Shown piece by piece: positions 1-64,000 of a stretch of 64,000 bases of DNA. The notes below the pieces were generated by a model, which searched no databases, was not told where the DNA came from, and saw nothing but the letters and a program-made list of their open reading frames with translations. The position numbers and the translations under genes are program-made. Location: NCBI GenBank assembly GCA_012862575.1, contig BLSF01000014.1, positions 558,001 through 622,000 on the forward strand, in the 5' to 3' direction. Numbering within the stretch: the stretch's first letter is position 1; each line of letters begins with the position of its first letter. The DNA is from Parietichytrium sp. I65-24A (lineage: Eukaryota > Sar > Bigyra > Thraustochytrida > Thraustochytriidae).

Positions 1-30
1 CAATCCCCGACACATCACATCATGAGCGTG

Positions 31-2334
31 CTAGTCCGATTTGGGGCGAGCTGTAGATTGTGGAATGGCCGAGTCGAAGAGGTTCCACATAATTTTGAGG
101 GTTTCCTCCAGAGCAAGGACCGGCAGCGAGAGCAGCAGCACGAGATGGAGCTGCTCAGCATTGAGAGGGACAAGGCCGAGAGCCGAGGACACGGCGTCCC
201 ACGAAAGGACGGCCCAGTAAATGGCGATGCTCAGCGGGACCGCGATGGACATGGGAAAGTGTTTCCAGGGCTGGACCTGAAATATGATTGACGAGCGTTC
301 CGCTATAGAGGAAATGGACAGCCACAGTTGTGAGACGAAAAGAAGTGTGAGAACGATTGTGCGGACGAGAGGGCTCAGCTCAGCATCTGCGAGAAAGTCC
401 TCCCAGGAATGCGTGGGAACTTGCGACCCAATAGGTAACAAGGGAACCGAAGATAGGTACCCAGGCCGATGTCGCTCGTCCACGAAGTATAGTATTGGCG
501 CGACGGTACATGCCGCAGCAATGTACAATGCCGGGAGTGCATACAATTGGAGATACCACGCAGTTGCAAGGTTTGAGGATGCTCGGCCAGCATAAAGCGG
601 CTCGACGTGCTGAAGTGGCAAGGCCAGCGAAGGAAGTCTAGTAACTGTCGTCAGGAGAAGGATGTGTTGCCATCTTAGCAAGTTATCAAAACCAAGGAAA
701 GCGCTGAGGCAAACGATGGTCAACGATTGCGAAAAGAACAAAGTCATGACGTATCGCGATGCGGAACGAATTTGGGTGACAAGAGTTCGCCCAAACAACA
801 CACTGGTCAAAATTGCTTCAAGATTATCGTCCATCAGCAGCAAATCTCCGACCGCTTTGGTCTCACGATGGCCGTTCACGCCCATCACGACCGACACATC
901 CGCTTGTTGAATCGCATCCTTGTCATCCTCTCCATCTCCAACATAGACCACAGCATGGCCAAGATGCTGCAGGAGCCTCACCAGCGCTAGCTTATGACGA
1001 GGTTCTGCGCGGGACACGATCGCCCCATTTGTCACAGCGTCATCCATGAATGAAGCCTTATCTTTCATCGCGAGTGCGAAAAAGTGCTGTGCGGTTGCTT
1101 GCTTGGCCGACGCAACGTCCATCCCAATCGCCTCTGCGCACCATCTCGCAGTTTGTGGGTGATCACCTGTAACCAAGAGGAAGCCAAGACCCGCCTTCTT
1201 GGCTTCGGTCAGCACGTCTGCTGCCCTGTCTCTTGGAGCGTCCAGGATGCCGACGAGGCCAACGAAACAAAGGCCAGTAGATGGAACAAAGTCATCAACG
1301 TCGGTCTCCAAGTTGCTCGCAATGTGTGACCGCGCGATCGCGAGTACTCGAAGACCTGCTCGAGTAAGGCTCTCTACCTGATCCTCAATTGCCTTCTGCA
1401 GGCTATCATCCAAGTCTATCGGACTCGCGTCCTTGCCTGTACAGAGGTATGAGCACCGCTTGATGACAGTCTCCGGAGCGCCTTTTACAGCAATAGTCCT
1501 GACCATTGAGTCCTTCTCCGTTGACATGGTCGCCATAAATTTATCTGTCGAGCGAAAGGGGACGGTCTTTCGAGTTGAAAACTTTGCATCAACAGTCAGC
1601 GCATACGGGGTCAAGGAGGTCTCGGTCCTTGATGACGGTGCGCATTCGAGACTCAGCTGGCGCGCCAGCTTTTCTACTAGTGTAACAAGCGAGGCCTCAG
1701 TGGGGTCGCCAACGGGTCGAACCTTGCCAGAGTCTGCCGCGGTACGAAGGCTTGCGTCGCGGCACAGCGCAATGGTCTCCAGACACATTTGCATGATTGG
1801 TTTCTCCTGGGTCTGAAGAAGTGTTTCGAGCTCGCCGTCCGCCGGGTCATAACTGCTTCCAGAGACCGCGAGGTTTGCTAGTTGCTTGCCGTTAGGGTGT
1901 GGAAAGACTATCTCGCGACAGCTCATTTCAGCGGCAGTCACTGTGCCTGTTTTGTCGGCAACAATGAACGTCGCATCGCCGGAGCGCTCCAAAAGTTTTC
2001 GGTCCTTTATGAGCCCATTAAGGTGGGAGATTTGCTCCGATATCTGCGTTCCAGCGACAGTTAACACCATGCGCAAGCTGTTCGGGAGGACCACCGACGC
2101 AGAGACCATCACCACCCCAAAAGCCCCGAGAAACACTTGCCAGTCAATTTCCCAAATCCTCCAAGAAACTAGTCGAGCTTGCCCAAACATCAGCGCGGCC
2201 CAAACGGCAACCGAAACTACAGCAGTGGCCTTCACAAGCACAACGGAGACCTGCTCAATGTCTCTCATCAGCGCGGTTTTATCTTTGCGTTTCGGCGCCA
2301 TTCTGCGCAGATTCTTGGCTTCATCCTTTTCCAT
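31..2334 (-). CDS. Divergent SERCA-like P-type ATPase lacking the actuator domain
   Basis: A 767-residue protein aligns by eye with SERCA from just before membrane helix M3 to the C-terminus. The phosphorylation motif DKTGT (D127), the nucleotide-site KGAPE (K284) and the TGD motif (389-391) are present. The hinge that is TGDGVND in the family reads VGDGEDD (465-471), so the Asn is lost. The M4 calcium motif PEGLP is replaced by LPNSL (83-87), and the M6 calcium ligands of the N-x-x-T-D type are not recognisable. M1, M2 and the A domain with TGES are absent. An in-frame stop lies six codons upstream of the ATG. A CAG preceded by CTGAC just upstream could be a splice acceptor, but I find no A-domain coding in the next 1.5 kb. 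It lies head to head with the intact pump at 3941. It could autophosphorylate but should not cycle or carry calcium. A regulatory or decaying paralogue is the likely state (inference). Confidence 0.85.
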   Translation of the reverse strand: MEKDEAKNLRRMAPKRKDKTALMRDIEQVSVVLVKATAVVSVAVWAALMFGQARLVSWRIWEIDWQVFLGAFGVVMVSASVVLPNSLRMVLTVAGTQISEQISHLNGLIKDRKLLERSGDATFIVADKTGTVTAAEMSCREIVFPHPNGKQLANLAVSGSSYDPADGELETLLQTQEKPIMQMCLETIALCRDASLRTAADSGKVRPVGDPTEASLVTLVEKLARQLSLECAPSSRTETSLTPYALTVDAKFSTRKTVPFRSTDKFMATMSTEKDSMVRTIAVKGAPETVIKRCSYLCTGKDASPIDLDDSLQKAIEDQVESLTRAGLRVLAIARSHIASNLETDVDDFVPSTGLCFVGLVGILDAPRDRAADVLTEAKKAGLGFLLVTGDHPQTARWCAEAIGMDVASAKQATAQHFFALAMKDKASFMDDAVTNGAIVSRAEPRHKLALVRLLQHLGHAVVYVGDGEDDKDAIQQADVSVVMGVNGHRETKAVGDLLLMDDNLEAILTSVLFGRTLVTQIRSASRYVMTLFFSQSLTIVCLSAFLGFDNLLRWQHILLLTTVTRLPSLALPLQHVEPLYAGRASSNLATAWYLQLYALPALYIAAACTVAPILYFVDERHRPGYLSSVPLLPIGSQVPTHSWEDFLADAELSPLVRTIVLTLLFVSQLWLSISSIAERSSIIFQVQPWKHFPMSIAVPLSIAIYWAVLSWDAVSSALGLVPLNAEQLHLVLLLSLPVLALEETLKIMWNLFDSAIPQSTARPKSD

Positions 2335-3897
2335 CTTACTTTCTGCCGCACCAGGTCAGTCGCTCATTCGCAATACAAGACCACGATCCAGCCGAATCCG
2401 CCTAGCAGACGAATAGCTTTCTTACGCTTTAATTCAATTGCATCAACACGCATCAACCCTCCGCGCACCTTTCCACGACTTAAACTTGACTGTGAGTCAA
2501 GTTCAAGCTGTGTACGTTCATGAAAATCTTTGATTTCAATACTAGCACTGAATTTCAGTAAAAGTCAAGAAAAGTGGACCTCTTGCCTTCTCCCGCAACT
2601 CCCGCAGTAACTGCCAGGCACGGTTGTCGTCTCGTAGCCGTCTGTGTGACGTTTATGTGCGATAGTGAACTCGTAACGGATTTATCTGTAGCTAGATGTA
2701 ATCTATGTGATTAGTGTGATGAGAGTGATGAGAGGAGGCCCAATGTGACGGATGGAAGCATGTGACTTCGAGTTGGGTGAAGTTAGTCCACGCGTAGAAA
2801 TAAAACGTATTGCGAGCTTCCAGAAATTTAGGGAAACTAGGTACTAGTTAGTATTGATACTGAGTACTGAGTACTGACTGTGGGAGAGAAGTACTAGCTA
2901 GAGCAGTACTTTTGTCCGAATTCTCCGCCGCTTTTTTTTCTTAAAACTGACAAATTTGACATGTGAATGTGAATGCGTTGGGAACAACGACTTTCTAATT
3001 TATCTTCGATTGTGATAGAGGCTAGATGAAAGATGATAGAAACCTAAAAAGTAAAAGCAAAAGTCGTTCTCGATCAAGCAGGAACTTTTCCTTTTTCTCT
3101 CCTGTGACAGCTGTCGAGCAGTACAGTTGTCTAGTCCATATCTCTAGTACCCTCTCTATGGGCTGTTCTAGATAGAAATATCTTTGTTCTCTCATTTCCT
3201 GCCACGTAATTGCCCTCTCTCTTACGGCTCCATCCTAAGGAATTCAATAACCCTGAGAGCCTCTCGCTTCTCCCTATCTCCCCTCTATCCCCTCTACCCG
3301 TCCTACTAGCACACACCTATGCACACCGTTAGCCATCCTAGCACCCCTCTCTCCCCTCCCACTCGCCGTATAAAAGCTCCTAGGAAACCGTCCAGTGCTA
3401 CCATTAACTCTGAATGGGACTACCGAGGGACTGACCTGGCCGGCGTAGCGTGTAGCTAACGATAAACATACCACTCTCTCTCACGGACTGAGAGAGAAAG
3501 AGAACTACGACACTGTGATACAGAGAGAGAGAGAGAGAGGGAGAGAGAGTCAGAGAGAGGGAGCTCGTCGCATACGTGCAGGGAGGGTACGCGAGGACAG
3601 GTAAGTACTTGCTGGAGTGGCGCGGAAAGAGAGTGACTGAGTGAGCGAGCGAGACAGACAGAGAGAGAGAGAGAGCAGAGAGAGGGGGAAAGGAAGAGAC
3701 AAGACAAGACAAGACAGGAAAAGACGACCAAGTTGAAAGTTGAAAGTTGAAAGGTGGAGAGTGTACGCGCTGAGCTGGTTTCTGACGAATAACCTGTGTT
3801 GTGTGTGTTGTTGTTGTTGTTTCTTGTGGTGTGGTGTACGCGTAGTTTGGCGGGTGCGAGTCTGGTAAAGAAGGTGTGCCTTGTGCCTTGTGCGGAC

Positions 3898-3936
<39 letters not shown>

Positions 3937-3940
3937 CAGT
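2335..3940. other. Shared 5' spacer between two divergent P-type ATPase genes
   Basis: No convincing coding sequence was found. The spacer holds several GAGTACT repeats near 2860-2885, TC/GA-rich stretches, and (GA)n runs at 3522-3560 and 3901-3934. The last run ends six bases before the SERCA start codon, so it is probably 5' UTR. Long antisense readings here are low-complexity Leu-Ser translations of the GA repeats. Confidence 0.6.
3901..3934. repeat. (GA)n microsatellite in the SERCA 5' leader
   Basis: About 17 uninterrupted GA units lie immediately upstream of the ATG at 3941. In one frame the repeat reads as Arg-Glu repeats joined to the pump, which argues for the downstream ATG as the true start. 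Confidence 0.9.
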
Positions 3941-6900
3941 ATGGAGGCGCCGTGGGCGGAGGAGGTGCCGGCGTGCGAGAAGGCGCTGGGCACGAGCGTG
4001 GAGAAAGGTCTGAGCGCTGGGGATGTGGAGAAGAAGCGCGAAAAGTTCGGGTACAATGAGCTGCCGAAGGAGGAAGGCACGAGCTTTTGGGAGCTGGTGC
4101 TGGAGCAGTTTGATGACCCGCTGGTTAAGATTTTGCTCGTGGCCGCCGTGGTGTCGGCTGCCATCGCTATGAGCGAAGTGTACGAGAAGGGAGAGAGCAT
4201 CTCTGTGGAGAAGTTTGTGGAGCCGCTGGTCATCCTCCTCATCTTGATCCTGAATGCCATCGTGGGTGTGTACCAGGAGAGCAATGCGGAAAAGTCGCTG
4301 GAGGCGCTCAAGGAGATGCAGCCGGAAATGGCCCGCACTCTGCGCGATGGAGAATGGATTTCCGATCTCAGCGCGCGCGAGTTGGTTCCTGGTGACATCG
4401 TGGAGCTCCGTGTTGGTGATAAGGTCCCTGCTGATTGCCGTATTGCCGTGCTCAAGACCACCACCCTCCGCGCGGAACAAATGGCGCTTACAGGAGAGTC
4501 CGTAGCTGTGTCCAAGCAGGATGAGCCCGTCCACGAAAAAGACTGTGACATCCAGTCCAAGAGCAGCATGCTTTTTGCAGGCACTGCTCTTGCGAACGGC
4601 CACTGCTATGCGATCGTCACCTCCATTGGCCTGAGCACCGAGATTGGTAAGATCCAGGAGCAGCTGGAAGCCGCTGCTGCGGAGCGCGCAGAGGAGAAGA
4701 CCCCGCTTAAGCAAAAGCTTGAGGAGTTCAGCGATCAGCTCCAGCTCATCATTTCTGTCATTTGCTTGGCTGTGTGGCTTATCAACTTTCGTATGTTTGT
4801 GGACCTCGAGAATATGAGCTTCGACGTGAAGAAAGCTATTTACTACTTTCAGATCGCCGTGGCCCTGGCTGTGGCTGCTGTTCCAGAGGGCCTCCCAACC
4901 GTCATTACCATGTGCCTTGCTCTTGGAACACGTAAGATGGCCGCTCGCAACGCAATCGTTCGCAAGCTTCCCGCTGTGGAGACCCTTGGCTGCACCTCAG
5001 TCATTTGCTCCGACAAGACCGGAACGTTGACCACCAACCAGATGTCGGTTCGCTCTGTAGTCGTCAGCGGTGCCTCCGAGACCGCCACCTCTTCCTTCAA
5101 AGTCACTGGGTCCACCTACGACCCATCGGACGGTAGCATCAGCTTGGAAGGTGGCGCATATTCCACTGCTTTGGACCGCCTGGCTCAGATTTGTGCTCTT
5201 TGTAACGAGTCCACCATTGAGCTCAACGAGAAGAACGGCAAATTCAGGCACATCGGAGCACCCACCGAGTCTGCTCTTACCGTGCTGGTTGAAAAGCTCT
5301 GCAGTGCTGGCAAGCGCGCTTCCTCTGGATCCGGCCATTTGCCGCACAACACCGCTCTGCAGACTGAGAACAACAAGCTTGCCACCCTTGAGTTCACCCG
5401 TGACCGCAAGTCGATGAGTGTCATTGTGCGCAAAGGCAAGACCCGCGGCTCTTCCAACGAACTTTTGGTCAAGGGTGCTCCTGAGAGCCTTCTCGAGCGA
5501 TGCTCGACTATCTTGCTGGAGAACGGAAAAATTGCCCCCCTTACCGAAGCTGGCAAGAAGGCCATCACCACGGAGATCAACAACATGTCTGCCAAAGCTT
5601 GGCGCTGCCTCGGATTTGCCTACTCTGATGACCTCGGACCTCTCAAGGACTTTGACGGCCCTCACCATGCATCTGCTGCCAAATTGCGCAACCCTTCTGA
5701 CTTTGTCAAGGTAGAGGAGAATCTCACCTGGGTCGGCATCGTTGGCATGCAGGATCCTCCTCGCGATGAGGTTAAAGAGGCTATGGTTGCTTGCCGTCGC
5801 GCCGGAATTCGCGTCATCGTCATTACCGGGGACAACAAACTCACTGCTGAGGCTATCTGCCGCGATATCGGTGTTTTTGAAGCGAATGAAGACATCTCAA
5901 GCAAATCTTTCATTGGCCAAGAATTTAGCAAGCTTCCAGTTGACCAACAGAACAAGTACCTTCTTGCGGATCGTCTTGGAGGCATGGTGTTCTCCCGCGC
6001 TGAGCCAAAGTTCAAGCAGGATATTATCAAGCTTCTGAAGCAAGCTGGGGATGTGACCGCTATGACTGGAGATGGTGTGAATGATGCGCCTGCCCTCAAG
6101 ATGGCTGACATTGGAGTCGCCATGGGTGTGACTGGTACCGAAGTAGCTAAGGAAGCCTCTGACTTTGTCCTCAGTGATGACAACTTCGCCACAATTGTTC
6201 GTGCAATCGAGGAGGGCCGCTCTATCTACGACAACATGCGTGCTTTCATCCGCTACATGATCAGCTCCAACGTTGGAGAGGTGATGAGTATCTTTTTTGT
6301 TGCTGCTCTCGGACTTCCAGAAGGCATGGTTCCTGTCCAGCTCCTTTGGGTCAACCTTGTCACGGACGGCCCACCCGCGACCGCTCTAGGCTTCAACAAG
6401 GCTGATTACGACATCATGGACCGCAAGCCACGTGACCGCAATGAGCCGCTCATTTCCAGCTGGGTTCTCTTCCGCTACATTGTGATTGGTACCTATGTTG
6501 GGTTTGCCACCGTGGGAGCCTTCGTGACATGGTACCAGCATGGAGTGGGAAGCGACAAGTTCCTCGGTTTGTTGGATCTTTCCAAGGACGGACATTCCTC
6601 CGCATCTCTCCACCAGCTGATGAACTGGGAGAAGTGCGACCCGTCCACTAACGTTTTCTATTTGGACGGAAAGGAGGAGAAGTTCACTGCAAACTCGTGG
6701 ACCGCCGGCTCCAAGACGTATGACATCACCGGGTGCGACTTCTTTGGAGATGTTGGCAAGATGAAGGCAAGCACCCTCTCCCTCTCTGTCCTCGTAGCAA
6801 TTGAAATGCTCAACGCTTTGAACGCGCTCAGTGAGAACGGAAGTCTGTTGGTCATTCCACCATGGGACAACCCATACTTGCTCTTGGCCATGGCACTGTC

Positions 6901-7114
6901 TTTTGCATTGCACTTTATGATTTTGTATGTGCCGGCACTCTCGCCCATGTTTGATGTTGTGCCCCTCTCCAAAGAGGAATGGGCACTGGTGTTCATCTAT
7001 AGTTTCCCAGTAATCATCATTGATGAGATCCTCAAGTTTATCGGCCGTCAGATGAACAAGCAGGAGCAGAGCATGCGCGAAGAGAAGCGCCTGCGTGCCA
7101 AGAAAGAACATTAA
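3941..7114 (+). CDS. SERCA-type calcium-transporting P-type ATPase (P2A)
   Basis: A 1057-residue, apparently intronless pump that moves cytosolic Ca2+ into the ER at the cost of ATP. The whole family set is visible in order: M1-M2, the actuator motif TGES (184-187), the M4 calcium motif PEGLP (315-319), phosphorylation site DKTGT (D358), [20 protein letters not shown], the M6 segment [11 protein letters not shown] and the C-terminal helices. Its length matches SERCA (about 1000 residues). The protein ends KKEH, a KKXX dilysine signal, which fits ER retrieval. I chose the ATG at 3941 because an upstream in-frame ATG at 3881 would translate the (GA)n run. The loop between M7 and M8 carries a Cys-containing lumenal stretch. 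The head-to-head neighbour is its degenerate paralogue. Very high confidence in family, high in ER location. Confidence 0.97.
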
Positions 7115-7812
7115 TTATAGCCACAGACCATAGAGTGATGTTTTCTTCCTTCTAGAGACAGATTGTTTCCCTTTCATTACCGATCAAATGCCGTACAGGT
7201 ACTCGAGTTTCTCGCTAGCTAGACACTCGGTTTGGGTCGAAGCTTCTTCGCCGGCCAGTGCGTTTCTACAGAATTCGGACAATTATGGTAACTACGCCAT
7301 TCGAGTTTCGTCGCCACTGGTCTGCTTGTCACAATCAGTTTCAATCGCTCGGCTTTCCTCTTGCTGCGTACATGCGTTATGTTCCAAACGATAAGTGCAC
7401 TTGGCGTTCACACGAGACACGAAAGAACTCAGGGAAGAAAGACGCGAGCGTAACTTACATCTTTCCTCGTCAATGGTTTGGTTCGCCGCTCAGCACTTGG
7501 TATACGGTGTATTGCCATCAATCCATCCTTCCGCAATCAGGTGTTGTTCGTGTTCTTGCTTTCGCTTGTGGCTGAAAGTATCCAAGCAACTTACGTTGAT
7601 TAATCCATTTTAAATCCATTGCTGTAGCGCTGTGCACACAGACAGCAAAGAAATGCACTGCGCTCGCGCATACGCAACAAGAAAAAAGGTGCTGAAAAAT
7701 GGAAAAGCTACATATGTGAAAACAAAACGCTACTACAATGCACAATAAATAAATAGAAATGCACAGGTTCTTTGTACAGAAAAAGAGGCACCAGAATCCT
7801 TCTCTTCGCCAC
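7115..7812. other. Spacer between converging SERCA and Siva-like genes
   Basis: This is the 3' flank of two converging genes. I see no protein with family-like composition and no RNA gene. It includes an A-rich stretch near 7680-7790 that may hold the polyadenylation signal of the minus-strand gene. Confidence 0.5.
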
Positions 7813-8403
7813 TCAATACGCGCGGTAGAGCGGGACATCTCCAGAAGAGCAGCTGGGGCATAGAAAATCATTTGGCTGGGGACAATCTCGTGCGCATTTT
7901 GGGCAAAAGCTCGAAAAGCACGATTTGCAGGAATACATGCAGTACTTGCATGCCACAAAGTTGCACCCGCTCTTCTGGCAAAACATAACATCGTAGTCAA
8001 ATGCCCCGCAGTCCTGGCAGGTATTCTCGCAGGTCATGCAGCCTTCAAAGAAGGAGAACTTGCTTAGGCTGGTTGCTCTGCACGCGGACTTGCCGCACTC
8101 GGCGAAAGCATACTTGAGCACATTATTAATACATGATTCGGGGAGCCGAGAAGAAGTCTGCAACACGTCAAACGCAGTTTGCACGGCAGGATACACTTGC
8201 GGTTTTACTGGACGGTGCTTTCTGGGATTCTCAGGCCTGGCCGCCGGTCTACGATGCTGGCATCCGCGCTCCACCTTGGCGCTCTTTGCCTTGATGAACA
8301 TGGCGCCATTGTCCAGGAGCCTCTTTTTGCTGTCCAGCTTGCCTGTGAGGCACTGAAGCGGGACGATGTCCAGCGGCAGCTGAAGCCCACCGCTCGCATG
8401 CAT
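7813..8403 (-). CDS. Siva-like cysteine-rich zinc-binding protein
   Basis: A 196-residue protein with a C-terminal Cys-rich module. The spacing C-x4-C-x2-C-x3-C-x2-C-x4-C-x2-C-x3-C-x7-C-x2-C is almost the same as that of the animal apoptosis regulator Siva. The N-terminal part has a KRLL..GA segment similar to the Siva box that follows its N-terminal helix. The module probably binds two or three zinc ions. An additional CxxC pair (CMTCENTCQDC) precedes it. The start is the first ATG of the frame at 8403. The frame stays open to 8523 without another ATG, so an upstream exon is possible. In animals Siva binds TNF-receptor-family tails. That role cannot be transferred to a protist. A generic treble-clef or RING-like finger is the alternative. 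Confidence 0.6.
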   Translation of the reverse strand: MHASGGLQLPLDIVPLQCLTGKLDSKKRLLDNGAMFIKAKSAKVERGCQHRRPAARPENPRKHRPVKPQVYPAVQTAFDVLQTSSRLPESCINNVLKYAFAECGKSACRATSLSKFSFFEGCMTCENTCQDCGAFDYDVMFCQKSGCNFVACKYCMYSCKSCFSSFCPKCARDCPQPNDFLCPSCSSGDVPLYRAY

Positions 8404-11058
8404 CTTCTTCCCCACGCCCTCGCCTCGAACCCAAATCAGACTTTTGTGAAATTCCGCAAGCAAGCAAGCACCAGCTTTCACACCATGAGCTCGCTCCAAC
8501 TTGCAACTTGCTCTTGCATGCAACCCGACTAGTTAGGGTACTCCAATTCGAGCGTGGTCAAAGCGTTTACTTTTGCTTTCACTTGCACAGCCAGTTCGGA
8601 ACTTTCACAGTTCACGAGTCAGGGAGTTTCCCAGTAAGTGTAGAGTATGTTCGAACTATAGGCTATTCCTCGTGCTCGTTTCTTTTCTTTCTCCTTCGAT
8701 CGATTGATTGATCGATTGATTGACTGTGAATGACTGTTTTGGTTTTGTTTCGGTTTTCGTTTTATGAACAGATGAGATGGATGAGTGAGTGGATGAATGA
8801 ATGGCTTTTGCGTTGGGAGAGAATGTGAGTTTCAGTAGTTTCAGAGAGCAAGTGTAGAGGAGACGCGTGGAGAGAGGGAGAGGGGAGAGGGAGAGAGAGA
8901 GAGGAGGGGAGACTGAAACGAAGGCGATCATCTGATCATGATGATCATGACATATCTTTCTTTCATGACTATCATGACGGTGGGATATCACGACGGTGGG
9001 ATTGTGTGCAAGTGACTGCGTCGTTCTTTGCACGATGGCACACCTCACTCATCTCATCTCATCTCGCGTTGAGAAACCGTGTTACACCCCAGTTGCTCCT
9101 CACTCTTTCCACTAAGTTTAGCCATCCTCTGCAAGAGAAAATACCGTTTGGTTAGTTGGAGACTCTCAAACCTTGAACACCTTGAACCAATTTTCACAAA
9201 GTCATCTCATGCGCAGAAGACGACGCTGACGACGCTGGCAGAGACGGTCCAGCGATCTCTCCGTTCTCTCCGTGCGGCGCACATGTGCATGTTCATGTTA
9301 ATGTTCACGTTCATGTGCATGTGCATGAGCGATAGGAATGTCCATTGGAAGAGCACAAACAGCTGAGTTCTGTAAAGAAACAAGTCGTGAGACATGAGAC
9401 ACCTCGAGACACCTTGATACCTTGAGAGACTCTGAGTCCGCCATCGCCCACATTCGCTGCATTGCAATTATTGCAGTGCTCGCAGCCAGTTGTACTCGAG
9501 TACTCAGTGGCAGTAGTGGCAGTGCCTCAGCGTGTTCTTGATCAAAATTAAAAATTCATCTTTCTTTTCCTTGTATTTGCCATGCGCTGCCTCTTTCAGG
9601 CGGCCGCCGTTTCATTTCAACCGGAAAACACACAACTTGCACTGCAGACGTCCGCACCGCCCGCCTCATTGCGCATCCCACTGCCCCCGCCTTTCAGCAA
9701 CATCATTAGTTTACGCTAATGACCCTACTGTCTCGCCCCAGAATCCCTGCCTGCCTTGCCCAGCTCGCTCGCCTTGCACAGCCGCACCTTTGGTGTCTTC
9801 CTGCATTCTGCATTCTCTGCATACTGCGTTTACGATTGAAGAAGATTGAGAAAGACAACTGCTGTTGACAAGTTTGATCAAGTTTGCTGACAAGTCAATC
9901 AAGTCAACTCATTTCTCCGATGAATTGACTGCATGCGCCGCGCTTCTTCAGCTTCACATTCACGTTCACATTCACTGTTGCAAATTGCGGAGGAAAAATA
10001 GGAAAAATCATGATTCCGTTCTCCACCTTGCTAGCGACAGGTAATGAGAACCTGTAATACTACCGCCGAGGCTCCCGAGACTCCCGAGCGCAACTTGCAT
10101 CTGCAAGAAGGCAATCAAACACCATCACATCGTCGTCTAAATTGTCTGAATTCACATCTCAGGTTTCTCAGGTCGGCTGTCGTTTTATTAGTTTGTTTTC
10201 TGTTCTGTTATGGCTATAACTTATTTGGTTGTTTCTAAAGTGAGAGTTTTTTATCAACGTTTCCCGGGTCAAGGTTCCCGGTTGAAATCTTCTTGTTTCA
10301 TCATGTTTCAAAGAACTTCAACCAATCTCTTTCACGGTTAGTGGCGATTGGCGCGTGTGTGTGCGCGCAGCGCGTCACAAAGTTACCCTTCGTTACTGCA
10401 GACGGGCAAGTCGTGGCCATTGCGGGCGCACAGCAACGGTGGGTGACGTCGTGGGGACACATACGACGTCGCACAATGCGCTGAATCCGCGCATATTCGC
10501 GCCACTAGTGCCGCAGGTGTAAAACCGGCTTTTCAAGTTGTGCTAGTACCGGACTCGGTACCGGTGAAATTTCCTGGGTCGATTTGGGCCGCTGGGATGC
10601 AATGGAACGACGAATCGTTCCTGTAATTGCGTTCCGCGAGACGATAGGACAATTGCAATCCGAACCTTAGCGCCGGAACTACTTCCTTGCTCTAGTTACC
10701 TACATGGCCATGTTTTGGCAAGAATTGGCGAAATGTGGAGAATGCATTTTTACTCGAGACTTTCAAGGTTTGAAATTGCCAAAATCGCCAAAATTGAAAG
10801 CCTTTTTCCGCAAGAGTCTCCAGGTTTGGATTTTGGATTGATGGATCGTGGTCTCCTTTGTTCTTGTTTTCGATTTTAAAGCTGAAGGTCCACCCAACAA
10901 CGGTGCGGACTACTCGAGCGTCGGTGCTTTGCAGGATTGGGACGAATACGCGCAGGGATCAAACAACGAGACCAAGTCTTAGACCCCGATTGATTTGGGA
11001 GCTGGTTGAACAAGCGAAAGAGTTGCGTGGTGTCGTTTATTGCTGGCGGGCAGGGGAA
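8404..11058. other. Long non-coding spacer with simple repeats
   Basis: No ORF resembles a protein family. Contents include a GATT/GATC-rich patch at 8697-8727, a GA-rich run at 8870-8915, an ATGATC cluster at 8930-8960, ATG-CAT alternation at 9280-9330 (ATGTTCATG-type), and a GTACT-type patch near 9495. The downstream 0.5 kb is the presumed promoter of the SnoaL-like gene. Confidence 0.5.
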
Positions 11059-11487
11059 ATGGGCTCTTCATCCGCTCAGGACGCGGCGCGAAGGTCCATG
11101 AAGTGCGTCATGGGCAAGGACAAGCAGGGATGGCTCAGCCTCTTTGCAAGCGACGCATGCATCGAAGATCCGGTGGGCACGAGCCCTCTGGATGAGACTG
11201 GGGAGGGTCATCGCGGGCTTGAGGCCATTGAGGCTTTCTGGGATTCGAACATCGCGCCGAACGAGTTTGTGTTCAACATCAAAGAGTCCATCGCGCCGCA
11301 AGGGTCCAGAGAAGTTTGTAATATCGGGCAAATCATTACGAGGCTTCCCGCGTTCAAGATGAGCACGGTAACGAACCTTGTCGCAATCTATCGCGTCAAC
11401 GCTACTGGAAAAATTGAGTCCCTGCGAGCGTTTTATGACTTCAACACAATGGCAGCATCAGCGGTCCGATTTCCCGCGAGAATGTGA
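11059..11487 (+). CDS. SnoaL/NTF2-like (ketosteroid-isomerase fold) protein
   Basis: A 142-residue single-domain protein. The pattern from DACIEDPVG through GHRGLEAIEAFWD to the C-terminal beta strands ending in ESLRAFYDF is typical of the SnoaL-like/nuclear transport factor 2 fold, with an N-terminal helix, a bent sheet and an internal cavity. The length is close to that of bacterial nuclear-transport-factor-2-like isomerases. The frame is open upstream to 10858 but that part is Arg-rich and unlike the family, so the ATG at 11059 (MGSSSAQD) is preferred. Members act as isomerases, hydrolases or non-catalytic binding scaffolds. The substrate cannot be inferred. Bacterial origin by transfer is possible since the family is most frequent there, but codon use does not stand out. 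Confidence 0.75.
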   Translation: MGSSSAQDAARRSMKCVMGKDKQGWLSLFASDACIEDPVGTSPLDETGEGHRGLEAIEAFWDSNIAPNEFVFNIKESIAPQGSREVCNIGQIITRLPAFKMSTVTNLVAIYRVNATGKIESLRAFYDFNTMAASAVRFPARM

Positions 11488-12742
11488 CCGGTGCACTGCT
11501 TCTCCAACTTTCCGCGCGAAAATCTAACCTGAACCATTGCAACCTAGCGCGCCGCCATAGCTGAATGCATTTAGCGTTTATGTCACATTCTTTCGGAAGA
11601 GGAACATGCTCGCTGCTTTGGAGTCTATATCCGTTAGGGAGGGGTGAACCGTTCTTAAAACCAAGTTCCAGTTCGTTTTGAGTTGTGATTTATAAAATAT
11701 GTCACCAATCTGTTTTCCACATGGTTTCAGGTGCCAATCGAATCCCCCTTCCCTTCGCGTGAGCTGCCACTTGTCGTCACTCGTCTCGATCGCGCGTCCT
11801 CGGAAGACCCTCGGACCCTTCTCGCACTTGAGAGAATTCCGCCAGATGAATGCCAGCTAACCATGATCGCTAAAGATCCAGAGTCCGGGCCGTTGAGCCG
11901 GCCCGATTCCTCGATCATTGATTCGCCTTCAGAGTTTCGAACTGCAAGATGGAGCGCATGCGGCCAAAAGCCCAGCTTATCCGTCCCCCCCGCAGCTAAT
12001 CAGCCAACGAGCGAAAACAAAGGACGTGAGTTTTACAGTTCATCAAATTGCAGTCAATTATCAACTTTGCCTCATCTGCTTTCGACCCCATCGACCTGAA
12101 GCGGCGGCTCTTTTAACAGCTAATGAAAAACCTCCGCGTGCTCACCAACAAGTTGCCAATGCCTGGCGTGGTTGGCAAACTTCCAATTGTGTTTTACACG
12201 TTGCCGGGCCCGTTCACGGCATATGCATCCCTATCGAAAACACATAGCAGTGGTGTGCGATCGCGCGCGCTGCGATGTCAGACACGTATCGGAAGGTGCC
12301 AGTGGAGTGTAAAAGTGTGAAGACGACCTCCTCCAGCGCGCGAAGCGATGTCATTGCACGGCATTGCAAGGCATGTCGGCACGGCCTTCGTCATCTACGA
12401 GCCGAGGATAGCCCGAGAGGTATTGATAGCCGTCGAATGCCGAAGGTAAGTTTACCCGAAGGTTTTCCACCATGATGGCATCGTCGCGTGCGGACAAGCG
12501 TCGCCAAGGCTTTCTTTGCTAGTGCCAGTGCTTAGCATCTGGTGCCGCAGTGTAATGACTCAAGTTGGCCTCCGGCCACTTGGCCCGCCCCTGCCATCCC
12601 AGCCATCCCAGCCACCGCGGCCAACAGGCTAAGAATTCGAAAAAGGGCTTTCATAGCTTTCATTCGCCGCCCAAGTTGCCCGTCAAGTAAGCTTATTGAT
12701 CTATCTTGCCAATGAGTGCTTGCTTTAATTTATCACAAATGG

Positions 12743-12773
<31 letters not shown>

Positions 12774-13869
12774 TATTCTTATTCTTCATTCAGAACATTG
12801 ATTTCTTGATTCATTTTGAGACTGTAAAAACAGATAGAGTTCCAGCTATCCGCACTTACTCCAACCAATATTACTACTAGTCCTCATCACTTCTCTCATA
12901 GCCACAATTGCCAAGAATACGAAATTACATCCTCGTCGTCATAGTCCAGATTATCCAAACACTACGCACGATGGTACACACCACCTCCTACACTAGGTCC
13001 CTATCCGCTCTTAAAAATCACACGAGGCCTAATGAAAAGTGTAGGGTTCAAGTAAGGTCCGGAGGAGTAATAGGATTGGCTGGTGTGGTCGGGGGCTAGC
13101 TCCGGAGGTAGATAGTGCGTAGGGTGTTGTGAGTGTCGAGAGTTGGAAGAGAGAGTGCTTTGCACGTTTTGCAACCTGGCAGTGGATTTCAATTTCATGT
13201 CAGTTGAATGAAGATGGTGTGAACTTAGTGGCTGATGCAACGGATGATGCACAGCTGACGGACTGGTTGTCAAGTTGGCAGGGGGACGGAGGTGAGTGAG
13301 TGCGGCAGTACAGTACTAGTACGGTACTCATAAGTTGTGTGAGCGAGTCCCGGCCATTGCAGGTGAATGATATGTTCATATGGTCTTGTTCATTGATCGA
13401 CTGTGAATGAAGTTCTGTCATGCTTATTGACTGCGAAGAATACAGTTCGAAGACTTTGAGCCGGTTGCTGCGTCGACGGTGAGTAGAAAGAAAGTCATCA
13501 CAGTCAGTACACGTTCTGAGGGCTCGAGCGAACGGCGTAGACAGTGAATTGTGAGATCGCTGCGATTGGGTTTTGATGCTGGACTGCGGTTGGGACTGGC
13601 CGACCACTCTTCAAATCGTTTGTCGTCGGCTTTGAACTGTGTGAAGTCCCGGAGAGACTGTGGCCCTGGCCCTGGTGGCGGAGCGAAGACTCGCGGTCTG
13701 TTCGGGCAGTCCTTGTACGGCGTATCGACGAGCTGCTGGTTAGAACGGCAGAGCCAATAGGCGAGTTGGAGAAGAAGGGGAAGCAAACGTGCAATTCACA
13801 GGAAGAGAGATTGATTGGCAAGTCGGCCATCGTCGACGGGACAGACTGGCGTAGAATGGTGAATGGGCG
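11488..13869. other. Spacer, possible unrecognised split gene at 11.7-12.3 kb
   Basis: An open stretch at 11731-12099 (+), rich in Pro and Ser, is followed by an open stretch from 12123 with GKLPIVFYTLPGPF, and a T-rich stretch with CAG before it could be an acceptor. I recognise no family and cannot settle the exon structure. Elsewhere there is a (GATT)n run at 12745-12773 and AGTAC palindromes near 13305-13325. No RNA gene was seen. Confidence 0.3.
12745..12773. repeat. (GATT)n microsatellite
   Basis: Seven tandem GATT units in spacer DNA. The same motif recurs near 8700, 40200 and 45200-45300. Confidence 0.9.
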
Positions 13870-15540
13870 ATGGACGCTGTGGCCGAGCTTGTGATCCCTG
13901 TTGGGGATCTCACGCTATCGACAGGCGTGGACGCCGGAGCGGAGCATGAACCAACGAACAAACATGTGGCGAGGCTGAAGAGATGCATGAGCATCTGCTC
14001 AATCACGCTTCTTTATGTTTTTGTGCTGTGCGAGAATATCTTTGACCTGTACTTTGCAGCGACATTGCTGAGCGGCATGGAGTGGCCGTGGGACTGGACA
14101 GATCCCGTATTCTTGCTCGTCTTCATTTCTTCCGTTCTAGCATTGGTGGGGTTATGCATGACCGTGCTGGACAAATCGTGCTGTATTTTCGTTCTGGGCG
14201 ACGATGACGACTTTGAGCGTTCTTGGAGAGAGAACGTGTTCCGGCTACTGTCAGCATGTTTCATGTTCTTTTGCCCTTGTCGACTAAAGCGAGATGCGTT
14301 TGGCGAAGTGGACGAAATCGTGGTGTTTCGAGCCTCGAAGAGAAGGCTCATTATTTTCGCGCACCGTCTCGCTGACTTCTCGGACACCTTAATCCTTCTC
14401 CGCCTCACGTTGCCCGGGGACGACGGCACTTGCCAGTCCATTGGCGTATTTGACTACATAACTGGAGGTCTCTTGATGTTCAGTGCCCTTCTTCTGGCAA
14501 AAGACTATTGGACCTGTGAAGGGCTGGACCGGACCCAAGGCGGGCTTATGGCTCAGGCATACTCCACCTTGATTGTCATTGGCGTCGCAGTGGTGCTTAC
14601 CGAGCCTTTCATGTTCAAAATGATTGTGCTTGGAGTCATCCTTTTGGTGCCCCTCTTAGTGTTCTTCGGGATGAAGTGGTCTCTTCTCGTTGCTCCAGCT
14701 GGCACCATAGCGCTTGCATTCGTTGGCGAGGCATGCAACAGAGAGCAGGTCTTTTGCGCGCTTTCTGTTTACGCTGCTATCCCGGTACTTTCCTTGCTCT
14801 TTGGCCAGTCTCACTGTGCCCCGGACTCGGTTCGCCGCCGCAGAGTCGCTGGCGAGACTTTTGGCAGTGATCCAGAGGGATGGCAGCGCCATCTTTGTAG
14901 CCACGATGTCTACGACGACCCGGTTTTCATGATCGCCGCTGCAAGGCACAACGACGACGCGTTTCGATTTGCCTCCAAGGACCTCAAAAGCGACCCTCAA
15001 GTCTTGCAAACTGCAGTGGCTGAAAATGGGCTGATCATAAGGCACGCTGTTCCTCTGCTCCAGGATTGCAGACCTATCGCATACACAGCGGTCAAGCAGA
15101 ACGGTGAATCGTTCGAATACTTGAGCGAGCGGCTGCGTGATGATCGTGAACTGGCCCTTGTGGCAGTGGGAAAGCACGGCTACATGCTAAAGTACGCGAG
15201 TGAGAGGCTCCGCAACGACCGTGAAGTGGCGATTGCCGCGGTGACGCGAAACGGATGGGCGTTGGAATTTGCAGGGGATGACATTCGCGATGACAGAGAG
15301 GTTGTCCAGGCTGCCATGCAAAAACGAAACTCTATGTTTTCATTGCGAAGTGCGAGCGATCGTCTTCGTGGCGACAAGCTCTTGGTCCTTCAGGCTGTCC
15401 AGTGCTATGGATTCAACTTGCAGTATGCCTCGGAAGAGCTCAAGGACGACGAGGATGTAGTGCGAACGGCGTTAAAGAGAGGTGTAAATATACAATTCGC
15501 GAGCGAGAGGTTGCAAAGGAAGTACTCTCGGAAACGCTAA
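13870..15540 (+). CDS. Multipass membrane protein with C-terminal DUF4116 repeats
   Basis: A 556-residue protein. The first 330 residues hold about seven or eight hydrophobic segments (for example around residues 42-62, 75-100, 195-215, 235-330) with a cytosolic-type Cys-rich loop. From residue 348 to the end there are eight tandem units of about 25 residues with the pattern DREvaiaAV..nG..l.yASerLr, which is the DUF4116 repeat known from protist and bacterial proteins of unknown function, often in surface or repeat-rich proteins. DUF4116 proteins I know of are usually soluble repeat arrays, so joining to a membrane domain is unusual. The start is the first ATG after an upstream stop. I do not recognise the membrane domain. 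A sensor or anchored scaffold is a guess. Confidence 0.8.
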   Translation: MDAVAELVIPVGDLTLSTGVDAGAEHEPTNKHVARLKRCMSICSITLLYVFVLCENIFDLYFAATLLSGMEWPWDWTDPVFLLVFISSVLALVGLCMTVLDKSCCIFVLGDDDDFERSWRENVFRLLSACFMFFCPCRLKRDAFGEVDEIVVFRASKRRLIIFAHRLADFSDTLILLRLTLPGDDGTCQSIGVFDYITGGLLMFSALLLAKDYWTCEGLDRTQGGLMAQAYSTLIVIGVAVVLTEPFMFKMIVLGVILLVPLLVFFGMKWSLLVAPAGTIALAFVGEACNREQVFCALSVYAAIPVLSLLFGQSHCAPDSVRRRRVAGETFGSDPEGWQRHLCSHDVYDDPVFMIAAARHNDDAFRFASKDLKSDPQVLQTAVAENGLIIRHAVPLLQDCRPIAYTAVKQNGESFEYLSERLRDDRELALVAVGKHGYMLKYASERLRNDREVAIAAVTRNGWALEFAGDDIRDDREVVQAAMQKRNSMFSLRSASDRLRGDKLLVLQAVQCYGFNLQYASEELKDDEDVVRTALKRGVNIQFASERLQRKYSRKR

Positions 15541-16660
15541 GCGCCGGACCCCTGGCGCACTATGACCAATATGCACTTCTTTTAGTTCAAAAGAACATTG
15601 TGCAGTGCCGAGACCTTTTATACTGACGATTAAAAAGCCACGATGACTTTACAAGAGGCAAAAGCACAATCGGGAAGGTTGCTCGCAGAACGCTCGGGCT
15701 AGCTTGGCGCCCCGCGAATTTGGCACCTGTCTGACAACTTGTATATACGACAGGGCGTGATCTCATGTGTGACAAAAGATACAGAGCTTCCTATTGTTGA
15801 AAATTACTTTAAAAACAAAAAGAGACCAATTGAACACTAGACTAGTTTGCGTACCTTTCCTCACCTTGCATGTACGAGTACTGAGTACTGGCCCCTCGCC
15901 GACGAGTCCCACGCAGCGAAATGTCAGAAACGCCGCACATGTCCAGCCAGCATTGACTCCATATTTTTCTCCGCCGACTCCCCGGACACACCAACGCGCA
16001 CTTTATCGAGCCTTTTCTCCCTCTCTTTGAATCAGCAACTCGAGCGTCGCGGGCATCACACTTTTTTATTCATGCGTTCAAGGCGTTCCGCGCAAGACAG
16101 ATCTGATCTGATCAGATCTGATCAGATCACACCTTCCGATAGGGTTTATTTACGCTGCACTTCGTGGCTTCACTTGGATCAGATCAGTTCAGCGCTGACT
16201 ATCGCTGACTATCGCTGCGACGGTGTGCGACTGTAAGTATGTCAGTATGTCAGTCAGTCTGTTTACTGTTAGTCAGCGTAGTCAGCGATAGTGAACATTT
16301 ATTTGCTGAACCTGACTAAAGAGCTATGTGCCACCATGATGTGCCAGCGAATGAGCACGGGTGAATGTGAAAAGCGCGAGATTGGGTGCTGACTTTTATG
16401 TTGCCTGTGCAGGGTCAGCGAGGGAACGTGCGGAAAAGCAGTTGATTGAAGGGAAGTAAATGGTTAGCAAGTTTGAATTTGGGCGCCACGCGCCAGTCGC
16501 GTGGCAACACCAACACCAACACCAACACCAAAACCAAAACCAAAACCAAAATCAAGCCGAAGCGAAGCCGGGAAAAGACTCTCGAAAGGCAAGAGATTTT
16601 TGGTAGAATCGAGCTCGAAAGGTGAAGGACGGAGGGCATATAATGGTTGGGCTCGGGAGC
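15541..16660. other. Spacer upstream of the spondin-domain gene
   Basis: No coding sequence was found. GAGTACTGAGTACTGG lies near 15876-15891, GATCTGATC-type inverted repeats at 16098-16128, GACTATCGCT repeats near 16196-16215, GTCAGTATGT repeats near 16235-16255, and the hexamer run at 16505-16552. Confidence 0.5.
16505..16552. repeat. Compound hexamer repeat (ACACCA)n-(AACCAA)n
   Basis: Four copies of an ACACCA-type hexamer pass into four of an AAACCA type. The repeat ends about 110 bases before the start codon of the spondin-domain gene, so it may be part of its 5' UTR or core promoter. Confidence 0.85.
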
Positions 16661-17500
16661 ATGAAGATCGCAGCTTTGGGAGCAGCGAGTCTGGCACTTT
16701 CAGGCGCGAATGCAGAGTTTGTACGCGGGATGAGCCAAGCGCGAGAGCTTTCATCATGCAAGAACGATTTCAATTGTGGCGCCAACTCACATCGTCTCCC
16801 AGATCGCAAGTGCTACAACTCCTTTGACGACTGCGCGTGCGAGGTTGGATACTTTAAAGATCACGGCCGGTGCGTGAAAGAGCTGGAGATAACTGTCAGC
16901 AACCTCTCCTATCAGCAGCCATTTTCTAATTTTTTCGTAATGGTGCACAACAAGGACACTCTTCCGATCTACACTCAGGGACAGCCTGCTTCAGAGCAGC
17001 TGACATTGCTGGCTGAGAACGGAGATCCAACGGCGCTCAAGGCATTTTACGAGTCGCAGTACGGGGTCCTTTCTGTTGGAATCACCCACGGCGCGGCCCC
17101 AGGGAACTCGGCATCTTTCAGAATCCGCGTCAATGATGACTACGATCGGGTCAGCTTCACTTCCATGGCGATCAACACGAACGATTGCTTTGTTGCGGTC
17201 AATGGCATGGCTCTCAGACACGGCGACAAGCTAAGCTTTCCAGGCCTTGACGCAGGCAGCGAAGAGAACAATGAGCTTTGCACGAGCATCCCTGGCCCCG
17301 CATGCCACAGTGCCAGTGGCAATGTCAGGTCAGGAAATGGAGAAGGATTTGTACACATCCATCGTGGGTTCCACGGCATCAACGAAGGCAGGCGCCTCGA
17401 CAAACTCGACAACGGTGCGAATGGACAGCCGCTCTCGGCCGCAGGATACGATTGGCGCAATTTTCTGATGCGCGTCTCCGTATCCGAGCAGCCGAGATGA
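16661..17500 (+). CDS. Secreted spondin_N domain protein with EGF-like module
   Basis: A 279-residue protein. Residues 1-18 (MKIAALGAASLALSGANA) form a clear signal peptide. A six-Cys EGF-like segment follows (roughly residues 32-73). The rest matches the spondin_N domain: ITVSNLSYQQPFSNFF at its start, then the conserved GQPASEQLTLLAENGDP stretch, and GDYDWRNF-like residues (AAGYDWRNF) near the end. Spondin_N occurs in animal F-spondins and, alone, in many bacterial and protist secreted proteins. It adopts a C2-like sandwich. Two in-frame ATGs at 16622 and 16643 lie upstream, but the signal peptide starts best at 16661. No thrombospondin repeats are present. Likely extracellular or vesicle-lumenal; role unknown. 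Confidence 0.85.
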   Translation: MKIAALGAASLALSGANAEFVRGMSQARELSSCKNDFNCGANSHRLPDRKCYNSFDDCACEVGYFKDHGRCVKELEITVSNLSYQQPFSNFFVMVHNKDTLPIYTQGQPASEQLTLLAENGDPTALKAFYESQYGVLSVGITHGAAPGNSASFRIRVNDDYDRVSFTSMAINTNDCFVAVNGMALRHGDKLSFPGLDAGSEENNELCTSIPGPACHSASGNVRSGNGEGFVHIHRGFHGINEGRRLDKLDNGANGQPLSAAGYDWRNFLMRVSVSEQPR

Positions 17501-17974
17501 GCTGTGAGAATGTGCCGTGAGATGATCAAGCTACCTTTTTTTAAAATTTGAAAAGAAATTGTACGAATACCAAATTTGATTAAAACAAACCACCAAGCCA
17601 CTTTGTTGATGAATGTTGAGTGAAACTAGGCATGGCGAGCGCATGCCTGGCAGTTATTAGAATGTGTAGAAAGCATGTGGAATTGGCCCAAATAGATAGC
17701 AAAAGAAAAACTGAAAAATAACAGCGCGCTAAGATACCAATATTTTAAGATTGTCATGCTTGTCATATTCGTCAAGATTATTCTCGTTCGCCCAGGGCTC
17801 CAAAGAGCTCATGCGTTGGGCGATAGGTAGGTTTCGTATTTCATTCATCAGATTCATAGCAAGGCAAGGTCGCAAGATTTTAACACACGCACACAGGCAA
17901 GTAACTAGAGACACGTTGGGGAATGAATGCTGGCAGCAAATGCATGCAAGCACAAGTGGCAGGGTCGGGACGGA
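17501..17974. other. Spacer between converging genes
   Basis: This is the 3' flank of the spondin-domain gene and of the minus-strand Tudor/ankyrin gene. AT-rich stretches occur and no coding signal is visible. Confidence 0.5.
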
Positions 17975-20128
17975 TCACTTCTTTCCGGCAATGCAGAGGA
18001 GCTTCTTCAAGCCCGTGCTCTGTCTGGAGGACACGGACCCAGGCGAGCGCACTTCGTTCGAGCTCTGAGGCCACGAGTTTCCCCTGCGCTCACCAGCCAG
18101 GGCGTTGTTGGAGCGCTCGACGGCGCTTGCGCTGAGGTGTCTGCGCTCTCTCACAGCCTCGATCGGAGTGCCCTGTTCGGACATCTTCAGTTTCGCGTTG
18201 TACTTGGTTTTGCCAAAGCCAAAGTCCCGGAGCATGGCGCGCACTTCAGCGTTGGCGACCACGTAGGCCTCGCCATCGGCGTCCTCAGCGCCTGCAGCAA
18301 GCAGGCGTTTGGCAACGTCCACCTCTCCGTTCTCGCAGGCGAGAAGAAGAGGCGTCTTTTGGTCTACCGTGTTGGGCTCTCCAGCCTCTACGTTTTCTCC
18401 TTTCTTGATGTAGTATTCAATGCTCAGAATGTCGCCGTTCTTGGCGGCTTCCCAGATGCTTTCAGACTTTGGGCTCTCCAAATAGGCCACTGCGGCAGCC
18501 TGTTCCTCGTTACCGATAAGCTGTATGTCGTGCCGGTCGGTGTTCCGCTGCACCGTGCCTCTGCTGAACTTTACCGTGAACACCTCCTCCCCCTCACAGC
18601 CGTCGTACGAGACAACGGTGGCCGGGTAGAAGCAGTCGTCTTCCGCGAACAGCGCGCGGCATTCTTTGCCCTCCCACGCCGTGTAGTCGAACTCCGGCTC
18701 GGAGCGGTCGTCGTCGTCGTCATCATCTTCTTCCTCCTTCTCACTTTCGTCCGAGGAGCTCTCCTCGTTTTTGTAGGCGTATTGCGCTTCCACCCATGAG
18801 TTGTCCACTTCGTCTTCTTCCTCCTCATCCTCATCCTTGGCGAAGCTGTCCACTTCTTCCTCCTCCTCGGCCACCGCAGCGAGCGCGTTGCTCTGCCGTG
18901 AAGCGCGCGAGGCGCGTGAGCTCTTGCTAGAGCGCTTGCTAGACCGCGAGCTGAGCCGCTTGCTCAGTCGCCCGAGAATGGACGACCGCTTGGAGGAGCG
19001 GACAGACTTGTTATCCTCTTCTTCTTCTTCTTCTTCCTCCTCCTTCTCTTTCACGGATGATGCTGACCGGGTGGACACGCGCTTGGAGGAGACTCTTTTG
19101 GATGACCTGCGCTTTTCCTCTTCTTCTTCCTCCTCCTCGTCGTTGTCGTCTTGCTCTTCTTGAGCGGAATATTTGGACCGCGAAGACATGCGCTTGGAGG
19201 AGATTCTTCGGGACGAGCTGCGCTTTTCCTCTACATCATCTTCCTCCTCCTCGTCGTCGTCTTGATCCTTGGCAGAAGACTTTGACCGAGACGACATGCG
19301 CTTGGAAGAGATTCTCCGCGAAGAGCTGCGCTTTTCCTCTACATCATCCTCCTCCTCTCCGTCGGTGTTTTCGTCCTCTTCCTCCTCTTTAATCTGCGAC
19401 CGGGACGACATGCGCTTGGATCTTCTCGACTGTGAGGACCTCTGTGACATGCGCTTTGAGGAGACCCTGCGTGAGCTCCTCACATCTTCTTCCTTCTCCT
19501 CCTCCTCCTCTTCTTCTTCTCCTTCTTCTTCCTGCTCTTCCTCCACGACGCGAAGGCTCTTTCTTGAGCGCACAGAGCTCCTTGCGGACGAGCTGCTCCT
19601 CATGGACAACCTGGCCAGCGACCTCCTCACTGCGGACTGTCTCTTGGTCGGCTGTTCCTGCTGTTCCTCCTGCTGTTCCTCCTGTTCCTGGTCCTCCATC
19701 TTGGCGGCTTGCTGCTCCTCTTTCGCAAATGCGGAACCCACTTTCGCCATCAACGAACTGGCCAGCCCGGACGCCGCGCTCGCCGCCGCAGCCACCCATT
19801 TCGCGGGAGACTCCTGCTCCGCCTCCTGCTCCGCGATGACGTCATCCGCGTCCTCTGCCTTCGTCGCCTTGCGCGAGAGACGACGCGAGAGGCGCAGCTG
19901 CTCCGCCTGGCGGCGCTTGTACAGTCTTAGCTGCGCGAGAGGGTCGTTGGGGTGGTCCGCCTTGGAGAACTTGCAGTGCCTGCACTTGCCCTGGAAGCCG
20001 TAGATTGGGTCGAAGTCGAACCCGGGACACTCTGCTGCGCTCTTGAACTGCCGACCGAGGACGATGCGCTCGCGACGGAGGAGCTTACGGCTCACCACCT
20101 CTGCCATCGGCCCGTCGTACGACGACAT
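17975..20128 (-). CDS. Charge-block, Tudor-like and ankyrin repeat protein
   Basis: A 717-residue protein. The N-terminus has a small CPGF...CRHC...H finger-like motif (about residues 34-58). From about 160 to 430, basic Ser/Arg/Lys blocks (RRISSKRMSSRSK) alternate with Glu/Asp blocks, with at least two near-perfect 36-residue units (RSSSRRISSKRM followed by acid). A beta domain, EGKECRALFAEDDCFYPATVV through VTVKF-like residues (EVFTVKF), resembles a Tudor/SMN-like fold that reads methylated residues. Two or so ankyrin repeats follow (SIWEAAKNGDILSIEYYIKKG, TPLLLACENGEVDVAKRLLAAGA), then a Ser-rich tail. RRxS sites suggest phosphorylation by basophilic kinases. The start is the first ATG. 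Nuclear or condensate-forming behaviour is inferred, not shown. Confidence 0.7.
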   Translation of the reverse strand: MSSYDGPMAEVVSRKLLRRERIVLGRQFKSAAECPGFDFDPIYGFQGKCRHCKFSKADHPNDPLAQLRLYKRRQAEQLRLSRRLSRKATKAEDADDVIAEQEAEQESPAKWVAAAASAASGLASSLMAKVGSAFAKEEQQAAKMEDQEQEEQQEEQQEQPTKRQSAVRRSLARLSMRSSSSARSSVRSRKSLRVVEEEQEEEGEEEEEEEEKEEDVRSSRRVSSKRMSQRSSQSRRSKRMSSRSQIKEEEEDENTDGEEEDDVEEKRSSSRRISSKRMSSRSKSSAKDQDDDEEEEDDVEEKRSSSRRISSKRMSSRSKYSAQEEQDDNDEEEEEEEEKRRSSKRVSSKRVSTRSASSVKEKEEEEEEEEEDNKSVRSSKRSSILGRLSKRLSSRSSKRSSKSSRASRASRQSNALAAVAEEEEEVDSFAKDEDEEEEDEVDNSWVEAQYAYKNEESSSDESEKEEEDDDDDDDRSEPEFDYTAWEGKECRALFAEDDCFYPATVVSYDGCEGEEVFTVKFSRGTVQRNTDRHDIQLIGNEEQAAAVAYLESPKSESIWEAAKNGDILSIEYYIKKGENVEAGEPNTVDQKTPLLLACENGEVDVAKRLLAAGAEDADGEAYVVANAEVRAMLRDFGFGKTKYNAKLKMSEQGTPIEAVRERRHLSASAVERSNNALAGERRGNSWPQSSNEVRSPGSVSSRQSTGLKKLLCIAGKK

Positions 20129-22680
20129 CCTCTCTCTGTGTTTGTGTGTTTGTATGTGGTGTGTGCGCTGTGAAGGAAGGAAGGAAGGAAGGAAGGAGGG
20201 AAGGGGCGCGCGTACGCCGCAGTGTCCTCGCTTGGGGGTACGCGGAACGCGGTGTGCTTTGTTTGTTTATTGGTTTCTTGGTTGCTTTCTTGCTTGGTTT
20301 TCCTCACCTTTTCTTTTTTTTTGTGTGTTGCTTGCTTGCTTTCTTTAGGCTTCTTCCCTCTCACCAACTCTCACCATCTCTCTCTCTCTCTCTCCTCTCA
20401 GGAGACGTGCGACTCGGATGAGTAGCTGAGGGTAAGGTTGATTTAAGAGGTAGGTAGGCAGAGCTATGGGGTGTTAGGGCGGCGGGTGCGAGGTGTGCTG
20501 GTAGGGAGGGATGGAGATTAGCGTAGGAAGAGGTGGAGAGTGGTAGAAGGTGGGATAGGAAGGCGATAGGAAGGGTTGTGAGTGGCTGTAGCGGAGATTA
20601 GGGATTGTGAGTAAGCTTGAAATGTGAAATGTGGCAGCTTTTCTCGCTTCGTCCGCTACTCTCGCTCTCTCGCTCTGTCCAATGAAACATAATGATCCAA
20701 TGAATGATTCGAAATGATGATTCACATTCAATCGCACAAGATGGCACAAGAGTGAAAAAGTGTTTGGGAAAAGTGGAAGGGATCATTGAGAAAATGGGGA
20801 TCTCAACTAACCTGACGCTAAGACCAGTTCAGTACGGCCAAACACACACTAGTTGCGCCTACCGAATTCGATAGGCAAGCCCAGGGCAATTCCGTGTGCT
20901 AGGTTTATTACTGAGAGGCTTACCAGACCACGAGCGAGGGGAGACGAGGGCCTACTGAGCGTCTACCAGAATACTCTAGTGTCGCGCGGTGCAAAAATGG
21001 GCTGGCAGATAGCGAGTAGTCTTATGATTGGCTCGTATACGTCCAGTAAGGCTCTGTACACGCGAGTGTGTGGGTGAGTGCACGTGAGCGCAGGACTCCT
21101 ATTGAATGTGTTAATGTATTGGTAGCACTGCCCACGTTGAGAGGTCCGAAAGGGGTGGCGGGACGAGAGGGTTCTTAGAGGACGGATTTAAGTGGGTGAT
21201 AGAACACATATATAGTGACGGCTATGCCAAGAGGGTACAGACCTTGAGGCTTAGTGGACAGCTATCACTGAGACTAATCTCGGAAGAAATGGTGTGCGCC
21301 CAAAGAGCGTGTGGCACTTGGAGCAGGAATTGGCAAAGAGCTAATAAGAGCTAAGGAGGCTACTCCAGCGTCTAATATGAAAATGGTATCAGACGTTACA
21401 TCACACTATCCGGAGGTAGCTCTTTCTGATAGTTGCATAGTTGGCTTTCCCGGTCGATTTCTCGCAACTCCGTGCGACAGGGACATAGCGGTCAGCTTAG
21501 CTCGCAGTAGGACCTGTACTTCTGCCCTCACATGCATCCAAATAATACGACATAGGCGCCCGGTAGTAGCGCGTGCATTTGCACAGTTCGAAAAAGAGAA
21601 ATCAATCAAGCCAGACGACAGGTACGAATTCACGGCAACTGCGCTAACCTAAGAATCGAAAGGAGGAAGAAAAGAAGCCAGGAACACTGGTCACGGTTAC
21701 CGGTATGTATCTCTATAGGACTCCTCAAAAGAAAACAAAACAAACAGGAAAAGAGAACAAGGAGCTCTTCGTCTGTCAGACCGCCTTCGCGTTTGTAAAA
21801 GCCAGATGAGGCTATGGGGAGCTAGACCTAAATGGTAGTGTTTTCGTATCAGAATCCTTGAGGATGTGAGCTATGTGATCAGACTTCTCGTGGGGATTCT
21901 ACGGGAAAAAGTAAATTCTCAGAAAAGTTTCTAAGTAGGCCCAGGTTACAGTGGCCTTAACATTATGTATAGCAATGTGCGGAAAGTCAGGTAATTGTTC
22001 GCTACTGAAAATAATAGCCACAGGGGGATTGAAGGACTGTACAGAGGCTCTAATTTCCAGTGTAAAGGTTTGTGATGTCAAAGTTTTTTTCGAATTTTGC
22101 TGTCGAAGACTCTGAATGGGCAGGGCCTATTACTGTATACAGGTTTAACGGTAACCCCAGATCCAGAGCTTCTTACCTTCGAGAGGTAACCCAACCCAAG
22201 AAGCTCCCAGCAAAGTCCACTTCCTGCAAAGTGGCAAAACTTACTGCAGGTACTAAAATCAGTTTTTTGGAAAAAATTATCACCAGCTTTATGCAGGTAT
22301 TTAGATTGTTTAGTCGAGTGGTAGATAATACTATGGGAGGAACCCGAAGCACGTACAGCTCGTACACTGCATGGATCCGTTCTCGAAAGTGGTCGAAAGT
22401 CAGAGGATATACAGAGGAACGGCAGCACACAGCTGCATGAATACGAGGAGCACGGAGCCGGGAACCTTTTGAGAGTGTCAGTAAACAAATAACCGTTCTT
22501 CTGCCTTGACTCGTAGAGTTCGCTGGATCGATGATCCCAGGTATCCAAGGTATTCAAGGTATCTTTTTTCCATGTACAAAAAACTAAAAAATCTTCCTCT
22601 TCTTTGTTACTTGGTGTCATTGTTTTTGTGTTCGTAATTACAGCAGCTAACTTAAATTCAGAATTCAGCATTTTGAATGT
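20129..22680. other. Long spacer with microsatellites, no recognised gene
   Basis: It contains a (GAAG)n run at 20172-20204, a (TC)n run near 20378-20397 and GATTC/ATGATTC repeats near 20685-20725. Open stretches at 21311-21652 (+) and 22078-22671 (-) have no family-like features. Nothing else could be supported. Confidence 0.5.
20172..20204. repeat. (GAAG)n microsatellite in the 5' leader of the Tudor/ankyrin gene
   Basis: About seven GAAG units lie 45-75 bases upstream of the minus-strand ATG at 20128, probably within its 5' UTR. Confidence 0.85.
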
Positions 22681-24518
22681 TCAAGCGTACCACAAGATGA
22701 TACCCCCCTCGCTGTCAGCAGTTGCGAGCTGGCTACCAATCGGGCTCCAGGCAACACAGGTTACAGGCTTGGAGTGAGCGCGCTGGGAATATATGGACTG
22801 CCGCGACGTGATATTCCACATGTGCAGGCTCCCATCTTTGCCACCGCTCGCCGCTAAAAGCGCACCGTCGGGGTTGTACCCTGGACTAAAGCAGGCTTTG
22901 CTCCACAGCGGGTTCGCCGCATATTCCTGATGCGCGAGGTATTGAGGTGGTTCGTCATCTCGCGAAGCCCGCAGTACACCAAGGCGGTTATCCATGGAGC
23001 TTGTCAGAACAAGTTCGCCATCAAACGAGAACGCCACTGAGGTGATCAGGTTACTGTGCACCTCGGAGTGCACTGCAAGCTGCTTTGCTGTGCGCATGTC
23101 CCATAGTTTCACGGTCTTGTCTGCATGCCCTGAGACGAGCATATTCCCGTGGTCGTTGACATCTAGGGAAAGGCATTTCGAGAAGCTCTCTATAGTACGG
23201 AGGCAGTTCCCAGTTCCCACATCCCAGATCTTCAATTTTCTGCCACCTGACGCTGCGTGCCTGCAATCCGGCGTAAGCTTTCCAGACACCACGGTGCTAA
23301 AGTCCCCGATGAGTTTGTGTTGTAGCTCAAAAGGCCTCCCGCTCTCCGTCTGCTTCCAGATGTAGCACGATTTATCCGCTGTTGCAAGCACAAATCTGCC
23401 TTTAAAGTCCATACTGAGAATGGGCTGCCGTACCGAAATGCTCTGCTGCATTTTGGTTCGCCCCAAAGGAGACCAGAACTGGATTACGCCATCGCTCCCC
23501 GCGCTAGCCAGTACGGTGCCCTCGCTATTATACACAATGGCAGTCGTGAGAACCCCGCGGCTGTCCGACAAGATTGACCACTCTTTTGGAACGACTACGC
23601 CGACGTTAGAAACCCACATCCGGCTCACGCCCACTTCGCCGTCGCCAAGCCCGGCTTGATCGTGCTCCACCACTGCACCAGCATCGCCCCGCACCAATAC
23701 TGGCGCATCATTTAGTTCCGATGATGGAGGGTCGGGCAATGCGGAGACCTTATGCTGGAACCCATTTTGAGCAAGAAGGACATCATTCATCGCGTTCAAT
23801 GTCTCTGCCATCTTGATCTTCTCCTGAACAATTCTCTCCTCAAGATCTCCGTTCCTTGCAGCTAGGTCAAAATACTGCTCTTCCTTGCGCTGAAGCTCGG
23901 TCCGTGCTAGCTGCAGGTCGGAACTCAATTGTGTCACATTCTCTTGCGCCTTTTTCAAGCTGATTTCCAGCCGCTCCCTGGTCGACCGCTCCGAGCCGAG
24001 CTTTGCCTCACACTCTTCCAAAGCCCCCTGCGTAGCCTCTAGTTCATTACGCAGACGCAGCACTTGCCGCTGCAACTCGAAGGTGGAGCCATGAACCGAT
24101 GCAGGCACCTTTGCCTCCCCGTCTCCACTGCTTTCCGCCACCGGTGCGCTGTCATTGCCCCTTTGGCCTTGCTTGGCAAGGTCCTGTCCACATGATCAAA
24201 TCGTCACACGTCGCGTAAGAAGAATGAATGCATGAATCAATCCCTGAAATGGCAATGGCAATGGCAATGGCAATGGCAAAAGCCTTTGCCACTATCTTCC
24301 CCCAACTGCTGCATACTGGAGCTCTTTCTTTCTTTGTTTGTTTGTTTCTTTCTATTTTCTTTCTGTCTTTTCCTTCCTAGCACGTTGCGGGACGGCAAAC
24401 TTACCGAGTAGTTGGCAAACAGAAGAGCGAGCTCTTCAAAGCAAGAGGTTTGCCTCGCGTTTCGCCACTCTAGCCGCCTCAGGAGCAGCTCGTCCAGCTC
24501 ATCCTCGTCCATGCCCAT
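22681..24518 (-). CDS. ATG16: Autophagy protein ATG16 (coiled coil plus WD40), two exons
   Basis: Exon 1 is 24518-24405 and exon 2 is 24183-22681, separated by a 221-nt phase-0 intron with donor TCG|GTAAGT and acceptor GGACAG|GAC. The joined product is 538 residues. The N-terminus RRLEWRNARQTSCFEELALLF matches the ATG5-binding helix. A coiled coil at about residues 70-165 ends in EKIKMAETLNAMND, the ATG16 signature. A seven-bladed WD40 propeller follows from about residue 245 (blades with IQFW, IWDVG, KLWDMR, MWNIT, ILWYA). This is the long, ATG16L-like architecture of animals and plants. ATG16 scaffolds the ATG12-ATG5 conjugate that lipidates ATG8 on membranes. The intron holds an ATGGCA hexamer array. 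Very likely correct; the splice junction needs cDNA. Confidence 0.9.
24248..24278. repeat. (ATGGCA)n hexamer in the ATG16 intron
   Basis: Five tandem ATGGCA-type units lie inside the predicted intron 24184-24404, so length changes there would not affect the protein. Confidence 0.85.
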
Positions 24519-24971
24519 CGGCCCCTTCTCCTGTCGATCCCGCTACGGCCACGCGGCAGTCAACCGCACGCCGATATCGTGCCGCAGGGGGTCCGCGAGG
24601 ACACACCTTTTCGCCGAGGAATGTTCCGGGCCCTTTCCTTTCCTCACAATTCTCACAATCTTCACTTGAAGATGAGCAGTCAGACTTCCCGACTGACAGA
24701 TTCGCGTAGATAGTAGCACGTAGCTAGGATATACAATAGTATTTCGCCCGCAAAAGCCCCACGGACTTGGTCATTTTTCCATTTCGTCAGTGCTGTTGCA
24801 CTGACGAGAGTGGCAAGCGAGTACAGCTTCGAAACGGCTCGAAACGGCCGCCGTTACGCTGACTACGTAACGGCGGTGAGTCTTGACGGTCAAGAGCGAG
24901 CGTGCGCGGCCGCCGCGGCTGCGTCGGGGTTAGGGTTGGGCTGAAGCTGAAGCTGAAGGAAGTAAGGGGAG
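24519..24971. other. Bidirectional promoter region between ATG16 and the JmjC gene
   Basis: A 453-base spacer between divergent start codons. It contains a short inverted repeat around 24786-24806 (CAGTGCTGTTGCACTG) and a CG-rich part from 24838. No coding signal. Confidence 0.5.
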
Positions 24972-26366
24972 ATGAGGACGAGTGTCTTGGTGACACTGTT
25001 CGGAGCTCTTTGCGGCGAGTTCGGAACCGGCCAAGATAGTGGCGGAATAGATGGCAGCAACGTGGGCCCCGCGGAAGAGGAGAGTGGGTTCCAAAAGGCA
25101 GAAGAATGTGGCGCCGGTGGCGTGCAAGGCCCGATCAGGTACGTGTGGGAGGACGGGAAACGCGACGCAGAATGGGCAGTGAAACTCGGGGCGCCCGTGG
25201 TGTTCGAGAATGCGCCATCCGACGCGTGGGGTATCCGAGGCGCGGACTGGAAACAGCTGATTAGCACGCTTGGAGACGAGAACGGAATGGTGAGAAATGT
25301 ATTCGCTTCGGACGAAAGTGAGGTGCTGTACTATAATCCAGCAATGCCGATGGCAAATGGCAGAGCGCTAAAATGGGTACCAAAGTTTCGCCACATCGAC
25401 ATGCCACGGCATCGCCTAGCGCAAGCCATCGGGGTTGGTTCGTCACAGATCGAGCAGTCCGAGAGAGGTGACATCCCTGACCTAGATGCGTTCAACTTTT
25501 CATGCTATTACTACAGCGCACAGGTGGGCAAGGAACTCAGCCTGGGGCACTTCGCGAGCTTGATGAGTGGTGAAAACGTAACCTTCTTCCAGTCAAACCC
25601 GTCCAGCGCAAAGGTCCATCTTTGGCTAGGCATGGCAAACGTCACTGCCAGAACACACTATGATACTTATCACAATTTTTACGTTCAGCTCCTTGGCAGA
25701 AAGCAATTCAAGCTCTACCCGCCACGGGTCTGGAAGGATTTGAATCTTTTTCCAGCGATCCATCCTAGCGCAAGGCAAAGCCAGCTGGGTTCCGACTCCC
25801 TGATATTAAAATCTTTGGATCCGCTCGTCATTGTCCTCGAACCTGGCCAAGTGCTCTACCTTCCACCATACTGGTTCCACGAGGTAACAGCTGTTGACGC
25901 TTCAGCATCCGTCAACGTGTGGACAGACTCTATCGATGGGAAGCTTGGCAACCGCCTTAACGCTATGGCTGTTCCATTCGTAAGCGATTCCCGCTGGAGT
26001 CAAGTACAGGTAAACGCCGCCGCGTTTGAGATGACTCGCCAGCTCGTACTCCTTCTTCCTGGCCTCCAAGTTGCTTTGCAAAGTTCTTTGAGCTCACAAC
26101 TGTTGCCGCTCTTCGAAGACACCGAGTTTCACGAGAAATCACGTCTTTGCAAACACCTGAGCGAAGAGGCATCGCGAATTCCTTCACAGCTCCATGAAGC
26201 CTTGTCTAAGCATGTTACGGTGCTAGCCGAAATGCTCAAGAGTTTCTCGTCCGAATCCATTCGAGATATCGTATTTGTAACCTTTTTGCATGGCATCGCG
26301 AACTGGAGCTTCGGGCCAGACCTAGCCACGCCTTATCTGCAGTGCATAGAGGAGTCCTTGCTTTGA
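24972..26366 (+). CDS. JmjC/cupin_8 dioxygenase with signal peptide
   Basis: A 464-residue protein. A hydrophobic N-terminus (MRTSVLVTLFGALCGEFGTG) looks like a signal peptide. The catalytic half has the 2-oxoglutarate/Fe(II) facial triad H229-x-D231 (THYDTYHNFYVQLLG) and H303 (LPPYWFHEV), with K244 or K247 as possible 2-oxoglutarate anchors, in the style of FIH and JMJD7/8-type protein hydroxylases. C-terminal helices (about 335-464) could form the dimerisation bundle. Family members hydroxylate Asn, Lys or His of proteins, or demethylate. A signal peptide suggests ER-lumenal or secreted work, as known for human JMJD8. The target is not predictable. The start is the first ATG. High confidence in fold, moderate in secretion. 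Confidence 0.85.
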   Translation: MRTSVLVTLFGALCGEFGTGQDSGGIDGSNVGPAEEESGFQKAEECGAGGVQGPIRYVWEDGKRDAEWAVKLGAPVVFENAPSDAWGIRGADWKQLISTLGDENGMVRNVFASDESEVLYYNPAMPMANGRALKWVPKFRHIDMPRHRLAQAIGVGSSQIEQSERGDIPDLDAFNFSCYYYSAQVGKELSLGHFASLMSGENVTFFQSNPSSAKVHLWLGMANVTARTHYDTYHNFYVQLLGRKQFKLYPPRVWKDLNLFPAIHPSARQSQLGSDSLILKSLDPLVIVLEPGQVLYLPPYWFHEVTAVDASASVNVWTDSIDGKLGNRLNAMAVPFVSDSRWSQVQVNAAAFEMTRQLVLLLPGLQVALQSSLSSQLLPLFEDTEFHEKSRLCKHLSEEASRIPSQLHEALSKHVTVLAEMLKSFSSESIRDIVFVTFLHGIANWSFGPDLATPYLQCIEESLL

Positions 26367-26942
26367 ACGCCCATCTTCGTGCTCCTGATCATACCCAATC
26401 GAACTCAAATTTTCATCTGTTCCCAACCCCCTGTTTCATTTCATCTCACGTGACTCGAGCGCTCTCACTGTTCAGTTCCATGACTTCAACTTTTACAAAG
26501 AAGAAAAACAGTCCACTATCCAAAACAACGCGTAACAACCACGCTTTGCGCTCTGTCCAAACGAATCAAATGCAATCAATCTCGTGTGCATCAAATGCAA
26601 TCAAATCCTTCGCGTCTCGATACCGGTGCTGACAGTGAGTACCAGTACTCAGTACAATGTGTACACCATGCCATCCATCATGATCATTCATGGCATGTAC
26701 CGGTACCAGTACTCAGTGTACTCAGAAGCTCAACTCCAGAATGGGGTGCCTCACGCCACCTTCGTTGTGAGGGGCAGCAGACCTACGTGGTGCACCAGAT
26801 ACCGGAATATTTGCGAAACGCTTTTGCTTCGGTGTATTATCGTGCAATAAGATACGAAATATGATAAGACCAAATTATATAGAAATCTATGGTGATCTGA
26901 TTGACAGTGAATTGGGTGACACATGCAACGTGACCTCACATG
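26367..26942. other. Spacer with clustered AGTACT and GGTACC palindromes
   Basis: Converging 3' flanks. CCAGTACTCAGTACA lies at about 26641-26656 and GGTACCAGTACTCAGTG at 26701-26718, with a CATGATCATTCATGGCATG stretch between. No gene seen. Confidence 0.5.
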
Positions 26943-27674
26943 TCAAGTCACGTCTGGTCGATATCTCTTGCACTGCTCCTCACCAGCTGGTCTACACCGC
27001 TGCTCCGGGCTTCGCTCAGCTAAGCGCTTTGAGCGCCTTGGCGATGAGCTCTCTGCGACATTCTTTGAACCAATGGAAGCCGACGGGCTGGTGGGTTCTT
27101 CAAAGTCGTAGTTCAAGTATGAGAGCCATTCTTGTGAAGCTTTTGCTTCTGCATCTTTCAATGCTTCCATCCTTGTAGTGAAACAAAGAAGATCGCTATC
27201 GTTGAAGCCAAGCCGTGGCGTGCCCATTTGTACAGCGCTGAGAAGTTCATTGTCCCAGCGATAAAATTTTTTGAGCCATTCAGGCTGAAACTTAGGATAG
27301 ATCTTGATGAGAGTGTGAGCAATGGACCCGTTCCGCCGATGCCCAATGTGCCAATATACTGATGCCTCGTCCATCGGAAGGAAACTGTATGCGAAAATAT
27401 CTTCGGAGCTAATGGTGACTTGCTCTTGCGCCAGAGAAGCGCTTGAAACAATCACTTGCAACAAAAACCCTGACGGACTGCCATCTCTTCTCTTGGGCCT
27501 GATTCGAATGGTGGGGAGCACAAACTCTGTGCCCAGGAGCTCATCAAGATACGAGGCTTCAAAGCAAATCTGAGTGTCCCCCGTTTCACTAAATTGGAGA
27601 ACTGCGCTGGCAAGGAACTCAATCGTGTTGCCTCGTTTTACATTCGACGGATCATAGAGTTTTGGATTCAGCAT
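26943..27674 (-). CDS. Unknown protein, possibly 5'-truncated by assembly gap
   Basis: A 243-residue reading from the ATG at 27674. The frame remains open upstream into the run of Ns that starts at 27701, so the true start may lie in or beyond the gap. I recognise no family. The middle is a mixed alpha/beta region (QPEWLKKFYRWDNELL, VYWHIGHRRNG) and the C-terminus is Ser/Arg-rich with a nuclear-localisation-like cluster SPRRSKRLAERS. Codon use and amino-acid composition look like a real gene. Function unknown. Confidence 0.6.
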   Translation of the reverse strand: MLNPKLYDPSNVKRGNTIEFLASAVLQFSETGDTQICFEASYLDELLGTEFVLPTIRIRPKRRDGSPSGFLLQVIVSSASLAQEQVTISSEDIFAYSFLPMDEASVYWHIGHRRNGSIAHTLIKIYPKFQPEWLKKFYRWDNELLSAVQMGTPRLGFNDSDLLCFTTRMEALKDAEAKASQEWLSYLNYDFEEPTSPSASIGSKNVAESSSPRRSKRLAERSPEQRCRPAGEEQCKRYRPDVT

Positions 27675-27700
27675 CAATTTTTTAAATGTCGTTATCTCTC

Positions 27701-27994
27701 NNNNNNNNNNNNNNNNNNNNNNNNNNNNNNNNNNNNNNNNNNNNNNNNNNNNNNNNNNNNNNNNNNNNNNNNNNNNNNNNNNNNNNNNNNNNNNNNNNNN
27801 NNNNNNNNNNNNNNNNNNNNNNNNNNNNNNNNNNNNNNNNNNNNNNNNNNNNNNNNNNNNNNNNNNNNNNNNNNNNNNNNNNNNNNNNNNNNNNNNNNNN
27901 NNNNNNNNNNNNNNNNNNNNNNNNNNNNNNNNNNNNNNNNNNNNNNNNNNNNNNNNNNNNNNNNNNNNNNNNNNNNNNNNNNNNNNNNNNNNNN
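27701..27994. other. Assembly gap (294 Ns)
   Basis: A run of undetermined bases, followed directly by seven Cs at 27995-28001. It separates the unknown gene from the 3' end of the cupredoxin-fold gene. Between 27995 and 28183 only 3' flank is seen. Confidence 0.99.
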
Positions 27995-28183
27995 CCCCCC
28001 CTCCGAAAACAGCACAGAGTCAAATATAAATAACATTGTTTTCGCGGTTTGTAGTTGACTACAAGGTTTGAATCGTTGTGCGGCCAGCCGACACACCAGT
28101 TGCCATGCAATCCTCGCTGAACAATCTCAAAAAGAAAGAGAAATTTCCCTTTGCGGTGAATCGGCCAGACAATCAAAACGCCA

Positions 28184-29695
28184 TCAGACTGCCGGCGAAG
28201 CCCTAAGCGCAACCTCATTCCAGCGAGAGCAGAGAAATCGCTGTGCAGCGTCGAAATCAAAGTTCCCGCGGCCCGAATTTTTGATCACTTGATCACTACG
28301 CACACTTTCAGGTTGGGGTGCTCCAGAATTTACTCCCGCAGGACTGCCGGCTTGCTCCTGTTGAGCAGAAGGCAGTTGCTGCGGGGACCTTGGGGCGGAG
28401 ACTGGCTTTGTTTGCGGCTGCTGCCCCTGAGAACCTTCAGGAACGGTCGACTTATTCGACGCGCGACGCTCGTGATTGCGGCCCTTCGGATCTTCTTGCT
28501 TGGACCGATTCTTCTTTCTCGAATTGCGCTTCGACTTGGCGCGAGTTCCACTTTGATTTTGTGCAGCCGCTGATTGCTGTTGCTGCTGTTGTGGCACAGG
28601 CTGCTTTGGCTTTCGCCTCTTCTTTCGCACAATGTCCACCCAACCCTCATCATCGTCCAAATTGATATTTTCAATGCCATCGTCCGCAGGGTTTACGTCC
28701 GGTCTACGCGTAACTGCCTTCGTCGCGGCCGGTTCCGGAGAAGCCACCGTAGCGGTCAAAGCCTCCGTTGGCTGTCTTGAGTCTAATTGCTGATCGGCCC
28801 AATTTGCCGGGCTGCTGGAGCGGTTTTCTTCCACGCTCGACTCTTCTGACGCCTCAAAGGTATGTTCAGAGGCGGCGTCAAATTCCTTACAAGTGTCGTG
28901 ATCAGAGTGGTCATGAGAGGAGAACTCCACTCCATCAAAAGACTCGGCAGCATCCCTGGGCTGTTCTTCTTCTTCTTCTTCTTCTTCATGTGCGCCAACT
29001 TGCACGGCCTCTTCGCTTTCGTCAGAGCTGTCGTCAGTGTCCGTGTGTTTGGACTCTGACGTAGGCGGCAGAGATACCTGTGAAAGGTCAACTCCCGCCT
29101 TCTTCTTTGGCGACCCGGATTTTCGTTTTTTGGTGCTGGTGACAGTCGCAGAAGGGAGACTCTCTTGCCACCACAAGTTGGAAGTAGAGGGCGAAGATTT
29201 CTTCTTCTTCTTCTTCTTTTCCTCTGATTCCAGCTCTTGTATAAGTGCTTCGAGGTCTGCGTAGGAGCTGTCCGTGGAGTCGCCAGGACTATTATCTACC
29301 ACCTGAACGAATCCACTCATGAACGCATAATTTGAACAATAAAACTCGTACTCCCCAGGTTCGTTGAACGTCATAGTGAACGTGTCCCCTACGTGCAGCT
29401 CCGGGGAAGACGTGAAGCCATTGCCCACGAGCACGATGCGGTGCGGTGGGTCATCCCTGCTGAATATCGACATGGGGATCACCGACCAGGTCACCTTGGC
29501 GCCCTTTCTGACCACCACTCTGTTTGGCACAAACTGAAACTTGACCAGCTGAATCATCGCGCTCTGCTCTGGCACCCTTCGCCTTCCCTGTGCAACTGCA
29601 GCCGCCGACGCTATGTTGGCAACAGCGGCCGCGGCCTTGCGCTTCTCATGTTTCGCCTTGAGCCGCGCCACGGTGCGCTCCCTAGTCAGCGACAT
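28184..29695 (-). CDS. Cupredoxin-fold protein with disordered nuclear-type tail
   Basis: A 503-residue protein. After a basic Ala-rich N-terminus without a signal peptide (residues 1-45), residues 48-134 form a cupredoxin domain: FQFVPNRVVVRKGAKVTW, then H85, and a C-terminal EFYCSNYAFMSGFVQV. In amicyanin-like blue copper proteins the last loop is C-x2-H-x2-M. Here it is C120-x2-Y123-x2-M126, so one His ligand is replaced by Tyr. The remaining 370 residues are low-complexity: Lys runs (EEKKKKKKKSS), acidic runs, a poly-Gln, and KRNSRKKNRSK clusters that look like nuclear or nucleolar signals, with a conserved-looking DDDEGWVDIVRKKRR element at about 355. The start is the first ATG. Copper binding is doubtful. 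Confidence 0.75.
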   Translation of the reverse strand: MSLTRERTVARLKAKHEKRKAAAAVANIASAAAVAQGRRRVPEQSAMIQLVKFQFVPNRVVVRKGAKVTWSVIPMSIFSRDDPPHRIVLVGNGFTSSPELHVGDTFTMTFNEPGEYEFYCSNYAFMSGFVQVVDNSPGDSTDSSYADLEALIQELESEEKKKKKKKSSPSTSNLWWQESLPSATVTSTKKRKSGSPKKKAGVDLSQVSLPPTSESKHTDTDDSSDESEEAVQVGAHEEEEEEEEQPRDAAESFDGVEFSSHDHSDHDTCKEFDAASEHTFEASEESSVEENRSSSPANWADQQLDSRQPTEALTATVASPEPAATKAVTRRPDVNPADDGIENINLDDDEGWVDIVRKKRRKPKQPVPQQQQQQSAAAQNQSGTRAKSKRNSRKKNRSKQEDPKGRNHERRASNKSTVPEGSQGQQPQTKPVSAPRSPQQLPSAQQEQAGSPAGVNSGAPQPESVRSDQVIKNSGRGNFDFDAAQRFLCSRWNEVALRASPAV

Positions 29696-31525
29696 ATCTC
29701 CTGCCGAGTCTACAAAGCTTTCACACTCTTGTCACCATGCAGGCCTGACGCAATTCTGCTCCCACGCTCCAATGTCGTCCCGTGCACACGACCGAAGGAA
29801 GCCCTCACTCCCCCAATACAATCTCGACCCACCAAACAAACTAGCAAACAAACCAACGCAAAAACACTCGCGATTGCAGTATCAACCCACCACGAGGAGG
29901 AACCGCAGCGCTGTGACCTTCCTTCCTTCGCCCGCTCGATAGTCCCCTCAAAAGTCCGGGTCCCGCAGTGCAAGTGCAGTGCAATGCAAGTGCAGTGCAA
30001 TGCAAGTGCAGTGCAATGCAATACAACGCAACTCCAACTCAGACGCTCTCCGACCTGCCCGCTGCCCAGACTCTACGTGTACGCGCGTACCCCCACACAC
30101 CAACGCAACGGAACGTACGCGTATGCGGAAGAAAGGACGAAAGGAAAGAAACAAAAATAGAAGGGAAGAGGCAGCAGACCGCGACAGACAGAGGCTCCAA
30201 AACTAGAGCCAAAACAGTCCGGAAAACAGAACCACACACAACAGAACAAAAGCTTCCAGACATCACATCGATCGATCTCCCTCTAATAAGCTAGCCTAGG
30301 CTAGCATAGTAGTAGCAAGCATAGCAATCAATCGATCAACTGCAACAGTAGCAGCAGCATCGATGTAAATCCGGTTACAGTACTTACTGACTGCCATGCT
30401 AACATCCCCTGCCGCTACGCGATGCTACGCGCACAACTACTACCCGCGATAGTACTCGAGTCGCAGCAATTAATGCAGACTATCATATACTAGCACGGCG
30501 GGTAGTACGGAGTACACTCATACAGTAGAAGGGCTGTGCGGTCTGTAGCACTGGATAGAGAATATGGTAATGGGATGCGGTAGATGGATGGATAATGGAA
30601 TTTCGATGGAAGGAGGTAAGATAAATAGACAGATAACTTAGATAGATGTGAATGATACATTCATTGAGATAGACATAATTGATAGACTGATGGAAGGAAC
30701 GGAGGAAGTAGATGAGATAGATGACTTTGTGTGAACATCTAAGTGTGAGTGATAGATAGCTGCTCGACGCACCGCAGGTCTTGACCGGATCCGTCGCTCA
30801 AAGCTGTACACCGAGCGCCGAGTGGCGGTACCCTCGGTACCCAGTACACAGTACAGTACCTCACTGCTGACGACTGACTGATGCAGAGAGATGCAGAGAG
30901 TGAGAATAGCTAGCTTTAGAACGAAGAGGTCAGTGGCTCAGTGACCTCCTCCATCCCTCCCTTCTTCTCGAAGTCGCAGGACTCTCAGTGCACCCGTGGG
31001 CACCCGTGAGAATGCATGAATACTGTAGGTAGCGCAAGTGTCAAGTGAAAAGTTGGAATTCGCGGCATTCCTGGCGGCTGAGAACTCCTTCTTGATTGAA
31101 ATCAACTCTGCTACAGTATTCGCATTTGAGGTTGTGGTTGTTCAGCCTGACTTTCCTCGCGGGGGGACTCTCACGATCAGGTCGCTTTCTTGGTCCTATA
31201 ACCGACCATATGTTCGTAATTTGCGTAACGCACAAGCTTGCAAGTGAAGCCACGAAGTGAGAGCGTAAACAAACCCTATCGGAAGGTGGGGTGATTTCGA
31301 GAGGTTTCCAAGTTAAAAAAAAATAAAAGGCCGAGTTAGTCTCCCACTGGTTGGCATGGCACGAAAAAAAGTGGAGCTATTCATTTGCATATTTGCATGA
31401 CGAAGGGAGTTATTACTGCTATCACGTTGATAGAAAGAGAAGAGATGAAATGAAATGAAAAGTGAGCACTAGTGTCGGTGGATTGATCAATCGCCAAGCG
31501 CCAGGAAAAGAGGAGATGGGTCTGT
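29696..31525. other. Spacer between the cupredoxin-fold and SAM-repeat genes
   Basis: It includes the 16-base tandem repeat at 29966-30021 in the presumed promoter of the minus-strand gene, GATC/ATCGATC patches at 30268-30330, AGTAC palindromes at 30830-30862, and GATAGATA-like runs near 30620-30750. No coding sequence found. Confidence 0.5.
29966..30021. repeat. 16-bp tandem repeat, about three copies
   Basis: Units of GTGCAGTGCAATGCAA are tandem three times with partial copies on the flank, 270 bases upstream of the minus-strand ATG at 29695. The repeats have no spacers, so it is not a CRISPR array. Confidence 0.8.
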
Positions 31526-33565
31526 TCACACGCGATACTTGCGAATCGCCGTGATAATCTTCTCCCGATGGCCCAATGTAGAAATTCCGAGTTCCTTAAG
31601 GGTGCTTCGAAAGGAGTCCTCGTTCTGGGCCATGTCGAGCAAAAGCGCCCAATCGACTTGCTCGGATTGAAATTTGCCCAGGTGCTCCTCCAAAGATATT
31701 GACGCGAGAAAAGCTTCGATGCTGTCAACACTTCGCTGCGCCTGGCTGCTGGACGCATTTGAGCCCGCCGAGTGAGCGATGTTCGCCAACGGATGCTCCT
31801 CAAAACTGAACTTGAACCGCAAACTCCACTGTTTGCCCGGAGTTGGGTCGGCGACGGTCAAGTGAGCTACCGTTGTCCTCTTGTAAGGCTCGACAAGGGT
31901 GTGGGACCGCATCTCGTCCTTTTCAGAGGCGTCGCGAAGTAGAAGGTTTTGCGAGTCCGTGAAATCTGCATGAAAGGTAACTCGACTGCTCTTCCGCACC
32001 TCGAGCTTGTATACAATATTTGTCGGTGTGCCCAAAATTTGGTAGGTCGTCAAGAACACGCTCGGCGCGATTTCTTTATTATCCATCATGCAATCCTCCC
32101 CAACTTCCTCTTCTGCTGGAGGGGCGGGAGGAATACTTAGATGGATTGCGGGACCTACGGCCTCTCCCGAGAGCTGCTTGGCGCCTAGTTGTTTCGGGGC
32201 GACACCTGGTGGGGAGCGCTTTGGCTCCTCAGCAATGTGCGATTGGGTTGCAGGTTGTGGGATTATAGCGGGAGGCACTTCAGGGTCTCTCGCAAGATCG
32301 AGGTGAAGGTTTGGCGCGCGACGTGTCGGCCTTGCCAGTTGCGGTTGCTGCGACGGGGTCGTTTTAGCGTGCTTCTCTGCGTCGGTGACATTTAATTTGG
32401 AGATCCGAGACACTAGAGTGGACTCGACATCATCGGAGGTAGACTCCGCAGCGCTGCCTGGCATCGCCCCACCGGTTCGGAAGAGCTCTACTTGGTTGGA
32501 TTGCGAACTCGCAGACGACCCAGAGGTACCGTAGCTGTAAGTGGTCCCTTCAAATGCCGATGATTGGGCCTCCTGAGATGCAGAACCCGAGATGGCCCCA
32601 CGAGAGCCAGTTTCTGATTCAGCATCTCCTCCGCTCAGGAACCCTGGCGGTTTCGGCGAACGTTCTGACCATGTGAACTTGCACTTGAGCTTCCATGGTT
32701 TGGTCATCTTCACCACTGTCACCACACCGACCTCGGCACGGTCCCAAGGATGCACGACTGTGCGTTGTAGCGTCTCCCCGTTCTTTAAAGACATGTTTGT
32801 ACATTCTGAGCAATCCAAGGAAAAATCAATGATGGAATTTTTTGAGCAAGCAAGCTCGTATTTAAAGACGTCCCCATTACCTCCCGTTGACCGCATAGTT
32901 CGAAGAGTGAGACCAGGGGCAAGCTCTCTTCGTTCGGGCTGATCAACCACCGGGCGCCCGGGCGCCTCTTCCGACCAATCGTACTTGCACTTTAGAGACC
33001 ACGGCAGGTGGGCTTTGATCACCTGGAGATAAGCCACCAAAGTAGTGTCGAACGGCTCTGCCACAGTGCGTACCTTGGTGCCTCCCGTGACCAACTCGAG
33101 GTTATCGCTGCCTTCGAAATCTGCCTGGAACACCAGCCTCTTTGCCGATTCAATCCTCACCTCGTACGCGATCGCCGTCACCGCGCGGCCTTTGGCCCAC
33201 ATGTCCGTGGTGCGCAGAGTGACTCCGTCGCACAGCTCCTTCTCAGTGGTCTCCTTCTCCGTCCACGTGTACTTGCAACGCAGCGACCAGGGTTTTTCGC
33301 GGTCCACCACCTGCACCCGGGCCACCTCGCTGAGCTCCGTGCCCGCGGAAACGTCGCATTTGCGCAGAAAACCGCCTTCTTCTAGTTTGAGATTCTCGCT
33401 GTCGGAGATATCAACATGAAAGGCCACGTCCCGCTGAGGGCCCACGGACACCTCGTACGAGAATCCCTCGATGCTCTCCGAGCTGGCATCCAGCAGATCG
33501 TTTGTGCGAAGCGTCACTGCGCGAGAGATCTGCTCCTCGCTCACCAGCTTCTTCCGCGACGCCAT
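31526..33565 (-). CDS. Protein with four beta-domain repeats and a SAM domain
   Basis: A 679-residue protein from the ATG at 33565; the frame is open upstream to 33628 but has no earlier ATG. Three tandem copies of a domain of about 90 residues fill residues 15-310, and a fourth lies after a disordered linker at about 510-600. Each runs as VTLRT..., Y-E-V, a FxxDFxxSxNL strand, A-x-L-x-V and a closing PWSLKCKYxWSE. Copies are alike enough to show internal duplication. I cannot assign the repeat to a family, though the pattern looks like a beta sandwich. The C-terminus (about 612-679) is a SAM domain (SIEAFLASISLEEHLGKF ... LKELGISTLGHREKIITAI), which mediates protein-protein binding or polymers. 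A cytosolic scaffold role is inference. Confidence 0.8.
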   Translation of the reverse strand: MASRKKLVSEEQISRAVTLRTNDLLDASSESIEGFSYEVSVGPQRDVAFHVDISDSENLKLEEGGFLRKCDVSAGTELSEVARVQVVDREKPWSLRCKYTWTEKETTEKELCDGVTLRTTDMWAKGRAVTAIAYEVRIESAKRLVFQADFEGSDNLELVTGGTKVRTVAEPFDTTLVAYLQVIKAHLPWSLKCKYDWSEEAPGRPVVDQPERRELAPGLTLRTMRSTGGNGDVFKYELACSKNSIIDFSLDCSECTNMSLKNGETLQRTVVHPWDRAEVGVVTVVKMTKPWKLKCKFTWSERSPKPPGFLSGGDAESETGSRGAISGSASQEAQSSAFEGTTYSYGTSGSSASSQSNQVELFRTGGAMPGSAAESTSDDVESTLVSRISKLNVTDAEKHAKTTPSQQPQLARPTRRAPNLHLDLARDPEVPPAIIPQPATQSHIAEEPKRSPPGVAPKQLGAKQLSGEAVGPAIHLSIPPAPPAEEEVGEDCMMDNKEIAPSVFLTTYQILGTPTNIVYKLEVRKSSRVTFHADFTDSQNLLLRDASEKDEMRSHTLVEPYKRTTVAHLTVADPTPGKQWSLRFKFSFEEHPLANIAHSAGSNASSSQAQRSVDSIEAFLASISLEEHLGKFQSEQVDWALLLDMAQNEDSFRSTLKELGISTLGHREKIITAIRKYRV

Positions 33566-33967
33566 ATCTCCAAACCCCCGCGTCGAGTGCAGCCAGAGAA
33601 CGCCCACCAAACCAGCCAAGCCAACCACCTGCCTCGGACCACCGGCAATTTACCTGCGGGCCGGAGCAGCACAGCGTGAGACGCACAGACTCAAAGCTTT
33701 GGAGAGAGATGGAGAGAGCACTCTTCCCGACGAGCGCGAGGTTTCCGTGGTACTCAGATATTCTATACTCTGACGCTTTTGATTGACTGTGGGTTGATTG
33801 ATTTCTGAGCAATCTCAATCTCAATCTCAATCTCAATCTCAATCTCAATCTCAATCTCAATAGCAAGCTATCTTTGGCCGGCAATCATTACTGGCACTAC
33901 TGGCACAGTGCATACTTGTACGTTTGGGAATGTTTCGACCATTTATGACTATTTGGACTATTTGGAC

Positions 33968-33998
<31 letters not shown>

Positions 33999-34096
33999 AG
34001 ACTCTCTCAGACTGTTTCTGATGTTTCTGAGGAGGTCGGGGATCTGATCTACTCATGGCAAGAAATGAAGAGTTCCTTCATGAACAGTAGAGCCTG
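33566..34096. other. Promoter spacer with hexamer and (TC)n repeats
   Basis: A 530-base spacer between divergent genes. It holds the (TCTCAA)n hexamer at 33811-33860 and a (TC)n run at 33970-33998. Confidence 0.6.
33811..33860. repeat. (TCTCAA)n hexamer repeat
   Basis: Eight perfect or nearly perfect tandem TCTCAA units lie 240-290 bases upstream of the STAND gene start. Confidence 0.9.
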
Positions 34097-35794
34097 ATGA
34101 AACGTGCGAGAGTGAAATGGACGGAGACCGAAGCGGAGGAGGTCTCGCACGCGCAGCTGGATTTGGTAAACGAAAAGGCGAGTGAGTATGTGGACGGCAC
34201 GCGAGCGTGGCTCTTTGGAGAGGTGGAGGCGTGGGCCACAGATGCCGGCAGTGTGCGCCTACCGCGCGTAGCTGGCCTCGTTGGATACCCGGGCAGTGGC
34301 AAGTCTGTGATAATGTCGAAGCTGCACGGAGACAACGCGCCGTGTTTGACGGCCGTTCATCTCTTTGAAGGCGAGCCCTCGCTCAAAGTGTGCCTCTTGT
34401 CCCTCGCCTTCCAGCTGTCTTCAATGTTTGACACGTTTCGCAGCGCACAACTCACAAAAGACACTGACGAGTTTGACGGGAATCTAGAGCGCATGTTTCG
34501 CCAACTGATTGCCCAACCCTGCACATGCATGCCCAAACCTCGACGGCGGGTTCTGGTGCTCTTGGATGGCGTGGATCAAGTCGACGCAACCGATCGATCT
34601 GGCTTGCTGGAGATTCTTTCAAAAGTCTGGGACCGGGAGACCCCTGACTGGCTTGGGCTTCTCGTCTCCTTTAGCCCAATCCCTTCTTTGCAACGCTCTC
34701 TTGGAAAGACCTGGGTGTTGACCGCCGAAAACACAAGACCTGATGTGGTGCGCTGTTGGGAATCGATTCTTGAGCCTTTCCTTGCCTCCGAGGAAGACGT
34801 CTCGTACGTAAGCAAGGCTCTGGTGGCTGTTGCAGAAGACGATGATATTCAGTTCTGTGCTCATAAAGCTCGGGATCTCATTCGCGATGCGGAGCTTCGA
34901 TCAATTACGCTGGATGACCTCTGGCAGGCCAAAGACTCCGTTCCGCTCTCTCTTCGGGCAGACTTTAGCCGCATATTGAGTCGGTTCCACGAACACACCG
35001 TCGGTGGGGATCATGGAACGTACGAAATTTTGCTTGCGTGTTTTGCAGCCTCTCGGGGCCCGATCGATGCATCCCTTCTTGTACCAATTCTCGGCGAGCT
35101 GGATGTTGATGCCTTTTTGGAATCCGCTGCGTGGATTTTATCCCATTGTTCGGAGAAGGCGACTGTCAAGCTGTGCCACCCACGGGTATGCGCGGCCGCG
35201 CAAAATCGCCGGCTGGCTGGTAGGACGGTGGATGGTATACCGCTCAATGTTCAAGCAAGTCTTGGGCACGAAGCCCTCTCTTCGGCGATGCTCAAGGACA
35301 AATGGTCTCCGACTTCACTTTCCGAGCTGTTTTACCAACTGTGCATGACCCAAAATTGGAATGAGGCAACAGAACTCTTACTGGACTATGAATGGGTCTC
35401 CGCGTGCATCGCAGATCCATCGCGCGCGAAGGATCTTGTGGCGGTTGCTGACAACCTGTACAACCACAAAAGCGGATCAGATATCCGTGCGACGGACGTC
35501 ATTCGCGTCATCGATTTTGGCTTGGAGGACCTTGAAGAGTTTCCTGAACGGCTCGGGTTTCATCTTGTTACGCGAATCAAAGACCTCGACCATCCAATTC
35601 TCCGGTCGTATCGAGAAACATCGCCTCGAGAGGAGTTCAATGAAGGTCTTCAAATTGCCTATCCCGATCTCCCGGTGCGGTCTGCGATACGAAAGATGTG
35701 GAGGATGCCGAATCGCGATGGGCACTTTCACTGTGTCGATACAATCGATGGAGGCGCTTTTGTGCGACACAGCATTCGTAACAATCAATTGTAG
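34097..35794 (+). CDS. STAND-type NTPase, N-terminal part before a TAG
   Basis: A 565-residue reading. Residues 63-70 are the Walker A motif GYPGSGKS and 151-163 a Walker B RVLVLLDGVDQVD, with hydrophobic residues leading into a double acid as in NACHT/NWD NTPases. A helical arm follows (about 290-520). These proteins are signalling switches that close on ADP and oligomerise on ATP; in most the C-terminal repeats sense the ligand. The frame ends at TAG 35792-35794, and the same frame continues after it with a beta-propeller (next entry). Other genes here use TAG as a true stop, so code change is unlikely. The ATG at 34097 is the first in the frame. The NTPase family is sure; the subfamily is not. 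Confidence 0.85.
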   Translation: MKRARVKWTETEAEEVSHAQLDLVNEKASEYVDGTRAWLFGEVEAWATDAGSVRLPRVAGLVGYPGSGKSVIMSKLHGDNAPCLTAVHLFEGEPSLKVCLLSLAFQLSSMFDTFRSAQLTKDTDEFDGNLERMFRQLIAQPCTCMPKPRRRVLVLLDGVDQVDATDRSGLLEILSKVWDRETPDWLGLLVSFSPIPSLQRSLGKTWVLTAENTRPDVVRCWESILEPFLASEEDVSYVSKALVAVAEDDDIQFCAHKARDLIRDAELRSITLDDLWQAKDSVPLSLRADFSRILSRFHEHTVGGDHGTYEILLACFAASRGPIDASLLVPILGELDVDAFLESAAWILSHCSEKATVKLCHPRVCAAAQNRRLAGRTVDGIPLNVQASLGHEALSSAMLKDKWSPTSLSELFYQLCMTQNWNEATELLLDYEWVSACIADPSRAKDLVAVADNLYNHKSGSDIRATDVIRVIDFGLEDLEEFPERLGFHLVTRIKDLDHPILRSYRETSPREEFNEGLQIAYPDLPVRSAIRKMWRMPNRDGHFHCVDTIDGGAFVRHSIRNNQL

Positions 35795-36766
35795 CCGACA
35801 GCCATACCGGCTTCAACATTGGCCAAGACATTGAATGAAGGTGCCTTTATTCCTGGAGCTCTGTCTTGGCGATATTTAGGTGTTCGTATTTTTGAGCACT
35901 TTATTTTCTTAACGGTAAATCCAGCTCCACACCCATCTGGCGATGTGTATAATCTCGAAATTTGGGATGCGCGTTTCAACAAACTTTTTCGAAGAATGGA
36001 GGGTTGTAGCCCAAAGGGCCCCATCCACAGAGATCACTTTGTGCAGGTTGTAAGACGCGAGGTTTATTCCCGTTCTGATGAAGATGAAGATGAAGATGAA
36101 GATGAAGATGAGAAGGACAGAGATTACCATTTTGAAGACACCCCTCTTCTCTGGAACTGGCGCACAAGCACGTTGGTTAAAACACTTCAAGTGCATGTTG
36201 GCGGGGCGGGTGTGAAGGACTTGTCTGACACTGCGATGGCAAGCTGTGTTGGATCGTCACGAGTCTGTGATTTGGAGAGCGGCAAAATTGTGTTTCGAGC
36301 GAACATAAGCGGACGTATTATGAAGTTGGTCGGCGATGACTATCTCATTGTATCGGGGACACGAAGCTGCTCCGAGAAAACCGTACGAATCTACAACTGG
36401 CGGACCAGCATGCTCGTGTGGTCTCGCAAGGGTGTCGTTGAAGCTTTAGACCGTACTTTTGTGTTGCTTTGGCGCATTATCAAACCCACGATGGGTCGAC
36501 GATTGATAGATTGCTGGGATTTGAAAAACCTGTCCTTTGTAGGAAGTTTTGACATGAACCGTAAATACGCAAATGTTGACCATACTCACCACGGAATAGC
36601 TGTTTCACGACCAATCCGCGACCCTGGACCGTGCATTAAAGGGCTTATCTATGACATCTCATTGATGAGAAACAATCAGAGCCAAATGTTCGAAAACCCT
36701 GACAATCATTACAGCCGTATTCGCCCACGAGCGTTGAAGTATGTCGAGGATCGGAATAAAAAATAA
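35795..36766 (+). CDS. Beta-propeller (WD-like) part of the same STAND gene, after the TAG
   Basis: Same reading frame as the STAND NTPase, running straight on from its TAG to a TAA at 36764-36766 (about 323 codons). It contains several degenerate propeller blades: NLEIWDARFNKLFRRMEG, LLWNWRTSTLVKTLQVH, RVCDLESGKIVF, VRIYNWRTSMLVWSRKG, IDCWDLKNLSFVGSF. The first ATG of this stretch is at 35996, inside a blade, so an independent gene start is implausible. A short acidic run coded by (GATGAA)n lies at about 36078-36112. The simplest view is one NTPase-WD gene with a stop between the halves. It could be a pseudogenising mutation, stop read-through, a very short intron or a base error. Confidence 0.7.
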   Translation, partial: PTAIPASTLAKTLNEGAFIPGALSWRYLGVRIFEHFIFLTVNPAPHPSGDVYNLEIWDARFNKLFRRMEGCSPKGPIHRDHFVQVVRREVYSRSDEDEDEDEDEDEKDRDYHFEDTPLLWNWRTSTLVKTLQVHVGGAGVKDLSDTAMASCVGSSRVCDLESGKIVFRANISGRIMKLVGDDYLIVSGTRSCSEKTVRIYNWRTSMLVWSRKGVVEALDRTFVLLWRIIKPTMGRRLIDCWDLKNLSFVGSFDMNRKYANVDHTHHGIAVSRPIRDPGPCIKGLIYDISLMRNNQSQMFENPDNHYSRIRPRALKYVEDRNKK

Positions 36767-37038
36767 AAACTTGAATTTGGGCATTGGTTTTTTAAGTCTC
36801 ACAGATATCATCCCCCAATTCGACAATCTTTCGCCACTTCATATAATCGTTGTCCTTGAGTTCATTCTTAACTTCAACAGACATTTTGTGCGGGTTGGGG
36901 TGCGATCAAGTTCAGACTTGATGCTGAATAGGGCTCAATTTGCTGCATCAAAAGTGATGACAGGTGGAGGGTCGGGCGGAGAAGACAGCGGGAGAGTTTA
37001 ATTAAAATTTTGGAGTGATTGAAGTGGACATAGGTTAT

Positions 37039-39354
37039 TCATTCGTTTTGTAGCAGGAGATCGCGGATGTGAGTCGCCTTGGAGAAATCAAGGAGGTGAA
37101 TCTTGGCGCACCCGAGCATACACTCAGGGAGTTCCGAATCATCCTCCCCCTGAATGAGGAAGCCACCTCTAATCTTTACATCCGTGGCTTTTTCTTTAAA
37201 CTGGTGGAACAGGCTTCTGGCGATGAATCCAAACTTGTGCACCATAACATTTGCTTCGATGCATTCCGGGGCGCGCTGAACCAACGCGCTCTTAAAAAGT
37301 ATAACCGGCTTTCCATTCAAACTCTCCATCTTTGAAGGCAAACCGAGGTCCTCAAAGTTGGCGGCAATCCCAATTCCCTTAAATCTACGGCGAATGTCAT
37401 CATTGGTATGGAATTCTGTGCAAAATTTGTGGAACTACCAAAGGACAATTGAAAAAAAAAAAAAAAACAGGGTTAGCGAAATGTGACCCTGACCTAGAGT
37501 TGGCACCGTCGCCCAAAAACTTACTAATTTGACATCCTCCCGACTGGTTCCTTCTGCTGCCGCCTTCGCAGTCTCTGGCTTGATTGCAAAGTACAGCACG
37601 ACACTGACTCCTGGATCTTCCGGTCCCCATGGTGCAGGAGCTTTAAGAGGGACCTGTACATTAACTATGAAGATACGTGGCAGTCCGCTCCTCTCGATTA
37701 CAGCCAAGTCGTCGCACTCGCGAGGGGGCGGCAACTCAACAAACTTGTGAACACTTTCCAACTTATTATCAGCTTTCAAAAGGTCCATGCCCACCACGTC
37801 GTAGAGCGGCTCGGCGCTTTGAACCTTTTCCTTCCGAATTTTATAGCCCTTATCCCTGATTTTGAAAACATTTCCTGGACAGACTGACCAAGAGCAGTCC
37901 ACGTTCTCGCTTTCTTCAGCGTATGTCATTGTTTTTCCGCCAATCGGGCGGTCGCTCTTTTTTGCGCCAGATTCTGGCTGTGGAGAGTTGGAAGCAGAAG
38001 CGCTCGTGGCCTGGATCTGGGAAGAGTGGGGCAGCAACTCAGGGGCTGACTTTGGAGAACGAGTGCTCGCCGGCGAGTTTGGCTCGTCTACTCCATCGTC
38101 CTCGGGACCAATTGCTCTCCTCAGATAGAAACCAATTCGATCGCAGTTTTCTTGGAGCTTCTTCACGGACCTGTTGTAGCGGAATAATGATGAGTCGTAC
38201 TCCTCGGCAAGCTTTTCGTAGTAGACCACGAACGAGAGCACTGCAAAATTCACGACCATCCAAGTTGTAAATTCGTTGAGAGCTGGTCCCATATAGCATA
38301 CCGCGTTCAGGCAAATGAGCCCCGCAAACGCAATCAGCGGGTCGACGTGTGCCGGCCGACCGCCGTCCGTGTGCACGACGTTAGAGGACGCCTTGAGAAG
38401 CGGATATACGTCCTTTTCGATAGTGGCGCGCAGCGCCAAATGCGCAGCTAGCTCTGCCTGACGCTCTACTGCGCTGTCGATGGAGGTACTGCCTGCAAGC
38501 TCTTTATATGCTGCATGTGGAACGTAGCCCTCAAGAAGCTTCCCTCCGCCATACCGGATGCGATCGTTCGCCTGCTTGTGGATTTCGCGAGCCTTCCGAA
38601 GCAAGTCGCACCACTTGCGCGCGACATCCGAAGTGAGAGCGCGCAGCACGATGCTTGTGTTGCTCGATTGCGTCAACCCCCGCTTCTTTATATCATCGCA
38701 CTCTAGGTGGATCAGATGACCCTCTACAGTGTCGGAGGTGCGAACGTTCTGAATATCGGCGAGGCGAATCTGGCCCCTTTCATCCCCAAGGAGACTATTC
38801 GTCTCCCCCTTGCCGCCACGCTTCGGCAACAGGTAGTAGTACAACGTCGAAGAAGTCAACACGAAAAATCTCTTTCCCCAACCGGCCTTCCAGCTTCCAT
38901 CGCGTTTCTTCTCGAGCCGTCCAGCTGCCAGGATCCAAGCTCGCGGGTCGCAGTCGTACGTGTATTCTGAGTCGCCCAGATCTTCAGAGCTGTACGGCAC
39001 CATCCTCGGCGACCCAGGCCGCGAGGACAGTTGACTCATCTCCGAGCCCTGTCGCGTCAACCTTTCTTCGAAAAACCTGTCACGCAGCGAACCATCGTTG
39101 TTCTCGTCACTGGAAACGCTCGCGGCGGAAACGGTCTTCCTTCCGAGCCTTCGAATTGGCGGGCTGGAAGGAGAAAGAGCGTCTTCATTCTCGAAGCTGG
39201 AAGACCTCGTGGATGCCATTGCGGTGGCTGCTGATCCGCTCGACTGCATCCGAGACAGCAATTTTGCTTCAACAACCTCTTCCATCATGCGCTTCAAATC
39301 ATTCAGTGGCACATTCACGCTCGCCACATTGCTCTCGGAATCCTTCTCCGCCAT
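37039..39354 (-). CDS. PH-DUF1336 membrane protein (EDR2-like), two exons
   Basis: Exon 1 is 39354-37525 and exon 2 is 37434-37039, with a 90-nt phase-0 intron, donor TTA|GTAAGT and acceptor GGTAG|TTC after a T-rich tract. The product is 741 residues. A PH domain at about 137-260 (RLEKKRDGSWKAGWGKRFFVL) should bind phosphoinositides. Hydrophobic helices follow at about 345-395 (PLIAFAGLICLNAVCYM, TTWMVVNFAVLSFVVYY). The C-terminal half is DUF1336, spread over the splice site: SCSVCPGN-type start, FIVNVQVPLKAP, exon 2 FHTNDDIRRRFKG and GFLIQGEDDSELPECMLG. Plant EDR2 has PH, START and DUF1336; here the START position is taken by a membrane segment. Likely a lipid-sensing or lipid-transfer protein at endomembranes. 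Confidence 0.85.
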
Positions 39355-39387
39355 CACCTGAGCTCACGACGTCAGCCCCTGTTTGCT

Positions 39388-39632
39388 CTTTTGTTTTTGT
39401 TTTTGATTTTGCTTTTAATCAATAAGCTCGCGCAAAGTTGTTCAACCTTACAACTTTGTTTTCTGCACTATACATACACAAATATATATATATATATATG
39501 TGTATGCGCACTTTTGTTTTTGTTTTTGGTTTTAATCAATCAGCTCGCGCAAAGTTGTTCAACCTTACAACTTCGTTTTCCGCACTATACATACACAAAT
39601 ATATATTCATATATATATATATGTATGCGCAA
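39388..39632. repeat. 123-bp imperfect tandem duplication with (TA)n tails
   Basis: Units 39388-39510 and 39511-39632 each start CTTTTGTTTTTGTTTTTG, contain CTCGCGCAAAGTTGTTCAAC and end with a TA-rich microsatellite and TGTATGCGCA. They differ at a few positions, so the duplication is not brand new. Confidence 0.9.
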
Positions 39633-40094
39633 AGCTCCAGCGTTCAGCCTCTCCTGACAATCAGACAATTCTCCGCCCGTCCCAACCTCTTCCCAGCGAA
39701 GTGTCCTCGGCGAGTACCCCTGGCTAACGCAGCTACCAATCTAAGCTAATTACTCCTTTTAAAATGCTCCTGTTGTGAGAGAACAAGCACAAGAACGAGC
39801 GCCGCACTCTTGCTTTTTCCCGTGGGCGGAAGGGTAGAACCCGGCGCCCCGCAAGAAACGTACGCGCCTGCTGCGGGACGTGAGAGGGGACAGGGATCGT
39901 TCTTTTTGTTCTGTACGATATCAGTACTGTGGGTGTGCGAGGACGGTGCCGTGAAAGGTGCTCGGCTGTTACTGGGAAGGATCTTGGGAGAGTATCATGA
40001 AATTCAAGGCTCGACCCACCGGAGTATTGACTTTCGGGAGTCGAATGATTACGGAATTACATGGAATTACGGAACATGTTTTGGTCGCTGACTG

Positions 40095-40122
40095 ATACCG
40101 GTACCGGTACCGGTACCGGTAC
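40095..40122. repeat. (GGTACC)n palindromic repeat
   Basis: Four and a half GGTACC units; every unit is a KpnI-type palindrome, so the strand could fold into a hairpin. Confidence 0.85.
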
Positions 40123-40887
40123 TGACTGTGAGTGGCGATGTTGGAGACTCGGCAAAATAACAGGCTTCTTCTTCTTCTTCTTCTTTGTTCAATGAATGAA
40201 GATTGATTGATTTCAATTTGAACAGACGAGGAATAGAAAAGGCATGAACGCGGAGACTGGAGGGCAAAAGGGGAAGAAGAAGGAGAATCGAATTAATTAT
40301 TTAGAAAGAGTCGGAACTCAAACATCGCGAAAACGTAACAGTCTCCAAAGGTCAGTCGATCGCGCACTACCTGCCATTGTCGAAGCAATTCGAAAACCAT
40401 CTTCACGGGCTTCCCTCCGTCCAACGGCCATTGCTAGGATTTCGGACGCCGCTCGAATGCCATTAACGGTAATACGAGGTTGACCGTGAACTCTTCTCTT
40501 CTCTCCTAAGACTTGCCTCGAGACAGTTGAGTGAGTGGAACTGACTCCCCATGAGATGGAAAGGGCGTGAAAGCTTGTGAGGCAACGGCGCCAACCAAAC
40601 AAGACAAACTTTTTCGATCTTGAAGTTGGAGTCACCATACAACTACTCAGATGTATTCGCGGCATGCCAAGCGTCTCCAGCTTCCTAACTACTAGAGACA
40701 AACCAAATGAACTTGGGGGAGGGAGGGTGTTGGTGCTTGAGAGATTGTTTGGTGCGAAAAAGCCGCGAGCGCTCTCGCGGAAGCTTTCATGACGAGCCGG
40801 GGCTTTCGGACTAATTGAACCGACCCGCACCATTGGCATGCTGGCCTTGGTTCGGTAAGCACGGGGACGCGGTTGGGTGAACGGAAG

Positions 40888-42545
40888 ATGACTCAGAGCG
40901 ACCTCGTGCCACATGCTGAGAGCTGCGGCAGTGGCAGGTGGTGGGAGGTATTTCTGCGAGGATGTCAAATAACGCTAAAGATTGCAACGTACGGATCGCT
41001 CACAGCAGCTGGACCCGTGGCTGTGTTCTGGCTTCCACGCAGATTTCATCCATTCGCGCAGTATTGGAGAGTGGACGTAGCCAAAAATGAAACCGTGATA
41101 TTCTTGCGTGAAACGTATTCGACTGCAGAGCGTGTCGCATTGTTTGCAAACTGGGACATCAGTTTCTTCTTTTATTTCTGTGTGTGTTTCTCTCTTTTCG
41201 CAAGGCTACGTCCTTGGCAATTTATGTTGGTGGCAGTTTCGACCTTGATTGGGGTCTTCATATTTTATTGGACGAGGCTGACCTTGGGTATCTGGTCTGT
41301 CTCGTTTCCGGTTTTTGGAACCCTGCTTGGCATTCTCATTGCGGTGCGTAAAAGCAGTCTCGTCCTTGCGAAGGGAGCAGCCCTTCAGGTGATTCTTATA
41401 AACTTTGGGCAGGCAGCGATGGTCAGTTGGCAATCGATCGCGTCAAGTGAGGGGCAATCTGATTTTACGCGCTTTGCGCTTCTATGCCTGTATTTTCCGG
41501 CCATTCGCGAGGTCCTTAGTTATTTTGCTAGAAACATCGCCCGATCGCTCGATCGCCTCGAAAGGGGAAGACTCTACAATTCGAACATGACCTGGTGCTT
41601 TTTCCTCTACGTCCAAATTCTCTCGGCTCTTGTGCTGCGTTTAGCCATTTCAAACGTGGGCGACTCTGCATCATTCGTGTTCATCGTACTCTATCAAGGT
41701 GTATTGGAGATTGTATTGAGGTTTACCGCGGCCCAGAGAGACCGTCTCTTCGACAGAGCTGCTGACTGCTTAAAAATGACGTTCGCCGGGTCGAAGCGCA
41801 TTAGCCCTTCAAACATAGTCCCAACCGAATGCGTTAAAGATGCAACGCCCCAAGCGCATTTGAGTGACGCCCAAGCTCCGCCCACCAGAGACTCGCAAGA
41901 ATCGCAGTCTGAGGGTTCCGCAACTCGAAGACGAACAGTATTGGAGTCATTCAAAGTCAAGAACGAGAGTGTAAAGTCATTCTACGGGAAGGTGATCTGT
42001 GGGGATATGTTGGCCGAGTTTCACGCAATCATTCTGTAAGTTTTTTTAAAGGTTCGTTTATTCTGCCAACACAAGCAAAAGGAACAGATACTTACAAAAG
42101 CGACAAGTGCAGCGCCCCAATCATTGTTCTTCTCTTTGATGATATGAGATTGTACATGCCAATGGAGTATTACCGCTCCGGAGAGGACACGTTTACGGGG
42201 AGACTGGACCAAAATCAGGTAATCCTGTCCTTTGCGGCTCAGTTCATCGTCGAACTATTTGTAGACTCGATATGCTCCACAGTGGAGCACTCTCTCGGAT
42301 TTGATATTCACAGCATCTGGGCCAACAGACCAAAGTTCTTTTGGTTGCAGTTTACCTGGATTGCTTGGTTTGGTACCGTCCTATTCTACACCTTTGTGTG
42401 GTTCACCGACTCCTTCTCAAGTGCCTGCTATGGAAGGGACCTTTGCTGCTGCGCAGCCACGCTGTCAACTTTGCGAAAAGACTATTGCATTCGCCTGTAT
42501 CCCCCTGACGGCTTGCCGGGCGCCGATACCTGCCCAGCATCATAA
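40888..42545 (+). CDS. Multipass membrane protein of unknown family, two exons
   Basis: Exon 1 is 40888-42035 and exon 2 is 42113-42545. The 77-nt phase-2 intron has donor CT|GTAAGT and acceptor GTGCAG|C, and joining keeps the frame: HAIIL then APIIVLLFDD. The product is 526 residues with about nine hydrophobic helices: near 25-45, 82-100, 105-160 (a pair), 170-190, 205-225, 235-265, then in exon 2 IIVLLF, VILSFAAQFIVELF and FFWLQFTWIAWFGTVLFYTFVWF. Between them is a Ser/Thr-rich soluble loop at about 300-375. The Cys-rich tail (CYGRDLCCC) could be lipid-modified. I do not recognise the family. Without splicing the frame ends at a TAA within the donor. Confidence 0.7.
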
Positions 42546-43198
42546 CTTGTTCCTCAAATTCAGCACGGGCACTGCATTAACTGTGCGTCAGACTCTGACA
42601 ATGCCGGTCAAAATTTCCATAATTCACTGTCAATACGAAAAGGAAAGTTGACTCTAAATTCAAAGTTCTCCAGGTTGAGAGGTCCAATCAAAGTCGGGGG
42701 AATCGGCAGCAATGAACTGCAGCTGACTGCGAGTCACACTCTCTGCCAGTGCCACGGTGACAACTTGAAAGACCGGCTATCATCTATTTTCGACATACTT
42801 AGAATTCAAAGCCTTGGCCCACTGAGCCTCTGAGTTCTCGAGGTTGAACGGTCATGTCGGAGTTGGGAACTCGTCAGCAATGAACTGCAGCTGACTGGGA
42901 ATACAAAACATATGTTCAATCAGTGAACACTGATATTGAGCTAAACCACACGCGGCATACGAGCGACCGCGTACGCTTGGCAGCTGCCCGCTGCTGGAGT
43001 TGACTTAGTCAGCGACGAGGCGTGAACATCTTACATCTTGCGTCAACTGGGCGAATAAGCCTGTGTCAATGAACCAGAGGTAACCAGCCAAGCCCCAAAA
43101 CACCAAACACAAAACACAAACCAAGTCTCGCTTCCGCAACCCAAGCAGGACAGCGTCTCGCCCAGCAGCGCCCGGCTCGCCCAAGGCCGGAGCATGCG
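42546..43198. other. Spacer with imperfect direct repeat
   Basis: Two related 63-base segments, 42666-42729 and 42835-42897, share TTCTC.AGGTTGA and GCAATGAACTGCAGCTGACT. No coding sequence seen. The 3' end is the promoter of the next gene. Confidence 0.5.
42666..42897. repeat. Imperfect direct repeat, spacing 168-169 bp
   Basis: Segments at 42666-42729 and 42835-42897 align with roughly ten differences or small gaps and end in the identical CAGCAATGAACTGCAGCTG. An old local duplication is likely. Confidence 0.75.
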
Positions 43199-44188
43199 AT
43201 GGCGTCGGCGCAGTTGGACAAGTACATAGCAGAGTTCGAGGAGCAGTTGGGCTCGGGGGATGCGGAGTGGAGGGGTGCGGATGCTGACCGCGCAGACTCA
43301 GACTCTGACTCTGACTCCGAGGTCGATGTAGAGGAGACTGGGATCGGCAGCGAGCTGGAAGAGACGCGCACAGGCGGCGGGGACAGTCGGCGTGGTGTCG
43401 GGCAGACGCCTGCGCATAGTGAGCACAAGGTCAGCGATGAGCTCTCGGAGTTGATGGAAGAGTACAGGAAAGGGCTCCAAATGCCAGCAATGAAACGCCA
43501 GTCGATGGTGCTTGCAGTCGCGGACAAAGATGTTGGCGAGCGTGGGCGCGAAGAGGGTGTGGGGCCAGAAATTGCTGCACCGTCTTGGGAGGAAGGGTTG
43601 GGGCTCGCGCTCTCGGAAGAGTCAGCCTCCATGAAAGACAGCGATCTTTCTTCGAGTTTGGAGAACGATGGTCTGGAGCTTGTCCTGCAAAGCGTACACT
43701 GGGCGATGAAGACCGATGGCCGGCAAGTTATTTATGAGCATCGACGGACTGGCAAGATTTTCGGAAGGGTTCCAGATTTTGACATTTCCCCACCGCAGCA
43801 AGCGGGTTTTCAGATGGCGCAAAGCACCATATTGACGCCTTCTAACATGCAACGAGTCAGCCAACTAGCATCCGCAGACGAAGAGGACCGCCTTTGCTTG
43901 TCTGGAGAGGTTATAATTGATGGTGACATGGAAGATTCTTGTGCAACAGCAAAAGACGAGAATAGATTGGAAGCAAGAGATCTTGAAGATATTACTGCTG
44001 ATCTCACGTTTTTGAGTAGGGGAAAGACACACAGAAACCTTGACGATGAGTGGGACGGCGTTGTTTCCAAGTGCATGCACCACTTGGAAACGTTAAAACT
44101 TTTGAGCAGCGGCGTTTCCGGAGATGACGCAGAGAACTCGAGCTTTGTCTTTCATGCTGGCCTCCCCAAAGATTTGTGGCTCAATTGA
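43199..44188 (+). CDS. Acidic protein of unknown function
   Basis: A 329-residue, single-ORF protein. The N-terminal 60 residues are very acidic with an (SD)n run (ADSDSDSDSEVDVEE). A more ordered part at about 155-205 (DGLELVLQSVHWAMKTDGRQVIYEHRRTGKIFG) contains a WAM..DGR..YEHRRTG element that looks like a small WW-like or beta hairpin module, but I cannot assign it. The C-terminus (250-329) is mainly helical. The start is the first ATG after stops. No signal peptide or membrane segment. Codon use is like that of the neighbours. Confidence 0.65.
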   Translation: MASAQLDKYIAEFEEQLGSGDAEWRGADADRADSDSDSDSEVDVEETGIGSELEETRTGGGDSRRGVGQTPAHSEHKVSDELSELMEEYRKGLQMPAMKRQSMVLAVADKDVGERGREEGVGPEIAAPSWEEGLGLALSEESASMKDSDLSSSLENDGLELVLQSVHWAMKTDGRQVIYEHRRTGKIFGRVPDFDISPPQQAGFQMAQSTILTPSNMQRVSQLASADEEDRLCLSGEVIIDGDMEDSCATAKDENRLEARDLEDITADLTFLSRGKTHRNLDDEWDGVVSKCMHHLETLKLLSSGVSGDDAENSSFVFHAGLPKDLWLN

Positions 44189-45582
44189 CCCCACCACTTT
44201 TCCGCAGATTTACCAAGGTACTGAACCGGTTCTGGGTTCTGAGGAGAACGTACGAAAAAAGGCAATTCATCGATCATTGCGATTGCGATTGCGATTGCGA
44301 TTGCGATTGCGATTGCGATTGCGATTGCCTTTTTTCTTTCTTTTCGTTTCTCACGTGGCCAAAAGTCTTCTTTGCTTTTGGAAATCCAAGTGAGAGATCC
44401 ATGAGACTGGGCAAACAACTCGTAGCCATGTCACAATCGTGCTCTAGAGTTTGATTGGATACTAGTACAGTGCGCCCCATGAGATCGTCTACCCTTTTAA
44501 GAGACACGATTATCGCTGTGGTCATGCTGGCTGAGTTCACATCATGCCAAACCCGTGTTAGTTTCGAGAATAGACGGCCACCATCGGCCACCCACGCACG
44601 AAGCTCTCGTCACCACAATTCTCTCAACAGTTGAAGATGTCGAATTTTCTGACACAGAGAATGAAAACTTGGAACGCAACACAACGCAACCTTTTTAATT
44701 TACAAAACAGTTAGAACGGAACTCACCGCATCTCCGAATTCTTCTTCTGAATTCTGTGAATTGTAATTTCGTACCTCTGGCTCCACAAACAGCCGAAACC
44801 ACTAGTAGCGTGCACCGCAAATCTTTTTGCGGGACTGGAGACAGTAGCCGAGCCTAACCAAACTGCTACCCCTCGATACCGCAATGGTTAGCACCCAGAA
44901 TCTGATCACCGCGAGCCAAGCCGGGAGACTCTGGCTTCGCTGGCTCCTTTCTTACCTTTCCGCATAGTCACGCCTCTACCCCTCACTCTATAACCTCTCC
45001 CGCGACCCAATAAGCCCTCCGCAACACGCGCAACATTATCCATACACGTAGTTACTACTATGCAGCACATGACGCAAGCTCGTGCGCTGGTCCTACCGCA
45101 ACTACCGCCATCCCTATCGTCCCGCCGACATGTGGGACGACACCTAACAAACCCTTATCCAGCCTTGGAGCGCACTGAGTACTAGTACAGCTACTCATTT
45201 CGATCGATTTCAATCGATTGATTATGATTGATTAGTTGATCGATTGATTAGTTGAATGAATGAATGAATGATTGAGTATGATTAGAATGATTGATTGAGA
45301 TTGACTGATTTCAAAGTCATCGTTCAATGTGTTCAATGTTCACAGTCAGTGCAAACACACAGAACAGAAAGCATTGGAAGGCAACTGCGCGCAAGAAAGA
45401 GTGATCGAGATCGATCGATCGATCAAGATCGATAGACAGATTGATAAAGAGGAGCAGAGACACAGAGTCAAGTGCGTTGGAGTCGCTGGAGTGACGGGCA
45501 AAGAGGCAAAGAGGCACGGTGGACAGGGCGTGTTTGTACACAAGTTTGAGTTTGTGTGGGTTGAAGAGGAGAAGTTGCGAAG
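44189..45582. other. Spacer with hexamer and GATT repeats
   Basis: It contains a (GATTGC)n hexamer at 44275-44328, an ATCGATT/GATT-rich part at 45199-45310, AGTACTAGTAC at about 45177-45188 and GATCGATC near 45412-45425. No gene could be supported. Confidence 0.5.
44275..44328. repeat. (GATTGC)n hexamer repeat
   Basis: Nine tandem GATTGC units, 87 bases after the stop of the acidic protein gene, probably in its 3' UTR. Confidence 0.9.
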
Positions 45583-46662
45583 ATGATGGCGAGCGGTGGG
45601 TCGCGCATGGTGATGAAGGCGTACGCGGCGCTGGTGCTGTATCAGATGATCATGGCAGTGTGGGCGGTGGTGGGCTCCAAGTCCATAGCGGAGGAGAATG
45701 ACACGCCGATTGCTGCGTTTCTGACGGGCAGGCACTTCTTGGCGAGCTGCGCGCTCGCCATGATCGGGGCGGTGAGACATGGGTCGGCGGCGCTGATTCC
45801 GCAAAAGAAGGACATCCAGCGCGTTGCAATGGCGGGATTCCTGGCACAGTATGGCTCGCCGATGTTTTATCTGTACGGGATGCAGTTCGTGGCGCCGACG
45901 ATCGGCTCTATTTTTGACGGACCTCTGATTCCGCTGATTGTGTTCGTGCTTGCCCTTGCAGTGGGAGTGGAGCGGCTGCCAAAGTCTGGGTATAGCAAGG
46001 GAATGGTTGCTCTCGCGCTCTCACTGTCTAGCGGTGGCGCAGTGATGGTCATCTTGGCTTCTGCCGACTCGTCCGCCGACGAATCATCATCATCGTCAAC
46101 ACAGGACAGCACAATGTTTGTTCCTGCAGTGCTTGCTCTCGCAGTCGAGGCTCTGTGTCTGGCAGCAAGCTTCATCCTTGCAAAGCCTTTGGCGTCCAAG
46201 TACCCTCTCTTCCCATTCGCGTTCTGGATGAGCTTTTCCGGATTTTGCTCAGTCTTCACTCAACTCGTGCTCTACGAACCAAGTGGTCTCTTCGGCAGTC
46301 TGGGGGTACTGTTCCAAACTTGCTACCGATCCAACGTTTATCTGTCGGCGCTGATTTACAATGGCTTTGCAATCTCAGTCATCAATACTCTCTGCATCTC
46401 GTTTGCAAACGCTACTCTACCTAGCTCCATCGTTGCCCTTGGTGCTTGCATTCAGCCAGTGTTCACACTCTTTCTCGATGTGATGATGTATGGCGCTCCG
46501 TTCTATTTCACCCATCTTGTCGCGCTGTGCTTTATTGCCTGCGGAATCTCGCTCTTCACAAAGCACGCTTCGAACAGCGACGGCGATTTGCCAGCTACCA
46601 GGCAAGATAAGACGGGAATGTCTCCTTACGAGAAGAAGTTGTTAGACGAGATCGACCCATAA
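45583..46662 (+). CDS. EamA/DMT-superfamily transporter
   Basis: A 359-residue protein with ten hydrophobic helices in two five-helix halves, the usual drug/metabolite transporter layout. The first half is at about residues 12-160 and the second at about 180-330 (VPAVLALAVEALCLAASFILAK, ALIYNGFAISVINTLCISFAN, SSIVALGACIQPVFTLFLDV). The motif LGACIQPVFTLFLD matches the helix-9 EamA signature (for example in plant WAT1/UMAMIT-type proteins). A short Ser-rich lumenal or cytosolic loop separates the halves (ADSSADESSSSSTQDS). The first of two adjacent ATGs is taken as start. Members export amino acids, auxin, nucleotide sugars or drugs. The substrate is unknown. The C-terminus is charged and cytosolic. 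Confidence 0.88.
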   Translation: MMASGGSRMVMKAYAALVLYQMIMAVWAVVGSKSIAEENDTPIAAFLTGRHFLASCALAMIGAVRHGSAALIPQKKDIQRVAMAGFLAQYGSPMFYLYGMQFVAPTIGSIFDGPLIPLIVFVLALAVGVERLPKSGYSKGMVALALSLSSGGAVMVILASADSSADESSSSSTQDSTMFVPAVLALAVEALCLAASFILAKPLASKYPLFPFAFWMSFSGFCSVFTQLVLYEPSGLFGSLGVLFQTCYRSNVYLSALIYNGFAISVINTLCISFANATLPSSIVALGACIQPVFTLFLDVMMYGAPFYFTHLVALCFIACGISLFTKHASNSDGDLPATRQDKTGMSPYEKKLLDEIDP

Positions 46663-47001
46663 GTCTTGTTCGAAACCATAGAGCGTGCCAGGTGAGAGAA
46701 GAAGAAAGCGGATTTCAGAGATCAGAACATAGCATATACGCGTTCTTCAACTTGCGCACCTGTAGCGGTGCTGCTCCCTCCAGGATAGCTTGACTGAAAA
46801 CTGAGCCACCTGGAAAATTTGTAGATTTGCACTCCATAGGTGATCCAACTTTCAGTACAAACGGTGGATCAGATGTTGCCCAGAACACGATTGTGGGTGT
46901 CGGTTTTTGAAGGGACAACATAGCGTGTGCCCGTTCGGCGTTTTTGCGTAGAGAAAACCAAAAGATAAGAAAGAGAGTAAGATTCGCTATTATTTCAGTG
47001 T
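46663..47001. other. Short spacer between converging genes
   Basis: It contains one 68-codon open reading on the minus strand (46715-46921) that looks moderately protein-like but lies only 80 bases beyond the stop of the kinase gene, and no family is recognised. I do not call it a gene. Confidence 0.35.
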
Positions 47002-49839
47002 TCAGAGATTGTACAGACGGTGTCGTCGGAGGTACTCGTTGCCTTGGGCGATGTGAGTATTAATTCTGGATTTCACAAACCCAGTCGAGAGACCAATTTG
47101 GTCGGCCAGTGTTCGACATTCGGACTTGGAAGTCTTTGGAATGTGAAACACCTCTTTTTCTTTTTCTGAGCACTCCAACGGAGTTGTGAGCGCGTCGCTT
47201 GTGAATGTTGACGTCATACAGAATGCACACTTGCCGCGAACATTGCACGTGCAGTGACCCATCCCTGACAGTTCGTATTTTCCTCGGGAGGTCTTTTGTG
47301 CTCCACCAGAAGAAGGCTTGCGGCGGTTTTTCGCAGATCCAGGACGACAGCCGGCCGAAGGATTCGGCTGCTCTCCGGGAGCTTGCGCAGCACTAGCAAA
47401 CGGATGTTGCGAAGGTGGCTGCAGATTGTTCGTTTCAAGTGCCTTCTCGATTTTGTACTCAATCAGCTTGGTGCAAATTTCCTCGAGCTTTTCTTTTCCG
47501 CCCACTGTGCTTTGCTCGTTTTTCACCTTCGACCGAGCGTCTTCTCTCGACCTCCTCGAGACGAGAAACGGGTGCTCAAGTAAATCACTTGCAGAAGGTC
47601 GCTTGGTGGGATCTTTTTCCATGCATGAGTCAACAAAACTTATGAACTCGAGGCTGAATTGGTCGTCTGGAAGGGAAGGCATTGATCCATGATTCAGGGT
47701 TTGGAGCATTCCCCAGTAACCCCCCTCCATTGAGAGCGGAAAGCGCCCAAGAGCACACGCCATTAGAGTCAGCCCAAATGACCAAATATCGCTGGAGAAT
47801 GAGTATGGGCTACCGTTAATGCGCTCCGGAGACATGTAAATCATTGTCCCAATAAAAGTATTTACGTTGACCTGCTCGTCCGTCACATCACGCACGATCC
47901 CAAAGTCACTTAGTTTGACTTCGCCTTTGTGGTTGATGAGCAGGTTGGACGGCTTGATATCTCGGTGGATTTGCTTTCGATTGTGCAAGTACAAGAGCGC
48001 GCGAAGGCTGCACTCTGCAATATTTGCCAGTACGTCTTCACAATCGCAGCCCCCGGCTTCGACGACCTCCTGCAAGCTACCACCATCCATGTATTCCATG
48101 ACGATTGAGATCTGCCCTTCCTTTGGGCTCATGAAAGCGTCGTAGAATGCCACAATATAAGGGCAGGCAGGAGCTACCTGCAACTCATCGCAAGCCATCG
48201 CAGAGTCTTCGCCCTTGGCCCCAGTACCTGCCACAGCCCCGGCCTTTGTGCTCTCCAAAAGCAGCGTTTTACGGGTCAGTTCTGGCGTCCGATTTCCCGT
48301 GCTAGAAGGCGGAGCGATGGGCACGAGGTTTGCATACAAGGCTCGAAGCTCTTTAATCATCTGATGTCTCTTGCTTTGCTCAAAGCAAGGTATGGACTTG
48401 ACTGCTACCAGGCTCATGGAGGGGACGTGGAGCATTTCGTGCACCACGCCACTTGCTCCTTTGCCAAGTACAGCCAACTTTATAAGACCGTTCTTGGTGC
48501 TCTCGGTCGAAGGCAGTTTGCCGTATGGAGCACGGGTGATCCCGCTCTCCTGGATTTGAAAACCTTGGATATTGAACGCTCCGGAAGACGTAAATTCATA
48601 GGTGTCTTCTAGAGTGTTCGGAGCAGAGATTTGCAAGTCGTCCATCACTTCCTCAAGCGAAAATTCATGGCGGCACGTCTCCATTCGCTCATCGCCAATA
48701 TTGATGGAAAGGACGAGAGGCGATGGCGCACCGTCGCCGCCTGTGCTTGGGCTGATTTTGATAGCCAGCTTTCCATGCTTAGATTCGTGTTGCTGAGTTA
48801 TAGACTTCTTCGACGAGGGTTGATTCACGGGCGAATTTGTATCGATCATCAGTTTGCTAAAATCGAGAGATTGGGGTCGCAATCCCAACCCTTTCTTGTG
48901 CTGAGACTTTGACAATTTCTCCAAGGCTTGTGGTGACTGGTGCGAAAGACCGCCATGAACATCGTCCCTGAGGTGGACCTCCACCCGTGTATCACTATCT
49001 GGGGGTAACATTTGCTCACTGAGCTTGTTGCTAAAGCTCGCTGTATTTTTCAAAGGCGGAAGAAGGACTGGTGGACGACCTGTCGCCACAAAAGTTTGTG
49101 TTTTGTCCCCAGCAAAAGTTTGCTCTCCACGCCGCGTATCGTCGTCGCTGCAAGGTGTGTCAGGTTTGCCTTTCCCGAAAGAGTTTCGTGTCTTCCTTTG
49201 GTGTGCCTTGGCGAGCTCGTGAACACTAATTTTCTTCTTTTTGAACTCGAATGGGGGTTCAGAGACAATTGGAATACGCTTCTTTGAAAGCTTGGGATTG
49301 TTCCAAGGCAACATGCTTGTTGGCGTCGGGGATTTGAATTTTCGAGCTGATGCCGCCGGTTTGTTAAAAGGGCTTTGCTTTCTCCCAGAGTCCACTACAG
49401 CCTTCACTTCGCCACCATGCATTGCAATAAACGGCGCGCTTGAACCCTGCCCAGCCCCTGTGGAATTTGACTTTGGCTTTCTCAGCCTTGATTGCTCAAC
49501 ACTGGCCGCTGCGGCGTTGGACTCTGAATCAGCGGCTGGAAGTACAACTGCACCTGGTTTGCCCGACGGACTGTCGCCCTGCATCGAAGCCGCTGATTTG
49601 ATTCTTGGCAATGTAAACGACTTGCCACCGGGGGAGTCAGAGTGGTGCTTTGTTCGAAGCGAAGGAGATCTCGTGTTTTCGTCCTGCGTCTCTGACAATT
49701 TTCGAGCGCTTCTTATTCTCCGTCTCCGGAACGACCCGGAGGAGCCTTCCGAGCCCCGCGCTGGGGCAGTCGCAGCTCTGGGCGCATTTGCGTGTGCAAA
49801 ATGTGCTTGAGCTGCTTCCAGTTGATTCTCGCGGCCCAT
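47002..49839 (-). CDS. MAP2K-like (STE7-type) protein kinase with long N-terminal extension
   Basis: A 945-residue protein from the ATG at 49839; the frame stays open to 49926 without another ATG. Residues 1-440 are Ser/Pro/Lys-rich and probably disordered. The kinase domain runs from about 450 to 760: Gly loop GKGASG (459-464), VAVK lysine (K481), HRDIKPSNLL (625-634), DFG (645-647) and SPE (670-672). HRDIKPSNLLIN..GEVKLSDFG is the MAP2K form. An insertion of about 50 residues sits after the alpha-C helix. The activation loop reads VTDEQVNVNTFIGT, with Thr residues at plausible activation sites. Past the domain is a Cys cluster CTCNVRGKCAFC that might bind zinc. It should phosphorylate a MAP kinase, but the partner is unknown. 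Confidence 0.88.
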   Translation of the reverse strand: MGRENQLEAAQAHFAHANAPRAATAPARGSEGSSGSFRRRRIRSARKLSETQDENTRSPSLRTKHHSDSPGGKSFTLPRIKSAASMQGDSPSGKPGAVVLPAADSESNAAAASVEQSRLRKPKSNSTGAGQGSSAPFIAMHGGEVKAVVDSGRKQSPFNKPAASARKFKSPTPTSMLPWNNPKLSKKRIPIVSEPPFEFKKKKISVHELAKAHQRKTRNSFGKGKPDTPCSDDDTRRGEQTFAGDKTQTFVATGRPPVLLPPLKNTASFSNKLSEQMLPPDSDTRVEVHLRDDVHGGLSHQSPQALEKLSKSQHKKGLGLRPQSLDFSKLMIDTNSPVNQPSSKKSITQQHESKHGKLAIKISPSTGGDGAPSPLVLSINIGDERMETCRHEFSLEEVMDDLQISAPNTLEDTYEFTSSGAFNIQGFQIQESGITRAPYGKLPSTESTKNGLIKLAVLGKGASGVVHEMLHVPSMSLVAVKSIPCFEQSKRHQMIKELRALYANLVPIAPPSSTGNRTPELTRKTLLLESTKAGAVAGTGAKGEDSAMACDELQVAPACPYIVAFYDAFMSPKEGQISIVMEYMDGGSLQEVVEAGGCDCEDVLANIAECSLRALLYLHNRKQIHRDIKPSNLLINHKGEVKLSDFGIVRDVTDEQVNVNTFIGTMIYMSPERINGSPYSFSSDIWSFGLTLMACALGRFPLSMEGGYWGMLQTLNHGSMPSLPDDQFSLEFISFVDSCMEKDPTKRPSASDLLEHPFLVSRRSREDARSKVKNEQSTVGGKEKLEEICTKLIEYKIEKALETNNLQPPSQHPFASAAQAPGEQPNPSAGCRPGSAKNRRKPSSGGAQKTSRGKYELSGMGHCTCNVRGKCAFCMTSTFTSDALTTPLECSEKEKEVFHIPKTSKSECRTLADQIGLSTGFVKSRINTHIAQGNEYLRRHRLYNL

Positions 49840-51316
49840 TCCGCCACGCCCCTCTTCCCCGACCGCGTATCTCGCCAAAGCGCACCTGTTCCCCTCCGAA
49901 AACGGAAACCTTCGCTGGATGACCAAAACTTTCCACGGTTTTCAGCGGGAAGAACGCCTCGCCGCCAGACGTGCGCCCAAACCTGTCAGACGATGCTTGC
50001 GCTGACGTCTTCGAGACGCGAACAGCTAGATCGCGAGTCGCCAGTCTTCGTTCCGTGCAACGTTCAAATGGCTCAAGAAAGACGTTATGTGTGCACCTCT
50101 CAGAGGCTCTGTGGCACTGAAATTATAGTACTCGGCAACACTACTCATAGCCGAGCACGTCAGAATAGGTCGGGGGAGTTGTTGCTGTGCTTGTTTTCGG
50201 AGTGTTTGTTGTTGTTGTTCACTGGTACTTAATATGTAGAGCTTTCTGACTGTGAATGTACATAGAATCAACCGAGCCACGCTGAATCTTCTTCGGCTTT
50301 TGGCTTTTGAGGTGCAAAGCTGCCTCGTCGCGCGTTTGTTCCGAAATCATTTGCTGCGCTGAGCTCCAATTTACCTCTTTCCTTCTCAATGAAAACTGCT
50401 CGGCATTCCCGCGAGTCCGAGGTTTCAGGTCATCCTGCCTCCTTTCTTTGATCAAGACAAAAGAGGCCTTATTCAGGAACTTTGTTTCACAAGCGCAGAG
50501 AAGGTAAAATTAGAGGTTTGGAGAATGACAAGTCTCATAAATGCATTTTGACAGACCACCTCTTTCCAATCTCTGCTTCCCTTGTCATCATCGCTGCACG
50601 ATATGCAAGCACGAAATATTGAATCTTGAGAAGCTCGCGACTAACAGCGCAAACAAAAACAGATTGATTGGTTTTTAATGCGGTGATTACTCGTGTGGTC
50701 CACAGCATGAACCAAACGATTGCCTTTTGTAAACTGTCAACTAACTCTTCAATCTCTCTCAAAATCAAAACGCGTTCACAAGTTACCGTTACCGGACATA
50801 TTTGCTAAGAGTAAGAGTAGCGAGTGTTGCGCGTTCTATTGATTAGTATAGGAGCTCGTCAGAAGCTAATAATGTTAGAACGAGAAGCGACAACCAAACA
50901 GCAAATCACTATGACTTACTTTTTCAACCTTTCAACCTTTGCTTTTGTGGTACTTTTGGCTCGTGAATTTGGAGAAAAGAATCTCAGTCGCGAGATACGC
51001 GGCAGAGATTGGCCGATGATTTTCATAGGCCACCATTGTTGGCACAGTAGCTGTACACGTTTGCTGCGAATAGACATGCTCTAGCTGCTTTCGCGTGGGC
51101 CTATCTCGTGGATTGGTCCGCAGAGACTGACTGGGTGGTTGGTTGTGACTGTGAGCTCGGGAAAGCTAAGCGCACATCAAGTCTTGTGACATGAAATAGC
51201 TCCAAGTTCGAGCTAGGCTTCTGTTTTTGTAATCTAGTGTAGATGAGAGATGGTCGGTGTGTAGCTTCCGGCTGACGGCCACGTTTTGACGCAGGCTGCG
51301 AGCGTCTCGGCGCGAA
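49840..51316. other. Spacer upstream of the kinase and the disordered protein gene
   Basis: A bidirectional promoter region with no coding sequence supported. A minus-strand open reading from 51847 to 51101 overlaps the next gene and is taken as its antisense shadow. Confidence 0.5.
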
Positions 51317-52222
51317 ATGGCAAACTTCTTGCAGCACAGAGAGCACATTCGTGCGAGACAACAAAGCGCGCGAGGCGAAGCGCGAGCTCCACAGTGGAAG
51401 AGCGCCAAAGATGTCGTTCTCGAGAGCGTGAGGATCGACGATGAATACAAACGAATGCAAGGCGACATTGCGCTTCGGCACCGAGGAAGGCCACACTCGA
51501 AAGAGCGCCCCGCCGAAGGCAGACCTCCACGCGTTGAGGGCAGACGCAGAAGCACTCAGGGCATAGGGAATCAGCTCCTGCACGACAGCTTCACGATCAA
51601 CAGAGCTGCCATTTTGCATCACGATGATCTTCCGGCAGTTCAGACTCCAGCATGTCTGCCGATGAGGACTCGCACCATTTCCCGGCCTTCGAGTGCGCTG
51701 CAAAGCCGCGTAACCGAGAGACGCGAGATTCGAAAGAAGAGGCCAGTTTCCGCTCAGCAGCCAAGGTCTGGCGGAAAGATTCAAACCGACAGCGAAGCTC
51801 AAGCGAGACCTGTGGAGAGCGTTGAAGAGCTCAAGCGGTCCATTCACTTGATCCTCTCGCGAGATGGCTTCAAAACCAATATTTCGTCAGTCTCAGAAAA
51901 TGCAAAGTCTAAGAGCGGTGAAGCAATGCAAGAAGACACTCTAGAAAACGAAGGGACCAGCAAAGCGGAAGAGTCGGACCAAGCGTTGAGTGTCCAGGTT
52001 CGCTTTCAAACAAATCTCGGCTTTGTTCAGGAAATAAGTGAGCGATCTCCTCTCGAATGCTGGTCCATTGACGATGAGAACGGCCTTGAAGTGGAGGAGT
52101 GGTTCCGTGACCCCGAAGTGAGGAATGGTGATGAAGACAACGGTTCCGACTCGTCTGATGAAAGCAGTAGCGAATGCACGAGTAGCGACGAAGAGAGCTC
52201 GTCGAGCGGTGACGATCACTAG
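51317..52222 (+). CDS. Disordered basic/acidic protein of unknown function
   Basis: A 301-residue protein. The first 150 residues are rich in Arg, Gln and Ser (RARQQSARGEARAPQ, RVTERREIRKKRPVSAQQ). A short helical part at about 168-185 (VEELKRSIHLILSRDGF) is the most ordered-looking element. The last 60 residues are Asp/Glu/Ser-rich (SSDESSSECTSSDEESSSS). No membrane segment, signal peptide or known domain. The plus-strand reading is preferred over the overlapping antisense one because it is bounded by non-coding spacer, has a clean ATG, and ends with the acidic tail common in this genome. Modest confidence. Confidence 0.55.
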   Translation: MANFLQHREHIRARQQSARGEARAPQWKSAKDVVLESVRIDDEYKRMQGDIALRHRGRPHSKERPAEGRPPRVEGRRRSTQGIGNQLLHDSFTINRAAILHHDDLPAVQTPACLPMRTRTISRPSSALQSRVTERREIRKKRPVSAQQPRSGGKIQTDSEAQARPVESVEELKRSIHLILSRDGFKTNISSVSENAKSKSGEAMQEDTLENEGTSKAEESDQALSVQVRFQTNLGFVQEISERSPLECWSIDDENGLEVEEWFRDPEVRNGDEDNGSDSSDESSSECTSSDEESSSSGDDH

Positions 52223-52649
52223 GCAGCGAGCATATTGTGGGTTTCTAGATGTGGTATCTTAAGAAACGTGTGATACATGCTTTTTATTATTTAGTTTGTG
52301 ATCTGTAGAACTTGCGATCAATTTTGTTGCACAACCGTTTTTTTAATGTTCTATAAAAAATCAACTTTTCAGAACGCCGCCGTCTGCTGCAAGAAACGAA
52401 CGAGGGAACCCCTCGGTTGCGAACAGAGATACAGTGCCCCAAGTTCAGAACAAACTAACTTTTGCACTTTTTTGCGAGAAGACGTTGTGAAAATGTACCC
52501 TGGGATTGGCGAACTCAACGGCGATGATGTTTCGTTGAGATGAGCATGAGCATGACATATATGTCACTTTGAACAACTACTGGTACAAGCTCATTTTACT
52601 TGAAAGTCAATTTCTTGAGCAAGGAAGAAGGAGAGACGCCCATTTCGCT
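52223..52649. other. Short spacer between converging genes
   Basis: AT-rich 3' flanks of the disordered protein gene and the O-fucosyltransferase gene; an AATGTTCTATAAAAAATC-type AT stretch lies at 52335-52355. Nothing else seen. Confidence 0.5.
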
Positions 52650-54320
52650 CTATCCAAGCGGGTCGTAAACGAACTCCCAAGCGTCCTTGTACTCACGGCC
52701 CCAATATGGATGCCCGCCACCATACGCTCCATTCAGATGAGACCATTCAGGGCCGCCAAAGTACCTCATGTAGTCATACGGATAGTTGGACTGAGCCTCG
52801 AGGATGAGCTTCTGACCGACATCGTGCATGTACCCTCGAATACGGTGAATGTACCCAGAAAAAGTTGATTTCCTCGTACCAACAAAAACCCTGGCGCGCG
52901 CACAGACCAAGCTCTCAATACAACCAATCCAAATATCAGGTGTGTCTTTGCCAAGAAGTTCGTCGAAGAAGTCGCTCAAGAAGTACACGTTGTCGCGTCC
53001 CCATTCCGCTTTCATCGGCTCAAACCAAGTGTGGCTCGCTCTTGTCACCATCGCATGAGGGTCTGCCCAGTACTTTTTAGTCTCCTTCTCGTTACTGAGC
53101 TCGTCAGTGCTAATGTAAATCTTTTCACCAGGCTTGAAAAGGCGCTTAGTATTCTCTACAATGCCCTCGGCAGGAGTCCAGGCTTCTTTGAATTGAAACT
53201 CGTTGCGTCGAATGTGCAGGCAGCTAAACTCAAAATCCCCAAGTTTGTTGATAATCCTTTCAGCTCGTTCCAGAATATCCTCCCGGAAGTGCACATGATC
53301 TCGGATAATGCGCTTTACTCTGCGGCCCAGCTGTGGGTCGCGAAAGTATACGAATGTGTAAAAGTGGCCAAGAAGATTGTGTGGAAAGTGCATGATGCGC
53401 GAATTTTCAATGATTGGCGAGTCCACATTGAATGAGGTCAACCTACGGGAGAACTCTTTGAACCAATTCGATTCCGCGCGAGAAAAGTCAGCTCCTTGGC
53501 CTGTACGAAGGTTTTGGCCATTCTCAGGACAGTTTGGAATGCAGTATACAACTTGGCCACCAATCATGTCCTTCCGCCAGTGTTTGCCGGTGTCGTAAAC
53601 GCCAGGCATCTGTGCCAATCCTTCAAAATAGCGGTCAAGTGAGGAATGGATTTTCCCGGCACTAGGCCTCTCCTTCTGAAACCTTCCAAAGTCGACCAAG
53701 TCGAAAAATTCGTCGTATGTGACAGCAGAGATTCCGCGACGAAGATCTTCGTAATCAAAGTAGCTCGCCAAGGAGCTCTTTCCCCTCAGATACATGTCCA
53801 TCTCCGGAGGCATCACCAGGGTTCGGTTCAACGCCACGGCAAGAGCGGCGGCCATCTCCAGGCTCATACGAATGTTGTTGAATCCTCCGCGCCAAGGGCT
53901 AAACGTAATAAACTTCTCCCTTGGAGGAATGGGGTCTTTTGGCCATTTCGGCTTGGTTTCAAGCCAATACCTCGAATTTCGTCGAAACAACAGTTCGCGA
54001 ACTAGCGCGTCGTTCTCCATTGTCAACTCTTCATGCAGCTTGGTCCCGTTAAAGTACTTATCATCAGCTGGATCGTCCGTGGGCAGCGAGAGGGTTCCTT
54101 TCACATCGGGACCATTCGGCACCAAATTCTGCTCCCTCTCGACAACTCCTCTGCTCCATCGCAGCATTTGCTCTTCCTTTTCCCGCAGTCTGTTTCGCAA
54201 ATAGTCCACAGAGACCGTCTCTCCATTGCTGGTCACCGATGCATACATGAACAGCAATGCAAACCCTCCCACTATACCAACGGCCAGCAGAAACCGTAAG
54301 TACGTGGTTTGCGCCGACAT
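52650..54320 (-). CDS. GDP-fucose protein O-fucosyltransferase-like glycosyltransferase
   Basis: A 556-residue type II membrane protein: a short cytosolic tail, a single helix (FLLAVGIVGGFALLFMYAS at about residues 9-27) and a lumenal catalytic domain from about 130. Family landmarks: FSPWRGGFNNIRMSLEMA, the GDP-fucose-binding HIRR motif (FSCLHIRRNEF), and the C-terminal GTRKSTFSGYIHRIRGYM, close to the FSGYIHR element of plant O-fucosyltransferase-family (DUF246) proteins. It should transfer fucose from GDP-fucose to Ser/Thr in the Golgi or ER lumen. The frame is open to 54416. ATGs lie at 54338 and 54320. I use 54320 (MSAQTTYLRF), but 54338 is equally possible. The acceptor protein is unknown. 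Confidence 0.85.
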   Translation of the reverse strand: MSAQTTYLRFLLAVGIVGGFALLFMYASVTSNGETVSVDYLRNRLREKEEQMLRWSRGVVEREQNLVPNGPDVKGTLSLPTDDPADDKYFNGTKLHEELTMENDALVRELLFRRNSRYWLETKPKWPKDPIPPREKFITFSPWRGGFNNIRMSLEMAAALAVALNRTLVMPPEMDMYLRGKSSLASYFDYEDLRRGISAVTYDEFFDLVDFGRFQKERPSAGKIHSSLDRYFEGLAQMPGVYDTGKHWRKDMIGGQVVYCIPNCPENGQNLRTGQGADFSRAESNWFKEFSRRLTSFNVDSPIIENSRIMHFPHNLLGHFYTFVYFRDPQLGRRVKRIIRDHVHFREDILERAERIINKLGDFEFSCLHIRRNEFQFKEAWTPAEGIVENTKRLFKPGEKIYISTDELSNEKETKKYWADPHAMVTRASHTWFEPMKAEWGRDNVYFLSDFFDELLGKDTPDIWIGCIESLVCARARVFVGTRKSTFSGYIHRIRGYMHDVGQKLILEAQSNYPYDYMRYFGGPEWSHLNGAYGGGHPYWGREYKDAWEFVYDPLG

Positions 54321-55112
54321 CCTCGCTCCGCCGCGCATTTTACCGCCACCGCGCGCGGACACTTTCCGCCCAGAGCAGCTACTGATCGGGCGATACGGTG
54401 ATCGGCAGGCAGCCAACGCGCGCGCGATTCACCGGGACCTGCGCAGGTCTTCCGCGCCCAACGCCAACGCGACCAGATGGGACGCGCCACGCGTTGCAGT
54501 TCCGGACAAATTTGGTCCTGCACACAACCCCATGGAGAGCTACAGTTTAGACTGAGTGAACACTATCGAGGGGATGAGTCTTGGGGAGTATGGTTTCGTC
54601 TAGCACGCCGTATGATGAGGTGGAGTAAGGGTCGGGAGTTGAGCAGTAAGAGAGTGCTAGAGGTAGGGAGATGTGGGTGATAATAGTGACACCCTGGGTG
54701 ACGAGGCTTGAGGCTGCGTGGCGTCGCGAGTTTTTAATCTGTTTGATTTTGGAAGAACGGACAAAATTTGTCCTGGAGTTTCGGCCTAAGAAGGAATGCG
54801 GGGAAAGATCCATATGCATGGATACCATTTACAATAAGACATTCGAATTTTGAATTTTGTTCGACAGCACTGCCGAAAATATTTGTGCTCTGTCGCACAC
54901 TCACTCACTCAACAGTCTCAACAGTACGCGAGTACCCCAGCAACTAGGTCCTCGGCTAGTTGCAATTTGCCGTTTCGCGAACATCGGCTCAATATCGCTC
55001 GCGTTTAAGCCAAGTTCAAGTATAACTTGCCACTGTTTCGGGTACGTGAGGCATAGACGCTCAAGCAAGTGTTCGAGTTGGCATAACTCGTCAGCATTGC
55101 GGCAGAACGGAA
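54321..55112. other. Promoter spacer between divergent genes
   Basis: The 5' part is the leader of the glycosyltransferase gene; from about 54900 it is the promoter of the DEK_C gene. It contains short ORFs with no family features. Nothing else seen. Confidence 0.5.
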
Positions 55113-56381
55113 ATGGCGGACGAGGGCTCAGGGTTGGAGAAGAAGGGAGATTATTCGTACGATGATAGTGAGTAAGTTAACTTTGGGCAGGGTTCGGTTT
55201 GGTCTCAGCTGGACGGTTTGATGGAAGAAGAGTCTAATGTGTTTGACAGACAGCACGCTGCCACGCAGAGCTTGCTGCAGAGCCTTGGTGTTGGCCGACG
55301 AAAGTCCACGCTTTCGAAGGAAGAGGTGAGTTTGTGATAAGACTAGTGCGAACGGGAATGGCAGTCAATTGCGAAATCATTCTGCCGCAGCTGATGGGCT
55401 ACAGGGTCTAACGCGCGAGCATGCTTGATAGGTGTACAAATTAGCTATGGAGAAGGTGCTGTCGAAGACGGACTTGATCGGGGTGAATCCGAAGAAAATC
55501 CGCGAAGAGCTCGAAGCGGAGCAGGATGCCTCACTGGAGCACATGAGCGTAGAGATTAGGTGGGTTTTTCTTGTCACAACAAGCTATTCTGAACTTGACT
55601 ATGACCTCTCACTGACGCATTCGGTCTTGTTATTTCTTTGACACTCAGGAAAGCTGTGATGGCAGCTCGAACATCGAAAAGTTCATCAGACTCCGTCACA
55701 AACGAAGAAAAAGCTCATGAATCAGCGCACAGCACGAGTGGCGGAAGCGGCCCCAAGGCAGCGGTATTGGGACACCTTGGCAAACAGGAAGACGCACCGC
55801 AAACGAGCGGAACAGTAGATCTCACGACTGTCACCACAAAGTTGGAGGGAGGTCCATCGTCTATCGACGCGAAGATCGGACTTGAAGCCGGTTCTTCGCA
55901 GGAGTCGCAGGACGTGACGAAATTGGAGGCTGTAGACTGTCGTCACGTGCGGGGGAAGGAGGGCACAAACGAATGCATGCCGCTAATTTTTCCCAAATCA
56001 CTGGCAGGAAAAAGCACGGTCCCAGTTCTTGTGGAGATCAGAAACGAGGGAAGTGCGGAGCCGGCGCTGGATTTTCGTGGAGACTCAGGATCGATTGGGA
56101 GAGTTCAGATGATGACGTCTTCCGGGGAGTGGGATCAGCCTCTGATGACTAAAAAGCGCAAGCTCATTTCGACCAACAGCAAGGTGTGGGCACAACATGC
56201 TGGTCGGAATTTCGGGAAAGGGAGTAAAATGCAACTTGATATTAAAGGACACAAGTACATGGGCGTCATGATGCCGAGTAGCGTGACGCTCCTGTCCGTC
56301 TCTGTTAGCAACCAGAAGGAGGCGAAGGTAAACGGTGTTTTCAACCACTACCTGAAAGTGAACGGCGAGGAAGGGGAGTGA
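55113..56381 (+). CDS. DEK C-terminal domain-like protein, four exons
   Basis: Exons 55113-55171, 55250-55325, 55432-55559 and 55649-56381 are joined through introns of 78, 106 and 89 nt with donors GTAAGT, GTGAGT and GTGGGT and acceptors ACAG, ATAG and TCAG. All four exons are open, and the phases 2, 0 and 2 agree. The product is 331 residues. Residues 46-92 (VYKLAMEKVLSKTDLI, NPKKIREELEAE, EIRKAV) match the DEK_C helical domain that binds DNA or protein in chromatin factors. A long linker follows, then a conserved-looking C-terminal part from about 270 (GKGSKMQLDIKGHKYMGVMMPSSV) that I cannot assign. This is the most intron-dense gene here. The first exon is the least certain part, as it is chosen by frame consistency. 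Confidence 0.75.
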
Positions 56382-56879
56382 ACTTGCGCAAGCTAGCCGC
56401 CTGAAGTCATTTTGTATGGCGCGATTTCGACTGCGGACGAAGATCGGCACACTTGTTTGCAGCTGCGGTCTACAATTGCGCGAATGCAGTTGTGAGCAAG
56501 CATTCGAAAGCCGGGTCAGATAAAGCGCTAAAAATTGTGTATTTGATTACTTGCAACTCTCAATCCTTTTCATTTCAAATATTATAAATCGCTCTTACTC
56601 CAGCAAGGCAGGACACTCCCCCGCAACCCGGGCTGGTGGGAGAACCTTCGCGAAACGTTACCAGCGAGAGCAGGATCCCACCGGCCGGAGCAGAAGCGCA
56701 AGCGGCGGAGACAGCGGGAGGTGGTTAGATTTTTTACTTGCTCATAATTGTACATTTTGAGTTTAACAAAAAGTAGATAATAAAAAGGGCAAGAGCACAA
56801 GTGGGAAACAGAGAAAGTTTTCTTTCCAAGAGATAAGGGAACTAGTTACAAAAGACGCTTGCTACACACCGCGTCGCGT
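56382..56879. other. 3' flank spacer between DEK_C and histone H4 genes
   Basis: No coding sequence. I see no clear histone-type stem-loop in the 80 bases after the H4 stop (minus strand, 56879 downward), so H4 mRNA is probably polyadenylated here. Confidence 0.45.
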
Positions 56880-59660
<2,781 letters not shown>

Positions 59661-60956
59661 TTCCTGACGTTTTGTGGCCATGTACTCATCATTCCTCTGT
59701 ATTGAAAACACATTCTTCCCATTTTGAAATCAATTTTCTCTTCTTTACCCGGACATCCGAATTCACAACTGAGTGCAGCTTGCTTGATGGCTTTCCCTTG
59801 GTTGTTTGATTGTTTGCTTTGCACTTTACGAGCCTGAAATTCGCCAAATAACAAAATAATGGTTTTCTTTCTGGGAGTTTTCTCCCTCTCTTTCGTCGTC
59901 TTTTCTCTCTTTTTCTTCATTCTCAACCACTACTCTAATTGCTATCATCGATGCTACTATGGCTGCTTCTCTGATCTTAGTACCGGTACCGTTACCCGAA
60001 TTCACTAGTACCTCTTCTCATAAATACCGGTATCTAAACCTAATTATACTAGTCCTGACCACTCTCAACGTGAATTTCGTGTGGAGTAGGTTTATTAAGG
60101 ACTTTGCTATCATAACATATTCACTATGTAAAGTGCTATTATGCGCGTTGTTACGTAGCCGAGGCTTACCCAGTACATAGGTTCTTGAATAGTACACATT
60201 TAGTGGTAGCAAACGGTAGCTATTGTGTTAATCAGTTCCATAGTTGGGTGCGAAGAACCCGACGTTTAGGGCAGTAATAATCTAGAATTTAGAGTAGTAA
60301 CGCCGAGCCGTATCTTTGCTACAGACTCTGAGTACAGTACTTACCGCCCTATGAACTCTTAATTAAAAGTGGTAGCGGAGACACCTCAAACCCATCATGC
60401 CAAGGCTTGTGCGCTCAGCCGCACCAACCAAAAACAAGACCGAGTCTCGTCTTCCATATCTTATTATAGTAATATATGGCGTAAATACAATTCGTGTATG
60501 ACCAGCGCCACTCCGAGAGGTTCGTACCTACGATCCACTTCCTACTCCATTTCTACCCCAAACGATACCCCTCTCACAAGAAGAGACCTGCTTACAAAGC
60601 AATCTTATCATCGACCCTATCCTTCCTCCTATAACCCCATCCATAAGCCTCCTTACCACCCTCCCTGCATCCGAGACCTGCTAAACTTTCACCTATACAC
60701 CTCCTATTCACCAGGTATTGCAACCCACACACTTCAATTTACCACAGCTGGTAACAACCTATCCTCCAACCAGGTCAAACACTAGCAAACAACAGCTTGT
60801 GCGATGCGCGTAGGGCACTGATAGGCGTTGTGGTAAGATAGGTCATGGTGCAATGCTGAAACGAAAGGACTATTGATCTGAAACGATTGCGAAGAGAAGA
60901 GAGGACCTGCGGAAACGAATGGAAACAACACAGAGAGAGAAGAAGAAATAAGAGGA

Positions 60957-60995
<39 letters not shown>

Positions 60996-61176
60996 CGCGA
61001 GTGACTTAAAAGGAGCAGTCCCATAATTGGGAACCAAAATTAATAAATAAAAGTGCGAAGTTGGCGCTGGAAAAAGTGCGAGGTTGGCGAGGTGTCAAAG
61101 GCCGGTGAACAAGTGGAAACATTAAGACGTTAACACGTGGACAAGTGGGCAAGTGGACAAGTGGGGAGGTGGGCCA
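59661..61176. other. Spacer between H3 and the MFS transporter gene
   Basis: TACCGGTACC-type palindromes occur at about 59980-60030 and AGTACAGTACTTACC near 60330-60346. The run (GA)n at 60962-60989 lies about 190 bases before the MFS start. Short AAGTGGACAAGTGG repeats at 61137-61165 lie directly before the start codon. The 138-codon reading at 60369-60785 is not convincing. Confidence 0.5.
60962..60989. repeat. (GA)n microsatellite upstream of the MFS gene
   Basis: Fourteen GA units, similar in nature to that in the SERCA leader, 190 bases before an ATG. Confidence 0.85.
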
Positions 61177-62742
61177 ATGGCAGCTCGAGATGGGCAAGTA
61201 CCGCTGCTGCGGGGCGGGCGAAAGCGGAATGCGGTCAGGGAGAAGATTGGGCTAAAGTCGATGTCGTCGATGGTGGTGGTGAGCTTGGGGTTGGTCGGCA
61301 TGGTGGAGTACTCGCTGGTGATGCCGTCGATGAACGAATTTGTGGTGAAGAGATTAAACTCCACGGATCTCATGTACGGGGTGAGCATGGCCATGTTCTC
61401 GCTGGCAAGAGTGTCATTTATGCCGGTGCTTGGGGTTTGGAGCGACAGGAGACCCATGCTCGAACCGTTCCTGTTCAGTGTGTGCCTGGGAATAGTTGGA
61501 AACTTTATGTACGGCTGCGCGGAATGGGCTGAGAACGTGTGGCTTGTTGTTCTTGGCCGCGCTCTGGTGGGCATGGGCGCTGCCAATTCCACCCTCAGCA
61601 TGAGTTACATCACGCGAATCACAAACAGCGAAACTCGAACCAAGGCTCTCGCAACGCTGAACGGAATCAACCTAATGGGGATCGTCCTCGGGCCTGCAAC
61701 AAACGTTCTGATTGATTTTAGATGGGAAGCCCCGAAAAACTCAATCTTTCGCGGGCTTGTGTTCGACAAATTCACAAATCCCGGCTGGACGATGTTTATC
61801 CTTCTTATCTTCATATTCGCTCTCTTGCTCTGCTGTTTCAAGGAGCCCCCAAAGCCTACCCACGAAGGCTTTGATGACGAAGAGGAGGACTTGGAGGATC
61901 TTTACCACGAAAGCTACGATCGCCCGAACGGAAGCGACCACGACACCACTCGGACAAGATCAACGTCGTCCATCAGTTTGGCTGACCTGGAAACCAGGCT
62001 ATTTACGGAGAGCCAGGCTACTAGCTGGAATACAGTGTTCAAACGGCTTTTCTTCGCGGATGGATTGTGGATTCACTTTGCTATCTCGTTCACGAGCTCT
62101 TTCATACTCGCGGACCTGGAGACTTCTCTCCCGAAACTCACAAACGTATTCTTTAACTGGGACACCCTGCAAATCTCCATTATGTATGCAGCAATTGGAA
62201 TTCTCACGGCACTCGCACTTATAACAACCGGAATTCTCAGCAAATCATGCAGTGACCGCAGCTTCATCGTCTCTGGCAACATAATGTTTGGAATTGGCCT
62301 CATTCTCGGATGCATTTTCCTCAGGAGGCACCCGCCACTTGCCTCCTTTGCGGCAATCTCCTGCGCGCTGGTCTTGGCCGCACCTCTTACGGAAAGCCCA
62401 AATCTTGCATTCTACTCGAAGCGGCTCCAGGGAGAAAAGGATGCGATTCCACACCTTGGTCTGTTCATCGGCTTTATACAAGCCAACAATGCCGTAGCGA
62501 GGACTCTGGCACCACTGTACTCTGGCTGGGCTCTCATGTTCTCGGAGACTGTTGGGGACTTTCTTCCAGTGTACCTGGGGCCCGCCATCATGTGGAGCGT
62601 CGCGGCCACCGCCCTTGCACTTCGGTATAGGGCACTAAAGATTCACAAGAAACCTGTTTTGCAAAGAGCACCTTCCGTCGCGAGCTTTACAAGCTTTGAG
62701 AGCATCATGCAAAGCCCCCTTCTTTCACCAGTTTCAAGGTAG
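61177..62742 (+). CDS. MFS transporter of the MFSD8/CLN7 type
   Basis: A 521-residue protein from the ATG at 61177; the frame is open from 61153 but that start is GTG. Twelve hydrophobic helices lie in two halves of six. The first half holds EYSLVMPSMNEF, the MFS-type GVWSDRRP loop and the helix 4-5 stretch LGRALVGMGAANSTLSMSYI, which resemble the MFSD8 group (lysosomal membrane protein CLN7, a chloride or anion carrier). An acidic central loop (residues 223-262, EGFDDEEEDLEDLYHESYD) separates the halves. A hydrophobic-acidic motif in such a loop often directs lysosomal sorting. A polyamine/sugar MFS is an alternative. No introns seen. Confidence 0.8.
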   Translation: MAARDGQVPLLRGGRKRNAVREKIGLKSMSSMVVVSLGLVGMVEYSLVMPSMNEFVVKRLNSTDLMYGVSMAMFSLARVSFMPVLGVWSDRRPMLEPFLFSVCLGIVGNFMYGCAEWAENVWLVVLGRALVGMGAANSTLSMSYITRITNSETRTKALATLNGINLMGIVLGPATNVLIDFRWEAPKNSIFRGLVFDKFTNPGWTMFILLIFIFALLLCCFKEPPKPTHEGFDDEEEDLEDLYHESYDRPNGSDHDTTRTRSTSSISLADLETRLFTESQATSWNTVFKRLFFADGLWIHFAISFTSSFILADLETSLPKLTNVFFNWDTLQISIMYAAIGILTALALITTGILSKSCSDRSFIVSGNIMFGIGLILGCIFLRRHPPLASFAAISCALVLAAPLTESPNLAFYSKRLQGEKDAIPHLGLFIGFIQANNAVARTLAPLYSGWALMFSETVGDFLPVYLGPAIMWSVAATALALRYRALKIHKKPVLQRAPSVASFTSFESIMQSPLLSPVSR

Positions 62743-62795
62743 TGGAGGCAAAGATAGGCAAAGGTAAAAATTGGAAATAAGTGTTAGTCTATAAC

Positions 62796-63226
62796 TTAAA
62801 GGGGGGGATACCTTATCCCGCACAAAATGGACATTTTGCAAGAGTCTTAGCAAAATGACGTAATTGTTTTCCTTAGGAAGCTTTTTTCAAAAATCAGACC
62901 TCGATTATTCGAACTGGAGAAACTCGAGTAGGACTTTCAATAAGACCCCGAAATAGAAATACCTAATAAATAATAAGACCTATTTTCTGTTTTTCATACA
63001 AAACTTTCCGCCCTGGTTTCGCAGATGCCCAAAAAATATTTTTTTGAATAATATCAAATAGGTAGAGAACAGGGAGCACGTTCAGATCAAAATACTGCAA
63101 TTCAGACATTCTATATGAATTCAGGTATCCTTAGCAGAGCAGGAATGAGGATTCCCGACTCGGTAAGATCACCACCAACTTCCAAGGAACAACGAACCGC
63201 GCGGAATAAGGTACCCCCGCCTTTAA
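62796..63226. mobile_element. Short TTAA-flanked terminal inverted repeat element (MITE-like)
   Basis: TTAA at 62796-62799 and 63223-63226 flank a 423-base AT-rich interior. Each end reads inward as AGGSGGGGRTACCTTAT from the TTAA, followed by YCCGC: 22 bases with three differences. Perfect TTAA duplication and GGG-type ends are typical of piggyBac-superfamily elements. No transposase is encoded inside. A piggyBac-like transposase end lies 240 bases to the right. Either this is a non-autonomous member, or the left end marks the start of a larger element that includes the transposase. Confidence 0.75.
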
Positions 63227-63464
63227 TCCAAACGTAGTGTTCGTGCTGTGTACATGCTGATTTTCTACCATTTGCTATTGTAAAACATAGGATTCCTCCC
63301 CCTTACATTTCATTAACTTAAAACCTATAACGAGCTTGTAAGCTGGCCTTGACTACATCAAATGAATAGGAGTCTTACTTTGAAGAAATAATTGTCCTTT
63401 TTAGTAGTGCATCGTTTTGGCCGCTGGATCCTGTGTTTCACTTCGTTTTCGAGTGCTCGAGCCG

Positions 63465-64000
63465 CTATTGCGAGTGCCACTTTTGGTTGCAAGATATCTC
63501 TTGCCCATCTCTAATCTTGCCGTGAAGGGGTACCTGGCACGCGGAGCATTCTGTTGTACTCAAGAGGCCGCACACCACACACGTCCTTTGAACAGGTGCG
63601 AACTTTCGCTTCCCGTTCCCGGCAAGTGGGCGCTTTCCGATCGAACGAATATCATGTCCGGATGAGTGGCGAAACTCTTGCAGAGCTGGGTTTTCGTTGT
63701 AGTACTTCAGTCTGGAGGTGTGCTTCTTCGGCATATTCTCGATTAGATCCATAACCTCCTCGTTTCGCGGGCGCTTGGGTATTGGCACTTCGTTGAAGTG
63801 CTCTGAAGCGTGACTTGTCTGGTGCAGCTTCCCCTGCATATTTTGCACATTTTGCATTCGCATGTTCTCCTGTTTTCGCCTCATCTGAAGTCCTTTCAGA
63901 AGAATCTCCTCCATCAGGTCCCACGTGAAGTTGTTCAGTGGCTCGACCTTGTTATGCGCGTTGCGAAGCGTCTGAATCTTTTGAACGTTGAAGTTTTGCT
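63465..64000 (-). mobile_element. C-terminal part of a piggyBac-like transposase (runs off the window)
   Basis: The minus-strand frame is open from the stop at 63465 to the end of the window at 64000, so the N-terminus and the catalytic Asp residues lie outside. The visible part starts with a helical NFNVQKIQTLRNAHNKVEPLNNFTW stretch, has a basic linker (IPKRPRNEE, IGKRPLAGNGKRKF) and ends with a Cys-rich finger TCVVCG...ECSACQVPLHGK...SCNQKWH, in the C-x2-C...C-x2-C...H...C...WH layout of piggyBac C-terminal domains (PGBD type). No stop or frameshift is visible in this part. Another DDE transposase with a terminal finger is the alternative. Confidence 0.6.

Follow-up and report, generated by a model that had tools for sequence, protein, structure and literature searches.

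A SERCA-like protein without an actuator domain in Parietichytrium sp. I65-24A: a candidate non-transporting pseudo-pump

Introduction

In P-type ATPases, the actuator domain, M1-M2 and the phosphorylation domain are treated as inseparable. A gene of the thraustochytrid Parietichytrium sp. I65-24A raises the question of what a SERCA-like protein may be when it carries the phosphorylation domain and lacks the other two. The window analysed here is a stretch of 64,000 nucleotides (G000:C14:558001-622000) from a genome of 42.5 Mb in 172 contigs. An initial annotation of this stretch had described a SERCA paralogue without actuator domain, adjoining an intact pump, and several of its claims are taken up below.

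An open frame that begins at M3

The gene was confirmed as an uninterrupted frame and assigned to the minus strand, which had been absent from the initial annotation (Table 1). A TGA eight codons 5′ of the ATG closes the frame upstream. Comparison with Pfam gave matches to the N domain (PF13246, 1.2e-15), the HAD/P domain (PF00702, 2.6e-12) and the C-terminal membrane block (PF00689, 2.5e-8), and phmmer aligned frame residues 11-750 with residues 238-987 of SERCA2 (E 3.5e-59), that is, from just N-terminal of M3 to the end of M10. The reported loss of the A domain and of M1-M2 is therefore borne out by the start of the SERCA match at residue 238 and by a Pfam result without actuator domain, as is the reported presence of the C-terminal membrane block. 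The actuator model PF00122 reached 15.9 bits in the frame, under its cut-off, and covered profile positions 100-178 of 181 only, the M3-M4 end and not the actuator domain.

Table 1. Features of the actuator-less gene and of its surroundings (positions in the window)
Feature	Position	Strand	Basis or detail
SERCA-like open frame lacking the actuator domain and M1-M2	31..2334	-	767 codons
M3, residues 21-55 in the model	2170..2274	-	AlphaFold2 helix, hydropathy, alignment
M4, residues 65-104; P308 kept (P84), E309 to Asn (N85), no PEGLP	2023..2142	-	AlphaFold2 helix, residue comparison
DKTGT, residues 127-131, phosphorylation Asp kept	1942..1956	-	Residue comparison, pattern match
N domain, about residues 140-355; E213, F260, K265, M267, K284, R329 kept	1270..1917	-	Pfam, conservation
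P domain, second part, about residues 356-504	823..1269	-	Pfam, conservation
GDGEDD for GDGVND, residues 466-471; V705 = Glu469, N706 = Asp470	922..939	-	Alignment
Glu491 at the V726 position, on the P-domain surface that receives the actuator in SERCA	862..864	-	Alignment
M5-M10, residues 505-756; N768F, E771Q, N796T, D800R; T799 kept	67..822	-	Residue comparison, AlphaFold2
Intergenic stretch, actuator-domain coding not found	2335..3940	.	tblastn, profile scan
Complete SERCA of 1057 aa, in head-to-head orientation to the 767-codon frame	3941..7114	+	TIGR01116 1048.7 bits, above cut-off

An AlphaFold2 model of the protein (mean pLDDT 86.5, pTM 0.85) showed M3-M10 as eight helices. Its best Foldseek match was the SERCA structure 5ncq (E 1.6e-40, TM-score 0.79 on the query), and SERCA structures occupied ranks 1-32 among the best 50 listed. 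The alignment used for folding held 67 of 71 prokaryote loci together with the two window proteins; with 67 intact pumps in it, a pump-like model is expected and is no proof of folding.

Descent from the SERCA family

The profile search that had been called for placed the protein in the SERCA family. TIGR01116 was the highest-scoring NCBIfam model at 205.7 bits, ahead of a second model at 158.8, and its cut-off of 703.4, set for whole pumps, was not reached. In a tree of 27 rows, comprising 18 of the 71 prokaryote loci (every fourth) and nine sequences of this genome, the actuator-less protein was sister to the pair formed by the organism's own SERCAs with support 98/96. One of the pair is the adjoining pump, whose annotation as intact was correct, and the other is a second SERCA on contig C11 (L039). 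The branch of the actuator-less protein measured 4.5, compared with 0.54 and 0.60 for the SERCAs, and the program warns that such long rows are placed unsurely. Forcing it to pair with the neighbouring SERCA (p 0.035) or with L039 (p 0.036) lowered the likelihood, these constraints having been chosen after the tree was seen.

The two SERCAs are 49.8% identical to each other, and the actuator-less protein shares 26.7% of its residues with the neighbour and 24.8% with L039. The two genes diverge, with 1.6 kb between their start codons. A recent inverted duplication of the neighbouring SERCA was considered and was rejected on the low identity, the tree and the p values of the constrained clades. 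The position outside the pair of own SERCAs indicates that the gene is probably no recent copy of its neighbour. What the protein shares with SERCA (P2A, TIGR01116) is the order of M3-M10, P and N, the motifs DKTGT, KGAPE, TGD and GDGxxD, and the own-SERCA clade; it differs in having no actuator domain and no M1-M2, in most of its M4-M6 ligands and in a profile score far from that of a whole pump. Directly 5′ of the start codon of the neighbouring SERCA, long GA-rich simple repeats occupy positions 3481-3935 of the window.

Search for a missing actuator domain

One possible artefact is a gene seen incompletely: the frame might represent just a 3′ exon, or its 5′ part might have been lost in assembly, and the real protein would then have a normal actuator. 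When the N-terminus of SERCA was compared by tblastn with positions 2335-3938, the best E among the matches listed was 0.69, on the plus strand. Further, an N-terminal profile built from 73 pumps was run at full sensitivity in six frames over about 27 kb around the gene, and it found the neighbouring SERCA only, the next best E being 0.35. At the level of sequence, the upstream TGES exon that would have contradicted the initial annotation was not found in the 1.6 kb upstream or, apart from the domain of SERCA, in the 27 kb.

The search was extended to the genome, where PF00122 gave 23 matches: 21 genes with DKTGT downstream, one repeat match that falls within one of these genes, and one free domain on contig C28. 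The exact pattern DKTGT occurs 41 times and comprises the 21 PF00122 genes, the 767-codon frame, three P4-like genes and 16 matches that are non-P-type by context. The PF00122 scan recovered 21 of the 24 other P-type genes, and all three that it missed at E 0.01 are the P4-like ones (C22, C25:156566 and C41). An actuator region is visible by eye in C41, and C22 and C25:156566 have an open frame of at least some 470 codons upstream. The 767-codon frame is then the only one of 25 P-type genes without coding of actuator length before DKTGT, in a count that rests on the exact motif and that other spellings, or an intron within the motif, would escape.

P-type loci from prokaryotes (at least 80) and from viral contigs (44) were aligned as a yardstick. 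A DKTG frame was present in 119 of the 124 loci listed, and at least 250 residues preceded DKTG in 106 of the 107 listed loci with a closed 5′ end. The one locus with fewer residues, L172, lies at a viral contig end (IMG/VR) and resembles a junction: a P2A fragment directly follows unrelated-looking sequence, as in a chimeric assembly. Seven other P-type ATPases (L144, L145, L149, L154, L155, L158 and L161), on IMG/VR contigs called viral, read NGE (NGES or NGET) for TGE in the actuator loop and keep DKTGT.

Introns probably exist in this genome, which speaks for a missing exon: a P4-type ATPase gene on contig C48 (L037:2622-6975) is divided between two open frames (451 and 987 codons), and the break is probably due to a frameshift or a short intron. 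The three P4-like genes missed by PF00122 point the same way. Against this, no P2-type actuator match other than that of SERCA lies within the 27 kb, every genomic PF00122 match except one belongs to a gene with its own DKTGT, the exception is on another contig, and a hidden exon would leave the changed calcium ligands unexplained. We therefore regard a hidden or lost 5′ part as very improbable.

A conserved head on an altered membrane part

Residue numbers of pumps are given below as what we take to be the SERCA1 positions, placed by motif. The head is identical to that of the neighbouring SERCA at 21 of the 24 positions checked, including the phosphorylated Asp, and the three mismatches are R489S, T701V and N706D; Ser at the R489 position is the commonest letter in the reference pumps (63 of 73). 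The nucleotide pocket is complete (E442, F487, K492, K515 and R560, five of five), and the phosphorylation motif is present at residues 127-131, in agreement with the initial annotation on both the Asp and the nucleotide-binding residues. In the protein's own numbering, D365, R368, T389-G390-D391, R442, K448, D467 and D471 are kept in the second part of the P domain.

The hinge, TGDGVND in pumps, reads VGDGEDD. Its description as changed was right about GDGEDD for GDGVND, but both Mg-binding-type aspartates (D703 and D707) remain. Together with T701V and N706D, the replacements A708K and P709D affect near-invariant letters beside the active site, so that phosphorylation may also be lost, and the changed hinge makes autophosphorylation less sure than ATP binding.

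A phosphotransferase, in which Asp127 would take the phosphate of ATP and, with no actuator involved, transfer it to a protein, a small molecule or water in the manner of other HAD enzymes, would fit the retention of the HAD motifs DKTGT, T-G-D, K and GDGxxD. In most HAD phosphatases, an Asp two residues after the nucleophilic Asp acts as general acid. Here that residue is Thr, as in pumps, and no acceptor or cap change was identified, which makes such an activity quite improbable.

In SERCA, according to excerpts of two studies, V705 and V726 of the P domain contact I179 and L180 of the actuator when the latter swings in (PMC5259720; PMC8501872). Both positions, picked after the sequence had been seen, are Glu in the actuator-less protein, whereas the reference pumps carry Val in 70 of 73 and in 61 of 73, respectively. 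The replacement of both docking valines fits an old loss of the actuator and argues against docking of an actuator in trans in the usual mode.

In the membrane part, five of the six M4-M6 calcium ligands checked are changed, E309, N768, E771, N796 and D800 reading N, F, Q, T and R, and T799 is the sole one unchanged. In M8, E908 is replaced by Gln, also the most frequent residue of the reference pumps at this position (41 of 73). The reported loss of PEGLP was confirmed by residue comparison, with P308 nonetheless kept. The broader claim that the calcium ligands had been lost stood for most of the M4-M6 set and not for the whole ion site, which is not wholly erased since T799 and P308 persist. 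From these residues, calcium transport by the protein would be nil. With no TGES actuator and with these ligands changed, the view that the protein alone could not complete the Post-Albers cycle is supported.

A free actuator domain elsewhere in the genome

The free domain on contig C28 is an open reading frame of 218 aa (L036:4478-5131, G000:C28:398477-399130) that matches PF00122 (6.9e-14) and, weakly, PF00690 (6.2e-4). It is P2C-like, with 58.6 bits for TIGR01106 against 33.2 for TIGR01116, and has Na,K-ATPase as its closest match (5.8e-18; SERCA2, 6.4e-6), so it does not represent the half that the window protein lost. The place of TGES reads SSER by eye. Its codon score is 0.115, compared with at most 0.043 in the other frames. 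Around it no DKTGT and no P domain were found, and hydropathy of the frame showed no membrane span. Viral contigs searched for close relatives gave three pattern matches, none of which was confirmed. The fission of a single gene into this frame and the 767-codon frame was rejected because the two belong to different subfamilies.

It is odd that one genome contains both a pump body lacking its actuator and an actuator lacking its pump. The combination, each piece being the only one of its sort in the genome scans run and the free frame having an ordinary coding score, invites the idea of a two-piece pump that receives its actuator in trans, from the C28 protein or from SERCA itself. This is extremely improbable, given that the free domain is P2C-like and the two are hence not halves of one broken gene, that SSER stands in place of TGES, that V705E and V726E remove the docking surface and that most ion ligands are gone.

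Selected gene or decaying remnant

The codon score of the 767-codon frame was 0.131, within the range of 0.059-0.274 of 16 other long frames of the window, picked by hand without annotation; the five other frames over the same stretch scored from -0.029 to 0.074. Over the first two thirds of the gene the coding frame has the highest score; in the final third an antisense frame equals or exceeds it. Neutral decay of a SERCA to 27% identity, simulated 60 times with substitutions only and indels not counted, gave a mean of 25 stops and at least 15 in every run, and no simulation (0 of 60) was free of stops. This result rules out decay over the whole divergence and not a recent truncation.

Conservation was assessed with 73 pumps, namely the two own SERCAs and the 71 of 80 prokaryote loci with complete frames of at least 780 aa and TGE; viral loci were left out, and conserved sites were counted only where the own SERCA carries the consensus. 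At sites conserved in at least 97% of pumps, the protein retained the consensus at 40 of the 50 head positions and at three of the 11 membrane positions (Fisher p 0.0014); with a threshold of at least 90% the figures were 50 of 74 and six of 17 (p 0.025). By part, the 97% sites kept were 9/10 in P1, 7/7 in N and 24/33 in P2, against 2/6 in M3-M4, 1/3 in M5-M6 and 0/2 in M7-M10. The background identity to the own SERCA was 51/192 in N, 55/162 in P2 and 36/182 in M7-M10. From the codon score, the simulations and this pattern, the frame looks selected rather than simply decayed.

The alternative is a relaxed or dying gene, that is, a divergent SERCA-like pump whose 5′ part was lost by a fairly recent rearrangement and which has not yet gathered stops. 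The abrupt 5′ end at the actuator-M3 linker and the long branch would agree with it, and no orthologue showing constraint was found in the viral contigs (one pattern match, none confirmed) or the prokaryote genomes (16 matches, none confirmed) searched for close relatives. Conversely, no actuator remnant was found upstream, and the loss of ion ligands and docking valines alongside retention of the ATP site suggests that pumping ceased long ago. A gene on its way to loss is in our judgement unlikely.

A proposed pseudo-pump and its possible role

Taken from sequence, the reading that we favour, with slightly better than even confidence, is that of an old SERCA paralogue that is now a non-transporting, ATP-binding pseudo-pump. 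The protein is probably no longer a pump and, by analogy, may be a regulator. Such a pseudo-pump would reside in an endomembrane, the head facing the cytosol, and would bind ATP in the kept pocket, and D127 might be autophosphorylated to an aspartyl phosphate. Hydrolysis of this phosphate in cis by the TGES route would not take place, and long-lived nucleotide-bound or phosphorylated states would result. These could conceivably serve in signalling, sensing or regulation, perhaps through contact with a partner of SERCA or with SERCA itself, as in the pairing with the adjoining pump that the initial annotation had suggested. A stronger version would be a half-cycle switch that has shed the actuator for good, loads ATP, perhaps phosphorylates itself and is reset by another protein; we consider it a long shot, and in its boldest form the reset may come from a detached actuator domain, one of which is present in this genome.

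Related systems and significance

Searches of open-access full text with narrow phrases for an actuator-less P-type ATPase or a P-type pseudoenzyme found no paper, and a description elsewhere is possible. The nearest precedent is TMEM94/ERMA, a human protein of the endoplasmic reticulum that has P-type architecture without TGES (PMC12134183), as does the window protein, and whose status as a pump is disputed (PMC12134183; excerpts of PMC13322241). As far as the excerpted text of the latter goes, ten helices and an actuator-like domain are retained in TMEM94 and the phosphorylation motifs are lost, reading DKQGI and GSSANL (PMC13322241); it is the reverse of the window protein, which retains the chemistry and has lost the actuator. 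In apicomplexans and ciliates, a P4-ATPase module is fused to a guanylyl cyclase, a case of a P-type module in signalling, and one conserved residue of it is reported to be needed, according to part of the source (PMC7858053). That module, as described there, differs from the window protein in being of P4 type and fused, whereas the latter is SERCA-like and stands alone. The free C28 frame, too, is one isolated part of a P2 ATPase, and differs in being P2C-like, soluble by hydropathy and on another contig. The portion available of a review of protist P-type ATPases mentions partial genes and pseudogenes and describes none like the window protein (PMC6884021).

If the gene is under selection, the phosphorylation and nucleotide half of a P-type ATPase would be useful alone, and the protein would be a natural test of the role of the actuator. 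It would also complement TMEM94, which kept the opposite half.
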